From NCBI GenBank assembly GCA_903970385.1, contig CAJCIN010000177.1:1-54301 (forward strand): a stretch of DNA of 54,301 bases, read 5' to 3'. Origin of the DNA: Rhodospirillales bacterium (lineage in GTDB: Bacteria > Vulcanimicrobiota > Vulcanimicrobiia > Vulcanimicrobiales > Vulcanimicrobiaceae). The notes beneath the pieces are model-generated. The model did not search any database and was not told the origin of the DNA. It was given only the letters and a program-made list of their open reading frames with translations. Positions 1 to 54,301 of the stretch are shown piece by piece. The stretch's first letter is position 1. Each line of letters opens with the position of its first letter. A program made the translations under genes and the position numbers.

Positions 1-30
1 CTCGTCAGCCTGAGCCAGAAGAAGTCGTAA
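1..30 (+). CDS. C-terminal end of an upstream gene, probably cytochrome c oxidase subunit II (partial)
   Basis: The window opens inside a reading frame that encodes LVSLSQKKS and stops with TAA at 28-30, ten bases before the ATG of the oxidase subunit I gene. Nothing in nine residues identifies the protein. Its position directly upstream of ctaD on the same strand is where subunit II (ctaC/coxB) normally sits, so that identity is inference from context. The gene is cut by the window edge. Confidence 0.5.
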   Translation, partial: LVSLSQKKS

Positions 31-40
31 CGGAGAACGC

Positions 41-1738
41 ATGGCAGTAGCAATCGCCCATCCGGGCGCGGTCGATCACCACGATCACATCCACCCCGAG
101 CCCGAAGGTTTCGTCGCGAAGTACATCTTCTCGATCGATGCCAAGGTCATCGGCGTGCAGTACATGGTCGCGGGCCTGTTGTTCTTCATCATTTCGGGAT
201 TGCTCGCCGAAGTGGTGCGCACGCAACTGCTCACGCCGACGGGCCTGATCGTCTCCAACGACACGTACAACGCGGTGTATTCGCTGCACGGCTCCGGGAT
301 GGTGTGGATGACGATCATCCCGCTCGTCACCGGCGGCTTCGGCAATTACGTGATGCCGCTGCAGATCGGCGCGCGCGACGTCGCGTTCCCGTGGCTCAAC
401 CTCGTCGCGTTCTGGATGTTTCCGATCGCGGGCGCGATCTTGTTCACGTCGTTCCTCGTCGGCGCTCCGGACGCGGGCTGGACGGAGTACCCGCCGATCT
501 CCGTGCAGGGTCCGCCCGGCACGTCGCTCTGGTGCGTCGCGATCTTCCTCATCGGGATCAGCTCGACGCTGACCGGCATCAACTTTCTCGTCACGATCAT
601 GAAGATGCGCGCGCCCGGGATGACGTTCACGCGCATGCCGCTCTTCGTCTGGGCGCAGCTCGCGACGGCGATGCTCAACATGGTCGCGACGACCGCGCTC
701 GCGGGCGCGCTGCTCGCGCTGTTCCTCGAGCGGCAGTTCAACGTCCCGTTCTACGATCCGGGTCGCGGCGGCAGCCCGCTGCTGTGGCAGCACATGTTCT
801 GGTTCTACTCGCATCCCGCCGTCTACATCATGATCTTGCCGGCGTTCGGCATCGTGTCGGAGATCTTCCCGACGTTCTCGCGCAAGCCGATCTTCGGCTA
901 CAAGATGATCGCGTTCTCGTCGATCGCGATCGCGCTGCTCGGCTTCATGGTCTGGGCGCACCACATGTTCACGTCCGGCATGGCGCCGTGGCTGCAATTG
1001 CCCTTCATGATCCTCACGATGGTGATCGCGGTTCCGACCGGCATCAAGATCTTCTCGTGGATGGCGACGCTCTGGGGTGGGAAGATCGAGTTCCACCCGG
1101 CGATGCTCTTCGCGATCGGCTTCCTCGTGACGTTCACGTTCGGCGGCATCACGGGCGTGTTCTTGAGCGCCGTTCCCGTCGATCTGCACGAGCACGGCAC
1201 GTACTTCGTCGTGGCGCACATCCACTACGTGCTCTTCGGCGGCTCGATGTTCGGCATCTTCGCCGGCCTCTATTACTGGTGGCCGAAGATCACGGGCCGG
1301 CTCATGAATTACAAGCTCGGCGTGTGGCACTTCTGGGTGACCTTCGTGTCGTTCAACGTCACGTTCTTGCCGATGCATTGGCTCGGGCTCGAAGGCATGC
1401 CGCGCCGCGTCGCGCAGTATCGCCCCGAGTTCCAATTCTGGAACGACGTCGCGTCGGTCGGTTCGTTCTTCCTCGCCGCGTCCACGCTCATCTTGTTGTA
1501 CAACATGGCCACGAGCCTGATGCGCGGCAAGAAGTCGCCGCCGAATCCGTGGGGCGCGCGTACGCTCGAGTGGACGATCAGCTCGCCGCCGCCGTACTAC
1601 AACTACAAGACGATTCCGGCCGTGTTGAAGAATCCGTACAACTTCGGCGAACCGCTGCCGTATCTCGGACTCGATCCGCAGGTCGACGAAGACGGGAACG
1701 CACCCGCGGGCCAGACGCCGCACCCGGCGCACGCGTAG
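41..1738 (+). CDS. ctaD: Cytochrome c oxidase subunit I, type A2 heme-copper oxidase
   Basis: Catalytic subunit of the terminal oxidase that reduces O2 to water and pumps protons across the inner membrane. At 565 residues with about 12 membrane spans it has the family's usual length. Visible ligands are the low-spin heme histidine in LHGSGMVW (about residue 83), the CuB histidine-tyrosine pair in YSHPAVY (about 258-262), the CuB histidines in WAHHMF (about 307) and the heme ligands in VAHIHYVLFGG (about 393-395). YSHPAVY, in place of GHPEVY, is the published signature of type A2 oxidases, in which Tyr-Ser stands in for the D-channel glutamate. ATG at 41 follows AACGGAGAACGC, a good GGAG ribosome site. 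Subunit III and two micro-genes follow on the same strand. Confidence 0.97.
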   Translation: MAVAIAHPGAVDHHDHIHPEPEGFVAKYIFSIDAKVIGVQYMVAGLLFFIISGLLAEVVRTQLLTPTGLIVSNDTYNAVYSLHGSGMVWMTIIPLVTGGFGNYVMPLQIGARDVAFPWLNLVAFWMFPIAGAILFTSFLVGAPDAGWTEYPPISVQGPPGTSLWCVAIFLIGISSTLTGINFLVTIMKMRAPGMTFTRMPLFVWAQLATAMLNMVATTALAGALLALFLERQFNVPFYDPGRGGSPLLWQHMFWFYSHPAVYIMILPAFGIVSEIFPTFSRKPIFGYKMIAFSSIAIALLGFMVWAHHMFTSGMAPWLQLPFMILTMVIAVPTGIKIFSWMATLWGGKIEFHPAMLFAIGFLVTFTFGGITGVFLSAVPVDLHEHGTYFVVAHIHYVLFGGSMFGIFAGLYYWWPKITGRLMNYKLGVWHFWVTFVSFNVTFLPMHWLGLEGMPRRVAQYRPEFQFWNDVASVGSFFLAASTLILLYNMATSLMRGKKSPPNPWGARTLEWTISSPPPYYNYKTIPAVLKNPYNFGEPLPYLGLDPQVDEDGNAPAGQTPHPAHA

Positions 1739-1746
1739 GTTCGTTC

Positions 1747-2379
1747 GTGGCCGTTAGCGCGTTCAACAGCAGTCACGAAGCGGTCGCCGCGCGGTACGAC
1801 GCCGTCGACTCGGCGTATCGCGAGACGCGCGATCTCCGGTTGCTCGGGTTCGTCCTGTTCCTGATCTCCGACGTCGTGCTCTTCTCCGCGTTCATCTTCG
1901 CGTATCTGTATCTGCGCAATTCGGTGCCGGACTGGCCGCCGATCACGAGCACCGGCCACCAGTTGCCGCGCTTCGACGTCGCGTTCGCGGCGATCAACTC
2001 GTGCGTTCTCTTCGGTTCGGGCGCGACGATGCACTACGCGATGGAGAGTTGGAAGCACCTCAACAAGCCCGCGTTCAACCTTTGGATGATCGCGACGATC
2101 GTGCTCGGGTGCACGTTCCTCGGCGGCCAGGTGTACGAATACCAGCACGTCGCGATCACGTGGGCCGGCTCGACGATGGGCGCGACGTTCTTCACGTTGA
2201 CCGGCATGCACGGCTTCCACGTGTTCATCGGCATCATCTATTTGATCACGCTGTTCGTGCAGGCCAACACAGGCGTCTACACCGGATCGAAGTACTTCGG
2301 GCTCACCGCCGGAACGCTGTATTGGCATTTCGTCGACGTCATCTGGGTCGCGCTCTTCTATCTCTTCTACCTGATGTAA
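1747..2379 (+). CDS. ctaE: Cytochrome c oxidase subunit III
   Basis: Membrane subunit of the aa3-type oxidase, 210 residues with five predicted spans, matching the short bacterial form. The frame is open far upstream, but the protein-like part begins at GTG 1747, eight bases after the ctaD stop. From there it reads MAVSAFNSSHEAV, then a first span starting near RLLGFVLFLISD. Later landmarks are GGQVYEYQHV, the GMHGFHVFIGI helix and the C-terminal YWHFVDVIWVALF helix, all characteristic of COX3. It is cotranscribed with ctaD. No strong Shine-Dalgarno precedes the GTG, so the start could lie a few codons later. Confidence 0.93.
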   Translation: MAVSAFNSSHEAVAARYDAVDSAYRETRDLRLLGFVLFLISDVVLFSAFIFAYLYLRNSVPDWPPITSTGHQLPRFDVAFAAINSCVLFGSGATMHYAMESWKHLNKPAFNLWMIATIVLGCTFLGGQVYEYQHVAITWAGSTMGATFFTLTGMHGFHVFIGIIYLITLFVQANTGVYTGSKYFGLTAGTLYWHFVDVIWVALFYLFYLM

Positions 2380-2384
2380 GGCCA

Positions 2385-2579
2385 ATGGCAGCAACGATCG
2401 AAAAAGGCATCGCCTTCGTCCTCGCGCTCCTCGTCGGCGGAACGACGTCGTTCCAGCTCTACAAGGATTGGTCGTCGACCGGCCTCGACAATCAGGTCAC
2501 GAAACTGCTGCTCGGTCTCATGGCCTTCGGCTGCATCCTCGTCGTTCTCGCCGCGGTCGGCGTACTCGGAGGCGGATAA
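2385..2579 (+). CDS. Small two-span membrane protein of the oxidase operon
   Basis: A 64-residue protein starting at ATG 2385, five bases after the subunit III stop. It has two hydrophobic segments: IAFVLALLVGGTTSF near residues 7-21, and LLLGLMAFGCILVVLAAVGVL near the C-terminus. They are joined by a polar loop containing YKDWSSTGLDNQ. I recognise no family. Its place between subunit III and another tiny membrane gene suggests an accessory or subunit IV-like oxidase component, which is inference. Codon use matches the neighbours and the frame ends cleanly at TAA four bases before the next ATG. Confidence 0.75.
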   Translation: MAATIEKGIAFVLALLVGGTTSFQLYKDWSSTGLDNQVTKLLLGLMAFGCILVVLAAVGVLGGG

Positions 2580-2582
2580 CAC

Positions 2583-2759
2583 ATGTACGATCGTCACGAC
2601 GAACGCGGCGTGCCCATCTCGTCCGGCATCCCGCCGATCGTCATCATCTCCGCGATCATCGGTCTCATCATGATCGCCACGATCGTCACGCTCGTGTTCT
2701 CGAACAGCGCCTTCGGGCACGCGTGGCCGAGCGAGCAATCGACGAAGCTTCCGCTCTAA
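2583..2759 (+). CDS. Single-span micro-protein of the oxidase operon
   Basis: A 58-residue gene from ATG 2583 to TAA 2757-2759, three bases after the previous stop. The soluble N-terminus MYDRHDERGVPISSGIPP is followed by one strongly hydrophobic helix of about 22 residues rich in Ile, Val and Leu, then a short polar tail ending STKLPL. The GGAGGCGGATAAC stretch before the ATG supplies a Shine-Dalgarno inside the preceding gene's last codons. The size and topology resemble small subunit IV-type polypeptides of aa3 oxidases, but there is no diagnostic motif, so the function is unproven. Confidence 0.7.
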   Translation: MYDRHDERGVPISSGIPPIVIISAIIGLIMIATIVTLVFSNSAFGHAWPSEQSTKLPL

Positions 2760-2796
2760 CGCGCTTAGCGGGCTTTCCAGCCGTGCGCGTGTAGGC

Positions 2797-3951
2797 GTGA
2801 AGGGCTTGCGTACGCTCGTCATTTTCGCGTATGTGACGATCCTCGCGTCGCTGGCGCTTCCGTATGGCGTGTCCGCGAGCGGTACGCGCGGCGTCGTCGA
2901 CCGCGTGTTTTTCGACAGCTTCGGCGGATCGTACGGCTCGGGGCCGGTCGGCCGTGATCTCGGCGTGTGGTTCGTCAATTTCGGCGGACCGTTGTTTACC
3001 GTGGATACGCGCCGCTTGACGGTCGTGTTGACGTGCACGCATTTCTGTCAGGGTGGAGTTTCACGGGAACTCGACGCGCGGCACTCCGGCGTGGTGCGAT
3101 CGGCGATGCACGGACGAGACGCCGTAGCCGTCGCCGAGTTGCCGTTGCCCGACGACCTACCGTGGGGCATGTATCGCGCCCGCGTCGTCGACGCTCGTGG
3201 GGGGGTTCGGTCGACGACGGGCGTTCGGCAAAAAATCGGGTTCATCGATAACGCTTTCGTCTCGATACCGCCCGTAGCGGATCCGGCAACGGGATACGAC
3301 GAGCATCTCCGAGATGCACGGCTCGCGTACGTCGGGCGCACCGTTCAGGGGTTCGGATCGCTCAGGCTGGACTGCGATGATCCCTTAACGGCGCAGAAGG
3401 ACCGCGCCCTCGAAGCCTATGGGCGTAGGTTCGACGCCGCAATGTCGCCTTCACAACGGCAAAAGCTACTTTTCGCCATGCCCGCCGGACCGGCTTTGGT
3501 AGCCGACGTCGGCAACGAGCCGTCGCTCGTCGTGACATCGATCGATCGCCCCGTCGGGCCTTCGCGCTCCTGGAGAATCGGCGGCGACGTCTCGACGCGT
3601 GGCGCCGGCGACGATCGGTTCGTTGCCGTTGCACCGCTCCGCGTTTCCTTCGCGAACGCGGCGGGGAAGGCGTGCGTCAATCCGCGCCTGTGGGTTGCCG
3701 ACGACTGGGAATTGCGTCGGACCTTGTGGGTGCACGCGCCGCTCGGCGTTCCCGAGACGACCACGATTCGCAAGCACATGACGCGCGAGACGGTCGCACA
3801 CATCCTCGGTTTTCCCGGCGAGTACGGCAGCGTCGACGATATGAATCGCTTGAACGAGTGGCGTTACGTCGAATCCGGGCCGTTCTCGTCGACGGTGTAC
3901 TTTCGCAACGATCGCGTCTCCGACTACCATCCGGCGGGCATGCCGCCGTAG
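2797..3951 (+). CDS. Secreted protein with BamE/SmpA-like C-terminal segment
   Basis: A 384-residue protein starting at GTG 2797. Residues 1-27 form a Sec signal peptide (MKGLRTLVIF..., cleavage near VSA-SG). The middle region has no family I can name. It contains RVVDARGG and several two-cysteine stretches (TCTHFC near residue 78). The last 65 residues read like a BamE/SmpA fold: MTRETVAHILGFPG, then LNEWRYVES, then STVYFRNDRVSDYHP, matching the family pattern of 'M T.e.V..lLG.P', a W-x-Y strand and a final 'vyF.n.rv' strand. It may be periplasmic or envelope-associated. It follows the oxidase genes by 37 bases and may be transcribed with them. Confidence 0.72.
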   Translation: MKGLRTLVIFAYVTILASLALPYGVSASGTRGVVDRVFFDSFGGSYGSGPVGRDLGVWFVNFGGPLFTVDTRRLTVVLTCTHFCQGGVSRELDARHSGVVRSAMHGRDAVAVAELPLPDDLPWGMYRARVVDARGGVRSTTGVRQKIGFIDNAFVSIPPVADPATGYDEHLRDARLAYVGRTVQGFGSLRLDCDDPLTAQKDRALEAYGRRFDAAMSPSQRQKLLFAMPAGPALVADVGNEPSLVVTSIDRPVGPSRSWRIGGDVSTRGAGDDRFVAVAPLRVSFANAAGKACVNPRLWVADDWELRRTLWVHAPLGVPETTTIRKHMTRETVAHILGFPGEYGSVDDMNRLNEWRYVESGPFSSTVYFRNDRVSDYHPAGMPP

Positions 3952-3961
3952 TCGCCGCGCT

Positions 3962-4567
3962 TCAGTAACGGGGCGCGTTCGAACCCACGCCAACGTTCGG
4001 CAGCGCGTCCGGGAGGACGCCCGTCGAGCGGCCGTCGATGCGGTGGATGCCGCCGTAGTAGCTGAACTCGAGCATCGCCGGGCGGATGCTGTCCGGCATC
4101 GGGTCGTCGCCGATCGTCGGCCATTCGGCGACGGAACGGCGGTTCTCGTCGAGCACCGCGACGTAGCCGTTGGAGTCGGCTTCGGTGTTGCGGTCCGCCG
4201 TCCGATATCGGAGGTACCCGTCGACGATGTAGATCGGCGAGAATGAGTGGACGAGCGCCTTGACCGGCGGCGTCAACAGGATCACGGCGTAGAGGCAGAA
4301 GGCGACGGCGATGAGCCCGAAGATCGGCGCGAGCACGACCGCGGCGTCGTGGCGCTGGAGATGGGCATACTCGGGAAGCGGAATGAAGATGAGCGTCAAG
4401 GTCAGCGCGCCGAACACCGTCGCACAGATGACGGGCTCGATCGCGATTAGCAACCGGCCGAACAAGCCGCGGAGCACGACGCGCCGTTCCTTGCGCGTCC
4501 AGGCACGCCGAACGAGAACGGCCGCTTCGGCCGCGCCCGGCCGTCTGTCCCTGGTCTCGGTCCGCAT
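3962..4567 (-). CDS. Two-span membrane protein of unknown function
   Basis: A 201-residue protein on the minus strand. The start is set at ATG 4567 because GAGGAGAACCAGG lies immediately before it, a near-ideal ribosome site. A basic N-terminus (residues 1-35) precedes two long hydrophobic helices, one around IEPVICATVFGALTLTLIF and one around APIFGLIAVAFCLYAVILL. A C-terminal globular half follows, containing IYIVDGYLRYRTAD and GYVAVLDENRRSVAEWP, which resembles a beta-rich extracytoplasmic or cytosolic domain. I do not recognise the family. It is divergent from the SCO gene and convergent with the BamE-like gene, inside a cluster of oxidase biogenesis genes. Confidence 0.78.
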   Translation of the reverse strand: MRTETRDRRPGAAEAAVLVRRAWTRKERRVVLRGLFGRLLIAIEPVICATVFGALTLTLIFIPLPEYAHLQRHDAAVVLAPIFGLIAVAFCLYAVILLTPPVKALVHSFSPIYIVDGYLRYRTADRNTEADSNGYVAVLDENRRSVAEWPTIGDDPMPDSIRPAMLEFSYYGGIHRIDGRSTGVLPDALPNVGVGSNAPRY

Positions 4568-4586
4568 CCTGGTTCTCCTCGGGGCC

Positions 4587-5579
4587 GTGGTAGGGTTCTG
4601 CATCGCGGCGTTCGGCCCCGCGTGCGCGCACGAGACCTCGTTTCGCGGCCTCGTCCTCGCGACGTTACCCGCGAAGGGCGAGATCGTCATCCGGCACGAG
4701 GCGCTCTTCGGCGCGCCGCCCGCGATCACGACGTTCAAGATTTACGCGCGCGACGCGCGAGCCGTCCGCGTCGGCTCGGCGATCGAGGCGACGGCGGATG
4801 CCGATTCGACGCCGTGGACCGTCTCGGACATCCATTCCGTCGGCAACGAAGCGCTCACCGGCCTGCCCGCCGGCGACGGGGCGCCGCAGATCCTTCGCAA
4901 CGTGCATCACGTGGTGATCGGCGAGTATGCGCCGACGACGCAGCTCGTCGACGAGCGCGGCGCGCCGTTTTCGCTGCGCGATCTCCGCGGCCAGGCGGTC
5001 GTCATGGCGTTCGTTTACACGCGGTGTCGCGACGCTCGCGAGTGCCCGCTCATCTCGTCGCGCTTTCACGAATTGCAAGAGAAGGTGCGCGGCAAGCCGT
5101 TGCACCTCGTGCTCGTGACGCTCGATCCGGCGTACGACCGGCCCGCGGTGCTCGCGCGCTACGGTCGCAATTATGGTGAAGATCCCGCGCGGTGGACGCT
5201 CGCGACGGGCGACCCCGATACCGTCCTCGATTTCGCGGCGCAGTTCGACGTGACCGCGTTCCCGGATCAGCGCGTCGGGTTGATCCATCCCGAACGCACC
5301 GTCATCCTCGATCGCTACGGCGCGATTCGCGAGCTCATCGACGAGGGAGCGTGGACGCCGGACGAGATCCTCGCGGCCGTCGCGCACGACGAACGTCTGG
5401 CCTCGAATCCGTTCGAACGGCTCGACCTCTGGTTATCGTCCGCCGCCGTCTCCGTGTGCGGGAACGCGGTCGCGGGCTTCTCCGGCTTCACGGATCTACT
5501 GACAGTCATCGCGATCGCCGCGTTCTTCTCGTTTCTGTTGTGGCGCGTCGGCCGCACGATCGCGAAAGGTGCCGCGTAG
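4587..5579 (+). CDS. SCO1/SenC-type copper chaperone with N-terminal copper-binding-like domain and C-terminal anchor
   Basis: Thioredoxin-fold protein that loads copper into the CuA site of cytochrome oxidase. Residues after the signal segment resemble the CusF-like region often fused to SCO proteins (GEIVIRHEALFG). The SCO domain begins near YAPTTQLVDERG and carries the metal cysteines in YTRCRDARECPL, a CX5C spacing instead of the usual CX3C, with the distal histidine probably in GLIHPERT. A C-terminal helix (TDLLTVIAIAAFFSFLLW) anchors it. The start is uncertain. GTG 4587 is the nearest ordinary codon, but a more complete signal peptide (VRILVLLGAVVGFCIAAFG) would need the CTG at 4551 or 4569, overlapping the divergent gene's start. 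Confidence 0.85.
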   Translation: MVGFCIAAFGPACAHETSFRGLVLATLPAKGEIVIRHEALFGAPPAITTFKIYARDARAVRVGSAIEATADADSTPWTVSDIHSVGNEALTGLPAGDGAPQILRNVHHVVIGEYAPTTQLVDERGAPFSLRDLRGQAVVMAFVYTRCRDARECPLISSRFHELQEKVRGKPLHLVLVTLDPAYDRPAVLARYGRNYGEDPARWTLATGDPDTVLDFAAQFDVTAFPDQRVGLIHPERTVILDRYGAIRELIDEGAWTPDEILAAVAHDERLASNPFERLDLWLSSAAVSVCGNAVAGFSGFTDLLTVIAIAAFFSFLLWRVGRTIAKGAA

Positions 5580-5621
5580 CGCGAACCCGGAACAAGCGGC
5601 GCGCGCCGAGAAGAGCGATGC

Positions 5622-6026
5622 GTGGATTTCAAAGGCTTGACCGATCTCGACGAAATTTTACGCGGCATCGCCCCGAAACTAGATGCCGGGTCGTACGTGT
5701 TCACGACGATCGACAAGAACGCACCCGTACCGCTCACGGCGACGTCGATGATGCGCGAAGGCGAAGGCACGTCGCTCGTGATGCGCGAGCGTGACGCGAA
5801 CGCACTCGGCCTGCCGATGACGTTTCCGTGCCGCCTGATCACGCTCACGGTCGATACGAGCCTCTACTCCGTCGGCCTGCTCGCGACGATCGCGAACGAT
5901 CTCGCGGACGCCGGAATCAGCTTGAGCGCCGTGTCGGGATTCCATCACGTGCACGTCTTCGTGCCGATCGATCGCGCGGAAGAAGCGCTCGAGATCCTGG
6001 AACGTCTCTCGACGCGCGCACACTAG
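5622..6026 (+). CDS. ACT-domain protein (COG3602-like)
   Basis: A 134-residue protein from GTG 5622. The N-terminal half (LDEILRGIAPKLDAGSYVF, then TSMMREGEGTSLVM) and the C-terminal half (LLATIANDLADAGISLSAVSG, then VHVFVPIDRAEEALEIL) follow the pattern of small tandem-ACT proteins, which are thought to bind amino acids and act as regulators. The second half has the ACT layout of beta strand, helix and two strands. No enzyme domain is attached. It lies 42 bases after the SCO gene on the same strand and ends two bases before the converging MFS gene. The ligand is unknown. Confidence 0.83.
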   Translation: MDFKGLTDLDEILRGIAPKLDAGSYVFTTIDKNAPVPLTATSMMREGEGTSLVMRERDANALGLPMTFPCRLITLTVDTSLYSVGLLATIANDLADAGISLSAVSGFHHVHVFVPIDRAEEALEILERLSTRAH

Positions 6027-6028
6027 CG

Positions 6029-7423
6029 CTACATCGGCTCCTTGCGCTCGTTCGCGCGCGATGCGAGCAACAGCGTCGCGCATGCCGTGAGCGCCGCGAC
6101 CGCCGCGAAGATCTCGTACGCGAGACGATAGCCCGCGACGTCGTCGATGCGCGCGCCGACGACGCCGCCCGCGAGCGATCCGCCGAAAATCTGCCCGATG
6201 ATGAGGAATACGCTGAGCAATCCGACGCCCGTGGCGCGCGTCGTCGCGGGCACTTCGTTCGTGATGATGTAGCGCGTCGGCGCACCGAGCAGCGCGCCGA
6301 AACCGACGCCGGCGATCGCGATGCCGAGGATCGCGAGCCAGAGCGTCTCGAGCGTCGCGGCGAAGAGTGCGAGGCCGGCAGCCGTGAGGGTCGCGCCGGC
6401 GAGCAGCACGACGCGGCTGCCGAACGCGTCGAGCGCGCGACCCGCGAGCGGGATCACGGCGACGAACATGAACGCGCCGATCGCGGCGATGCCGCCGGCG
6501 GCGATCGCGTTGAGACGGTCGCCCGCGACGAGCGCGGCCGGGATGAAGAAGAGCGCGCCTTCGAGCAAGCCGATCGCGAGCTCGAGTGCGTACGTCACGA
6601 CGAGCTGCCGCGTTGCGAACAGGCGCGGCGAGATGACGGGCGACGCCGCGGCGCGTTCGATCGGCACGAGCGTGACGAACGCGACGACGGCGAGCGCGAG
6701 CGCACCGAACGTCACGCCGTTGCCGAAGCTCGCCGCCTGCGTATCGAGCCGCGTGAGGCCGATCATCACGCCGAGCAGGCCGAGCGCGAGGACCACGATG
6801 CCGGCGACGTCGAGCGGGCCGCGCGCGCGCATCGCGCTCTGCGGCACGTACCGTTGCGCCAGTGCGATCACGATGACGGCGAGCGGAACGTTCGCGATGA
6901 AGATCGCGTGCCACGAAAAGTAATGCGTCAGCACGCCGCCGACGTTCGGACCGATGATGGCGGCGAGTCCCCACACGGCGCCGAGCAATCCGAGAGCGGA
7001 ACCGCGGCGCTCGACCGGCACGCGATCGGCGATCGCCGCCGTCGCGACGGGGAAGATGCCGCCGGCGCCCGCCGCTTGGATCACGCGCGCGAGCAGAAAG
7101 ATGCCGAACGTCGGCGCCGCGATCGCGAGCACGCTGCCCGCGGCGAAGATCGCAACGCAGAGCGTGTAGATCGCGCGGCGCCCGACCGTGTCCGCGAGCT
7201 TCGTCATGATCGGAATGCTCACGACGTTCGCGAAGAGATAGAGCGTGAACGCCCACGCGACGTCGCGCGGCGCGACGCCGAAGCCGTGCGCGATCGCCGG
7301 AAGCGCGGGCGAAATGACGCCGAGATCGAGCGCCCCCGCAAACACGCCGAGCGCGAGCGTCAGGAGCAGCGGTAGATGGGACCGGTCGAACGTGTGCCCG
7401 GCGACGCTCGCGGGCGCCGTCAT
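6029..7423 (-). CDS. MFS drug/proton antiporter (DHA2-like)
   Basis: Membrane transporter of 464 residues with 12-14 predicted helices. The start is ATG 7423, which overlaps the TGA of the heme O synthase gene as ATGA, so translation is probably coupled. After helix 1 (LGVFAGALDLGVISPALP, the DHA-type 'D...v..alP' motif), the loop-2 motif A reads KLADTVGRRAIYTLC, and the motif C-type helix reads GAVWGLAAIIGPNVGG. The substrate cannot be read from sequence. As the third gene of the ctaA-ctaB operon it could export a toxic heme intermediate or an unrelated compound, which is inference. Confidence 0.9.
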   Translation of the reverse strand: MTAPASVAGHTFDRSHLPLLLTLALGVFAGALDLGVISPALPAIAHGFGVAPRDVAWAFTLYLFANVVSIPIMTKLADTVGRRAIYTLCVAIFAAGSVLAIAAPTFGIFLLARVIQAAGAGGIFPVATAAIADRVPVERRGSALGLLGAVWGLAAIIGPNVGGVLTHYFSWHAIFIANVPLAVIVIALAQRYVPQSAMRARGPLDVAGIVVLALGLLGVMIGLTRLDTQAASFGNGVTFGALALAVVAFVTLVPIERAAASPVISPRLFATRQLVVTYALELAIGLLEGALFFIPAALVAGDRLNAIAAGGIAAIGAFMFVAVIPLAGRALDAFGSRVVLLAGATLTAAGLALFAATLETLWLAILGIAIAGVGFGALLGAPTRYIITNEVPATTRATGVGLLSVFLIIGQIFGGSLAGGVVGARIDDVAGYRLAYEIFAAVAALTACATLLLASRANERKEPM

Positions 7424-8334
7424 ATCACGCGATCGAGGACCATCGCGGCGCACATCAGCGCGAGATAGAGCAGCGAGTATTTGAAGAGCACGCGCGCGAG
7501 CGGCTTCGTCGGGCCGACGAGCATCTTCCACGCGTCCCAGACGAACACGGCGCCGAGAATCGCCGCCGGCACGAAATACCACAGACCCATCACGCCGAGC
7601 GGCGTGAGCGCGAGCGACACGGCCACGAGCACGAGCGTGTAGACGAAGATCTCTTTTTTCGTGCGCTCCGCGCCGCGCACGTTCGGAAGCATCGGCACGT
7701 TCGCTTTGTGATAGTCCGTGTTGGCCATGAGCGCGAGGGCCCAGAAGTGCGGCGGCGTCCAGAGAAAGATCAACGCGAAGAGTCCGAGCGCGGGGCCGCC
7801 GATCCCGTGTGCGACCGCGGCCCAGCCGACGAGCGGCGGAACGGCGCCGGCCGCGCCGCCGATCACGATGTTCAGCGTCGTCGTCCGCTTGAGCCAGAGC
7901 GTGTAGACGATGACGTAGTACGCGTTACCGGCGAGCGAGAGCCACGCGGCGAGCGGGTTCACGAGAAGATAGAGCAGCGCGAACGACGCGATGCCGAGCG
8001 CCGTCGCGAAGACGACGCCCGCGCGCGCCGTGATGCGGCCGGTGGCGACGGGGCGCGTCATCGTGCGCGCCATCAACCGATCGATGTCGCGATCGATCAC
8101 GCAATTGAACGCACCCGCGGAGCCCGCGGCGAGCGCGCCGCCCACGAGCGTGAACAGCGTGAGCGCGAGCGGCGGCAGCCCGTGCGCGGCCATCACCATG
8201 GCGGCGAACGTCGTGATGAGCAGCAGATACATGATGCGCGGCTTCGTGAGCTCGTAATAGTCGACGAGCGTGCCCGCGATGCCGGTGTGAAGGACGGGAA
8301 CCTTGCCGTCCAGGCGAGAGAGGGTCGAACTCAC
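7420..8334 (-). CDS. ctaB: Protoheme IX farnesyltransferase (heme O synthase)
   Basis: UbiA-family integral membrane enzyme that adds a farnesyl group to protoheme to give heme O, the first step towards heme A for the oxidase encoded at 41-2379. It is 304 residues, the family length. The first aspartate-rich motif is NCVIDRDIDRLMARTMTRP (about residues 77-95), and the second conserved stretch is ALMANTDYHKANVPMLP. TKPRIMYLLLITTF at the N-terminus is also typical. GTG 8334 overlaps the ctaA stop as GTGA, and its own TGA overlaps the MFS start as ATGA, so the three genes form a tightly coupled operon. Confidence 0.96.
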   Translation of the reverse strand: MSSTLSRLDGKVPVLHTGIAGTLVDYYELTKPRIMYLLLITTFAAMVMAAHGLPPLALTLFTLVGGALAAGSAGAFNCVIDRDIDRLMARTMTRPVATGRITARAGVVFATALGIASFALLYLLVNPLAAWLSLAGNAYYVIVYTLWLKRTTTLNIVIGGAAGAVPPLVGWAAVAHGIGGPALGLFALIFLWTPPHFWALALMANTDYHKANVPMLPNVRGAERTKKEIFVYTLVLVAVSLALTPLGVMGLWYFVPAAILGAVFVWDAWKMLVGPTKPLARVLFKYSLLYLALMCAAMVLDRVI

Positions 8335-9287
8335 GCGAGCGGCGCGATCCGCCGCGACAGCGCGGAGCGTTCGCCGCGCGGCGCGAGCGCGCGATACGGT
8401 TCGAGTGCGGCGAGCGTCGCCGCGAGCACGAAGGCGAGGAACGTCGCGACGGCGTTCGCCGCGTGCGCCTCACGCAATGCGACCGGCAATCCCCAGACGA
8501 CGTTGCCGATACCGAGTCCGATCTGCACGACGATGAGCCCGAAACCGAGCGTCGAGAACAGACGTACCCTCTCGGAGCCGCCATGCCACGCGGCGTACGT
8601 CGCGATGGCGGCGACGATGAGAAAGGACACCGCGGCGAGACGATGCAGCATCTGCACGAATTGTGCCGGGCCGCTTCCGAAGAGCGTCCCGTCGCACGCG
8701 GGCACCGTCGCGCACGCGAGGCCGGCGTAGCTCGAGCTCACGTACGCGCCGACGCACATCGTCGCGAACGCGAACAGCGCGGCCGCGGCGAGCGCCGGGG
8801 CGGCACCGTCGCCGAGAGTCGCGCGTCCGCCGCCGACGCCGGCGGGTTGCGGCGCGAGCACGGCGAGTGTGGCGAGCACCGAGAGATCGGCGAGGAGCGC
8901 CATGCCCATGCCCCAGTGTAGGACGACCGAGACCGGGCTATTCGCGAGCAGCACGGTCGCACCGCCGAGCGAGACTTGCGCGGCGAAGATCACGGCGAGC
9001 GCGACGAGCGCGGGTGCGACGCCCGCGATCCGGCGTCGCGCGCGAAAGCCCGTCACGATGGCGCCGAGCACGACGAACGATTCGATGAAGGCGACGAGCC
9101 GGTGCGACCATTCGAGCACGACGCCGCCCTGCAGGCTCGGGACGAGTGCGCCGTGGCAGAGCGGCCAATCCGGGCAGGTCAGGCCGGCATCGTTGATGCG
9201 GACCCAGCTGCCCAGCACCGCGATGGCGAAGGCCAGCGCCGCGCTCGTGACGGCGAAACCACGGAACAGATTCACGTCCCCAAGCAT
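8331..9287 (-). CDS. ctaA: Heme A synthase (CtaA/COX15 family)
   Basis: Eight-span membrane monooxygenase that converts the C8 methyl of heme O to the formyl group of heme A. The chosen start, ATG 9287, gives 318 residues beginning MLGDVNLFRGFAVTS. The frame is open upstream, so ATG 9341 is possible. Each half has the expected features. Histidines lie in EWSHRLVAF and VVLHWGMGM in the first half, and in QMLHRLAAV and REAHAANAV in the second. There are paired extracytoplasmic cysteines in LTCPDWPLC and again in LACATVPAC. It is first in the leftward operon with ctaB and the MFS gene, divergent from the lipoprotein at 9364. Confidence 0.93.
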   Translation of the reverse strand: MLGDVNLFRGFAVTSAALAFAIAVLGSWVRINDAGLTCPDWPLCHGALVPSLQGGVVLEWSHRLVAFIESFVVLGAIVTGFRARRRIAGVAPALVALAVIFAAQVSLGGATVLLANSPVSVVLHWGMGMALLADLSVLATLAVLAPQPAGVGGGRATLGDGAAPALAAAALFAFATMCVGAYVSSSYAGLACATVPACDGTLFGSGPAQFVQMLHRLAAVSFLIVAAIATYAAWHGGSERVRLFSTLGFGLIVVQIGLGIGNVVWGLPVALREAHAANAVATFLAFVLAATLAALEPYRALAPRGERSALSRRIAPLA

Positions 9288-9363
9288 ACGGCGAGCGGTA
9301 TCGAAGAACAACGACTTTGGGATTCGCGAGGCGCCCGCCATCCGCCCGCGAACGGCCCAGGCG

Positions 9364-9798
9364 ATGAGGAGACTTGCCGCGGTCTGCGCGCTCGTGCTCC
9401 TGCTGACGGGCTGCCGCGAAGTGCGCGTCAAGGCCTATCGACAGGGAGCCTCCGCGACGTCCGGCGGGAACCAGATCGCCGTCGTGCGGAACCGCCGCGA
9501 GCTCGAGGAGTTGGGCATTCGCGCTCCGGTGCGTTTCAACCACGAGTTCGGCGTCGTCTTACTGATGGGTCCGCATCGTGAGACCGGTTGGCGGCAAGCC
9601 ATCGAATCGATCCGGGCCAACGCCGATCGGATCCGGATCGTCGCATTCGAGCGGGAGCCCGCGGACGGCGGAGAACCGAGCGAAGCGTACCGATCGTACA
9701 CGTTGTGGATCGTACCGAATTCCGTGTATCGAATCGGTTCGTCCCTCGACGTCGTTACACCCGAGGGCGACACGATCGCGACGACGACGCTCAGATAG
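9364..9798 (+). CDS. Lipoprotein with PrcB-C-like domain
   Basis: A 144-residue lipoprotein starting at ATG 9364. The N-terminus MRRLAAVCALVLLLTGC carries a textbook lipobox (LLTG-C at about residue 17), so the mature protein should be diacylated and membrane-tethered. The rest (FNHEFGVVLLMGPHRETGW, then RIRIVAFEREP, then SYTLWIVPNSVYR) follows the order of the PrcB C-terminal domain: a 'v.v..G..pTgGy' turn, then a beta strand, then a terminal 'v..P' segment. That assignment is by eye and moderate. The stop lies seven bases before the GH130 start, so the two are probably cotranscribed. Confidence 0.78.
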   Translation: MRRLAAVCALVLLLTGCREVRVKAYRQGASATSGGNQIAVVRNRRELEELGIRAPVRFNHEFGVVLLMGPHRETGWRQAIESIRANADRIRIVAFEREPADGGEPSEAYRSYTLWIVPNSVYRIGSSLDVVTPEGDTIATTTLR

Positions 9799-9805
9799 CG
9801 CAATC

Positions 9806-10930
9806 ATGCGAGGCAATTGGATGGAACGGGACGCGTTCGCGCGTGTGGACGCGCGCATCACTCGGCTCGGGGTCGCGGTCGAACCGGACGGCGGCGAGGC
9901 GGAACTCGAAGGCGTCCTCAACCCGGCGTCGGCCCGCACGCGGGACGGTACGCTCCTGTTGTATCCTCGCGCCGTGAGCCGCGGCAACGTGTCGCGCGTC
10001 TCGATTCTCGAGGCGACGGAGACGGCCGCGGGACCGACGTTCCGGCGGGCCGGCTTCGCCCTCGAACCGCTGGAGCCGTACGAATTTCGCGACGTGCCGG
10101 GCGGCTTCGGCTGCGAGGATCCGCGCATCACGTTCGTGCCGCTCCTCGACCGCTACGTGATGGCGTACACGGCGTTCGGACCGCTCGGTCCGCGGATCGC
10201 AATCGCCCTCTCGTCCGACGGCTACGCGTGGGAGCGGCTCGGACTCGTGGACTTCACGGCGCCCGGTCTGCCGAAGGGCGACGACAAGGACGGCGTGTTC
10301 TTTCCGGAGCCCGTCATCTCGCCCGCCGGCGTTCCCGCCTTCGCCCTGTATCACCGTCCGATGATCCACGTGTCCGCGGCCGATGCGCGGGCGGCCATCC
10401 CGATCATCCTCGGGATCCCGCCGCGCGATCGCGAGTGCACCCGCATCGCGTACATCCCGGTCGACGCGGTGCTCGCCGACCGGCGCAATCTTCTCAAGGT
10501 AACCGAGAGCGCGATCGTACTCGAGCCGGGCGAGACGTGGGGCCGTATCAAGAACGGCGCCGGCACGCCCCCGGTGCGGATCGACGAAGGCTGGTTCTCG
10601 TTTTTCCACGGCGTCGACCCGCAGCTCGACGCGGGCGGCAGCAACACGGGCATGCGCTATAGCGCCGGGATCGTGATCCACGACGCCGAGCGCCCCGACC
10701 GCATCCTGTACCGTTCGCCCGAGCCCGTCTTTTCGCCGGAAACGAAAGACGAGATGCGCGGCATGGTGAACAACGTCGTCTTCCCGACCGCGATCGACGT
10801 GCCGCCCGGCGCCGACGCGCGTGCGTACGACGTGTACTACGGCATGGCCGATTCCCGGATCGGGCGGATCCGGGTCGAACTCGGCGCGAGCGAACGCGAA
10901 GCGGACGGAGCGGCCGAGACGGCGGCGTAG
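9806..10930 (+). CDS. GH130 family glycosidase, beta-1,4-mannoside phosphorylase-like
   Basis: Five-bladed beta-propeller enzyme of 374 residues. GH130 members phosphorolyse or hydrolyse beta-mannosides. The catalytic-acid signature GCEDPRIT is present near residue 100. Other conserved blocks are LNPASAR at the N-terminus, GDDKDGVFFPEP in the middle, and GAGTPPVRIDEGWFSFFHG followed by PEPVFSPE near the end. The start is ATG 9806, with ATG 9821 an alternative. It has no signal peptide and so is cytoplasmic. No sugar transporter or other glycoside gene is adjacent, so the true substrate (mannan-, mannosyl-GlcNAc- or other linked) is open. Confidence 0.92.
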   Translation: MRGNWMERDAFARVDARITRLGVAVEPDGGEAELEGVLNPASARTRDGTLLLYPRAVSRGNVSRVSILEATETAAGPTFRRAGFALEPLEPYEFRDVPGGFGCEDPRITFVPLLDRYVMAYTAFGPLGPRIAIALSSDGYAWERLGLVDFTAPGLPKGDDKDGVFFPEPVISPAGVPAFALYHRPMIHVSAADARAAIPIILGIPPRDRECTRIAYIPVDAVLADRRNLLKVTESAIVLEPGETWGRIKNGAGTPPVRIDEGWFSFFHGVDPQLDAGGSNTGMRYSAGIVIHDAERPDRILYRSPEPVFSPETKDEMRGMVNNVVFPTAIDVPPGADARAYDVYYGMADSRIGRIRVELGASEREADGAAETAA

Positions 10931-10937
10931 ACCCCAC

Positions 10938-11468
10938 GTGCTCCGCTACTACGCGCTGGCCTCGGCGATCGTGGTCGTCGCGATCGGCCTCTTGCTCGCG
11001 CTACCGCGGTTCCGGACGAGCGAGCCGCAGGGGCCCGCCTATGCGAGCGGACGTGCCACGCCCGGCGTCTCCGGCCCCGATGCCGAGGTCCGTGCGACGG
11101 AGACCGTCGGCGGCATCGCGCCGTGGGCGCTCTCGGCGGTGCCCGAATGCTTCCATCAGACGGCGAGTTTTCGCGGAGATCCCGCATTCGTACGGGCGCA
11201 CGTGCCGCATGCCGCGCGGCGGGTGCCCGCGGGCTCGCGCTTGCGCGTCGCCGACTGCACGCTCGACGTGCGCGCCGGTTCGGCGCTGCTCGCGCGCGCG
11301 GAGAATCGCTTCGTCGTGCCGTCCCCGGCGAGTTTCTACGTGGCCGGCTCCTCGCTCGTCCTCCGGCAAACGGACGGCTCGCGGGACGAGCTGCGCGTCT
11401 ATCGCCTGTCTCGCGGAGCCGTCCCGCGGTTCGATCGTTTGCACGACCGCGTATACTCGTACGAGTGA
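10938..11468 (+). CDS. Single-span membrane-anchored protein of unknown function
   Basis: A 176-residue protein from GTG 10938, seven bases after the GH130 stop. One N-terminal helix (YYALASAIVVVAIGLLLAL) is followed by a proline- and glycine-rich linker and an extracytoplasmic domain with cysteines in VPECFHQT and VADCTLDV. The C-terminus (SFYVAGSSLVLRQTDG) looks like a beta-rich fold. I recognise no family. Its TGA is shared with the GTG start of release factor 3 (GTGA), so the two are translationally coupled although they look functionally unrelated. Confidence 0.75.
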   Translation: MLRYYALASAIVVVAIGLLLALPRFRTSEPQGPAYASGRATPGVSGPDAEVRATETVGGIAPWALSAVPECFHQTASFRGDPAFVRAHVPHAARRVPAGSRLRVADCTLDVRAGSALLARAENRFVVPSPASFYVAGSSLVLRQTDGSRDELRVYRLSRGAVPRFDRLHDRVYSYE

Positions 11469-13108
11469 CGACGACTCCCGATACTCCGCTGGCCGATGCC
11501 GTCGAGAAGCGGCGCACGTTTGCGATCATCTCGCATCCGGACGCCGGCAAGACGACGCTGACCGAGAAATTGCTGTTGTACGGCGGCGCCATCACGACCG
11601 CGGGACAGGTTTCCGCGCGCCGGCGCGCTCGGCAAGTGACGTCGGACTGGATGGAGCTCGAACGCGAGCGCGGCATCTCGATCACGTCGACCGTGCTGCA
11701 GTTTCCCTATCGCGGCCACACGTTGAACCTGCTCGATACGCCGGGCCATCAAGACTTCGGCGAGGACACGTACCGCACGCTGCTCGCGGCCGATAGCGCG
11801 ATCATGTTGATCGATGCCGCCAAAGGCGTCGAACCGCAGACCAAAAAGTTGTTCGCGATCTGCCGGGCACGGCGCATCCCGCTCTTCACGTTCGTCAACA
11901 AGATGGACCGGCCGAGCCGCGATCCGCTCGAGTTGCTCGACGAGCTCGAAAAGGTGCTCGGCATCGCGACGTATCCGATGAATTGGCCGATCGGCAGCGG
12001 CCCGACGTTTCGCGGCGTGTACGATCGCTCCTCGCACGACGTGCATCTCTTCGAGCGCACCGAACACGGTGCGAAGCGCGCGCCCGTGCGCGTGACCGAT
12101 CTCGACGACCCGCAGTTCGCGGCGCTCACGGACGAAAGCACGTATCGCGAGTTTCGCGAGGGACTCGAGTTGCTCGAGGGCGCGGGCGCATCGTTCGATC
12201 GCACGTCGTTGATGACGGGCGACGCGACGCCCGTGTTTTTCGGCAGCGCCGTGACGAATTTCGGCGTCGAGCTCTTCCTCGATCGGTTTCTCGATCTCGC
12301 GCCGCCGCCGCGCGCTCGGCTCGCGCTCCGAGCGGGAGATCTCGTGCCCGAACCCGTGCCGCCAGCATCGGAACAGTTCTCGGGCTTCGTCTTCAAGATA
12401 CAGGCGAACATGGATCCGCGACATCGCGATCGCATCGCGTTCCTACGCGTCTGCAGCGGAAAGTTCGAGCGCGACATGACGGTGCACAACGCGCGCACGG
12501 GCAAGGACGTGCGCGTCACGCGCGCGATGAAGCTGTTCGCGAGCGATCGCGAGGTCGTCGAGGAAGCGTTCGCCGGCGACGTGGTCGGGCTCGCGAATCC
12601 CGGAACCTTCGCGATCGGCGACACGCTCTGCACGGGCGTTCCCTTCGCGTACGATCGCATTCCGTCGTTCGCGCCCGAACATTTCGCGAGCGTGCGCAAC
12701 GTGGATACGGGCGCGTACAAGTCGTTCCAAAAAGGCATCGCGCAACTCGCGGAAGAGGGCGCGATCCAAGTGTTCTACGCGGCCGGCCAAACGCGGACCG
12801 AACCGATCTTCGCGGCCGTCGGCGAACTGCAATTCGAAGTCGCGAAATATCGGTTGCTTTCCGAATACAACGTGAAGACCGAATTCTACACGCTTCCGTT
12901 CTCGCTCGCGCGACGCGTGACGGGCGATCCGGTCGCGATCGCGTCGGGGACGTGGCCGTCGAACGCGAAACTCGTCGAGGACATCGCGGGTACACCGATC
13001 GCGCTCTTCGAGAGCGAATGGAGCATGCGCCTCGCGGAAGAATGGAACGCCGCGCTGCGATTCGAGTCGTTCGCCGATACGGGGCGAACCGTGGAGACGG
13101 TCAGATGA
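11465..13108 (+). CDS. prfC: Peptide chain release factor 3
   Basis: Ribosomal GTPase that recycles RF1 and RF2 after termination. It is 547 residues, as expected for RF3. The G1 motif is SHPDAGKTTLTEKLLLYGG, followed by the RF3-specific TSDWMELERERGISITS, G3 LLDTPGHQDFGEDTYRTL, and G4 VNKMDRPSRDP. Domain II and the C-terminal EF-G-like domain are both present (for example FQKGIAQLAEEGAIQVF and GELQFEVAKYRL). GTG 11465 overlaps the preceding TGA, and its own TGA overlaps the next gene's ATG (ATGA), giving a three-gene coupled unit. No frameshift or missing motif is seen. Confidence 0.96.
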   Translation: MTTTPDTPLADAVEKRRTFAIISHPDAGKTTLTEKLLLYGGAITTAGQVSARRRARQVTSDWMELERERGISITSTVLQFPYRGHTLNLLDTPGHQDFGEDTYRTLLAADSAIMLIDAAKGVEPQTKKLFAICRARRIPLFTFVNKMDRPSRDPLELLDELEKVLGIATYPMNWPIGSGPTFRGVYDRSSHDVHLFERTEHGAKRAPVRVTDLDDPQFAALTDESTYREFREGLELLEGAGASFDRTSLMTGDATPVFFGSAVTNFGVELFLDRFLDLAPPPRARLALRAGDLVPEPVPPASEQFSGFVFKIQANMDPRHRDRIAFLRVCSGKFERDMTVHNARTGKDVRVTRAMKLFASDREVVEEAFAGDVVGLANPGTFAIGDTLCTGVPFAYDRIPSFAPEHFASVRNVDTGAYKSFQKGIAQLAEEGAIQVFYAAGQTRTEPIFAAVGELQFEVAKYRLLSEYNVKTEFYTLPFSLARRVTGDPVAIASGTWPSNAKLVEDIAGTPIALFESEWSMRLAEEWNAALRFESFADTGRTVETVR

Positions 13109-13587
13109 ACGATCCTTCGATCAAGAACGTCACGCCGGGAACGCCCGGGCCCGCCGCGATCGGCGGCGGCACGCGGCCGCCGGGGGTCGCGCGCCGTCCG
13201 CTGCCGGTTCCGCTCATCGCGGCCGTCGTCGTGCTGCTGGTGCTCGTCGTCGGTTGGAAATTGCTCCACCACAAGAATGGCAACGAACGCCTCGCCGCGT
13301 CCGTCACGAAGGCGATCGCGGGGAACAACATGGCGCCGGTCGAGAAAGATTTCAACGCCTTGCGGCGGCCCGAACTCGAGAACCGCGGCAAGGTCGGGCG
13401 GCTTTCGGATTACGTGAACGCCGAGGGCGATCTCAAGGGCATCAACGAGGACACGCCGAGCGGTTCGCCCGACGGGTATCACCACTTCATCGTGCACTTC
13501 GCGAAGGGCGATCTCGCGGAAGACATGACGCTCGACGGCGACGGCAAGATCGCGAAGTTCAACGTGCACGCGGTGACGCCGCAATAG
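13105..13587 (+). CDS. Membrane-anchored protein of unknown function
   Basis: A 160-residue protein starting at ATG 13105, overlapping the prfC stop. A proline/glycine-rich cytoplasmic N-terminus of about 30 residues precedes one helix (LPVPLIAAVVVLLVLVVGWKLL). The outer domain reads ERLAASVTKAIAGNNMAPVEKDF, then GYHHFIVHFAKGDLAEDMTLDGDGKIAKF. That last part resembles the beta sheet of a DUF4878/SnoaL-like or DUF3887-type cone, where a 'v.f..g...e.v.ld.dGKi..f' strand pair is common, but I do not assign a family. It is transcribed with prfC. Confidence 0.75.
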   Translation: MNDPSIKNVTPGTPGPAAIGGGTRPPGVARRPLPVPLIAAVVVLLVLVVGWKLLHHKNGNERLAASVTKAIAGNNMAPVEKDFNALRRPELENRGKVGRLSDYVNAEGDLKGINEDTPSGSPDGYHHFIVHFAKGDLAEDMTLDGDGKIAKFNVHAVTPQ

Positions 13588-13589
13588 AT

Positions 13590-14564
13590 CTGACCGTCGC
13601 CGAGCCGACGTTCGACGACGTGCGAGCCGCGGCGCGACGCTTGCGCGGCGTCGCGCATCGCACGCCGGTCGTCACGTCGCGCACGCTCGACGAACGTACC
13701 GGCACGCGCGCGTTTCTGAAATGCGAGAACCTGCAGCGCATGGGCGCGTTCAAGTTCCGCGGAGCGTACAACCGTATCGCGCAACTCACGCGCGACGAGC
13801 GCTCGGGCGGCGTCGTCGCGTTCTCGAGCGGCAATCACGCGCAAGGCGTCGCGCTCGCCGCCCGGCTCTGCGGCGTGCCGGCCGCGATCGTGATGCCGAC
13901 CGACGCGCCCGCCGCGAAAATCGCCGCGACGCGCGAGTACGGCGCCGACGTGTATCTCTACGATCGCAAGACGATGGATCGCGGGTCGATCGCCGCGGAC
14001 CTCGCGGAGAAACGCGGCGCGACGCTCGTGCCGCCGTTCGACGACCCGGCGATCGTCGCCGGTCAGGGCACGGTGGCGCTGGAGCTCCTCGAGGACGTGC
14101 CCGAACTCGACGTGCTGCTCGTCTGCACCGGCGGCGGCGGTCTGCTCGCCGGCTGTGCGATCGCCGCGAAGGCGCTCCGGCCCGAGATCGCCGTGTACGG
14201 CGTCGAGCCGGCGGCCGGCGACGACTTCGCCCGGTCGCTTGCGCTCGGCGAACGCATCGAGATCCCCGTTCCGGACACGATCGCGGACGGCCAGCAGACG
14301 ACGTCTCCCGGCGCGCTGACCTTTCCGATCGTGCGGCGGCTGTGCGCCGGAATCGTGACGGTCACGGACGAGGAGCTGCGAGAGGCGATGCGGTTCGCCT
14401 TCGAGCGGCTCAAACTCGTGATGGAGCCGAGCGGCGCGAGCGCCCTCGCGGCGCTGCTCGCGGAGAAGATCGAGTTCCGCGGCTCACGCGTCGGCGTCGT
14501 CGTAAGCGGCGGCAACGTGGATGCGGCGCGCTACGCCGCGATCATCGCCCCGGCGGCGCGCTAG
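13590..14564 (+). CDS. Threonine/serine dehydratase (fold-type II PLP enzyme)
   Basis: PLP enzyme that deaminates threonine or serine, giving 2-oxobutyrate for isoleucine synthesis or degradation. It may instead be a serine racemase-like member. The family alignment starts around TVAEPTFDDVRAAARRL. The PLP lysine is in GAFKFRGAYN, the phosphate-binding loop is SSGNHAQGVA, and the glycine loop is CTGGGGLLAG. VVSGGN closes the fold. At about 324 residues it lacks the C-terminal ACT regulatory domain of biosynthetic IlvA. No ATG, GTG or TTG exists in frame near the expected N-terminus. CTG 13590, three bases after the upstream stop, is the best candidate start. Confidence 0.88.
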   Translation: MTVAEPTFDDVRAAARRLRGVAHRTPVVTSRTLDERTGTRAFLKCENLQRMGAFKFRGAYNRIAQLTRDERSGGVVAFSSGNHAQGVALAARLCGVPAAIVMPTDAPAAKIAATREYGADVYLYDRKTMDRGSIAADLAEKRGATLVPPFDDPAIVAGQGTVALELLEDVPELDVLLVCTGGGGLLAGCAIAAKALRPEIAVYGVEPAAGDDFARSLALGERIEIPVPDTIADGQQTTSPGALTFPIVRRLCAGIVTVTDEELREAMRFAFERLKLVMEPSGASALAALLAEKIEFRGSRVGVVVSGGNVDAARYAAIIAPAAR

Positions 14565-14576
14565 CAGCCCGCCGTT

Positions 14577-15038
14577 TTAGGAAGCGCGCGTGCCGAGCGA
14601 GTCGAGCGCGCGCTGCATGATCGAACAGAGTTCGAGCTTGTCGCGCTCGTCGAGGTTCGCGATCGCGGGCGGGGGCTGGTGGAAGCGCTCGCGGGCGCGC
14701 ACGTAGAGCTCGGTTCCGTCCGTCGTCATGACGAGCGTCTTGACGCGGCGGTCGTGTTCGGAACTCTGCCGCTCGACGAACCCTCGCGTCTGAAGCTTGT
14801 CGACGATCGACGTGACGTTCGAGGCGTCGCACCCGAGGTTGATCGCGAGCTCGCTCATCGTCATCGAACCGAATTCGCCGAGGATCTTCATGGCGATCAA
14901 CTGCTGCGGGGTGAGGCCGAAGGACGCCGCCACCTTGTCCACCCACGGCTTGAACGATTTCCAGACGTCCGCCATGAGGTCCCAAGCACGGGTTCCCGCA
15001 TTCTCCTGGACCTCTGGACCCGCACTATGGTCGATCAT
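14577..15038 (-). CDS. MarR-family transcriptional regulator
   Basis: A 153-residue winged-helix repressor. The DNA-binding core is LTPQQLIAMKILGEFGSMTMSELA followed by the recognition helix DASNVTSIVDKLQTRGFVER and the wing SSEHDRRVKTLVMTTDG, the hallmark MarR arrangement, with dimerisation helices at both ends. ATG 15038 lies seven bases after a -10 box, so the mRNA is probably leaderless or nearly so, and no Shine-Dalgarno is visible. A palindrome fills the promoter spacer, which points to autoregulation. It is convergent with the threonine dehydratase gene and divergent from the micro-ORF/ECF operon, its most likely other target. Confidence 0.93.
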   Translation of the reverse strand: MIDHSAGPEVQENAGTRAWDLMADVWKSFKPWVDKVAASFGLTPQQLIAMKILGEFGSMTMSELAINLGCDASNVTSIVDKLQTRGFVERQSSEHDRRVKTLVMTTDGTELYVRARERFHQPPPAIANLDERDKLELCSIMQRALDSLGTRAS

Positions 15039-15045
15039 CTGAAAT

Positions 15046-15074
15046 ATTGTACCTTAAAAAGTTTAAGCTTGCAA
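15046..15074 (-). promoter_or_regulatory. marR promoter with palindromic operator in its spacer
   Basis: On the minus strand, a -35 TTGCAA (15074-15069) is separated by exactly 17 bases from a -10 TACAAT (15051-15046). The spacer holds the inverted repeat CTTAAA-AAG-TTTAAG (15053-15067). An operator between the hexamers of a repressor's own promoter is the classic autoregulatory arrangement. The predicted transcription start falls at or one base before the marR ATG at 15038. Confidence 0.7.
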
Positions 15075-15107
15075 TCTATTGCACTGAGCGATAGTTGGTG
15101 ATATAAA
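15070..15107 (+). promoter_or_regulatory. Promoter of the micro-ORF/ECF operon with second palindrome over the -35
   Basis: On the plus strand, TTGCAC (15079-15084), a 17-base spacer and TATAAA (15102-15107) form a promoter with an extended -10 TGA upstream of the hexamer. A perfect inverted repeat TGCAAT-CT-ATTGCA (15070-15083) covers the -35 and also contains the divergent promoter's TTGCAA. One protein bound here could therefore control both directions. The surrounding 100 bases are far richer in A and T than the rest of the window. Confidence 0.65.
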
Positions 15108-15159
15108 GTATCTACTTCGCCAAATAAAGTTTCGCCGGCGGATGAGAACGAGGTGAGAG

Positions 15160-15309
15160 ATGCATTCCACAGATGAGACGACTGCGAAACGGTTCGCGAG
15201 ATGGTTGTCCGGGGCGCTTCGGCCGGTCGAGCCGTACGGGGATTACTTCGTTCGGTTGGAATCCAGCATCGCCGCAAGCGCTCCGAAGGCGTGTGCGTCG
15301 TGCACGTGA
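15160..15309 (+). CDS. 49-residue micro-protein with C-terminal CxxC, first gene of ECF operon
   Basis: ATG 15160 is preceded by GAGGTGAGAG, the strongest Shine-Dalgarno in this region. The protein starts MHSTDETTAKRFARWLSG. It continues with ALRPVEPYGDYFVRLESS, which resembles the 'aLrpveP...F..RL' segment found in membrane-linked anti-sigma or sigma-regulator proteins, and it ends KACASCT with a CxxC pair at residues 45 and 48. Its TGA overlaps the next GTG (GTGA). The combination suggests a small cytosolic, possibly zinc- or redox-responsive partner of the ECF factor encoded two genes downstream. That role is inference. Confidence 0.65.
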   Translation: MHSTDETTAKRFARWLSGALRPVEPYGDYFVRLESSIAASAPKACASCT

Positions 15310-15485
15310 ACCCGGCGCTGGCCGGCGTGCTCGCGGCGTTTGCCTTCGGCTATCGTGCCGATGCCGGTCTGACGATCGTCATCGTACCTACGGTATTGCT
15401 GGTCCTCGTACTTCTTGCCGATGCGGTCGTGTCGATCCGCCGGCGCGTCGTGGCCGCTCCGGTCGGGCTTCGTTCCATCCGATGA
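15306..15485 (+). CDS. 59-residue membrane micro-protein, second gene of ECF operon
   Basis: From GTG 15306 to TGA 15483-15485, overlapping its upstream and downstream neighbours by four bases each. It has two short hydrophobic segments: LAGVLAAFAFGYRADAG, and a stronger LTIVIVPTVLLVLVLLADAVV. A basic tail follows (SIRRRVVAAPVGLRSIR), which should face the cytoplasm. No family is recognised. Together with the preceding CxxC micro-protein it could form a two-part anti-sigma module, with soluble and membrane halves encoded separately. Confidence 0.65.
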   Translation: MNPALAGVLAAFAFGYRADAGLTIVIVPTVLLVLVLLADAVVSIRRRVVAAPVGLRSIR

Positions 15486-16048
15486 TCGCCGTCTCAACCT
15501 TGCCGATCGACGATTCCGTGCTCGTCGACGCGGCTCGCGCCGGGTCGACGGACGCGTTCGACGTGCTCGTCGACCGGTATCGCGCGCCGGTCGTCCGGCT
15601 CGCGTACCGGCTCACGCACGACCGCGACGAAGCGAACGACATCGCACAAGACTCGTTCATGCGCGCGTATCGCAGGATCGGCGAGTTCAAGCCCGACCGT
15701 CCCTTCGCGCGCTGGCTCTTCGCGATCGCGCGCAACGCGTCGCTCGACGCACTGCGCCGGCGGCGGCGCGCCGCCTCACTCGAGCCGTCCACGATCTCGA
15801 CGGCAGCCGAGCCCGGCCCCGAAGACCTCGCGCTCCGCAACGACGAAGCCGCGCGCGTGCACGCCGCACTCGATGCGTTGCCCGCGAAGTATCGCGACGT
15901 GCTCGAACTCTACTACGTGTCCGACCTGCGCTATCGCGACATCGCGGTCGCGCTCGAGATCCCGATCGGGACCGTCAAGACGTACATCTCGCGCGCGAAG
16001 CGCAGGTTGCGCGTCGAACTCGACCCGAGCGAGATCCTCGCGGCGTAG
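15482..16048 (+). CDS. RNA polymerase ECF-type sigma factor
   Basis: A 188-residue sigma-70-family factor. ATG 15482 overlaps the previous TGA (ATGA). Region 2 runs from DAFDVLVDRYRAPVVRLAYR through DEANDIAQDSFMRAYRRIGEF to FARWLFAIARNASLDALRRR. Region 4 contains LPAKYRDVLELYYVSDLRYR and the helix-turn-helix IAVALEIPIGTVKTYISRAKRRL. There is no SnoaL or other C-terminal extension. No ZAS-type anti-sigma follows. The next gene is convergent. Its regulators are probably the two micro-proteins upstream and the divergent MarR. Confidence 0.95.
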   Translation: MIAVSTLPIDDSVLVDAARAGSTDAFDVLVDRYRAPVVRLAYRLTHDRDEANDIAQDSFMRAYRRIGEFKPDRPFARWLFAIARNASLDALRRRRRAASLEPSTISTAAEPGPEDLALRNDEAARVHAALDALPAKYRDVLELYYVSDLRYRDIAVALEIPIGTVKTYISRAKRRLRVELDPSEILAA

Positions 16049-16059
16049 CTCCGCCGCCC

Positions 16060-16638
16060 TCAGCGCCCCATCGCATGGAATTCGGCGTTCGGGCGCATGT
16101 CGAGCGCGCCGGCCATGCGATTCGAGAAGCCGAAGAACGCGGCGATCGCCGCGATGTCCCACACGTCGTCATCGGAGAAGCCGGCGGCGCGCAGATCGTC
16201 GATCTCGGCATCGCTCGCCGCGAAGCGCGGTTCGTTGACGCGCGATGCGAACGCGAGCATCGCGCGCATGCGCGGCTCGAGCGTCGCGGTCCGCCAATTG
16301 ATCGCGATCTGATCGGCGAGCACCGCATCGTTCGTGAAGATCCGTAGCGCCGCACCGTGCGCCGTCACGCAGTATTGGCACGCGTTCTCCGACGAGACGG
16401 CGACGACGATCGCCTCGCGCTCCGCGCGCGAGAGGCCGCCCGCACCTTTCATCAGGACGTCGTGATAGGCCACGAACGCGCGAAAGTGTTCGGGCCGGCG
16501 CGCGTACGCTCGAAAGACGTTCGGCACGAAGCCGACGCGTTCGCGGTTCTTCGCGTAGATCGCGGCGATGTCGTCCGGCAAAGCGGCCTCGTCGGCTTCA
16601 CCGAATCGGGAAATGCGTTCGTCGCTCACGTCGCACAC
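16060..16638 (-). CDS. Peroxidase-related carboxymuconolactone decarboxylase (AhpD-like) protein
   Basis: A 192-residue all-helical AhpD-fold protein. The active-site signature ENACQYCVTAHG (CxxC followed by histidine, about residues 85-96) is intact, and the surrounding helices (REAIVVAVSSENACQYC and RMRAMLAFASRVN) match the uncharacterised peroxidase-related subfamily. Members are thiol-dependent hydroperoxide reductases or adaptors. No ahpC gene is adjacent. It ends 12 bases from the converging ECF sigma gene, so a redox link between the two is possible but is only proximity. Confidence 0.88.
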   Translation of the reverse strand: MCDVSDERISRFGEADEAALPDDIAAIYAKNRERVGFVPNVFRAYARRPEHFRAFVAYHDVLMKGAGGLSRAEREAIVVAVSSENACQYCVTAHGAALRIFTNDAVLADQIAINWRTATLEPRMRAMLAFASRVNEPRFAASDAEIDDLRAAGFSDDDVWDIAAIAAFFGFSNRMAGALDMRPNAEFHAMGR

Positions 16639-16644
16639 GTGCGA

Positions 16645-16677
16645 TAAGAAAAAGCGCGAACCCTCGGGCCCGCGCTT
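16645..16677 (-). terminator. Rho-independent terminator after the CHRD-like gene
   Basis: Read on the minus strand, AAGCGCG (16677-16671) pairs with CGCGCTT (16658-16652) across a GC-rich loop and is followed by a run of Ts (TTTTTCTTA). It lies 33 bases after the stop of the gene ending at 16710. It is the clearest intrinsic terminator in the window. Confidence 0.75.
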
Positions 16678-16709
16678 CTCGTCCTGTCGTTTCGTCGTCT
16701 TCCGGAGAC

Positions 16710-17231
16710 TTACGGCGAAGACGTGGCTTCCGGTCCGGCGGGGCGCCCCGTCGTCGCGGGCATCGCCATCGCGGGGCTCGCCATCTCATCGGGCTTCGAC
16801 ATCGCGCCCGACTTCATCGATCCGGACGCCATCGCGAGGTTGCCGCACGCGACGTAGTCTTTGAGATCGTTCGCCGACTTGTGAACGTTCACGGCGAAAC
16901 CGCCGGCCGTCAGCGACGCGAGCGACGCGGGGACCGTCGTCGTCGATTTGCCGCTCGTGAGGCTCGTCAGCGGGAACTTCGGTGCGGGATTGAGATTCGT
17001 GCACGAACCCGTGTGGATGTGCGCCGGCTGCGCTTCGGCCGGCGCGCCGGTCAGCGCGACGGTGACGATCGTCTTGTCGCCCGAAGCCGTCAGCGTGACG
17101 GTACCCTTTTCACCCGAACCGTTTTGCGCGGAAATCGGATACGTCGACGACGCGCTCTTCGCGCTGATCGCGAGCGGAGCCGCCGCGAGCGCTGCGATCG
17201 CGCCGATCGTAAATAATCGTTGTAAATGCAT
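16710..17231 (-). CDS. Secreted CHRD-like protein with methionine-rich tail
   Basis: A 173-residue exported protein. ATG 17231 has GAGGTAGC upstream. The signal peptide ends near PLAISA. The mature part has GEKGTVTLTASGDKTIVTVAL, then PAHIHTGSCTNL, then GGFAVNVHKSANDLKDYVACGNL, the order of histidine and cysteine strands seen in CHRD or small Cu-Zn superoxide dismutase-like domains. It has too few ligands to be a confident superoxide dismutase. The last 35 residues (SGSMKSGAMSKPDEMASPAM...) are disordered and rich in Met, Ser and Ala, which might bind copper. An intrinsic terminator follows. Confidence 0.78.
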   Translation of the reverse strand: MHLQRLFTIGAIAALAAAPLAISAKSASSTYPISAQNGSGEKGTVTLTASGDKTIVTVALTGAPAEAQPAHIHTGSCTNLNPAPKFPLTSLTSGKSTTTVPASLASLTAGGFAVNVHKSANDLKDYVACGNLAMASGSMKSGAMSKPDEMASPAMAMPATTGRPAGPEATSSP

Positions 17232-17237
17232 GCTACC

Positions 17238-18788
17238 TCAGTTCGAACCGATCGTAGCCGCGCCTGCCATCGCCGCATTCGCCGCGTGCAGACCCGGTAA
17301 GCCGCTGACGCAACCGCCCGGCGACGCGCCGCTGCCGCACAGGAGCAATCCGTCGATTTCGGTGCGAGCAGGGAAGCGGTCGCCGAGGATCTGTCCCGGC
17401 AACAATTCGCCGTGGAAAATGTGTCCGCGATACAGTCCGAAGCGTTCCTCGAGATCGGGCGGTGCGAGGATCTGTCGCGCTTCGATCGCGTTCGGCAGAT
17501 TCGGCGCGTAACGCGCGAGCGTCGCGACGATGAGATTGGCCGCATCCTCGCGTTTGCGATCGTTCCACGCGCCGTCGGCTCGCTCGTACGGAAAATACTG
17601 CGCGAAGATCGAGAGCAGATGCTTGCCGGGCGGCGCGAGGGACGGGTCCGTCGGCGTCTGCATGAAACACTCGAGCATCGGCGCGCGCGACGCGCCGAGC
17701 GTTCGCGCGTCGTCGTGAGCCGTCTGCAGGTAGTCGAGCGACGGCGCGACGTGAACGGTCGCGCGATGATGCGGCGCGGCCGTGTCGCGACCGGGACGTG
17801 CCTCGAAATCCGGCAGTTCGCCGAGCGCGAGGTTGAGCTTGAGCGAACAGCCGTCGCTCTTCCACCCGGCGAGTTTCGCACGCGTCCCGGCCGGCACGTC
17901 GCTCGTGGCCAGCAGGGAGAACGTCGTGTGCGGATCGGCGTTCGAGATCACGAGCGGCGCTTCGAACTCGGTTCCGTCGTCGAGTGCGACGCCGTACGCG
18001 CGGCCGTCGCGGACGAGGATGCGCGTAACCGTCGCGCTCGTCTGAAAGGAGCAGCCGGCGATGCGGGCGGCGAGCGCGAGCGCGCGCGAGATGCTCCCCA
18101 TGCCGCCGCGCACGAAGCCCCACGCGCCCTGCACGCCGAGCGCGCGGCCGGCGTAGTGGTGTGCGAGCACGTAGCCCGTGCCGGCGTCGCGCGGCCCGGC
18201 GTACGTGCCGATCAGGCCGTCCGTCGCGAGCGTCGCCTGCAGCACGGGCGTCTCGACGTAGCGCTCCACGAGCGCGGCGGCGGAGCCGTCGAACGCCGCG
18301 CGCGCGGCATCGTCGATGCGCGGCGTATCCGGAGCGGCCGCTTCGAACGCTTCGAACAGCACCGAGCCGAGGCGTTCGGCCTCACGTTCGAACGCGGCGA
18401 AGCCGGCGACGTCGCGTCGTGAGAACGCGCCGATCTCCCGCGCGTTCTCCGCGGCATCTCGCGACAGGACGAGGGAACGTCCGTCGGGCAACGGCGTGAA
18501 CGACGCCGGGTCCTTACGATACGCTTCGTATCCGTACGACGCGAGGCGGAGTTCGCTCACGATGCGCGGATGCAGCAAGCTGCACACGTACGACGCGGTC
18601 GACACCGTCCACCCGGGCCACACCGCTTCGCTGACCGCCGCGCCGCCGAGCACGTCGCGCCGCTCGAGCACGAGGACGGAACGTCCCGCGCGCGCGAGAT
18701 ATGCGGCGGCGACGAGCCCGTTGTGACCCGCGCCGACGACGATCGCGTCGTAGCCGTCCGCCCGCAGCAGACGTCGCGCGTCGCTCAC
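17238..18788 (-). CDS. FAD-dependent oxidoreductase, phytoene desaturase/PYROXD2-like
   Basis: Flavoprotein of 516 residues. GTG 18788 overlaps the preceding gene's TGA (GTGA). The dinucleotide-binding motif is AIVVGAGHNGLVAAAYLARAG with the second conserved stretch VLERRDVLGGAAVSE, as in CrtI-like enzymes. The C-terminal FAD motif is DGLLLCGSGASPGGCVSGLPG. PYROXD2-type features (HHYAGRALGVQGAWGFVRGG) are more evident than carotenoid-specific ones, and no carotenoid gene is nearby, so the substrate is unknown. It is coupled to the YkgJ-type cysteine cluster gene. Confidence 0.9.
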   Translation of the reverse strand: MSDARRLLRADGYDAIVVGAGHNGLVAAAYLARAGRSVLVLERRDVLGGAAVSEAVWPGWTVSTASYVCSLLHPRIVSELRLASYGYEAYRKDPASFTPLPDGRSLVLSRDAAENAREIGAFSRRDVAGFAAFEREAERLGSVLFEAFEAAAPDTPRIDDAARAAFDGSAAALVERYVETPVLQATLATDGLIGTYAGPRDAGTGYVLAHHYAGRALGVQGAWGFVRGGMGSISRALALAARIAGCSFQTSATVTRILVRDGRAYGVALDDGTEFEAPLVISNADPHTTFSLLATSDVPAGTRAKLAGWKSDGCSLKLNLALGELPDFEARPGRDTAAPHHRATVHVAPSLDYLQTAHDDARTLGASRAPMLECFMQTPTDPSLAPPGKHLLSIFAQYFPYERADGAWNDRKREDAANLIVATLARYAPNLPNAIEARQILAPPDLEERFGLYRGHIFHGELLPGQILGDRFPARTEIDGLLLCGSGASPGGCVSGLPGLHAANAAMAGAATIGSN

Positions 18789-19486
18789 CGGCGCACTTTC
18801 TTCTTTGAACCGCGCTCCTTGCGTTTGAACGGCAATCCCGGCACGAACGCGCGATCGTGGCGCAGCGCGACGTCGACGTCTTCGCAACCGATCGGAGTGA
18901 ACGCGCCGCAATCGTGCGGACGTGCGGAGTAGATGCCGCAGTAGTACCGGCCGGAGCTCGAACCCTTGAGAAAGACGCACTGGCTCGCGATGTCGTCCGT
19001 GACCTTCTTGAGGTAGCCGACGGAAAAACCGTCCGCCGACGGCCGCTGCACGACGTACTCGTCGAGTGCGACCTCGTACGAGATGCCGAAGTGATCCGCG
19101 ATACGCTGTACGTCGGCCTTGCTGACGAACGGCTCGTAGCCGCTGCAGCATTCCGCGCAACCCGGCGGGCACGCCGCGTTCTCCGGCATGTCGCGCAGGT
19201 GTTTGCGCGCGAGCTCGATCACGACGCCGATCGCTGAGACGAACTCCGGATCGTCGTTGTATTTGTACGACCACTCTTTCTTCGCGATCTCTTTCGCGTT
19301 GTAGCGGTGCGTGATCTTTTCGTTGTAGGTGATCGTGACGTGCTCTTCATCGATCTCGATCTCGGTCACGTGCTCCATCGGAGCGACGTCCATGAGTTCG
19401 AGCGTCGTCGGTTGTCCCGTGCGTTTCGTGAACGCCCGGAGGTCGCGCATCGCCGCGTGCGCGATGAGATCGATCGTCTGCTCCAT
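18785..19486 (-). CDS. YkgJ-family cysteine cluster protein
   Basis: A 233-residue protein. The N-terminal 100 residues (EHVTEIEIDEEHVTITYNEK) are beta-rich and unassigned. The second half has the cysteine pattern of the YkgJ (UPF0153) metal-binding family: CPPGCAECCSG, then CVFL, then YYCGIYSARPHDCGAF and IGC. These cysteines probably bind zinc or an iron-sulfur cluster. A basic tail (FKRKERGSKKKVRR) closes it. It lies directly upstream of, and is coupled to, the FAD oxidoreductase, so it may help its maturation or electron transfer. That link is inference. Confidence 0.85.
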   Translation of the reverse strand: MEQTIDLIAHAAMRDLRAFTKRTGQPTTLELMDVAPMEHVTEIEIDEEHVTITYNEKITHRYNAKEIAKKEWSYKYNDDPEFVSAIGVVIELARKHLRDMPENAACPPGCAECCSGYEPFVSKADVQRIADHFGISYEVALDEYVVQRPSADGFSVGYLKKVTDDIASQCVFLKGSSSGRYYCGIYSARPHDCGAFTPIGCEDVDVALRHDRAFVPGLPFKRKERGSKKKVRR

Positions 19487-19585
19487 GCGCCGACGGGTTC
19501 GCGCACGACGGGCGACGGACCCGGCGAGGCGGCGAGACGACCCTCGGCAAAGGCTCGTTATCGGAACATGCCGACGGAGAAACCG

Positions 19586-20149
19586 ATGTCCCTGACCCGA
19601 CGTTCGAGCGCCGCCCTCGCGTTCGCGATCCTCGCGCTCGTGTCGCCGCTCGCGGCCGAGTCCGCCGCGAACGGCGGCCCCGCGCTACGTTCGAAGATCT
19701 TCACGGCGTTCGCCGGCATCCGATCGTATCGCGTCACGGTGCTCGGGTCGGTTCGCTCGCTCGGCGTGTGGATGGCGCCGAATCGCTATCAGATGACGAC
19801 CGATTTCGACGGGAAGCCGGTCAAGACGCTCATCGTCGGCCGCGACTACTGGACGCTCTCTGACGGCAAGTGGCGGAAATCCGGTACCGCGTCGAACAAC
19901 CTCGACGTCGACATCGCCGGGCTGATCCGCACCGCGAAGGCGGACGCGAGCATTCCGTTCGTGGCGATGCCCGATCAAACGCAGGACGGCAAGCGCGTCG
20001 GCACGTTCGGCTTCACGTTCAAGAACGGGACGGCGGAAGTGTGCAACTACGATCGCACGACGTACCTCGCGACGCGCTGCAAAGCGGACGAGCTCACGCT
20101 CCTCTACGCGGGCTACAACGACCCCGCGAACCGGGTCGCGAAACCCTAG
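19586..20149 (+). CDS. Secreted LolA-like protein of unknown function
   Basis: A 187-residue exported protein. The start is set at ATG 19586 because GGAG lies seven bases upstream. An in-frame ATG at 19568 would add six residues. The signal peptide MSLTRRSSAALAFAILALVSPLAAESA is clear. The mature part (SKIFTAFAGIRSYRVTVLGS, then WMAPNRYQMTTDFDGKP, then YWTLSDGKWRKSG) follows the half-barrel pattern of LolA/LppX-like proteins that bind lipid. No lipobox is present. It is convergent with the M20 amidohydrolase and leaves only four bases between the stops. Confidence 0.8.
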   Translation: MSLTRRSSAALAFAILALVSPLAAESAANGGPALRSKIFTAFAGIRSYRVTVLGSVRSLGVWMAPNRYQMTTDFDGKPVKTLIVGRDYWTLSDGKWRKSGTASNNLDVDIAGLIRTAKADASIPFVAMPDQTQDGKRVGTFGFTFKNGTAEVCNYDRTTYLATRCKADELTLLYAGYNDPANRVAKP

Positions 20150-20153
20150 TCGC

Positions 20154-21329
20154 CTACGGCGCCGCGTGCGGCGCGTCGAACGCGAGGGCCGCCATGATGC
20201 GCACGCCCGTCTCGAGCGCGTCTTCGTCGATATCGAATTTTCCGTGGTGATGCGGGAACGACGTGCGCGCGTCGCCGCTCGAGCCGACGACGAAGTAGCA
20301 CGCCGGGACGCGTTCCGCGAAGAACGAGAAGTCTTCCGCGCCCATGTGCTTTTCCGACGTGACGACGCGCTCGCCGCCGAACGTTCGCTCCGCGAGCGCC
20401 CGCACGTAGGCCGTCTGCGCGACGTCGTTCGACGTGACCGGATAGCGCCACGCGTAGTCGAACGCGTACGTCGCGCCCGACGCGCTGCAGACGCCCGCGA
20501 GCACGCGTTCGATGCGCTCGGCCATCTTCTCGCGCACGCCGCGATCGAACGCGCGCACCGTCCCGAGCATCGTCACGCTCGAGGGAATGACGTTGTGCGT
20601 GGTGCCGCCGTGAATGGCGCCGATCGTGACGACCGCCGGTTCGATCGGATCGATCTGGCGGCTCACGATCTTCTGGACCGACGCGACGAACTCGGCCGCG
20701 ACGAGGATCGGATCGATCGAGAGGTGCGGTGCCGCGCCGTGACCGCCGAAGCCGTCGATGCGGATCTCGATCGAATCGCTCGACGCGTAGAACTGGCCTT
20801 CGCGGAAACCGAGCACGCCCGTCGCGAGCTGTGAGAAGAGGTGCAGCCCGTACGCGCGCTCGACGCCGAAGCGCTCGAGCATGCCTTCCTCGACCATGAG
20901 CTTCGCGCCGCCCTTGCCCTCCTCGGCCGGCTGAAAGCAGAGCACGATCGTCCCGGCGAGCTCGTCTCTGCGTTCGGCGATGATGCGCGCGGCGCCGAGC
21001 AGCATCGCGACGTGGCCGTCGTGACCGCATGCGTGCATCTTGCCGGCGGACGTCGATGCGAAGGGACGCTCCGTTTCTTCCGCGAGCGGCAACGCGTCCA
21101 TGTCCGCGCGCAGCATGACGGTCTTGCCGGGCCGCGACCCGTGCATCACGCCGACGACGCCCGTGATCGCGATACCGTCGTGCACCTCGTAGCCGAGCTC
21201 GCGCAACCGCGCGGAGACGATGCCCGCCGTGCGCGATTCCTCGAAGCCGAGTTCGGGATGCGCGTGGATGTCGCGGCGGAAGGCGACGACTTCGTCGATG
21301 AGGCCGGCGGGAAGCGAAGCGGTCGTCAT
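20154..21329 (-). CDS. M20-family amidohydrolase (N-acyl amino acid or hippurate hydrolase type)
   Basis: Zinc peptidase-like amidohydrolase of 391 residues from ATG 21329. Metal-site motifs are RRDIHAHPELGFEE, MLRADMDALPL, KMHACGHDGHVAMLLGAA and CFQPAEEGKGGAKLM, with a dimerisation domain from SSDSIEIRIDGFGGHGAAPH and a final HMGAEDFSFF. This is the AmhX/HipO subfamily that hydrolyses N-acyl amino acids. No signal peptide is present. It is divergent from the ROK kinase gene across a 40-base gap that contains a short inverted repeat. Confidence 0.94.
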   Translation of the reverse strand: MTTASLPAGLIDEVVAFRRDIHAHPELGFEESRTAGIVSARLRELGYEVHDGIAITGVVGVMHGSRPGKTVMLRADMDALPLAEETERPFASTSAGKMHACGHDGHVAMLLGAARIIAERRDELAGTIVLCFQPAEEGKGGAKLMVEEGMLERFGVERAYGLHLFSQLATGVLGFREGQFYASSDSIEIRIDGFGGHGAAPHLSIDPILVAAEFVASVQKIVSRQIDPIEPAVVTIGAIHGGTTHNVIPSSVTMLGTVRAFDRGVREKMAERIERVLAGVCSASGATYAFDYAWRYPVTSNDVAQTAYVRALAERTFGGERVVTSEKHMGAEDFSFFAERVPACYFVVGSSGDARTSFPHHHGKFDIDEDALETGVRIMAALAFDAPHAAP

Positions 21330-21369
21330 GGGGGCGGACGTTCGCGAGTTCTGAACGAACGGCCCTCGC

Positions 21370-22320
21370 GTGTCGAAAACGATTGGCGTCGATCTCGGTG
21401 GCTCCCACGTTCTCGCGGCGGTCGTCGACGAGTCCGGGACCATCCTCGAACGCGCCGAGCGCGACCTCACGGATCACGATCCGGACGTCGTCGTGAAGGC
21501 GATCGTTCAGGCGATCGACGAGGTCCTCGAAGCGTCGAAATCGGTGACGGCGATCGGTCTCGGTTCGCCCGGCAACATCGATCTCTCGACGGGTTTCGTC
21601 GCGTATTCGCCCAACTTCAACTGGCGCGGCGTCGCGCTCGGCGAGAAGTTACGCGCGCAGGTCTCGCTGCCGATGTTCTTCGCGAATGACGCACGTTGCG
21701 CGACGCTCGCCGAGTACACGTTCGGCACGGGCGTCGGTACGAAGAACTTCGTGCTGCTGACGCTCGGAACGGGTATCGGCGGCGGCATCGTCGCGGACGG
21801 AAAACTCGTGCTCGGGAACACCTTCGGTGCGGGGGAGATCGGTCATCATCAGATCCGCGCGACCGACGGGTTCATCTGCAATTGCGGCAAGACCGGCTGC
21901 TTCGAAGCGCAGGCGTCGGGCACGGGGCTCATCCGCCACGCGCTCGCGATCGCGCATTCGTTCCCGCGCAGCACGCTCGTGAGCGGCAAGCCGGAAAAGC
22001 TCGGGTCGAAGTCGATTCGCAAGGCGGCCGAAGCGGCCGATCCGCACGGCACCGCCGCGTGGAGCCGCTACACGGACGACCTCGCGCGCGGCATCGCGAA
22101 CGTCATCGCCTTCGTCAATCCGGAGACGATCGCGCTCGGCGGCGGCGTGGCCGGCGCCGGCGCGTTCATGATCGACGCGGTGTTACCGAAGGTCGAGGTG
22201 CTGACGACGATGGCACCGCGCGGACACACGAAGCTCGTGACGGCAACGCTCGGAAACGATGCGGGCGCGATCGGCGCCGCGACGATGGCCGCGCGCGGCG
22301 GCCACGAGTCACCCGCCTAG
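21370..22320 (+). CDS. ROK-family sugar kinase (glucokinase-like)
   Basis: A 316-residue kinase from GTG 21370. The N-terminal phosphate loop is IGVDLGGSHVLAAVVD. The ROK signature GAGEIGHHQ leads into the zinc site CNCGKTGCFEAQ, preserving His and three Cys. The catalytic aspartate lies in FANDARC and the second phosphate loop is TLGTGIGGGIV. The probable activity is ATP-dependent glucose or N-acetylhexosamine phosphorylation. There is no DNA-binding domain, so it is an enzyme and not an NagC-type repressor. Its stop shares the bases CTAG with the converging glycosyltransferase gene. Confidence 0.94.
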   Translation: MSKTIGVDLGGSHVLAAVVDESGTILERAERDLTDHDPDVVVKAIVQAIDEVLEASKSVTAIGLGSPGNIDLSTGFVAYSPNFNWRGVALGEKLRAQVSLPMFFANDARCATLAEYTFGTGVGTKNFVLLTLGTGIGGGIVADGKLVLGNTFGAGEIGHHQIRATDGFICNCGKTGCFEAQASGTGLIRHALAIAHSFPRSTLVSGKPEKLGSKSIRKAAEAADPHGTAAWSRYTDDLARGIANVIAFVNPETIALGGGVAGAGAFMIDAVLPKVEVLTTMAPRGHTKLVTATLGNDAGAIGAATMAARGGHESPA

Positions 22321-23531
22321 AACGCGGCGGCGATCGCTCGGGCGGGCGTGACGACGGGCTTGAGCGGCGGCGCGTCGGTCAGCTCGCCGAAGGAGACGTT
22401 CGCGATCAATTCGGCGATGCGGCGCGAGCTGCCGCGCGGCGCGACGGAGGCCTGGCGATCGCGCATCGCCTGCAGGCGTTCGAGGTTCGCGACGATGCGT
22501 TTCGTCGAGCGCACGACGTCGGTCGCCGTCAAGGCGACGACGCCGATACCGTTGTTCTCGACGTACTTCAGGTTGCCGTACTCTTGGCCCGGGATGAAGT
22601 CGTACACGACGACCGGAACTTCGGCGAGGCTCGCTTCCGCGATCGTGCCGGGCCCCGCCTTCGTGACGAGGAGATCGGCGGCACGCATCAGCTCGGGTAC
22701 GTTCTCGCAGTAGCCGAGCACCGTCATCGGCGTCGGCAGCGAGGGCGCGAGCTCCGTGAGCTTCTTGCGGAGCGATTTGTTGCGGCCGGTGACGACGACG
22801 AGATGCAGCGGCAGCTTCGACTTCGCGAGCGCGAGCGTGGTCGGCAACAGCTTGCCGCCGCCTTCGCCGCCCGCCATCAGCAGCGCGATCGTCTTCTCGG
22901 CGGGAAGGCCGAGTTGGACGCGCAGTTGTGCCTTCGTATCGGACACGTCTTCGAATTTCGGATGCACGGGGTGGCCGAGATGATAGATGCGCTCGACCGG
23001 GACGCCGCGATCTTTCGCACGCGCGTAGACCTCGCGCGCCGGGACGACGACGGCATCGACCTCGGGCGTAAGCCAGCCTTCGTGCACGCGGCCGAGATCG
23101 GTCACGACCGTGATCACGGGAACGTCGAGCATGCCCGCATCGGCGCGCGCGCGTAACGCCGCGTGATTGAGCAGCGGGTGCACGGAAACGATCACGTCGG
23201 GGCGGTACGAGTTGAAGAGGTCGCGCAAGCGCGCGCGATACAACGGCTCGCAGAAACGGATGACGCTGCGGAAGCGGCGGCGGCCGTTCGTCGCGTGGTA
23301 GAGCGCGCCGTAGATCGGCGGAGCAAAACGAAGGGCCGCACTATACGCGGGCCCCAGCTGAGAGAGTGGAAAGCTGCAGTGCGATGCGACGTCTTCGATA
23401 CGGTGTTCGAGCCGGAGAGCTTCCCCGTTCGGACCGGTGTCGACCTCGTCGAGCGCGGCCACGATCGCGTTGCACGCGCTTCGATGGCCGCCGCCGGTGT
23501 CCGAGATCAACAGCAGGACGCGCTTGGTCAT
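22317..23531 (-). CDS. MGDG synthase/UgtP-like glycolipid glycosyltransferase
   Basis: GT28-type glycosyltransferase of 404 residues. The N-terminal domain has the diacylglycerol glucosyltransferase signature LLLISDTGGGHRSACNAI and the acceptor-side pattern YRPDVIVSVHPLLNHAAL. The C-terminal donor domain has LLMAGGEGGGKLLP and VTKAGPGTIAEASLAEVPVVV, then PGQEYGNLKYVENNG. The likely product is a mono- or diglycosyl diacylglycerol at the inner leaflet. ATG 23531 is preferred over the adjacent TTG because AGAGGG sits just upstream. It follows the di-iron hydroxylase gene by 16 bases, probably in one operon. Confidence 0.92.
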   Translation of the reverse strand: MTKRVLLLISDTGGGHRSACNAIVAALDEVDTGPNGEALRLEHRIEDVASHCSFPLSQLGPAYSAALRFAPPIYGALYHATNGRRRFRSVIRFCEPLYRARLRDLFNSYRPDVIVSVHPLLNHAALRARADAGMLDVPVITVVTDLGRVHEGWLTPEVDAVVVPAREVYARAKDRGVPVERIYHLGHPVHPKFEDVSDTKAQLRVQLGLPAEKTIALLMAGGEGGGKLLPTTLALAKSKLPLHLVVVTGRNKSLRKKLTELAPSLPTPMTVLGYCENVPELMRAADLLVTKAGPGTIAEASLAEVPVVVYDFIPGQEYGNLKYVENNGIGVVALTATDVVRSTKRIVANLERLQAMRDRQASVAPRGSSRRIAELIANVSFGELTDAPPLKPVVTPARAIAAAF

Positions 23532-23547
23532 CAACCCTCTACTTCAA

Positions 23548-24102
23548 CTACGCGCGCTGCGTCGTTCGCAGCGAACGCACGGCGCGAATGCGTTGCAATC
23601 GCCGGAGCGCATTCTTCCGGCGCCGCTGGACGGTGCGCACGTACGTGACGAACGCGCGAGCCGGAGCATCGTAAAACCGGAAGATGTCCCCGAACTCGAC
23701 GTCGGGATTGCGATGGTGCCCGTCGTGGTCTTCCGGGAGAACGATCGCGAAGACGCGGCAGATGCGCACGAGCCACGGCGGGCTCACCCAGCCGAGGTCG
23801 GTCGTGTGGCGCCACCAGACGTGGAGTTGGCCGAGCAAGAGCCCGAGAGCGGCGCCCGCCGCGGCCCACGGGCCGAAGAACGCGAGCGGTACGGCGATCG
23901 CGATGTACGGAATCGCTCCTAGCAGGCCGTCGAGGAGAACCTCGGGATCCTTGGAGATGACCGCGTGATCCCAATACGAGCGGCTGCGATCGTGGTGCGT
24001 GCGCAGGTGCAACTTGAACCAGAGATGCTGGGGCACGTGATAGAGAAACGTCGACGCGAGGTCACCAACGACCAGCACGATGACGAGCGAGACGAAAAAC
24101 AT
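23548..24102 (-). CDS. Fatty acid hydroxylase/sterol desaturase superfamily protein
   Basis: Membrane di-iron enzyme of 184 residues. ATG 24102 has GGAG five bases upstream, while two GTGs just before it are less likely. The histidine boxes are complete: HX3H in YHVPQHLW, HX3HH in HLRTHHD, one histidine in LHVWWRH and HX2HH in EDHDGHHRNP. At under 190 residues it is short for the superfamily but lacks none of the boxes. A basic C-terminus (VQRRRKNALRRLQRIR) lies in the cytoplasm. Its position upstream of a glycolipid glycosyltransferase suggests it modifies an acyl chain or lipid used there. Confidence 0.85.
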   Translation of the reverse strand: MFFVSLVIVLVVGDLASTFLYHVPQHLWFKLHLRTHHDRSRSYWDHAVISKDPEVLLDGLLGAIPYIAIAVPLAFFGPWAAAGAALGLLLGQLHVWWRHTTDLGWVSPPWLVRICRVFAIVLPEDHDGHHRNPDVEFGDIFRFYDAPARAFVTYVRTVQRRRKNALRRLQRIRAVRSLRTTQRA

Positions 24103-24222
24103 CACCACTCCGCCGCCTTCATATCGACTTCGATTCCTCTACCCTTGACTTTCGACTGTTTCCGGTCCGTTTCGAACCCTTTTCGCTACGCTCTTGGGCC
24201 GACCGAGCGTCGGTCCCTTCCG

Positions 24223-24945
24223 GTGCTCCTGCTCGCGGGCGTGCTCGCGAGCGCGACCGGGGCCGGCTGCGACGGGCCGCAACGGCATCCCGCGCGGGCC
24301 GTCGCTCACGTGCGACGCGTCCTACCGAACGTGTCGCTCGACAACTTGGCCGACAAGGTCCAGAGCTGGCGAATCCGCGTCGCGCCTCCGGAAATTCGCG
24401 GTCTACGACTGCTCTATGATACCCCGCTTTCCGACGGGCCAACGCTCGCCGTCGTCCGGTCGATCGTGCGCAGCAATCACCGGCTCGATCCGTTCGACGC
24501 GCTCGTGTTCGCCGTGCGCGCCGCGTCGGACGCGCGCGAGCATCGGCTCGATCAGGGATTTTTCGCCGCGGTCCTGCTCCAGGAGTCCGGGTTTGCGCCC
24601 GACGCGCTCTCGCCCGCGGGTGCGGTCGGCATCGGCCAGTTCACGCTCGGCACGGCGGCCGATGCGGGGGTCGATCCGTTCGATTGGCGATCCGCGATGG
24701 CCGGATCGGCCGCGTTGCTCGGCGGCTACGTCAACGCGTACGACGGCGTCTACGGCGATCCGTATGCCGCGGCGCTCGCCGCGTACGATGCGGGTCCCGG
24801 CACGGTCGCGTATTACCACGGCATTCCACCGTACGCGGAGACGAGGGAATACGTCGCCGACATCTACGATCGTTGGGCGCGCATCGAGCGCGACGCGACC
24901 GGCCTGCGTCGCCGGCATGCCGAACGCCGCGCGGACGGGCGCTAA
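24223..24945 (+). CDS. Lytic transglycosylase-like protein (SLT domain)
   Basis: Peptidoglycan lyase-like protein of about 240 residues. The SLT fold is clear: the catalytic glutamate in FFAAVLLQESGF, the core GAVGIGQFTLGTAAD, and LAAYDAGPGTVAYY, a variant of the usual AYNAGP. A hydrophobic N-terminus (LLLAGVLASATGAGC) indicates export, but the lipobox is poor. The start is uncertain. GTG 24223 is the nearest codon to the signal segment, TTG 24145 would give a longer basic leader, and neither has a good ribosome site. It is divergent from the hydroxylase gene. Confidence 0.82.
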   Translation: MLLLAGVLASATGAGCDGPQRHPARAVAHVRRVLPNVSLDNLADKVQSWRIRVAPPEIRGLRLLYDTPLSDGPTLAVVRSIVRSNHRLDPFDALVFAVRAASDAREHRLDQGFFAAVLLQESGFAPDALSPAGAVGIGQFTLGTAADAGVDPFDWRSAMAGSAALLGGYVNAYDGVYGDPYAAALAAYDAGPGTVAYYHGIPPYAETREYVADIYDRWARIERDATGLRRRHAERRADGR

Positions 24946-25104
24946 AGTCTTTCGAACCTCCGGCGCAGGACACGAATCCGGCGTGCGGCTGTCGCGCTAG
25001 GCTCGGTCACGCTGCGGGACGTATGGCGCCCGCGCCGACGGAGCCGCGCGTGCCGTTCGCGCGTCCGTAAGAGGCTCCGCGACGGTCGTGCCAAAGGGCG
25101 CGAC

Positions 25105-27087
25105 ATGACGTCGCCGCATCACGGCGCGGATCCGTTCGCGTATCTCGAGAACGCCGGCGACCCCGCGACGATCGCCTGGACCGCGGAACAGAACGCGCGC
25201 ACGCGCGCCACGCTCGCATCGCTGCCCGGACGCTCGGCGCTCGAGAAGCGCTTCGACGAACTCGTCGCGATCGATAGCCTCGGTACGCCGGTCGCATGCG
25301 GCGAGCGCACGTTCTACAGCGCGCGACGCGGCCGCGCGACGCAGCCGATCCTCTTCGTGCGCGAGCACGGCCGCGATCGCGCGATCCTCGATCCCGCCGC
25401 ACTCGATCCGTCCGGCCTCACCGCCGTCGATTGGTGGTACCCGAGTCCCGCCGGCACGTACGTCGCGTTCGGGCTCTCGACGAACGGCGACGAGCGCAGC
25501 ACGCTCGGCGTGCTCGAGGTCGCGTCCGGCATCCGCCGTCCCGAATCGATTCCGGACACCCGCTATTGCAGCGTCGCATGGTATCCGGACGAGGACGGAT
25601 TCCATTACGTCCGCTTTCCGCCCGGCGCCGATTACGGTCCGCGCGTCTACGCGCACGCCCTCGACGAGCCGTACGCACGCGACGTCGAGATCTTCGGCGC
25701 GGGACGCGCGCCGGAAGACATGCTCGGCGTCGACGCGAGCGCGGACGGTCGCTGGCTCGTCGTGCGCGCGTCGCGCGGCTGGTCGCAGAGCGATGCGTAT
25801 CTCGCGGACACGAAACGGGTGCCGCTCGCATTCGTGCCGCTCGCCGAGGGCCGCGACGCGCTCTTCGACGCGCTACCGACGGACGCTCGCACGTACGTCC
25901 GCACGAACGACGGCGCCGCGCGCTATCGCATTTTCGCCGTGGATCCGGAGCGCCCGGAGCGCGAACGCTGGGAAGAGATCGTACCCGAAGGCGCCGGAAC
26001 GATCGATGCGTTCGCGGTGACGCGACACGGCATCGTCGTCCACGAACTCGAGGACGTGCGTTCGGTCGTGCGTGTTCGGCGCCACGACGGTTCCTTCGAG
26101 TCGCTCGCCGGATTCGGCGAACGCGGCCTGATCGGTCTCTCGGGCAACGAACGCGACGACGCGGTCTTCGCGCTCGCGGCGTCGTTTCTCGATCCGCCCG
26201 CGATCGCGCGCATCGTCGTCGGCCCGTCCGCGCCGGCGGAAACGACGACGTGGGAACGCGTCGCGACGCCGTTCGATGCGAGCGCGTATCGCGTCGCGCA
26301 GGAGTGGTTCGTCTCGAAGGACGGAACGCGCGTACCGATGTGGATCGTCGAGCGGCGCGATGCCGCGCGCGACGGCGGCGCTCCGGCGGTGCTGTACGGC
26401 TACGGCGGCTTCAACGTCTCGCTCACGCCGTCGTTTTCGCCGAGCCTCGCCCCGTGGCTCGATGCGGGCGGCGTCTACGCGATCGCAAACCTGCGCGGCG
26501 GCGGCGAGTTCGGCGAGGCATGGCATCGCGCCGGCATGCGCGAGGCGAAGCAGAACGTCTTCGACGATTTCGCCGCGGCCGTCGAGTATCTCGGCACGCA
26601 ACGCATCGCCGATCCGCATCGGATCGCCGTATACGGCGGCAGCAACGGCGGTCTGCTCGTCGCCGCGCTCGCGGTGCAGCGGCCCGAGCTCGCCGCAGCC
26701 GTCGTGTGCGCCGTTCCGCTCACCGACATGCTGCGCTACCATCTCTTCTCGATCGGGCGGCTCTGGATTTCGGAGTACGGCGACCCCGACGTCGCGGCGG
26801 ACGCCGCGTTCTTACGCGCGTATTCGCCGTATCACAACGTGCGCGACGGCGTCGCGTATCCCGCGACGTTCATCGAGACGGCGGAATCCGACGGTCGGGT
26901 CGATCCGCTCCACGCGAAGAAATTCGGCGCTCGCCTGCAAGAAGCGATGCGCGGCGACGCGCCCGTGCTCGTGCACGTCGAGCAGAACGCGGGCCACGGT
27001 GCGGGCAAGCCCCGCGACAAGATCGTCGCGGAGCTCGCGGACCGCTGGGGCTTTATCTCCTGGCGATTAGGCCAGAGTCTTGTGTAG
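25105..27087 (+). CDS. Prolyl oligopeptidase family serine peptidase (S9A), cytosolic
   Basis: A 660-residue S9A peptidase made of an N-terminal DPFAYLENAGDPATIAW segment, a seven-bladed propeller (about residues 70-390) and an alpha/beta-hydrolase domain. Catalytic residues are the serine in YGGSNGGLLVA (about 513), the aspartate in ESDGRVDPLHAKKF (about 597) and the histidine in NAGHGAGKP (about 631). There is no signal peptide, so it acts on short peptides in the cytosol. ATG 25105 has AAGGG upstream. The 159 bases before it hold no other feature I can support. Its last 21 bases overlap the converging dienelactone hydrolase gene. Confidence 0.94.
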   Translation: MTSPHHGADPFAYLENAGDPATIAWTAEQNARTRATLASLPGRSALEKRFDELVAIDSLGTPVACGERTFYSARRGRATQPILFVREHGRDRAILDPAALDPSGLTAVDWWYPSPAGTYVAFGLSTNGDERSTLGVLEVASGIRRPESIPDTRYCSVAWYPDEDGFHYVRFPPGADYGPRVYAHALDEPYARDVEIFGAGRAPEDMLGVDASADGRWLVVRASRGWSQSDAYLADTKRVPLAFVPLAEGRDALFDALPTDARTYVRTNDGAARYRIFAVDPERPERERWEEIVPEGAGTIDAFAVTRHGIVVHELEDVRSVVRVRRHDGSFESLAGFGERGLIGLSGNERDDAVFALAASFLDPPAIARIVVGPSAPAETTTWERVATPFDASAYRVAQEWFVSKDGTRVPMWIVERRDAARDGGAPAVLYGYGGFNVSLTPSFSPSLAPWLDAGGVYAIANLRGGGEFGEAWHRAGMREAKQNVFDDFAAAVEYLGTQRIADPHRIAVYGGSNGGLLVAALAVQRPELAAAVVCAVPLTDMLRYHLFSIGRLWISEYGDPDVAADAAFLRAYSPYHNVRDGVAYPATFIETAESDGRVDPLHAKKFGARLQEAMRGDAPVLVHVEQNAGHGAGKPRDKIVAELADRWGFISWRLGQSLV

Positions 27088-27792
27088 GAATGTCTCGACG
27101 CGCTCCCATGCGTCTTTGACTTCCGATTGGTTCAGTGCCGAAGAGCTTTCGCGGAAGAACGCGTGGCCGACGTTCGGATAGACGACGACCTCGTGTTCCT
27201 TCCCCGCGGCCGCGAGCGTCTCGTCGACGCGTTTCGCGGCCTCTGCCGGAATGAAGTCGTCCTTGCCGCCGAAGAACAGCAGCAACGGAATGTTGATGTC
27301 CTTCGTATCGGCCAACCCCTCGGGTTCGCCGTTCGGGAAGCCGGCCGCGATGCTGCCGCCGTAGAACGGAATCGCCGCCCGCAACCCCGGCAGCGTCGCG
27401 GTGACGTACGCGGCCGAGCCGCCGAAGCAGAAGCCGACCGTCGCGATCTTGCCCTTCGCGACGAACGGTTGCGCGTCGAGCCATGCGATCGTCGCCGCGA
27501 CGTCCGCGCGCAGGGTCGCGCGCGAGACCTGCCCCGCGGCGGCGAAACCGTGTTGCAACCCTTCTTGGGTATACGGTTCGTTGAGATTCGGATGCGTACG
27601 ATGGTAGTAGTTGATGGCGATCGCCACATAGCCGGCCTTCGCCAGCAAGTCGGCGATGCGCTTGACCTCGGTGTTGACGCCGAAGATCTCTTGCAGCACG
27701 ATGACGGCGGGCTTCGGACCGTCGCCGTCCGGGCGGGAGAGATAACTCGGCATCGGGCTGCCGCCGACGTCGATCGTGAGATCTTGATGCAC
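27067..27792 (-). CDS. Dienelactone hydrolase family protein
   Basis: Alpha/beta-hydrolase of 241 residues. The nucleophile is cysteine, as in true dienelactone hydrolases, within VGFCFGGSAAY (about residue 121). The aspartate is in GGKDDFIP and the histidine in NVGHAFF. The N-terminal block AVIVLQEIFGVN supplies the conserved Glu. GTG 27792 is supported by AAGGAG six bases upstream. Substrates of such enzymes range from dienelactone to other small esters, and no chlorocatechol genes are nearby, so the role is open. The 3' end overlaps the prolyl oligopeptidase gene by 21 bases. Confidence 0.92.
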   Translation of the reverse strand: MHQDLTIDVGGSPMPSYLSRPDGDGPKPAVIVLQEIFGVNTEVKRIADLLAKAGYVAIAINYYHRTHPNLNEPYTQEGLQHGFAAAGQVSRATLRADVAATIAWLDAQPFVAKGKIATVGFCFGGSAAYVTATLPGLRAAIPFYGGSIAAGFPNGEPEGLADTKDINIPLLLFFGGKDDFIPAEAAKRVDETLAAAGKEHEVVVYPNVGHAFFRESSSALNQSEVKDAWERVETFLHKTLA

Positions 27793-27821
27793 TCTGAACT
27801 CCTTGACGGGGCGCGATAACG

Positions 27822-28832
27822 TTGATAGTTCCGGGCGACTACGGGACGGCCGTCGGCGAGCGTTTGTTCCTCTACCGTTCTCCGCAGCCTGCCCTCACGG
27901 CGTCGTTCGCGGACGACGTGCGGGCCGGCCTCACCGCGCGCGAGAAATATCTCGCGCCGAAATACTTCTACGATTCGCTCGGCTCGGCGTTGTTCGAAGC
28001 GATTTGCGAGTTGCCCGAGTATTACCTCACACGCTCCGAAACGGAAATCCTCGACCGCTACGCGCCCGAGATGCTCGCGACGCTCGGCGGACCGGTCGAG
28101 CTCGTCGAGTTCGGCAGCGGGAGCGCCCGCAAGACGCGCGTCGTCGTCGCGGCGGCGCTCGAGGCGCAGGACGCGCTGACCTATCATCCGATCGACATCT
28201 CGCCGAGCGCGCTCGTCGCTGCTTCGTCCGCGCTGGTCGGTGAGTTCGGCCGGCTCACCGTCAGCGCGTACGCGAGCGACTACGTCGACGTGCTCGCGAA
28301 CGCGCGTCTGCGGACGTCCGCACGCGTGCTCGCGATGTTCCTCGGATCGAACATCGGGAACTACGAGCCCGAGGGCGCGGTCGAGTTGCTGCGCGCGATG
28401 TCGGCGTCGTTCAAACCGGGCGACGGCCTGCTGCTCGGCACCGACCTCAAAAAGGATGCCGCGATCCTCGAGCGCGCGTACAACGACCCGACGGGCGTGA
28501 CGGCCGCGTTCGACAAGAACGTGCTCGCGCGCATCAATCGCGAACTCGGAGGCGGTTTCGATCTCGATGCGTTCGCCTTCGCCGCGCGGTACGACGCGAC
28601 GCGCGGCAGCGTCGATTCGTTCCTGATCGCGCAGCGCGGGATGTCGGTGCCGATCGCGGAACTCGGCCTCGACGTGCGCTTCAGCGTCGCGGAAACGATC
28701 CACACGGAATCGTCGCACAAGTTCTCCGCGGACGACATCGCCGCGCTCGCCGCACAGAGCGGTTTCCGCGTCGTGCGCGCGTGGACGGACGACGCCGAAC
28801 GTTTCGCCGTGAGCCTGCTCGTCGTCATCTGA
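27822..28832 (+). CDS. egtD: L-histidine N-alpha-methyltransferase (EgtD)
   Basis: SAM-dependent enzyme that trimethylates histidine to hercynine, the first step to ergothioneine. At 336 residues it has the family length. Conserved stretches are PKYFYDSLGSALFEAICELPEYY at the N-terminus, the SAM site VEFGSGSARKTRV, then YHPIDISPSAL, FLGSNIGNYEP and ETIHTESSHKF. The start is the TTG at 27822, since no ATG or GTG precedes the conserved region. The sulfoxide synthase EgtB is not in the window. The next gene, three bases on, encodes a class I glutamine amidotransferase-like enzyme. Confidence 0.94.
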   Translation: MIVPGDYGTAVGERLFLYRSPQPALTASFADDVRAGLTAREKYLAPKYFYDSLGSALFEAICELPEYYLTRSETEILDRYAPEMLATLGGPVELVEFGSGSARKTRVVVAAALEAQDALTYHPIDISPSALVAASSALVGEFGRLTVSAYASDYVDVLANARLRTSARVLAMFLGSNIGNYEPEGAVELLRAMSASFKPGDGLLLGTDLKKDAAILERAYNDPTGVTAAFDKNVLARINRELGGGFDLDAFAFAARYDATRGSVDSFLIAQRGMSVPIAELGLDVRFSVAETIHTESSHKFSADDIAALAAQSGFRVVRAWTDDAERFAVSLLVVI

Positions 28833-28834
28833 TC

Positions 28835-29587
28835 GTGAAGGGTCTCGCACGCGTCGGCATCACCTCGTCACGCGCGTACGATGCGAGCGGAGCGGTCGAC
28901 GCACGCGTGATTCCGTACGCGCGCGCGGTGCGACGGTTCGGCGGCGAACCGATCCTGCTCGCGAACGAGCTCGCGGAAATGGACGCGCTGCTCTCCGGCC
29001 TCGATGCCGTGCTCGTCACGGGCGGCGTCGACGTCGATCCCGCGGCGTACGGCGGCCGGGTGCCGCACGCGCGTTCCGAAGCCGGCGAATACGTGCCGGA
29101 GCGCGACGCGTTCGAAGCGGCGCTCGTCGTCGCGACGCGCGAGCGCGGCGTGCCGACGCTCGGTATCTGTCGCGGCCTGCAGATCGCGAACGTCGCGTTC
29201 GGCGGCACGCTGATCGAAGACGTGCGCGAGGAGTACGGCGACGAGCGCTACGTGATCGAACATCGTCAGACGCACGAGACGGGTCTCGATCGTACGGAAC
29301 ACGCGCCGCATCACGAGGTCGCGCTCGCGCGCGAGAGCCGGCTCGCCGCGTTGCTCGGCACGACGGCGGTACCAGCGAATTCGATGCACCATCAAGCGGT
29401 GCGTGCGACGGGCGACGGGCTCGCCGTCGTCGGCCGCACGTCGGACGGCACCGTCGAGGCGGCCGAGGCGACGTTCCCGCATCCGTTCTTCTTCGCGGTG
29501 CAATGGCATCCCGAAGAACTGCTCGAGGACGCGGCGACGGCGGCCCTCTTCGGAGGGCTCGTCCGCGCCGGTCTCGAGCGGCGCTAG
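28835..29587 (+). CDS. Gamma-glutamyl-gamma-aminobutyrate hydrolase-like peptidase C26
   Basis: Class I glutamine amidotransferase-fold hydrolase of 250 residues from GTG 28835. The nucleophile elbow GICRGLQIANVAFGG (Cys about 111) and the second triad segment FFAVQWHPEE (His about 225) are intact, with VLVTGGVDVDP in the oxyanion region, as in PuuD. It cleaves gamma-glutamyl bonds. It lies directly downstream of egtD, so it might replace EgtC, which removes glutamate from the gamma-glutamyl intermediate in the mycobacterial ergothioneine route. That is inference. Its stop shares CTAG with the converging SDR gene. Confidence 0.9.
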   Translation: MKGLARVGITSSRAYDASGAVDARVIPYARAVRRFGGEPILLANELAEMDALLSGLDAVLVTGGVDVDPAAYGGRVPHARSEAGEYVPERDAFEAALVVATRERGVPTLGICRGLQIANVAFGGTLIEDVREEYGDERYVIEHRQTHETGLDRTEHAPHHEVALARESRLAALLGTTAVPANSMHHQAVRATGDGLAVVGRTSDGTVEAAEATFPHPFFFAVQWHPEELLEDAATAALFGGLVRAGLERR

Positions 29588-30345
29588 GCTTCCTGTTCCG
29601 TCGGGCGGATCAGGATCTCGTTGACGGCGACGTGGCGCTCGCGCGTCACGATGTAGGCGATCGCGTCCGCGATCTCGGGCGATTGCAGCCGTTCCATCTG
29701 GCCGAAGCGCTGCGAGAGTACCTCGCGCACCTCGGGCTTGTTGTGGCTGCCGAGTTCGGTTTCGACGGCGCCCGGCTCGACGAGCGACACGCGTACGTGC
29801 CGCTTCGTGACTTCTTGCCGGAGCGATTCGCTGAAGGCGCCGACGGCGAATTTCGTCGCGTTGTACGCGCCGGAAAACGTCCGCGCGACGCGGCCCGCGA
29901 CGGAGCTCACGTTGACGATGTCCGCGACGCGGCGCGGCTCGCTCTCCGCCGCTTTCAAGAGATGCGGCAGCGCGGCGTTCGTGCAGTACATCAGGCCGTT
30001 CACGTTGATCGCGAGCATGCGCTCCCACTCCGTGGGATCCGCGTCCACGATCGGGCCGAGCAGCATGACGCCCGCGTTGTTCACGAGCGTGTCGAGCCGG
30101 CCGAACGTCGCGACCGTCTCGTCGACGGCGCGCTTCGCCTGATCGCGCGCGGTGACGTCCGCTTCGATCGCGTGCGCCGTGCCGCCCGCGCTCGCGATGC
30201 GCTTCACGAGCGCTTCCAGCCGGTCCGTGCGGCGTGCCGCGAGCGCGACGCGCGCGCCGTGCTCGGCGAGGTGGAGCGCCGTCGCCTCACCGATTCCGGA
30301 ACTCGCGCCCGTGACGAGCGCGACCGTACCATCTAATTTTCCCAT
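29584..30345 (-). CDS. Short-chain dehydrogenase/reductase (YdfG-like)
   Basis: Classical SDR of 253 residues from ATG 30345. The cofactor loop is VTGASSGIGEATAL with the following ALAARRTDRLEAL favouring NADP. NNAG occurs in TLVNNAGVML, and the catalytic Ser, Tyr and Lys lie in VNVSSVAGR and SGAYNATKFAVGAF. The C-terminal EPGAVETEL is also typical. This resembles the serine 3-dehydrogenase/YdfG group. It is 37 bases downstream of the osmoprotectant transporter genes on the same strand and could be cotranscribed with them. Confidence 0.92.
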   Translation of the reverse strand: MGKLDGTVALVTGASSGIGEATALHLAEHGARVALAARRTDRLEALVKRIASAGGTAHAIEADVTARDQAKRAVDETVATFGRLDTLVNNAGVMLLGPIVDADPTEWERMLAINVNGLMYCTNAALPHLLKAAESEPRRVADIVNVSSVAGRVARTFSGAYNATKFAVGAFSESLRQEVTKRHVRVSLVEPGAVETELGSHNKPEVREVLSQRFGQMERLQSPEIADAIAYIVTRERHVAVNEILIRPTEQEA

Positions 30346-30382
30346 ACGGATCTCAACTCGACCGGGTCGGCGAAGGCTGCGG

Positions 30383-31003
30383 TCAGCGCGCGCGCGCGAT
30401 CGCGAATCGCTCGACGCCGCGCAGCGCGAGGTCCGCCCCGATGGCGAGAGCGGCCGCCGCGAGCGAGCCCGCGACGATCCGGTTCGCATCGTCGTTGTCG
30501 AGGCCGGCGAAGAGCAACTGGCCGAGACCGCCCGCACCGATCTTGCCGGCGAGCGTCGCGATCGAGACGGTCGCGACCGTCGCGAGGCGTACGCCGCCGA
30601 CGATCACCGGCAGCGCCTGCGGGATCTCGACGCGCCAGAACGTCTGCCACCGGCTCATGCCGAGGCCGAGCGCCGCCTCGCGCATCGGCGCGGGCACGCC
30701 GCGCAGGCCGAGCGTCACGTTGCGGACGAGGATCAGTTGCGCGTACGCGACGAGCGCGATCTCCGTCGTGACGAGCCCGAGGCCGAAGTACGGCACGAGG
30801 TAGCCGAAGAGCGCGAGGCTCGGCAGCGTGTAGATCGCGCCGAGCACGGCGAGCAACGGGCCGCGAACGCGATCGTTGCGCGCGGCGAACGTGCCGAGCG
30901 GGAGCGCGATCGCGAACGCGACGGCGATCGCGATGCCGACGAGCTCGAGATGCTGCAGCAGCCGCAGCGCGATCTCGGCGGGATGGCGCGCGATATACGT
31001 CAC
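30383..31003 (-). CDS. Osmoprotectant ABC transporter permease (OpuCB/OpuCD-like), second copy
   Basis: A 206-residue inner-membrane permease with about five or six helices. GTG 31003 overlaps the ATPase gene's TGA (GTGA). The EAA loop that contacts the ATPase reads PMREAALGLGMSRWQTFWRVEIPQALP, and AARNDRVRGPLLAVLGAIYTLPSLALFGYL is characteristic of glycine betaine/carnitine/choline permeases. It is the fourth gene of the importer operon. A sister permease at 32890-33486 presumably forms a heterodimer with it. Confidence 0.94.
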   Translation of the reverse strand: MTYIARHPAEIALRLLQHLELVGIAIAVAFAIALPLGTFAARNDRVRGPLLAVLGAIYTLPSLALFGYLVPYFGLGLVTTEIALVAYAQLILVRNVTLGLRGVPAPMREAALGLGMSRWQTFWRVEIPQALPVIVGGVRLATVATVSIATLAGKIGAGGLGQLLFAGLDNDDANRIVAGSLAAAALAIGADLALRGVERFAIARAR

Positions 31004-31962
31004 GCGACGGTGCGCGCGATCGCGTGGCGCACGTCGTCGAAACCGAGCGAACCGATCGGCGCGCCGGCGTCCGTGACGGCGAGACGCTCGACGCCGTCGA
31101 GGAACGCCGAGAGCGCGTCGCGCAGCGTCCCGTCCCCGTCGATCGAGGCCTGCGTGGCGGCCCCGTCGGGCGCGCGCATCGCATCGCGCACGGCGATCAA
31201 GCGAAGGCGCCGCACCGCGTCGCCCGCGTCCATCAGTCGTTCGACGTACGGCGTCGCCGGGTGCGAGAGGAGCCGCAGCGGCGTGTCCGCCTGCACGATG
31301 CGACCCGCGTTCATGACGACGATCCGGTCGGCCATGCGGAGCGCTTCGTCGACGTCGTGCGTCACGAAGAAGATCGTCGTGCCGAGCGCGCGATGGATGC
31401 GCAGCGTCTCGTCCTGCAGCGCGAGCCGCACGATCGCATCGACGGCGCCGAACGGTTCGTCCATCAACAGCACGCGCGGTTCGGCCGCGATCGCTCGCGC
31501 GACGCCGACGCGTTGCTGTTCGCCGCCGGAGAGCTCGCGCGGGAGGCGGCCGCGATAGCGGGCGGGATCGAGTTGCACGAGCGCGAGCAAGTCGTCGACG
31601 CGCGCGTCGATGCGCGCGCGCTCCCAGCCGAGCAGTTCCGGCACCATGCCGACGTTGCGGCCGACGCTCATGTGCGGGAACAGGCCGACGGCTTGGATGA
31701 CGTATCCGATGCCGCGCCGGAGCGCTTCGGGCGGCGACGACCGCACGTCCTCGCCGTCGATGCGGATCGTGCCGGAATCGGGCACGACGAGCCGGTTGAT
31801 CGTGCGGAGCAGCGTGCTCTTGCCGCAGCCGGACGGGCCGAGGAGGACGACGAGTTCGCCCGCGGCCGCTTCGAGCGAGACGCCGTCGACCGCGCGGCGA
31901 TCGCTACCCGGATACGAAACGACGACGTCGCTGATGTCGACGGCGGCGCCCCCGGACGTCAC
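31000..31962 (-). CDS. Osmoprotectant ABC transporter ATP-binding protein (OpuCA/ProV-like)
   Basis: ATPase of 320 residues. Walker A is LLGPSGCGKSTLLRTIN, the Q-loop is YVIQAVGLFPHMSV, the signature is LSGGEQQRVGVARAIA, Walker B is VLLMDEPFGAVDAI, and the H-loop is FFVTHDVDEAL. The C-terminal 75 residues (VRRLRLIAVRDAM to VTDAGAPIGSLGFDDV) look like one shortened CBS repeat instead of the usual tandem pair that senses ionic strength. GTG 31962 overlaps the binding-protein gene's TGA, and its own TGA overlaps the next permease start. Confidence 0.95.
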   Translation of the reverse strand: MTSGGAAVDISDVVVSYPGSDRRAVDGVSLEAAAGELVVLLGPSGCGKSTLLRTINRLVVPDSGTIRIDGEDVRSSPPEALRRGIGYVIQAVGLFPHMSVGRNVGMVPELLGWERARIDARVDDLLALVQLDPARYRGRLPRELSGGEQQRVGVARAIAAEPRVLLMDEPFGAVDAIVRLALQDETLRIHRALGTTIFFVTHDVDEALRMADRIVVMNAGRIVQADTPLRLLSHPATPYVERLMDAGDAVRRLRLIAVRDAMRAPDGAATQASIDGDGTLRDALSAFLDGVERLAVTDAGAPIGSLGFDDVRHAIARTVA

Positions 31963-32873
31963 GCGAAGCCGTGACCCGTCAGAAACGTGCGCGCGACGTC
32001 GGCGGGGTCTTTCTTCTCACCGTCGACCTGCGCGTTGAGACCGCGCATCACGCCGTCCGTGAGCAGCGGCGCGAGTTTGTCGAGATGCGTCGCGATCGCG
32101 GGATACGTCGCGAGCGTCGCGGCGCGCACGACGGGCGCGACTTGATACGTCGGCCAGAACTGCTTGTCGTCCTCGAACACGAGGAGCTTGTCGACGTCGA
32201 TCTGGCCGTCGGTGCCGAACGCGACGACCACGTCGACGCGTCCCGTTTCGAGCGCTTTGTACTTCAAACCGATCTCGAAGAGCTTCACGTCCGCGAACGC
32301 GAAACCGCCGTACGCTTTTTGCAGACCGGGAAGTCCGTCCTCACGTTTCGTGAACTCGGGGATCGCGCCGAGACGGAGGTGCGGCGCCGCCTTCGCGAGA
32401 TCGCTGAGCGTGCGCATCTCGTACTTGGCGGCGATCGCCTGCGTCGTCGCGAGCGCCTGCGTATCGTTGAACGGCGCGGGCTCGAGCCACTCGAGGCGAT
32501 AGCGGGATGCGTATTCGCGGCGGACGAGCGCGATGTTGGCCGCGGCGTCGCGGCTCGGCTTCGCTCGCAATTGCGTGATGAGCGCCGTGCCGGTGTATTC
32601 CGGATAGAGGTCGATGTCGCCGCGTCGCAGCGCTTCCATCGCGATCTGGGTGCCGCCGAGATCGAGTCTGCGATCGATCGTGAAACCGTTCTGCTCGAGG
32701 ATCTGCGCGTACATTTCGCCGAGGATGAGTTCCTCGGTGAAGTCCTTCGAGCCGATCGTGATCTTCGAGCCGGCCGAACGGCCGCACCCCGCGAGGATCG
32801 TCGCCGCGCCGCCGAGGAGCGCGAGCGCCGTCGACCGGCGGATCGCATTCGATGTCATCGTCGTGCGCTTCAC
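31959..32873 (-). CDS. Glycine betaine/osmoprotectant substrate-binding lipoprotein (OsmF/OpuCC-like)
   Basis: Extracytoplasmic binding protein of 304 residues. The N-terminus carries a lipobox (LGGAATILAGC), so it is membrane-tethered. The mature part begins with the family hallmark ITIGSKDFTEELILGEMYAQILE and continues GTQIAMEALRRGDIDLYPEYTGT, both diagnostic for choline/betaine-type proteins. Later, VVVAFGTDGQIDVDKLLVFEDD is also conserved. The start is GTG 32873 or ATG 32858, five codons inside. It is the second gene of the four-gene importer operon. Confidence 0.95.
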   Translation of the reverse strand: MKRTTMTSNAIRRSTALALLGGAATILAGCGRSAGSKITIGSKDFTEELILGEMYAQILEQNGFTIDRRLDLGGTQIAMEALRRGDIDLYPEYTGTALITQLRAKPSRDAAANIALVRREYASRYRLEWLEPAPFNDTQALATTQAIAAKYEMRTLSDLAKAAPHLRLGAIPEFTKREDGLPGLQKAYGGFAFADVKLFEIGLKYKALETGRVDVVVAFGTDGQIDVDKLLVFEDDKQFWPTYQVAPVVRAATLATYPAIATHLDKLAPLLTDGVMRGLNAQVDGEKKDPADVARTFLTGHGFA

Positions 32874-32889
32874 CGCCGGACGCGGCGTC

Positions 32890-33486
32890 TCATCGAAACG
32901 CCGACAGCCGGCGTTCGGCGAGGGTGAGGAGCGCTTGCGTCGCGAGCGCGAGGATGCCGACGGCGACGGCGCCCTCGAGCGTCTCCGTGCGGTCGTTCGC
33001 TTCGATCCCGTTGACGATGTACTCGCCGAGGCCGCCCCCGCCGATGAATGCGGCGAGCGTCGCGCTCGCGACCACCTCGACGGCGGCCGTCCGCACGCCG
33101 CCGAAGACGACCGGCATCGCGAGCGGCCAGTCGATGCGCCGGCGAACCTCGCGCTCGCTCATCCCGAGACCGCGCGCCGCTTCTCGCACGGCCTCCGGAA
33201 CGCCGGCGAGCCCGAGCTCGGTGCCGAGAGCGATCGGCGGGATCGCGAGAAGCGTCAGCGCGGCGAGCGAGGGCGCGAAGCCGATGCCGACGAGCGGAAG
33301 CATGATCGCGAGCACGGCGAGACTCGGCACGACGCGCGCGACGTAGATCGCCGCGAGCGACACGTCGCGTAGACGCGGCGCGGACGCGATCGCGACGCCC
33401 GCGGGAACGCCGATCGCGAGCGCCACGGCGAGTGCGGCGAGCGAAAGTGTGACGTGATCGCGGACGTGGACGAGAAGATCGATCAT
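32890..33486 (-). CDS. Osmoprotectant ABC transporter permease, first copy
   Basis: A 198-residue permease from ATG 33486, leading the operon permease, binding protein, ATPase, permease. The EAA loop is AVREAARGLGMSEREVRRRIDWPLAMP, and ARVVPSLAVLAIMLPLVGIG matches betaine-type permeases. It has about five helices. Only 31 bases separate it from the divergent ppk1 start, so promoters for both directions must be compressed or overlap the coding ends. Expression is probably osmotically controlled, by analogy with OpuC and OsmF systems. Confidence 0.94.
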   Translation of the reverse strand: MIDLLVHVRDHVTLSLAALAVALAIGVPAGVAIASAPRLRDVSLAAIYVARVVPSLAVLAIMLPLVGIGFAPSLAALTLLAIPPIALGTELGLAGVPEAVREAARGLGMSEREVRRRIDWPLAMPVVFGGVRTAAVEVVASATLAAFIGGGGLGEYIVNGIEANDRTETLEGAVAVGILALATQALLTLAERRLSAFR

Positions 33487-33517
33487 AATCTGCCTTAACC
33501 TGGAGTTTCGACCTTCG

Positions 33518-35623
33518 ATGCCGAAAGAGCTTTCGATGATCGTTGAACCAGAAACAGAGCCGACGACGGCACTCGACGATCCGTCGTTGTACTACAGCCG
33601 TGAACTTTCGTGGCTCGCGTTCAACGATCGCGTGCTCGAGGAAGCGATCGACGATCGGAATCCGCTGCTCGAGCGCCTCAAGTTCATGGCGATCTTCAGC
33701 ACGAACCTCGACGAGTATTTCATGATTCGCGTCGCGGCGCTCAAGCAGCAGCTCGCCGCGGAAGTCCACAAGCGCTCGAACGACGGGCGCCTCCCGAACG
33801 AGCAACTCGCGGCCATTTCGGAGCGGCTGCGGCCGTCGCTCGAACGTTTCGCGCGCCTGTTGCGCGACGAGCTGATGCCGGCGCTCTCGCGCGAGGGCAT
33901 CGCGATCCGCGACTACGCGGATCTGAGCGACGCGCAACGCGACGAGTTGCGCGTGCTCTTCGAGGAGCGCGTCTTTCCCGTGCTCACGCCGCTCGCCGTC
34001 GATCAGGGGCACCCGTTCCCGTACATCTCGAACCTCTCGCTCTCGCTCGGCGTCGAGATGTACGAGTCGACGGACGACGGCCCCGAATTGCACTTCGCGC
34101 GCGTCAAGGTCCCGCAGAGTCTCCCGCGCTTGATCCCGCTGCCCGGCGGCGAGAACCAGCAGCACTACGTGTTGCTCGAAGACCTCATCGCGCACAACCT
34201 CGACGCGCTGTTCCCCGGCATGGAGATCCGTGCGTCGTACCGCTTCCGCGTCACGCGCGACGCCGATCTCGACCTCCAGGAAGACGAGGCCGACGATCTC
34301 TTGCGCATGATCGAGTCGGAGTTGCGCAAACGCCGCTTCGGCGAACCCGTGCGACTCGAAGTCGAGGCGTCGATGCCGGACCGGCTGCGCGCGATGTTGC
34401 TCGACGCGCTCTCGCTCGGCGACGCCGACCTCTACGCGCTCGACGCGATGCTCGGCACGAACGATCTCTTCGCCCTCGTCGCGCTCGACCGTCCGGAACT
34501 GCACGAGACGCCGTTCACGCCCGCGATCCCGAAGCGGCTCGTCGGTGAGAGCGACATCTTCGCGGCGATTCGCGAAGGCGACATCATGCTGCACCACCCG
34601 TACGAGTCTTTCGATCCGGTCGTGCAGTTCGTGAAGGCGGCGGCGAACGACCCGCACGTGCTCGCGATCAAGCAGACGTTGTATCGCACCTCGGGCGATT
34701 CGCCGATCGTCAACGCGCTCGTCGAGGCCGCGGAAAACGGCAAACAGGTCGCCGCGTTGATCGAGCTCAAGGCGCGCTTCGACGAAGAAAACAACATCCA
34801 TTGGGCGCGCAATCTGGAGCGCGTCGGCGCGCACGTCGTCTACGGTTTTCCGGGACTCAAGGTGCACGCGAAGGTGATTCTCGTCGTCCGCGACGAGCCG
34901 GACGGCATCCGGCGCTACGTGCATTTCGGGACGGGCAACTACAACGACAAGACGGCGAAGGTCTACACCGATCTCTCGCTGTTCACGTGCCGTCCGGAGC
35001 TCGGCGCGGACGTCACCCACCTCTTCAATCGCCTGACCGGGTTCTCGAAGACGACGCGTTACGGGAAGCTGCTCGTCGCCCCCACGACGCTACGCGCGGG
35101 CTTCGTGGAATTGATCGAACGCGAAACGCAGAACGCGCTCGCGGGTCGCCGGTCGGGCATCGTCGCAAAGCTGAACGCGATCAGCGACAAGCGCATGGTG
35201 CAATCGTTGTACCGCGCGTCGCAGGCGGGCGTGCCGATCGAACTCATCGTGCGCGGCATGTGCGAGCTGCGCCCCGGCGTTCCCGGCGTCAGCGAGACGA
35301 TCCGCGTCCGCAGCATCGTCGGCCGTTTCCTCGAACACTCGCGCGTGTTCGTGTTCGAGAACGACGGCGAGCGCGAGGTGTACATGGGCAGCGCGGATTG
35401 GATGGGGCGCAATCTCGATCGGCGTGTCGAGACCGTCGTCCCCGTCCTCGACTCCGCGCTGCGCGAGTATCTGTGCAACGGAATCCTCGAAACGCTCGAG
35501 CGCGACAACTGCAAGACGCGCTTCCTGCAATCGGACGGCACGTACGTGCGCCGCTTCCCGGACGACGGCGTGCCGCTCTTCAGCGCGCACTCGGTGCTGC
35601 TCGAGGCGGCGAAGGCGCTCTGA
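33518..35623 (+). CDS. ppk1: Polyphosphate kinase 1
   Basis: Enzyme that polymerises ATP's terminal phosphate into polyphosphate. It is 701 residues and full length. The N-terminal domain has YYSRELSWLAFNDRVLEEA and FSTNLDEYFMIRVAAL. The first PLD-like catalytic domain has HHPYESFDPVVQFV, KQTLYRTS and the autophosphorylated histidine in GLKVHAKVILV (about 449). The second has FLEHSRVFVF (His about 606) and YMGSADWMGRNLDRRVE. The start is ATG 33518, with ATG 33536 an alternative. It stands alone on its strand, divergent from the osmoprotectant operon. No ppx gene is adjacent. Confidence 0.97.
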   Translation: MPKELSMIVEPETEPTTALDDPSLYYSRELSWLAFNDRVLEEAIDDRNPLLERLKFMAIFSTNLDEYFMIRVAALKQQLAAEVHKRSNDGRLPNEQLAAISERLRPSLERFARLLRDELMPALSREGIAIRDYADLSDAQRDELRVLFEERVFPVLTPLAVDQGHPFPYISNLSLSLGVEMYESTDDGPELHFARVKVPQSLPRLIPLPGGENQQHYVLLEDLIAHNLDALFPGMEIRASYRFRVTRDADLDLQEDEADDLLRMIESELRKRRFGEPVRLEVEASMPDRLRAMLLDALSLGDADLYALDAMLGTNDLFALVALDRPELHETPFTPAIPKRLVGESDIFAAIREGDIMLHHPYESFDPVVQFVKAAANDPHVLAIKQTLYRTSGDSPIVNALVEAAENGKQVAALIELKARFDEENNIHWARNLERVGAHVVYGFPGLKVHAKVILVVRDEPDGIRRYVHFGTGNYNDKTAKVYTDLSLFTCRPELGADVTHLFNRLTGFSKTTRYGKLLVAPTTLRAGFVELIERETQNALAGRRSGIVAKLNAISDKRMVQSLYRASQAGVPIELIVRGMCELRPGVPGVSETIRVRSIVGRFLEHSRVFVFENDGEREVYMGSADWMGRNLDRRVETVVPVLDSALREYLCNGILETLERDNCKTRFLQSDGTYVRRFPDDGVPLFSAHSVLLEAAKAL

Positions 35624-35630
35624 GCCGCGA

Positions 35631-36140
35631 TTAGTGCGCGTAGTCCTCGGGCCGGACCGTGATCCGGAAGGCTTGATGCTTTCCATCGTACGGTAGGAGC
35701 ACGATCTTCGTCGGAACGAAATCGGTCGGCACCAGAAATTTGACCTGTTCCTTCCATTGACCGCCCGGCGGAACGCCGTAGACGCCGCCCATCGGCGAGA
35801 GCATGTTCGGCGACGCCTGGATCGAGTCGCCGTCCGCATCGACGATCGACGCGTTGAACTGCGTCATGTCGAACGCGCGCGCGGTGCCGTTACTCGCGGA
35901 CGCGGTGAACACGATCCATTTTTGGCCGCTCGGCACGATCAAGTCGTCCGCGGCGTTCGCATTTCGAAGTTGTCTCGGCAGCAAACGTACTTCGCCGTTG
36001 AACAGCTTCTGACCGAACGTCCCGGCGACGCCGGCCGCTTGATTTGCGCCCCCCGGAACAGGTGTCGGGGCCGCCGACGATGCGGCCGCGCCGGCGATCA
36101 GCGATGAGACGAGGGCGAACGATGCGATAGAACGTTTCAT
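35631..36140 (-). CDS. Secreted protein of unknown function
   Basis: A 169-residue exported protein. ATG 36140 has TAGGAGAG just upstream, which fixes the start against a longer open frame. The signal peptide ends near AAASSAAP. The mature protein has VRLLPRQLRNANAADDLIVPSGQKWIVF and FDMTQFNASIVDADGDSIQ, and ends LLPYDGKHQAFRITVRPEDY. This resembles an Ig-like beta sandwich of the DUF4352/telokin type, where the pattern 'G.kwvvf...v.N' is common, but I do not assign it. It converges on ppk1 with seven bases between stops. Confidence 0.78.
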   Translation of the reverse strand: MKRSIASFALVSSLIAGAAASSAAPTPVPGGANQAAGVAGTFGQKLFNGEVRLLPRQLRNANAADDLIVPSGQKWIVFTASASNGTARAFDMTQFNASIVDADGDSIQASPNMLSPMGGVYGVPPGGQWKEQVKFLVPTDFVPTKIVLLPYDGKHQAFRITVRPEDYAH

Positions 36141-36148
36141 GGACTCTC

Positions 36149-36595
36149 CTACTTCCCGTCGATGCGGATCAATGTCTGCTGCATGAGCGCGCACGGAATC
36201 AGTTCGCCGCCGCGCGCGCACGACACGTCGACCGTGCAGATCGTGAGGGTGCGGCCGCTGCGCACGACGTGCGCGTCCGCGACGAGACGCTCGCCGTGCG
36301 CCGGCGCGATCAAATTGATCTTGAATTCGACGGTGAGAACCTCGGCCGACGCCGGAAACAGCGTGAGCGCCGCGTAGCCGCCGGCCGAATCCGCGACGGC
36401 GCTCGTGACGCCGGCGTGGAAATACCCGTGCTGTTGCGCGAGCTCGTCGCGGAACGGCAGCTCGATCGTGCAGTGGCCGGGGGCGAGGGCCTCGATCGTC
36501 GCGCCGAGCAGCGTCATCGCGCCCTGCCGGCCGAAGCTCTCGCGCACGCGCGCGTCGTAGCCCGGGTCCTGGGAAGTGTAGATCGGTTCGATCAT
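36149..36595 (-). CDS. PaaI-type hotdog thioesterase
   Basis: A 148-residue hotdog-fold acyl-CoA thioesterase. ATG 36595 overlaps the TGA of the EVE gene (ATGA). The catalytic loop QQHGYFHAGVTSAVADSAGGYAAL contains the HG...HGG-like turn and the acidic residue of the PaaI subfamily, and VEFKINLIAPAHGERL is the next conserved strand. Such enzymes release CoA from aromatic or short-chain acyl thioesters. The substrate cannot be inferred here. It ends eight bases before the secreted protein's start and may be cotranscribed with it. Confidence 0.92.
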   Translation of the reverse strand: MIEPIYTSQDPGYDARVRESFGRQGAMTLLGATIEALAPGHCTIELPFRDELAQQHGYFHAGVTSAVADSAGGYAALTLFPASAEVLTVEFKINLIAPAHGERLVADAHVVRSGRTLTICTVDVSCARGGELIPCALMQQTLIRIDGK

Positions 36596-37053
36596 GATTC
36601 CGCCATCTTCAACACGATGTTCCATTCCCGCTCCGCGACCGGCTGCACGGACAGACGCGAGCCTTTGCGCAGCAGCACCATCGTCGCCGCGAGCTTCGGC
36701 TCGGCACGCAATTCGGCGAGCGTGACGTAGCGCGGAAGGCGGCGTTCGAACGCGACGTCGACCATCTCCCAGATCGGATTATCTACGGTCGCCTTCGGGT
36801 CGAAATACGGTCCGCCGCGTTCGCGCGCCGTGAAATCGGGATAGGCTTCCTTGACGACGCGGACGATGCCGGCGATGCCCGGCACCTTCGTGCTGCTATG
36901 ATAGAAGAAGCCGAGATCGCCCGTCTTCATCTGCTTCATGAGGTTGCGCGCCTGGTAGTTGCGCACGCCGCTCCACTCGGTGCGCTTCTCGCGTTCGAGC
37001 CGGTCGAAGCCGAACGAATCGGGTTCGCTCTTGAAGAGCCAGTGCTGCGTCAT
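36592..37053 (-). CDS. EVE-domain protein (thymocyte nuclear protein 1-like)
   Basis: A 153-residue protein that is entirely an EVE/PUA-like domain. It begins MTQHWLFKSEPDSF and has the defining WSGVRNYQARNLMKQMKTGDLGFFYHS, then VVKEAYPDFTA, and NPIWEMVDVAFERRLPRYVTL. EVE domains bind modified bases, such as methylated or hydroxymethylated cytosine in DNA, or RNA modifications. There is no fused nuclease, so it is probably a housekeeping RNA- or DNA-binding member and not a restriction system. ATG 37053 is chosen over longer in-frame starts because it matches the family N-terminus. Confidence 0.94.
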   Translation of the reverse strand: MTQHWLFKSEPDSFGFDRLEREKRTEWSGVRNYQARNLMKQMKTGDLGFFYHSSTKVPGIAGIVRVVKEAYPDFTARERGGPYFDPKATVDNPIWEMVDVAFERRLPRYVTLAELRAEPKLAATMVLLRKGSRLSVQPVAEREWNIVLKMAES

Positions 37054-37066
37054 GCCGGTCGGGCGC

Positions 37067-39196
37067 TCATTGCAACTGACTTGCGAAGAACGCATCGATG
37101 TCGGTGCGCGTTTCCACACGCTGATCGAAACTGTTGCCGATGCCGTGACCTTGGCCCGCGCGCTGGATGAGCAGCACCGGAAGCGACGACGAGGAGTCGG
37201 CCTGCAGCATCGCCGCCATCTTGCGCGACATGTACGGCTCCACGCGCGGATCGTTCTCGCCGGTCGTCATGAGGACCGCGGGATACGCCGTCCCGTTCCG
37301 GACGTTGTGGTACGGCGATTGCTTGAGCATCCACGCGAACTGTGCGGGATCTTTCACGGTCCCGAATTCCGGCGTGTTGTACGCGCCGTTCGGCGTCAGC
37401 TCGACCCGCAACAGGTCGTGGATGCCGACCTGCGCGACGACGGCGCGGTAGAGTTCGGGATTGCGCGTGAGCGCGAGCCCCATGAGAAACCCGCCCGCGC
37501 TTCCGCCGATGATGCCGAGGTGCTTCGCGTCGCCGTAGCCGTTCTTGCCGAGCCACATCGCGCAGGCGGCGAGATCGTCGCTCGACACGGTTTTCGTCGC
37601 GAGACGTGCGGCATCGTGCCACGCGTCGCCGTATTCGCCGCCGCCGCGGATCATCGCTTGCGCGCGGACGCCGCCGCGTTCGAGCCACGCGAGCGCCGCC
37701 GGATCGAAATACGGCTGCGAGATGACGCCGTACGCGCCGTAGGCGGTCAAGACCGTCGGCGCGCTGCCGTCGCGCGCGACGTTCTTCGCGTGCACGATCT
37801 CGAGCGGGATGCGCACCTTACCGTCCAGCGACGGTACGAAGACGCGCTCGGCGACGATGTTCGAGAAGTCGCCCGGCGACGTTTCGACGACGTCGGTCGC
37901 TTGCAGCGCGTTCGTGACCGGATCGAAGGCGAGCCATTTTCTCGGCGTCGTGTAGTTCGAGTAGCCGAAGACGATCGGGCCGCCGTGCGGGTCGCTCGCG
38001 AGCGCCGCCACGGACGAGATCTTCGGGATCGGCAACGAGCCCCGGTACGACCCGTCGGTCGAGAAGATGCGCACGCCGCCGTCGCCGCCGTCCACGTCCT
38101 TGGTGAGGAAACCGTCACGAAATGGGACGACGCCGGTGGGGACGTACGGTCCCCCGTGCACGACGATCTTCGCGGTCTCGAAGCTTCCGCCCGGAACGAG
38201 CGCGACGATCTCGCCGCGCGAATCGCGCTTCTTCGCGATCGCGTAGAACGCGTTGCCGACGAACGCGCCTCCGGCGTCTTCGCTGTCGCCGATGCCGGCG
38301 GCGGGCGTCGCGACGAGCGCGAACGGCGCACGGGCGCGGCTCATGTAGACGGACGCGTGAACGCCGTCGCCGTCGGCGACGACCGCCGCACGCACCGAAC
38401 CGTCCAGCGACGACGCGAGCGCGTACTCGGATTTCGGCGACAGACCTTTGCCGAACACGTACGTGTCGCTCGCCGCGTCCGTACCGAGCACGTGATGGTA
38501 GATGAGGATGCCGGCCGTGGCGTACGTGCCGTCCGCGTTCTTCGGCCACAAGGTGTGGAGGAAGCCCCGACCGTCGCCGTCCCACGTGAACGCGACGGGG
38601 CTCTCGCCGCCGCCGGCGTGGGCGATCGTGTCCGGCAGCATCGTGCCCGTCGTCGCGTCGACGACGCGGATCGTCTCGTCTTCCGATCCGCCGAATTGCG
38701 TGGTGAACGCGACCTTCGAGCCGTCGGGCGATGCCTCCATCGATCCGATCGCCGGTTGCGCGCCGTCGACGGCGGCGGTCGCCGGGTCGAAGAGGACGCG
38801 CTCGGAACCGCCGAGACCATCCCGGACGACGAGCTGCGCCTGCTGCTCCGGCGGCGTGGTGCGATCGTAGAAGAGGCGGCCGCCGCGCATCGTGAGGTTT
38901 CGACGCGTCGTCGACGTGCGGCTGAGGACCGCGATGCGCGCCTTGAGGCTCGCGTACGAGGGCGTGCTCTCGATGTAATCGGTCGCGAGCTTCGTCTGCG
39001 CCTCGGCCCACGCTCTGACGTCGGGCGCTTTGCCGTCCTCGAGCCAGCGGTACGGGTCGGCGACGACCGTTCCGAAGTACGTGTCCGTGACGGGCACGGT
39101 CCGCGTGACCGGATACGCGATCGGTGCGACGACGGCCGCGCCGCCGAGCGTGACCGCGAGAATCGGAACGACGAGCAGACGAGACACGGCGTGCAT
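37067..39196 (-). CDS. Prolyl oligopeptidase family serine peptidase (S9A), exported
   Basis: A 709-residue peptidase with an N-terminal signal sequence (MHAVSRLLVVPILAVTLGGAAVV), so it acts outside the cytoplasm, unlike the S9A enzyme at 25105. The propeller occupies about residues 80-430. The catalytic serine is in GGSAGGFLMG (about 566), the aspartate in GENDPRVEPY (about 649) and the histidine in GQGHGIGNS (about 684). YGAYGV and MIRGGGEYGDAWH are further family marks. ATG 39196 is the first start consistent with a signal peptide. It is divergent from padR, whose operator may also act on this gene. Confidence 0.94.
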   Translation of the reverse strand: MHAVSRLLVVPILAVTLGGAAVVAPIAYPVTRTVPVTDTYFGTVVADPYRWLEDGKAPDVRAWAEAQTKLATDYIESTPSYASLKARIAVLSRTSTTRRNLTMRGGRLFYDRTTPPEQQAQLVVRDGLGGSERVLFDPATAAVDGAQPAIGSMEASPDGSKVAFTTQFGGSEDETIRVVDATTGTMLPDTIAHAGGGESPVAFTWDGDGRGFLHTLWPKNADGTYATAGILIYHHVLGTDAASDTYVFGKGLSPKSEYALASSLDGSVRAAVVADGDGVHASVYMSRARAPFALVATPAAGIGDSEDAGGAFVGNAFYAIAKKRDSRGEIVALVPGGSFETAKIVVHGGPYVPTGVVPFRDGFLTKDVDGGDGGVRIFSTDGSYRGSLPIPKISSVAALASDPHGGPIVFGYSNYTTPRKWLAFDPVTNALQATDVVETSPGDFSNIVAERVFVPSLDGKVRIPLEIVHAKNVARDGSAPTVLTAYGAYGVISQPYFDPAALAWLERGGVRAQAMIRGGGEYGDAWHDAARLATKTVSSDDLAACAMWLGKNGYGDAKHLGIIGGSAGGFLMGLALTRNPELYRAVVAQVGIHDLLRVELTPNGAYNTPEFGTVKDPAQFAWMLKQSPYHNVRNGTAYPAVLMTTGENDPRVEPYMSRKMAAMLQADSSSSLPVLLIQRAGQGHGIGNSFDQRVETRTDIDAFFASQLQ

Positions 39197-39252
39197 GTCG
39201 GGCCCGTTTTCGCGCTCTCGTAGCGCGCCCTCTAACTCGTCCGGTAACAGTC

Positions 39253-39281
39253 TTGACACTATTCGATATATCGAATAAGAT
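39253..39281 (+). promoter_or_regulatory. padR promoter with 18-bp perfect palindrome in the spacer
   Basis: A consensus -35 TTGACA (39253-39258), a 17-base spacer and a -10 TAAGAT (39276-39281) precede the padR ATG by only six bases. The perfect palindrome TATTCGATATATCGAATA (39260-39277) fills the spacer and touches the -10. This is the expected site of an autorepressing PadR dimer. The predicted start of transcription coincides with the ATG at 39288. Confidence 0.8.
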
Positions 39282-39287
39282 CCGGAT

Positions 39288-39857
39288 ATGAGAACCACAC
39301 ACGACACACGGCATTCCTGGTTCGAGAGAGCCGAAGGCGACTGGGGCCACGGCTTCGGCCGCTTCCTGGGCCCCGGCCGGCGCGGACGGCGCCACGGTTT
39401 TGGCGGCTTCGGCCAGAGCGAGCGTGGCAGCGTGAAGTACGACGTCCTCGCCGTGCTCGAAGACGGCCCGCGCCACGGGTACGAGATCATGCTCGCGATC
39501 GAGGAGCGGCGCGGCTTTCGGCCGAGTCCCGGCTCGATCTATCCCGCGCTCCAGATGCTCGACGACGGCGACTTCGTCGACGGCCGCGAATCCGAGGGCA
39601 AACGCGTCTACTCGATCACGGACACGGGCCGCGAGATGCTGAAAACCTATCGCGACTCGCCCGAAGGCGTACGCGCGGACGGCGAACCGACCGCCGGCGC
39701 CGAGTTGCTCGTACGCGGGCTGCGCACGTTGCACGGCCTGAAGGATGCGGTCCGCCAGATCGCGCGTTCCGGCGACCTCGAACAGATCGAACGCTGCGTC
39801 GAGATCCTCGCCCGGACGCGGCGCGAACTGTACACGATCCTCGCCGAAGAGACGTAG
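39288..39857 (+). CDS. PadR-family transcriptional regulator
   Basis: A 189-residue winged-helix repressor. Residues 1-47 are unusually rich in Gly, His, Arg and Phe (HGFGRFLGPGRRGRRHGFGGFG), a trait of one PadR subgroup. The DNA-binding domain is VKYDVLAVLEDGPRHGYEIMLAIEERRGFRPSPGS followed by IYPALQMLDDGDFVDGRESEGKRVYSITDTG, the PadR hallmark. The C-terminal helices (LRTLHGLKDAVRQIA) form the dimer. The ATG lies six bases after the -10, so the mRNA is probably leaderless. The palindrome in its promoter suggests autorepression. Confidence 0.95.
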   Translation: MRTTHDTRHSWFERAEGDWGHGFGRFLGPGRRGRRHGFGGFGQSERGSVKYDVLAVLEDGPRHGYEIMLAIEERRGFRPSPGSIYPALQMLDDGDFVDGRESEGKRVYSITDTGREMLKTYRDSPEGVRADGEPTAGAELLVRGLRTLHGLKDAVRQIARSGDLEQIERCVEILARTRRELYTILAEET

Positions 39858-39899
39858 CGCCGCCGCAACCGCGTTCGGCGAAGCGCGGTCTTTGGGCGC

Positions 39900-40400
39900 G
39901 TGGAAACGGTGACTCGGCGCAGCGTCGTCACGAAAATCGAGGGCGGCTGGGACGGCGTGGAGCGTGAAGGCTACGTGCCGGGGATCGCGACCGCCGTCAC
40001 GCGGCACACGCTCATCGGCCATCGCAAGGACGACTCGTGCGAGCCCGGTCCCACGAGCGAAGTGCGGTATTTCGACGTTCCGCCCGGCGCCGTCACGCGA
40101 CTCGAGAAGCACGAGCACGAACACTTCGTGATCGTCGGGCACGGCACGGGTCACGCGATCGTCGGCAACACCGTCACGCCGATCGCGCAGCACGACGTCG
40201 TCTACGTCGCGCCGTGGGAACCGCATCAGTTCGTGAATCGCGGCACGGAGTCGTTCGGATTCTTCTGCATGGTGCCGGCCGCGCGCGACATCTCGCAAGA
40301 ACTCTCCGCGGACGAACTCGCCGCGCTGCTGGCATCGCCCGCCGGCGCCTACGCGGACCCGCACGGCGCGCCGCCGCCGCGCAAACGTTTAGCGCAGTAG
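39900..40400 (+). CDS. Cupin-domain protein
   Basis: A 166-residue single-domain cupin from GTG 39900. Motif 1 reads TRLEKHEHEHFVIVGHGTGHAIVG, supplying the histidines and glutamate of a metal site. Motif 2 reads HDVVYVAPWEPHQFVNRG with the last metal histidine. The residues before it (VPGIATAVTRHTLIG) form the outer strands. Function is not predictable beyond metal binding. Cupins of this form include small dioxygenases and sugar isomerases. It lies 42 bases after padR on the same strand, so PadR may control it. Confidence 0.87.
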   Translation: METVTRRSVVTKIEGGWDGVEREGYVPGIATAVTRHTLIGHRKDDSCEPGPTSEVRYFDVPPGAVTRLEKHEHEHFVIVGHGTGHAIVGNTVTPIAQHDVVYVAPWEPHQFVNRGTESFGFFCMVPAARDISQELSADELAALLASPAGAYADPHGAPPPRKRLAQ

Positions 40401-40445
40401 CGCGCGACGAACGCGAGCCCGAAACGCGCGCGACCGTTCCTCGGT

Positions 40446-40901
40446 CTACGCGCGCGTGCGCGCGTTCATCGTTGCGTCGAGACGACGGCGTTGCTCGTCC
40501 GTCCACGGCAGCGTCCTCTCGCCGCGCGAGCGCACGACGATCATGCGAGCGATCGCGCGAATCGTTCCGTCCGGGCCGACGATCGCCTGATCGAGCGTCG
40601 CGCTCGAGCGGCCGAGTGTGAAGAGTTTGCTGTGCACCCGCAGCGGTTCGTCGTAGAAGCATGCCATGAGGTAACGCAGCTGCAACTCGGCCGTGACGTG
40701 CTGGAACGCGAAGGCATGCGGTTCCGGGTCGTCCGCGGCTTTGAAGAACTGCAACCGGCTCAGCTCGAGATATTCCGGATAGATGACGTTCGAGACGTGA
40801 CCTTGGCCGTCGCATTCGCAATAGCGCGGACGCACCTCGATCGAAAATGAAAACGAGGCGAGCCATGCCGCCTCGTCTCCGGGTTCGTAGAGCGCGAGCA
40901 C
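40446..40901 (-). CDS. 4HBT/YbgC-like acyl-CoA thioesterase
   Basis: A 151-residue hotdog-fold thioesterase from GTG 40901. The catalytic segment ECDGQGHVSNVIYPEYLELSR matches the 'D..GHvnN..Y..y.e..r' signature of the 4-hydroxybenzoyl-CoA thioesterase family, with an aspartate as the acid. AELQLRYLMACFYDEPLRVHS is the next strand pair. It belongs to the FadM/YbgC branch that hydrolyses acyl-CoA. It sits nine bases after the glutaredoxin stop, so it is probably the last gene of a BolA, glutaredoxin, thioesterase operon. Confidence 0.9.
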   Translation of the reverse strand: MLALYEPGDEAAWLASFSFSIEVRPRYCECDGQGHVSNVIYPEYLELSRLQFFKAADDPEPHAFAFQHVTAELQLRYLMACFYDEPLRVHSKLFTLGRSSATLDQAIVGPDGTIRAIARMIVVRSRGERTLPWTDEQRRRLDATMNARTRA

Positions 40902-40910
40902 GCCGCCGCT

Positions 40911-41270
40911 CTAGCGCAGCTTGATGACCGGTGCGGGCTCGGGCTGGCCGGCGAACGCCTCGGAGAGCACCGTGCGGAGCTCGCCGTTCTCGTTCATCGG
41001 CGCGAGGATATCGGTGTCGCCGTAAAACTTGCCGTCGATGAACACCTTCGGCAGCGTCGGCCAATTCGTCATCTGCGAGAGCACCTCGCGCTTCGGCATG
41101 TTCTCGAGGACGTCGAGCACTTCGAACGGGTAGCCGAAACTGCTGAAGAACTGAATCGTTTCGGCGGTGAAGCCGCAACGCGGCATGTCCTTCGTGCCTT
41201 TGCCGTACACCAGGATCTTGTTTTGGCCGATCTCGGCTTCGATCTGTTGCTTGATTTCGTCGACTGACAT
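40911..41270 (-). CDS. grxD: Monothiol glutaredoxin (Grx4-type) with CGFT active site
   Basis: A 119-residue glutaredoxin that carries or transfers [2Fe-2S] clusters. The active site is MPRCGFTAETIQFF, so the usual CGFS is CGFT. Glutathione-binding residues are conserved: the N-terminal lysine in LVYGKGTKD, WPTLPKVFIDGK and the GDTDIL loop (normally GGxDI). ATG 41270 lies seven bases after the bolA stop. Grx4 and BolA form cluster-bridged heterodimers involved in iron sensing or Fe-S delivery, and their pairing here supports that role. Confidence 0.93.
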   Translation of the reverse strand: MSVDEIKQQIEAEIGQNKILVYGKGTKDMPRCGFTAETIQFFSSFGYPFEVLDVLENMPKREVLSQMTNWPTLPKVFIDGKFYGDTDILAPMNENGELRTVLSEAFAGQPEPAPVIKLR

Positions 41271-41277
41271 CGTGCTG

Positions 41278-41511
41278 CTACTCCAAGATTTCGGTGCGGA
41301 TGGACATCGCGTGGATCCGGCCGTCGGCGCGCGCTTCCGAAAGCGCCTTCTCGACCATCCGGTGACGGTCCATCAAGGGAACGCCGCGGAAGGCTCCGCT
41401 CCGTACCAACACGTTGAAATGATCCATGGTGCCGGTCAGATCCACGATTTCGACGTGGGCGTCGGGGAAGGAGCGGCGGATCAACGCCGTCATCGCCTGG
41501 TTCTCGATCAT
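41278..41511 (-). CDS. bolA: BolA-family protein
   Basis: A 77-residue BolA protein. ATG 41511 has AAGGGAG just upstream. It reads MTALIRRSFPDAHVEIVDLTG, then DHFNVLVRSGAFRGVPLMDRHRMVEKALSEA, and ends GRIHAMSIRTEI, covering the whole fold. The family's cluster-ligand histidine is in GRIHAM. The 'FrG..l..RHr.vy..l' helix is nearly intact. It is the first gene of the operon with the Grx4-type glutaredoxin, its known partner. Confidence 0.95.
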   Translation of the reverse strand: MIENQAMTALIRRSFPDAHVEIVDLTGTMDHFNVLVRSGAFRGVPLMDRHRMVEKALSEARADGRIHAMSIRTEILE

Positions 41512-41544
41512 CGCTCCCTTTGGATTCGCGAATCGCGCCGGAGG

Positions 41545-42555
41545 TTACTTCGCGGCGGGATTGATCGGTGGCGGGACCGTCGATCCGCCGGGAGCCGAAG
41601 GCGGCGGCGGCGGGTCGACCCGCGTGAACCCGGCCGGGATCTCGAACAGACCCGCATCCGCGGCGGTCAACGGCCGAACGTGCGCGCGCTCGAGGACCGA
41701 CGCCGATTGGATCGGTCCCGGCAGCATGGGAAGCGTCATGGTGACGTCGCCGCGCTCGTAATACAGAAAGTGGGCGATCGCCGGATCGGGCACGGGCACC
41801 GGCGGTTCGATCGTCGTCTTGCAGCCGAGCGAGCCCATCATCTTCGTGATCTGGCCGACGTCGACGGTCGAGTTCGGCTTCACGAACGGTTCCGTTCGCG
41901 TCGCATCGACGTACAGCGTGACCGCGATCTTCGCCGTCAGCGCCGGACATTGGCCCGTCGCGGTCGTACCGACCGACGAGTCGACGAGGAACCCGCTCGC
42001 GCCCGTTCCGTCGAAGGCGTGCGTCTGGACCGGGGTCGTCGACGCTTTGATCGTCATGGCCATGCTGCCGCTCGTCGCGCCGTTCGGCCGCGCGTTCATC
42101 GCGGTCTCGAGCTCGTCGACGAGATTCGGCTGCAGCATCGCTTTCGCGGCGTCGCCCGTCACGACGGCGTACGTCTTCGCGTGCGTGTCGAGATAGTCGA
42201 CTTCGTTTCTGTCGGGGCGCCCGATCGTCGCTTTCGCGGCGGCCGGATCGTCGACGCGCTCGAGGCCGCCGAGAAAGCTGTAGTGGTACAACACGCCTTC
42301 GCGTTGACGTTGAACGCCGGAGAGCGATCCGGGCAACGGTGGATACGTGGCGCTCGGCCCGAGAAGCGCGAAGGTGGCGCGCAAATCGTCGAACGAACCG
42401 AGCGGCGGCGGTTCGGAGCCGAGGACGTAGATGCGCTGCAATTGATCGAACGCGACGTCGTTCGGATCGGCCAACGTGGCGACCGGCGCTGCTGTCGCGG
42501 CTGCGACGAAGGCGATCGCCGTGAGGACGCGCGTGCTCGTGCTGATGCGGTTCAC
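41545..42555 (-). CDS. Secreted protein of unknown function with proline-rich C-terminus
   Basis: A 336-residue exported protein from GTG 42555, which overlaps the TPR gene's TGA (GTGA). The signal peptide ends near PVATLADP. The mature protein is beta-rich (AVTGDAAKAMLQPNLVDELE, then KIAVTLYVDATRTEPFV), with a cysteine in GQCPALT and another in GSLGCKTT that may form a disulfide. It ends in a proline-rich tail (DPPPPPSAPGGSTVPPP). The outline resembles an outer-membrane lipoprotein-sorting-like fold, but I assign no family. It is the last gene of a three-gene unit with a TPR protein and a small membrane protein. Confidence 0.78.
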   Translation of the reverse strand: MNRISTSTRVLTAIAFVAAATAAPVATLADPNDVAFDQLQRIYVLGSEPPPLGSFDDLRATFALLGPSATYPPLPGSLSGVQRQREGVLYHYSFLGGLERVDDPAAAKATIGRPDRNEVDYLDTHAKTYAVVTGDAAKAMLQPNLVDELETAMNARPNGATSGSMAMTIKASTTPVQTHAFDGTGASGFLVDSSVGTTATGQCPALTAKIAVTLYVDATRTEPFVKPNSTVDVGQITKMMGSLGCKTTIEPPVPVPDPAIAHFLYYERGDVTMTLPMLPGPIQSASVLERAHVRPLTAADAGLFEIPAGFTRVDPPPPPSAPGGSTVPPPINPAAK

Positions 42556-43052
42556 GGTGCGGTCGTCTCCATGAGCGCGAGGGCGTAACGCCTCATGCTT
42601 CGGTTGTAGCGAGGGAGATACTCGGAGAGGGCGGTGAGCGCGACGGAGACGGCTTCCCGCTCGCGACCCGCATCGACGAGCGCGAGCGAGAGCGTCGCGC
42701 GCACGGCGTTCGTCAGCTCGTCGGGTTCGCGCGCGAGTTCTTCGCGCAGCAGGCCGACCGCGCGCTCCGCACGGCCGAGGTTGCGCAGCGAGCTCGCATA
42801 CTGGATGACGAGCCGCCGGCGTCGCGGGCCGGTGATGCCGGCGGCGAGCGACGCTTCGTAGAGCGTGACGGCACGTTCCGGATCGCCGGTCGAATCGTAC
42901 GCGCCGCCCAGTTCGTACAGCGCGTCGGGATCGCTCGCCGGCCGTTCGGCGACGAGCGCCGTCATGGCCGTCAGGAACGCATCCCCGTCGTAGTCGTCGA
43001 TCGACGCCCAGAGTGCGTCGATCCGCTCGGGCCATGCGACCTGCGTGTCCAC
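42552..43052 (-). CDS. Tetratricopeptide-repeat protein
   Basis: A 166-residue soluble protein from GTG 43052, two bases after the upstream stop. It is made almost wholly of TPR-like helical pairs: DALYELGGAYDSTGDPERAVTLYEASLAAG, RRRLVIQYASSLRNLGRAERAVGLLREELAREP and ATLSLALVDAGREREAVSVAL. This matches the 'tetratrico peptide repeat' type with YELGGAYD, often found in small standalone scaffold proteins. Its partner is unknown and may be the adjacent secreted or membrane protein. Confidence 0.85.
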   Translation of the reverse strand: MDTQVAWPERIDALWASIDDYDGDAFLTAMTALVAERPASDPDALYELGGAYDSTGDPERAVTLYEASLAAGITGPRRRRLVIQYASSLRNLGRAERAVGLLREELAREPDELTNAVRATLSLALVDAGREREAVSVALTALSEYLPRYNRSMRRYALALMETTAP

Positions 43053-43053
43053 C

Positions 43054-43269
43054 CTACGAAAGCATTCCGGGACGGTCCGCCCGGACCGCGATCCACAGGA
43101 GCCTCGCTTCGCGAAGCGTTTCCGGAACGATCGTCGCGACACGTTGCAGCGCGGCGCTCGCGCCGGCCGCGGCGACGATCGCCGCCACGCCGCAAAGGAT
43201 CGCGGGCACGCCGCGGATGCGCACGCTTCCGACGCGGACGCGGCTCGCCGCAATGAGGGGCTGTAGCAT
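43054..43269 (-). CDS. Probable small single-span membrane protein
   Basis: A 71-residue frame from ATG 43269 to TAG 43054-43056. It has a basic N-terminus (MLQPLIAASRVRVGSVRIRG), one hydrophobic segment (VPAILCGVAAIVAAAGASAAL) and a C-terminal amphipathic part (PETLREARLLWIAVRAD). It fills the gap between the divergent acyl-CoA synthetase and the TPR gene and ends two bases before the TPR start, as a cotranscribed gene would. No ribosome site is obvious and the family is unknown, so it is less certain than its neighbours. Confidence 0.5.
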   Translation of the reverse strand: MLQPLIAASRVRVGSVRIRGVPAILCGVAAIVAAAGASAALQRVATIVPETLREARLLWIAVRADRPGMLS

Positions 43270-43338
43270 CGCTGCGCGCTTCGGCTTCGATGCGAAGTGC
43301 CCTGGGAGTCGTGCGACGGGGTGCCGTACGAACGAACG

Positions 43339-44946
43339 ATGGCCACAGCATTTTCTTGGGACGTGCCGGCGCAGTTCAATTTCGGTCGCGACGTCGTCGA
43401 TGCGCTCGCGCGTGAGAACCGGCGCGGGCTGCTCTTCATCGACGCCTCCGATCGCCGCACCGACGTCTCGTTTCCCGAGATCGGCGACGCGACGCAGCGG
43501 TACGCGGGCGCGTTCCGCGATCTCGGCATCGTCAAAGGCGAACGCGTCGTCGTGTTGTTGCCGAAGATTCCCGCGTGGCTCTACGCGATGGTCGGTCTCG
43601 TGCGACTCGGCGCCGTCGTCGTGCCGTGCTCGGAGCAATTGCGCGCGAAAGATCTCGCATTCCGCGCGCAGCACAGCGAGGCGACGACGATCGTCGCGCA
43701 CGTGTCGAATCGCGCCGAGGTCGATCTGCTCCGCGGCACGCCGGGCCTCGAGCGGTTCTTACTCGTCGGCGAAACGGGTAACGCGCCGGGCTGGACGTCG
43801 CTCGACGCTCTCGTCGAGCGCGCGCAACCGTTCGCCGGAAATCCGACGAGCGCGGACGAGATCGCGTACATCGTCTACACGAGCGGCACGACGAAGGATC
43901 CCAAAGGCGTCGTGCACTCGCACGCGTACACGTATGCCAAGCGCATGCAGGCGCGCGTCTGGCTCGATGCGCGAGCGGACGATCTCGTGTGGAGCACGGC
44001 CGGCACGGGCTGGGCGAAATCGCTCTGGAACGTGTTGCTCGGACCGTGGTCGTGCGGCTCCGCGATCGTGCTCGACGAGGGCGGCTTCGTCCCGGCGAAA
44101 CGTCTGGATCTCATTCGCGATCTCGACGTCACCGTGCTCTGTCAGGCACCGACGGAATACCGGCTCGAGGCGAAGCTCGACGGGCTCGGCGATTGGAAAC
44201 TCCCGAAGCTGCGCCATTGCGTGTCGGCCGGCGAGCCGCTCAATCCCGAGGTGCTCGAACGTTGGAAGGACGCGTTCGGCCTCACGATCCTCGACGGATA
44301 CGGGCAGACCGAAAACTCGTTGCTCGTCGCGAACGTTCCCGGCCTCGACGTGCGCCCGGGATCGATGGGGAAGCCGACGCCGGGCCACGACGTCGACGTC
44401 GTCGACGAAAACGGTGCGCCGTGTGCGGCCGGCGACGTCGGCGACATCGGCGTGCGCGGCGATCCGCCGACGCTCTTCCGCGGCTATTACAAGAACGATG
44501 AGGAGACGCGCGCGTCGCGGCGCGGAGAGTGGTATCTCACGGGCGATCGCGCGCAGAAAGACGACGATGGATATTTCTGGTTCGTCGGCCGCGCGGACGA
44601 CGTGATCTCGTCGGGCGCGTATCGCATCGGGCCGTTCGAAGTGGAGAGCGCGCTGCTCGAACATCCGGCAGTCGCCGAATCGGCCGTCGTCGGAAGTCCG
44701 GATCCGGATCGCGGCAACGTCGTGAAAGCCTTCGTCGTGCTGCGTCCGGGCCACGAGCCGTCGGACGCGCTCGTTCGCGAGCTGCAAGATCACTGCAAAC
44801 GCGTCACGGCGCCGTACAAATATCCGCGCGAGATCGAGTTCGTCGCGGATCTCCCGAAGACGCGGTCGGGCAAGATCCGTCGCGTCGAGTTGCGCGCGGC
44901 CGAACTCAAGCGCAAGGGCGCGACGGCCGCGAGCGGTTTCGTCTGA
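43339..44946 (+). CDS. Acyl-CoA synthetase (medium-chain/benzoate-type AMP-ligase)
   Basis: ANL-superfamily ligase of 535 residues that activates an acid with ATP and then CoA. The start ATG 43339 (MATAFSWDVPAQFNFGRDVV) matches the MACS subfamily. The phosphate loop is YTSGTTKDPKGVVHSH, then A5 DGYGQTENSLL, A7 EWYLTGDRAQKD, A8 FVGRADDVISSGAYRIGPFEVE and the A10 lysine in KTRSGKIRRVEL. The substrate is likely a medium-chain or aromatic acid. Its TGA is overlapped by an apparent CTG start of the RDD gene. Confidence 0.93.
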   Translation: MATAFSWDVPAQFNFGRDVVDALARENRRGLLFIDASDRRTDVSFPEIGDATQRYAGAFRDLGIVKGERVVVLLPKIPAWLYAMVGLVRLGAVVVPCSEQLRAKDLAFRAQHSEATTIVAHVSNRAEVDLLRGTPGLERFLLVGETGNAPGWTSLDALVERAQPFAGNPTSADEIAYIVYTSGTTKDPKGVVHSHAYTYAKRMQARVWLDARADDLVWSTAGTGWAKSLWNVLLGPWSCGSAIVLDEGGFVPAKRLDLIRDLDVTVLCQAPTEYRLEAKLDGLGDWKLPKLRHCVSAGEPLNPEVLERWKDAFGLTILDGYGQTENSLLVANVPGLDVRPGSMGKPTPGHDVDVVDENGAPCAAGDVGDIGVRGDPPTLFRGYYKNDEETRASRRGEWYLTGDRAQKDDDGYFWFVGRADDVISSGAYRIGPFEVESALLEHPAVAESAVVGSPDPDRGNVVKAFVVLRPGHEPSDALVRELQDHCKRVTAPYKYPREIEFVADLPKTRSGKIRRVELRAAELKRKGATAASGFV

Positions 44947-45845
44947 GCACGAACGAACCGCCCTTCGGCCCCGATCTCGGCGCGACGCAACCGATACCCG
45001 TCACGCCGATTCCCGTCGCTCCGACTCCGCCGGCGCGCCCGCCGATCGTCGCGTCGCCGCCGTTTCGCTTCGGCAACGTCCCGCTGTATCTCATCGCTCG
45101 GCTAATCGCGGTCGCGGTCGATCTCTTCGCGATCGCCTTTGCGGTCGCGACGTTCGGATTTCACGCGTTCGAGAAGGGCTTTCTCTTGCTCGCGGGCCGC
45201 GACGAAGGCGGGTTCGCGACGCTCGCGGGCATCTCGTTCGGCGTCGCCGCGTTCCTCGCGTTCGTCTGCGAATCGCTCTTCGGAACGACGCTCGGGAAGG
45301 CGATCTTCGGTCTTCGCGTGCGCCGCACCGACGGAACGCATGCGGGCGTCGCGCGCATCTTCGTGCGTTATCTCTTGCGGCCGATCGACATCCTCGTCAT
45401 CGGTCCCCTGCTCGCGCTCGTCACGCCGCGCCATCAACGTCTCGGCGATTTCGCGGGCGGCACCGTCGTGTCGCGGAGCCGCATCGGCCCGCTCGCGAGC
45501 CTCATCGCGATCGTCTTGCTCGCCGGCATCGTCTACGCGGAGATCGTCTTCGGTGGCGGCCTCGAATCGGCGCTCGGGGTGACGGCCGAAGCCGCGAGTT
45601 ACGGCCCGGATCTCGTCGTGAAGACCGCGGCGCTCGCGGGCATCACGCTCGCGAAGCCGCCCCTCACCTCGCTTCCGTATCCGGCCGTCGCAACGACGCC
45701 GACACCGACGCCGTACGCGACCGCCGCCGCGTCCGCGATTCCGACGGTCGAAAACTCGAGCGAGCCGGCGGCCGCGCCGACCGACGCCGCGACGGCCGAA
45801 CCCGACCCGGACGCCACCGTCACGCCGAGCGTCGAACACATCTAG
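44943..45845 (+). CDS. RDD-family membrane protein
   Basis: A protein of about 300 residues. The proline-rich N-terminus (GATQPIPVTPIPVAPTPPAR) is cytoplasmic. The RDD domain starts at YLIARLIAVAVDLFAIAFAV, with the Arg and Asp of the family name, and contains SLFGTTLGKAIFGLRVRRTDG and RHQRLGDFAGGTVV. A further helix (LASLIAIVLLAGIVYAEIVFGG) and a Thr/Pro/Ala-rich tail follow. No ATG, GTG or TTG exists in frame before the domain. CTG 44943, overlapping the upstream stop as CTGA, mirrors the ATGA/GTGA couplings elsewhere and is the best start. Confidence 0.85.
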   Translation: MSTNEPPFGPDLGATQPIPVTPIPVAPTPPARPPIVASPPFRFGNVPLYLIARLIAVAVDLFAIAFAVATFGFHAFEKGFLLLAGRDEGGFATLAGISFGVAAFLAFVCESLFGTTLGKAIFGLRVRRTDGTHAGVARIFVRYLLRPIDILVIGPLLALVTPRHQRLGDFAGGTVVSRSRIGPLASLIAIVLLAGIVYAEIVFGGGLESALGVTAEAASYGPDLVVKTAALAGITLAKPPLTSLPYPAVATTPTPTPYATAAASAIPTVENSSEPAAAPTDAATAEPDPDATVTPSVEHI

Positions 45846-45886
45846 CCCGGCCGGGAATGCACGAGGCTTCGCATAAGCCACGGAGC

Positions 45887-46897
45887 ATGAGAGCCGTACG
45901 TTTGACCGAGCTCGGCGGACCCGAGAAACTGCACGTCGCGGACGTTCCGAAGCCGGAAGCGGGGCCGGGACAGATCGTCGTGCGGGTGAAGCGCGCCGCG
46001 TTCAACCGGCGCGACGTCTTCATCACGCAGAATCTGTATCCGGGCATCTCGCTGCCGCGAACGCTCGGCTCGGATGCGTGCGGCGTCGTCGATTCGATCG
46101 GTGAGGGCGTGCAGGGATGCGCGGTCGGCGCGCCCGTCGTCATCAATCCGGAACTCGGCTGGGCCGGCGACGGACCGCTGCCCGACACATCGGGCGACAT
46201 CCTCGGCATGCCGACCGACGGCACGTTCGCCGAATTCGTCGTCGTGCCGGCGGCGAACGTCTACGCGAAGCCCGCGGCGCTCAGCGATGACGAGGCCGCG
46301 GCCATTCCGCTCGCCGGACTGACCGCATACCGCGCGACGTTCACGCGCGGCAAGATCACGAAGGACGACGTCGTGTTCATTCCCGGCGTCGGCAGCGGCG
46401 TGCAGACGTTCGTGCTCGCGTATGCGAAGCACGTCGGCGCGCGCACCGTGGTCACGTCGGGCAGCGACGAGAAACTCGAACGCGCGAAAGCGCTCGGCGC
46501 CGACGTCGCGATCAACTACAACACCGACGCCGATTGGCACAAGACGGCACGCAAGGCGGCCGGCGGTGCGGGCCCGACGCTCGTCGTCGATTCGTCGGGC
46601 GGCGACACGCTCACGAAGTCGATCGACATCGTCGCGCCGGGCGGACGCGTCGTGATCTACGGCGGCACGCGCGGCGATGCGAAAGTCCGGCCGTTCTCGA
46701 TCTTCTGGAAGCACATCGACGTGCTCGGAACGTCGATGGGCAGCCCGAGCGATTTCGCGGCGATGCTGAAGCTCTTCGAGACGGGCGTCAAGCCCGCGAT
46801 CGACCGCGTCTTTCCGATGGACGACGTGGTGAGCGCGGCGGAGCGGGTGCTCGCGGGCGATCAGTTCGGCAAGGTCGTTCTCGCGATCGGCGAATGA
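45887..46897 (+). CDS. MDR-family zinc-independent alcohol dehydrogenase/quinone oxidoreductase
   Basis: A 336-residue medium-chain reductase. It begins MRAVRLTELGGPEKLHVADVP. An in-frame ATG at 45857 would add ten residues. Position 'FNRRDVFITQNLYPG' lacks the cysteine and the His-Glu pair that bind catalytic zinc, so it is of the zinc-free NADPH:quinone reductase type. The cofactor motif is FIPGVGSGVQTFVLAYAKH, and YGGTRGD and HIDVLGTSMGSP are typical later blocks. Its TGA is shared with the ATG of the peptide-binding protein gene, a coupling with no obvious functional logic. Confidence 0.92.
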   Translation: MRAVRLTELGGPEKLHVADVPKPEAGPGQIVVRVKRAAFNRRDVFITQNLYPGISLPRTLGSDACGVVDSIGEGVQGCAVGAPVVINPELGWAGDGPLPDTSGDILGMPTDGTFAEFVVVPAANVYAKPAALSDDEAAAIPLAGLTAYRATFTRGKITKDDVVFIPGVGSGVQTFVLAYAKHVGARTVVTSGSDEKLERAKALGADVAINYNTDADWHKTARKAAGGAGPTLVVDSSGGDTLTKSIDIVAPGGRVVIYGGTRGDAKVRPFSIFWKHIDVLGTSMGSPSDFAAMLKLFETGVKPAIDRVFPMDDVVSAAERVLAGDQFGKVVLAIGE

Positions 46898-48528
46898 GCT
46901 TCGGGCGACTCGTTCGAGTCGCCGCGTGTGCGGCGTTCGCGCTCGGCGCGACGTTCGGCGTCGCGACGCCCGTGACGTCGGACGCCGCGGAACCGCACGT
47001 CCTGCGCTTCACGGAAGAGCTGGACGTGACGTCGCTCAACCCGCTGCTCACGACGGTCGCGGTCACGACGGACCTCAGCGAGCTGACGATGGCGCACTTC
47101 GTGCGGATCGACGCGTCGAACCGGCTGTATCCCGAGTTGCTCACCGTCGTGCCCACCGCGAGCAACGGGGGCGTGAGCCGCGACGGAAAAACGATCACGT
47201 TCCATCTGCGTCGCGGCGTGCGGTGGAGCGACGGCGCGCCCTTCGATGCGAGCGACGTGCTCTTCACCGTCAAGACGATCCTCGATCCGAAGAACAACAT
47301 CAGCGTACGCGACGCGTGGGATCGGCTCGCCGGCGTCGACGCGCCGGACGCGTACACCGTGCGTTTCCATCTCAAGGCGCCGTACGGCGGCTTCGCGTCG
47401 CGGTACTTCGCCTCGGACGACACGTCGTGCGTGCTCCCGAAGCATCTGTTGGACCATCTCGCGACGATCAACGATGCGCCGTACAACGGGCTGCCGGTCG
47501 GTATCGGACCGTTTCGCTACACGGCATTCCGACGCGGCGACCGCATCGAAATGGAAGCGAATCCGTACTATTTCCGCGGCCGTCCGAAGCTCGACCGGAT
47601 CGTCTACAAGATCATCACGGACGAGAGCACCGTCATGACGCAGTTGCAAACGGGAGAACTCGACCTCTGGGGGCTCGTCGGCGGCACGTTCTACGATCGC
47701 GTGCGCGCTCTGCCGGATACGAACGTGACGGTCGTACCCGGCCAATACGTCGGCGGCATCTATCTCAACACGTCGCGGCCCGCGCTCGCGGATCCGGCGG
47801 TCAGGCGCGCCCTCATGCTCGACGTCGACCGCACCTTCGTCCTGACGAAGATCAATCACGGCGCCGGTTTCCTCACGCAATCCGTGATGCCGCAGATCTC
47901 GCGCGATTACGTGCGCCTGCCGTACGCCGCCTACGACCCCGGCGCCGCGGCGCGTTTGCTCGACGCGAACGGCTGGAAGATCGGGAGCGACGGGATTCGT
48001 GAGAAAGGCGGCACGCGTCTCGCGGTTCAAATCGCACTGCCGAGCGGCTACCAGCCGTCGCAGATCACGGCGGAGTTCGTGCGCGCCGCATGGCAGAAGC
48101 TCGGCGTGGCCGTCGACACCAAGGCGTATTCCGACGCGCAATATTTCGCTCCGGCGGCCGAGCACGGCACGCTCAACAGCGGCGAGTTCGACGCCGCGCT
48201 GCTCTCGCAACAGGGCGCGTACGACGCCGATCTGAGCGCGCGCTACGCGTGCGCCTACGCTCCGCCGAACGGCAACAACATCGTTCGTTTCTGCGATCCG
48301 AAGATCGATGCGGAGATGGCGGCGTACGAGGCGACGGTCGACCCCGCGAAACGCGCGTCGCTCGCCGCGCAGATCCAACGCGATCTCGATCGCGCGACGC
48401 CGTCGATCTCGCTCTACGAGCGCGCGTTCATCTACGCGTCCGGACGCGCCGTTCGCGGGTTCCACCCGGGCGGCTTCACGGCGTACGACGATTTCATGAA
48501 CGTCGACGTCGACCCGGCCGCGCGCTGA
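46894..48528 (+). CDS. ABC transporter substrate-binding protein, family 5 (peptide/nickel type)
   Basis: A 544-residue exported binding protein. ATG 46894 overlaps the previous TGA (ATGA). The signal peptide ends near VTSDAAEP, with no lipobox. Family landmarks are LRFTEELDVTSLNPLLTT, FHLRRGVRWSDGAPFDASDVLFT, GIGPFRYTAFRRGDRIEMEANPYYFRG and FDAALLSQQGAYDADLSARY. Such proteins capture peptides or similar solutes for an ABC importer. No permease or ATPase gene is adjacent, so it is an orphan in this window. Confidence 0.94.
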   Translation: MSFGRLVRVAACAAFALGATFGVATPVTSDAAEPHVLRFTEELDVTSLNPLLTTVAVTTDLSELTMAHFVRIDASNRLYPELLTVVPTASNGGVSRDGKTITFHLRRGVRWSDGAPFDASDVLFTVKTILDPKNNISVRDAWDRLAGVDAPDAYTVRFHLKAPYGGFASRYFASDDTSCVLPKHLLDHLATINDAPYNGLPVGIGPFRYTAFRRGDRIEMEANPYYFRGRPKLDRIVYKIITDESTVMTQLQTGELDLWGLVGGTFYDRVRALPDTNVTVVPGQYVGGIYLNTSRPALADPAVRRALMLDVDRTFVLTKINHGAGFLTQSVMPQISRDYVRLPYAAYDPGAAARLLDANGWKIGSDGIREKGGTRLAVQIALPSGYQPSQITAEFVRAAWQKLGVAVDTKAYSDAQYFAPAAEHGTLNSGEFDAALLSQQGAYDADLSARYACAYAPPNGNNIVRFCDPKIDAEMAAYEATVDPAKRASLAAQIQRDLDRATPSISLYERAFIYASGRAVRGFHPGGFTAYDDFMNVDVDPAAR

Positions 48529-49437
48529 TCAGGCGAGCGCGTACGCATCGAGCGCGTCGACGCGCCGGTCGAAACCGAGCTCGGCCGCGGCGACCGCGGC
48601 GGATTCCGCATCGACGATGCGTGAGAGGTCGGGGTTGAGGATGGACGACTCCGCGTCGGTCGGAGCGCGTGGAAGCGTGCGCGCCCGCACGCGGCCCTCA
48701 CGTTCGAGCGCGATCAGGTACGCGTAGACTTGGCGCGCCGCCGCGGGCCACAACATCTCAGCGACGTCGCGATAGATCTCCGTCACGAGATCCGGAATCG
48801 TGCGTTCCGCATCGCCTAAGAGCTGCACGATCTCGCGCTCGCGGCGCTCGCGATGCGCGATGTATTCGTCGAGCTTGCCGCGCACGTCCGCGATCGGATC
48901 GCCGTGGCCGCCGAAGATCACCGCCGCATCGCCGAAGTCGTCGCGCAGGCGCCGCAGCGTCGCTTGGTACGCGCGCATGTCGCCGTTCGGCGGCGCGATC
49001 ACGACCGTGCCGCGGCCGATCACGACGTCGCCCGTGAACATGCCGGCGCGATCCGGCAACAGGAACACGAGATGGTCGCGCGCGTGGCCTTGCGCGTCGA
49101 GCGCCGTGAGCTCCGCGTCGCCCGCGGTCACGCGTTCGCCTTCGCCGACGGTGCGATCGTGGGGAAACGTCGCGTTGGCATGTGCGTAAACGGGTGCGCC
49201 CGTTTTCGCATGGAGGATCGCGGCGCCCGGCGCGTGATCCGGGTGACCGTGCGTCACCGCGATCGCCGCGATCGTCGCGCCGCGCGTCGCCGCGCGCGCG
49301 ATCAGCGCGTCGCAATGCGCGTCGCTCGGCGGGCCTGGGTCGATCGCGATCGCCCGGTCGCCTTCGCCGAACACGAGATACGAATTCGTGCCGTCGAGCG
49401 TCATCGGTGACGGGTTCGGGGCGACGACGCGGATCAC
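48529..49437 (-). CDS. MBL-fold metallo-hydrolase (LACTB2-like)
   Basis: A 302-residue metallo-beta-lactamase-fold protein. GTG 49437 overlaps the Nudix gene's TGA (GTGA). It starts VAPNPSPMTLDGTNSYLV, then the metal motif VTHGHPDHAPGAAIL (HxHxDH), the next histidine in ALDAQGHARDHLVFL, the bridging aspartate in AGMFTGDVVIG and a last histidine in FGGHGDPI. The C-terminal 100 residues (YIAHRERREREIVQLL) form the winged-helix-like tail of LACTB2-type endoribonucleases. Its pairing with a Nudix gene is a known arrangement. Confidence 0.92.
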   Translation of the reverse strand: MIRVVAPNPSPMTLDGTNSYLVFGEGDRAIAIDPGPPSDAHCDALIARAATRGATIAAIAVTHGHPDHAPGAAILHAKTGAPVYAHANATFPHDRTVGEGERVTAGDAELTALDAQGHARDHLVFLLPDRAGMFTGDVVIGRGTVVIAPPNGDMRAYQATLRRLRDDFGDAAVIFGGHGDPIADVRGKLDEYIAHRERREREIVQLLGDAERTIPDLVTEIYRDVAEMLWPAAARQVYAYLIALEREGRVRARTLPRAPTDAESSILNPDLSRIVDAESAAVAAAELGFDRRVDALDAYALA

Positions 49438-50180
49438 CACGAGTCGTCGTCCACCGCGAACGCGAACGTGCCGTCCGGGCGTTCGATCGGCATGACGGCC
49501 GCGATGCTCCGGGCGCGCGCGTGTGCGAGCAGCGCGTCCACGTCGTTGAAGCGCGAGAGCCGCTCCAGGTGCCGGTACGTCGGGAAGATGATCGTCATCT
49601 CGCCGCGATCGGCGCGCGTCATCGCTTCCGCGGGCGCGATCCACGTGCCGTCGTGCACTTCGACGGCGTCGGCCGCCGCGATCTGATCGACCGGAGCGCG
49701 TGCGACGAAGAAGTGCGTGTCGAAGCGGCGCGGTTCGGTGACGGGCGTGATCCAGTTCGAGTAGTAGAGCAGCGCGCTCGCGTCGGGCACGAGGCCGTGC
49801 CGCGCGAGCAGCTCGTCGAATCGCGCGCCCGCCACGCGCTCTCGCCGCAACTCCGCGAGCAGCGCCGCTCCCGTCACGGCCGCCCCGCCCGCGCGCTCGC
49901 GCACGAACAAGATGCCGGCTTCCTCGAAGAGCTCCCGGATCGCGGCCGCGGCGATCTCGGGTGCGACGACGCCGGCGCTGCCGTGCAGGTCGCCGCGTGC
50001 GGCGATCTCGCGGTCCTCGGGATCGACCGCGCCGCCGGGAAACACGTACGCATCGGGCACGAACGGGCTGCGCGTGCTGCGTCGCGTCATGTAGACCGCG
50101 ACGCCTTCCGCTGCGTCCGCGCGGACGAGCATCACCGTTGCGGCGAGGCGAGGCGTGACGACGGAAGATTCAGCGTGCAA
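49434..50180 (-). CDS. Nudix hydrolase with an insertion in the Nudix box (NUDT19-like)
   Basis: A 248-residue Nudix protein. It begins at TTG 50180 (LHAESSVVTPRLAATVMLV), because no ATG or GTG lies near the domain edge. A distant ATG at 50239 would add a basic tail of about 20 residues. The Nudix helix is RELFEEAGILF, but about 25 residues separate it from FPGGAVD, where the normal box has about 10. Such an insertion marks NUDT7/NUDT19-type CoA diphosphatases, so CoA or acyl-CoA is a plausible substrate. It is coupled to the MBL gene. Confidence 0.85.
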   Translation of the reverse strand: MHAESSVVTPRLAATVMLVRADAAEGVAVYMTRRSTRSPFVPDAYVFPGGAVDPEDREIAARGDLHGSAGVVAPEIAAAAIRELFEEAGILFVRERAGGAAVTGAALLAELRRERVAGARFDELLARHGLVPDASALLYYSNWITPVTEPRRFDTHFFVARAPVDQIAAADAVEVHDGTWIAPAEAMTRADRGEMTIIFPTYRHLERLSRFNDVDALLAHARARSIAAVMPIERPDGTFAFAVDDDSW

Positions 50181-50237
50181 GACGCCCGAGTTTCGTCGCC
50201 GCGACGACGACCGTCCTCCCGTCTGCGTTGTACGGGC

Positions 50238-50651
50238 ATGCATACGCGTCTCGCCGTCATCCTCCGCACCACGCTCTTCGGAGCGCTCGCCGCCGGCGGC
50301 ACCGCGTTCGCCGACCCGCAGCCCGCGCCGACGCCGATCGTGTTGCCGACGCTTCCTCCGAACGCGCAGCTCGATCCCTACGCGAAGGCGGCGATCGACC
50401 TCGTAACGGGCGTCGCGCGGCAGGCGCTGCAGAACAACGGCAACCGCGCCGAAGGCGAGGTCACGTACTTCAAGCGTTTCGAGATGCAGGTTCGTACGTC
50501 GCCGAACGGCTACCGCAGCGTGCACCTGCATCGAGGGACGCGGATCGATCCGCGCGGCGCGACGCTCCAGCCGGGGGATCGCGTCTCGGTCGGCGGCTAC
50601 GGCCGGTCGGACGGCTCGCTCGATGCGGACGCGATCGCGATTCTTCGTTAG
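50238..50651 (+). CDS. Small secreted protein, OB-fold-like
   Basis: A 137-residue exported protein from ATG 50238. The signal peptide (MHTRLAVILRTTLFGALAAGGTAFA) is followed by a proline linker and a domain reading RAEGEVTYFKRFEMQVRT, then RSVHLHRGTRIDPRGATLQPGDRVSVGGYGRSDGSLDADAI. The 'v.l..gT.i.p.g..l..Gd.V.V.G....dG.l.A..I' pattern is that of DUF5666 and bacterial OB-fold proteins. Function is unknown. It is divergent from the Nudix gene. A GC-rich inverted repeat lies just after its stop. Confidence 0.8.
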   Translation: MHTRLAVILRTTLFGALAAGGTAFADPQPAPTPIVLPTLPPNAQLDPYAKAAIDLVTGVARQALQNNGNRAEGEVTYFKRFEMQVRTSPNGYRSVHLHRGTRIDPRGATLQPGDRVSVGGYGRSDGSLDADAIAILR

Positions 50652-50667
50652 CCTCCTCCTCGGAGGC
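50651..50667 (+). other. GC-rich inverted repeat after the secreted-protein gene
   Basis: GCCTCC, a five-base loop and GGAGGC form a hairpin that starts on the last base of the stop codon. No T run follows, so it is a weak terminator at best. The 53 bases from here to the next start also contain CGCC and GGCG arms around GCAAAGCAGTA and may be a structured leader for the VTT gene. Confidence 0.35.
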
Positions 50668-50720
50668 TTAGCCCGGCACGCCGCAAAGCAGTAGGCGGTG
50701 ACCCGTCTCTCCATCGCTCG

Positions 50721-51371
50721 GTGACCGTCGCTTTACGGCGGGCCGAGGCGGCATTGGTCTTCCTCACCTCGTTCGCGCTCGCGGCGTTCGTGATCCGTCA
50801 GAAGACGGCGGTCGAGCAATTCCTGACCGCGATCGGCCCGTGGATCGCCTATCCCCTCGCGGTGCTGCTGTTCACCGTCGTCGCGTCGGCGCCGTTCTCG
50901 GTCACGGACGCCCTCGCGATCATGAACGGCGTCATCTTCGGACCGCTGTGGGGTTCCGTCGTGAACGCGGTCGGACTCGTCTTCGCGGCGATGGTCGGCT
51001 ACGCCATCGCGCGACGTACGTCCCACCTTCTCGAGCTCGACAAGAACATCGAGAAGCTGCCCGCGTGGGTCCGCCGTTTCCGCGTCGGCTCGCCCGCGTT
51101 CTTGCTGACGCTGCGCGTGATCCCCGGCCTCGGAGGCACGCTCGCAACCCAGATCGCGGCCGCGTTTCGCGTGCCGATGTTCGTTCACGTGTGGACGATG
51201 TGCGCGATCGCGATTCCGATCTGCACGCTGCTCGCGATCTTCGGCGATCGCGTCTCCGTCGCGGTCCACGACTACTACGAAGCGCACCGGATCCACATGC
51301 ACGTTCGCGTGCCGGAGCGCTTCAACGATTTCTTCCACCATCGCCACGCGCCCGGCCCGGAGCACTCGTGA
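50721..51371 (+). CDS. VTT/SNARE-associated (TVP38/DedA-like) membrane protein
   Basis: A 216-residue inner-membrane protein from GTG 50721 with about five helices. The VTT domain is recognised by VVASAPFSVTDALAIMNGVIFGPLWGSVVNAVG and by FLLTLRVIPGLGGTLATQIAAAFRVP, which corresponds to the conserved 'R..P..p....'-type re-entrant region. The tail is histidine-rich ([28 protein letters not shown]) and cytoplasmic. DedA/TVP38 proteins are linked to lipid flipping and proton-motive homeostasis. Its TGA overlaps the RNase D start (GTGA). Confidence 0.9.
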   Translation: MTVALRRAEAALVFLTSFALAAFVIRQKTAVEQFLTAIGPWIAYPLAVLLFTVVASAPFSVTDALAIMNGVIFGPLWGSVVNAVGLVFAAMVGYAIARRTSHLLELDKNIEKLPAWVRRFRVGSPAFLLTLRVIPGLGGTLATQIAAAFRVPMFVHVWTMCAIAIPICTLLAIFGDRVSVAVHDYYEAHRIHMHVRVPERFNDFFHHRHAPGPEHS

Positions 51372-52570
51372 ACGTCACCGTCGTCGAAGATCAAGACGCC
51401 CTCGCCGCCCTCTGCGAGAGCATCGGCGCGGTCGAGCGCGTCGCGCTCGATACGGAATTCCACAACGAGCGATCGTATGCGGCACGACTGATGGTCGTGC
51501 AACTCGTGATCGGCGACGAGGTCGCGATCGTCGACCCGCTGCGCGTCAAAGATCTCGACGGTCTCGCGACCGCGCTCGCGAGCAAGACGATCGTCGGTCA
51601 CGCGTTGCAGAGCGATCTGAAGATCTTCGCGGACCGCTTCGACCGGATGCCGGCGCGCGCGTTCGACACGCAGCTCGCCGCCGCGTTCTGCGGCTACGGC
51701 ATGTCGATCTCGCTCGCGGATCTCGTGCACGATCTCGTCGGCATCCGCCTGCGCAAGTCGCAGACCGTCAGCGATTGGAGCACGCGGCCGCTCTCGCCGC
51801 AACAGATCGATTATCTCGTCGACGACGTGCGCCATCTCATCCCGATGCAGGACGCGTTGACGGCGCGGCTCGAGAAGAGCGGCCGCTACGCGTGGTTCGA
51901 ATCGGACGCGCGTTCGCTCGTCGACATCACGCGCTACCGCACCGATCCCGAGCGGCTCTATTTACGCGTTCCGGGTGCGATGCGCATGAACCGGCGCGAG
52001 CTCGGCATCCTGCGCGAGGTCGCGCAACTGCGCGACGCGCTCGCCCGCGAACGCGACGTGCCGCTCAAGTACATCATCCCCGACGACGTGATGGCGGGCA
52101 TCGTGTCGCTGCGGCCCGCGACGCGCGACGATCTCGCGCAATTGCGACGGCTCGACGCCGGCGCGCGCAAGGCGTACGGCGATCGCATCGTCGCGGCCGT
52201 GGCCGCCGGCATCGCGGTGGCCGACGACGATCTCCCGCGCAAACCGCCGCGTACGCCCGGCGGCGACCGCGAAGCGGTGGTCTCGTGCCTCGCGGTGCTC
52301 GCGAACGCGATCGCCACCGACAACGATCTGCCGCCGGGGCTCGTCGTGACGCGCAGCGCGCTCGAACGCGTGGCGCGCGAACTGCCGGCCTCCGCGGAGG
52401 AGCTCGCGCGCACGCTCGACGCCGGCGACTGGCGTGCGAGTTTAGTCGCAGAGCCGCTCTTCGCGCTCATCTCGGGTGCGGTCGCGCTCACGATTTCGGG
52501 TGCGGAACGCGGTTCGCCGCGCGTCGCTCGCGTCGCCGTCGCCGCGACCGGGGGGGACCCCTCAGGGTAG
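51368..52570 (+). CDS. rnd: Ribonuclease D
   Basis: DEDDy 3'-5' exoribonuclease for tRNA maturation, 400 residues, from GTG 51368. Exo I is [13 protein letters not shown], Exo II is [13 protein letters not shown] and Exo III is [14 protein letters not shown] with the tyrosine of the DEDDy class. The HRDC domain follows ([22 protein letters not shown], then [14 protein letters not shown]). The C-terminal portion (residues 290-400) is longer than needed for one HRDC and may be a degenerate second copy. A run of seven Gs lies near the 3' end (about 52550-52556). Confidence 0.94.
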
Positions 52571-52586
52571 CGAAACTCGCCGCGTT

Positions 52587-54301
52587 ATGCAGAACGCGCA
52601 TCCCAACAGCTTCGCTGCGAAGAGTTCCTTACGGGTCGGCGACCGCACCTACACCATCTTCCGGCTCGACGCCGTCGAAAAGGTGTTCCCCGGGGTCGCG
52701 CGCTTGCCGTTCAGTCTGAAGATCTTGCTCGAGAATCTCGTGCGTTTCGAAGACGATCGCAGCGTCACGAAGAGCGACATCGAGGCGCTCGCGCAGTGGG
52801 ACCCGGCGAAGAAGAGCGACGACGAGATCGCGTACCGGCCGGCGCGCGTGCTGCTGCAAGACTTCACGGGCGTGCCGTGCGTCGTCGATCTCGCCGCGAT
52901 GCGCGACGCGATGGCCGACATGGGCGGCGATCCGAAGAAGATCAATCCGCTGCAACCGGTCGAGCTCGTGATCGACCACTCGGTGCAGGTCGATCACTTC
53001 GGTTCCGATTCGGCGTTCGCGCAGAACGCGAATCTCGAGTTCGAGCGGAACCGCGAGCGCTACGCGTTCCTCAAGTGGGGTCAGCACGCGCTCGACAACT
53101 TCCGCGCGGTGCCGCCCGATACGGGAATCGTGCATCAGGTCAACATCGAATTTCTCGGACGCGTCGTCTTCGGCGCGGGCGGCGCCGGCGTCGCGACGTT
53201 CGACGAGAACGGCCTCGCGTATCCCGACACCGTCGTCGGCACCGATTCGCACACGACGATGGCGAACGGTCTCGGCATCCTCGCCTGGGGCGTCGGCGGC
53301 ATCGAGGCGGAAGCCGCGATGCTCGGTCAGCCGGTCACGATGCTCGTGCCCGACGTCATCGGCTTCAAGCTCACCGGAAAATTGAACGAGGGGATGACCT
53401 CGACCGATCTCGTTCTCGCCGTCACGGAGATCCTGCGGAAGAAGGGCGTCGTCGGCAAGTTCGTCGAGTTCTACGGCGCGGGTCTTTCGAATCTCGGCGT
53501 CGCGGATCGCGTGACGATCGGCAACATGTCGCCGGAATACGGTTCGACCGTCGCGATCTTCCCGATCGACGACCACACGCTCTCGTATCTGCGCTTGACG
53601 GGTCGCACGCCGGAGCAGATCGCGCTCGTCGAAGCGTACGCGCGCGCGCAAGGATTGTTCCGCACGGATGCGTCGCCCGATCCGATCTTCACGGATACGG
53701 TCGAGCTCGATCTCTCGACCGTCGTGCCGAACCTCGCGGGCCCTCGCCGTCCGCAAGACCGCGTCGCGCTGACGCACGTGAAGACGGAGTTCGGCAAGGC
53801 GCTCGCCGGTTGGCAGACCGCGCGCGACGGCTCGGCCGGCGCCGCGGCGGCGTCGCGCTTCGCGAACGAGGGCGGCGGCACCGCGGTCGCGGCACGTCCC
53901 GAAACCGAACTCTCCGACGGCGCCGTCGTCATCGCGGCGATCACGTCGTGCACGAACACGTCGAATCCGGCCGTGATGATCGGCGCCGGTCTCGTCGCGA
54001 AGAAAGCCGTCGAGCGCGGCATCACGCGCAAACCGTGGGTGAAAACGAGCCTCGCACCCGGCAGCAAAGTCGTCACGGATTACCTGACGAAATCCGGCCT
54101 CGCGCCGTATCTCGACAAGGTCGGCTTCAATCTCGTCGGTTACGGATGCACGACGTGCATCGGCAACAGCGGACCGCTTCCCGACGACGTCGCGCACGAC
54201 GTCGCCGAGCACGACATGATCGTCGCCGCGGTGCTGTCGGGCAATCGCAATTTCGAAGGCCGCATCCATCCGCAGGTGCGTGCGAACTATCTCGCATCGC
54301 C
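52587..54301 (+). CDS. acnA: Aconitate hydratase A (partial, runs off the window)
   Basis: TCA-cycle enzyme that isomerises citrate to isocitrate through a [4Fe-4S] cluster. ATG 52587 begins [20 protein letters not shown], and the frame stays open to the window edge (about 571 of roughly 900 residues). Family marks are [63 protein letters not shown] and [16 protein letters not shown]. Two cluster-ligand sites are visible: [10 protein letters not shown] (Cys about 454), and [13 protein letters not shown] (Cys about 520 and 523). No Shine-Dalgarno is evident. The gene follows rnd by 16 bases. Confidence 0.95.

Follow-up and report, generated by a model that had tools for sequence, protein, structure and literature searches.

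Organization of the sigma factor locus

The window, the whole stretch of 54,301 nt that was analyzed, comes from an uncultured soil bacterium, and loci of Candidatus Eremiobacterota were compared with it. It contains a gene for an ECF sigma factor with two small open reading frames, ORF1 and ORF2, in front of it. The genes and features of the locus are listed below.

14577-15038, - strand: gene for a MarR-family regulator, divergent from the sigma operon (Pfam MarR, E 1.4e-15)
15079-15107, + strand: housekeeping-type promoter TTGCAC-17-TATAAA, from an alignment of six intergenic regions
15100-15112, strand not assigned: imperfect palindrome GATATAAAGTATC, read from the sequence, covering the -10 box; candidate MarR operator with putative binding
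15150-15156, + strand: strong Shine-Dalgarno (SD) sequence GAGGTGA, directly 5' of the ORF1 ATG
15160-15309, + strand: ORF1, conserved microprotein of 49 aa; two predicted helices, cysteine near its end
15306-15485, + strand: ORF2, a hydrophobic protein of 59 aa with a GTG start, found only in this genome
15482-16048, + strand: ECF sigma factor gene, 188 aa (Pfam Sigma70_r2 and r4_2)
16037-16045, + strand: C-terminal Leu-Ala-Ala of the sigma factor, candidate ClpXP (ssrA-like) degron, from comparison of orthologs
16060-16638, - strand: carboxymuconolactone-decarboxylase/AhpD-like gene (CMD) with CxxCxxxH, convergent with the sigma gene (Pfam CMD, E 7e-15)

ORF1 is joined to ORF2 by a GTGA overlap and ORF2 to the sigma gene by an ATGA overlap. 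An SD of its own is not evident at the start of either ORF2 or the sigma gene, so both starts probably depend on translational coupling. A 4-nt overlap alone is weak evidence, since 53% of the NTGA sites in this GC-rich window open a frame of at least 59 codons. The sigma protein has Sigma70_r2 (E 2e-18, residues 29-96) and r4_2 (E 1e-17, residues 125-176 of 188) and no further Pfam domain. No recognizable anti-sigma gene adjoins it, and the zf-HC2 anti-sigma domain had no match anywhere in the 54,301 nt. The original prediction for this locus was exact in its coordinates, its lengths of 49 and 59 residues, its two overlaps, and the CASCT tail of ORF1. It was also right about the very strong ribosome site of ORF1 and about the lack of a conventional anti-sigma gene beside the sigma gene. 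Upstream of the CMD gene lies a gene for a CHRD-domain secreted protein (PF07452; 16710-17231, - strand), and a similar protein adjoins the sigma gene in one of the related genomes (G062, below).

Orthologous loci

There are eight genomes among 149 of the phylum, that of the window included, that encode this sigma factor at 65% identity or more. The window's genome is labeled G000. Its seven orthologs (G058, G063, G074, G062, G027, G029, and G047) are 65-77% identical to the window's sigma factor. The upstream region could be read at seven of the eight loci; at G047 the contig breaks off. A contig search gave a single close ortholog, in Candidatus Eremiobacterota isolate palsa_1515, which is G063. 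A paper search found no literature on ECF sigma factors of this phylum.

By tblastn synteny, a divergent marR gene lies upstream of the sigma gene in six of the eight loci; it is missing at G027, and G047 is cut. The convergent CMD gene follows the sigma gene in G000, G058, G074, G027, and G029. A DoxX gene is found in front of the sigma gene in G027 and G029, and between ORF1 and the sigma gene in G058. In G062, the sigma gene follows directly after the promoter. The sigma factor of that locus (L047 3860-4450) carries two cysteines in an extension at its N terminus, MAANACPVDTCAGG.

ORF1 was identified at four of the seven readable loci, in four genera (G000, G058, G063, and G074), and is missing beside the sigma gene in G062, G027, and G029. 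Because of these three loci, ORF1 appears to be dispensable to the core circuit. Where present, it always lies behind the marR-side promoter and overlaps the next gene. The overlap is with DoxX in G058 (by a possible GTGA start) and with the sigma gene itself in G063 (10 nt) and G074 (GTGA), whose operons have no membrane protein. A purine-rich SD is also found 5' of ORF1 in G058, G063, and G074. The sigma tree groups G000, G058, G063, and G062 (support 81/88) and places G074 outside, and it would fit either one gain of ORF1 with losses or two gains.

Conservation and features of ORF1

Judged by its sequence, ORF1 is a real conserved protein, beyond chance. Leave-one-out profiles recovered each of the four orthologs from a 1.1 Mb six-frame set, with E values from 5e-16 to 6e-6. 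W15, G27, Y29, F30, L33, and S40-A41-P42 are invariant among the four, giving a core of W, GDYF, and SAP. The original prediction would have fallen with a dN/dS near 1; the aligned core of ORF1 gives about 0.16-0.56 (dN 0.40-0.70, dS near-saturated), values somewhat favored toward low dN because the core was aligned as protein. In five of six ORF1 pairs, the second codon position is the most conserved; in the sixth it is tied. The CxxC tail that had been described for ORF1 is present in the window and is kept in just two of the four orthologs; all four have at least one cysteine near the end.

AlphaFold predicts helices at residues 5-23 and 29-40 of ORF1 with moderate confidence (mean pLDDT 72, pTM 0.30). 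The helices are not consistently amphipathic. Scans of ORF1 and ORF2 against Pfam and NCBIfam gave nothing beyond noise. Zinc anti-sigma factors (ZAS, zf-HC2) are marked by an HxxxCxxC motif within a multi-helix domain. ORF1 does not belong with them: it has CxxC only, at its very end and not conserved, and no Pfam match. Homology to NepR was likewise rejected, as the NepR profile (PF18557) had no match at ORF1 in its own genome at E<=1 and profile-profile comparison with hhalign gave a probability of 0.1%. Searching PDB sequences with the profile of ORF1 brought up phage portal fragments at E 0.6 only, and these were discarded. ORF1-like matches elsewhere in the phylum (L142-L147 and L150) were fragments in wrong frames or unrelated genes.

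ORF2 and the DoxX position

The codon pattern of ORF2 resembles that of a gene (GC1/2/3 of 0.78/0.47/0.73). Its hydrophobic segment was matched by none of 7429 shuffles and by 0.03% of the window's open stretches, and AlphaFold places helices at residues 3-15 and 20-58 from the single sequence. No homolog was found in the orthologous loci examined, which carry DoxX or nothing at this position. Relatives at ECF loci were thus found for ORF1 and not for ORF2. ORF2 is probably a membrane microprotein particular to this lineage rather than an indispensable half of a regulator.

ORF2 could be a shrunken DoxX, as it sits in the DoxX slot and joins the sigma gene through the same ATGA overlap. DoxX occupies the slot in G058, G027, and G029, and the DoxX of G058 may also use a GTGA-type start after ORF1. 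However, protein and DNA alignments did not bear this out: the scores of 28, 31, and 35 are at the level of shuffled ORF2 (about 30 +/- 5), and the DoxX tail FFAWRSGR is missing from ORF2. This origin is considered unlikely.

C-terminal tail of the sigma factor

The orthologous sigma factors end in EILAA, EALAA, FDLAA, RFLAA, ELLAA, TPLAA, MQAAA, and LGLAA. All eight end in AA and seven in LAA, versus three AA ends in 101 other ECF sigma factors; the eight tails are from related orthologs and are not eight independent events. The linkers before the tail vary in length and sequence. Among 167 automatically called ORFs of the phylum loci, eight end in AA, five of them these sigma factors and one the sister sigma factor of G062. 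Four of the 167 end in LAA, and all four are these sigma factors. The sister sigma factor of G062 (55% identical; L052 3903-4505, - strand) ends in AAA and may represent a sister group with the same degron.

The tmRNA tags, read directly from the sequence as ANNNYALAA and close variants, end in ALAA in all 14 of the related genomes read, among them the seven besides the window's that encode this sigma factor. Because these tags end like the sigma factor, its LAA tail looks like an ssrA-type ClpXP degron. The window's genome encodes ClpX. The tmRNA gene of this genome was searched for and not found, probably due to an assembly gap. The tmRNA genes of Eremiobacterota (L177-L190, 1501 onward) were missed by ARAGORN and match RF00023.

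A comparable tail is known from sigma AntA, an orphan ECF sigma factor that is degraded by ClpXP via a C-terminal Ala-Ala kept in 67 of 71 orthologs (PMC7142297). AntA was presented there as the only ECF sigma factor so far to undergo direct proteolysis (PMC7142297). The LAA tail on another orphan ECF sigma factor, in Candidatus Eremiobacterota, suggests that the AntA strategy recurs. A conserved LAA tail may serve as a sequence sign for finding ECF sigma factors controlled by proteolysis.

Promoter and MarR

The usual ECF operon is autoregulated. This operon, by contrast, appears to have a housekeeping-type promoter adjoining marR. Each of the six aligned intergenic regions has boxes like TTG[AC][AC][CT]-17-TA[TC]AAA; the five other loci have TTGAC[CT]-17-TA[TC]AAA versus TTGCAC-17-TATAAA in the window. 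A consensus scan had missed this promoter, as it demands T at position 6 of the -10 box. The palindrome spans the -10 box in G000 and G058 and is identical in both. From this arrangement, we infer that the divergent MarR controls the promoter of the sigma operon. The putative promoter of marR itself, TTGCAA-17-TACAAT (15036-15074, - strand), leaves 7 nt between its end and the marR ATG, and the marR mRNA may therefore be leaderless. No ECF-type promoter motif common to the loci compared was found before the convergent CMD gene.

Proposed control of the sigma factor

The best reading, held with middling confidence, is that this is an orphan ECF sigma factor under the control of MarR and ClpXP, with ORF1 as an optional partner, so that the supply of the sigma factor is controlled and not its classic sequestration. 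The conserved anatomy of the locus suggests that the divergent MarR would repress the housekeeping-type promoter and let go upon a chemical or oxidative signal. Ribosomes would then load at the strong site of ORF1 and could move on through the overlapping starts, so that the sigma factor would be made in proportion to ORF1. Once synthesis stops, ClpXP would clear the sigma factor, given its ssrA-like LAA end. MarR-gated synthesis together with LAA-mediated clearance would explain why a conventional anti-sigma gene is missing from all readable loci, including those that lack ORF1. More speculatively, ORF1 may bind the sigma factor as a small class II-like modulator of the CnrY/NepR type, possibly redox-tuned through its terminal cysteine. 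The near-terminal cysteine of ORF1 and the CxxC of the neighboring CMD/AhpD-like enzyme could hint at thiol stress, which is speculation.

ORF1 might instead act alone as a class II anti-sigma factor. Its helices would clasp sigma2/sigma4 and oxidation of the terminal cysteine would release them, with ORF2 irrelevant. In class II anti-sigma factors, two short helices suffice to hold an ECF sigma factor and there is no mutual sequence similarity (PMC4598750, PMC7406223), and a role of the two-helix ORF1 as an anti-sigma factor is possible for this reason. Its size, its predicted helices, and the way it strictly adjoins and overlaps the next gene in all four genera are consistent with such a role. 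The missing similarity is no disproof, because CnrY and NepR bind alike without shared primary sequence (PMC4598750). However, the sigma factor is kept without ORF1 at three loci, both NepR tests were negative, and the helices are not consistently amphipathic. This alternative seems possible but not probable. In the preferred reading, ORF1 is an accessory candidate for binding the sigma factor. It represents a small, testable family of partner-candidate proteins without Pfam homologs.

ORF1 may also be a translated leader, in which translation and not the product sets the sigma level, for example by cysteine or redox sensing at its Cys codons. ORF1 has a strong SD and the following starts have none, the overlaps are conserved, and a Cys codon is found near the end in all four orthologs. 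Against this, conservation centers on the middle of the protein, with codon-position constraint, and not on the Cys tail alone. Folding of the RNA from 15114 to 15530 gave no better result than shuffled sequences (z -0.32), and there is no Rfam leader match. A leader of this kind seems improbable.

In the original prediction, a soluble ORF1 and a membrane-bound ORF2 together make up a single split anti-sigma factor. Their overlap ahead of the sigma gene in this genome and the hydrophobic, gene-like ORF2 speak for it. It is now very improbable, as no relative of ORF2 turned up at the loci examined, and three other loci have ORF1 but lack ORF2; in two of these (G063 and G074) the operon contains no membrane protein. 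The sigma factor also occurs without ORF1 in G062, G027, and G029.

An extension of the preferred reading, control by MarR and ClpXP, would make this a second independent ECF lineage in which repressor-controlled synthesis is combined with ssrA-like ClpXP turnover. It would also include a new microprotein family, of about 50 residues and with a cysteine close to the end, whose members are translated immediately before the sigma factor, bind it, and gate its activity or proteolysis. This full combination is quite tentative.

Comparison with known systems

The original prediction knew of no described system of this shape, which was too strong a statement. In cnrYXH, the order of naming puts the genes for a membrane anti-sigma factor and a sensor ahead of the sigma gene (PMC4803752). 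NepR, of about 60 residues by its PDB chains, is a soluble anti-sigma factor whose gene shares an operon with ecfG (PMC4814048). As at this locus, the regulator genes of CnrYXH in Cupriavidus metallidurans precede the ECF gene, and CnrY uses two short helices (PMC4803752, PMC4598750). However, CnrY is anchored in the membrane and works with the sensor CnrX, whereas ORF1 has no anchor and a sensor partner was not found. NepR-EcfG-PhyR of Alphaproteobacteria is alike in its small soluble two-helix anti-sigma factor, whose gene shares an operon with that of the ECF sigma factor. It differs in that ORF1 has no NepR profile match or adjoining PhyR and in that the promoter here appears to be housekeeping-type and not sigma-autoregulated.

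Sigma AntA (ECF282) of Streptomyces is likewise an orphan ECF sigma factor without a classic anti-sigma factor and has the conserved C-terminal Ala-Ala and a separate transcriptional regulator, a part for which MarR is the candidate here (PMC7142297, PMC8999054). The locus described here is in another phylum and neighborhood and has a Leu-Ala-Ala tail, a marR gene, and an overlapping upstream microprotein gene, and degradation would be by analogy. The ECF203 (TetR) and ECF265 (PadR) groups also have an ECF sigma factor without an anti-sigma factor beside a gene for a one-component repressor (PMC8999054). Here the regulator gene is marR, and ORF1 is present in addition.
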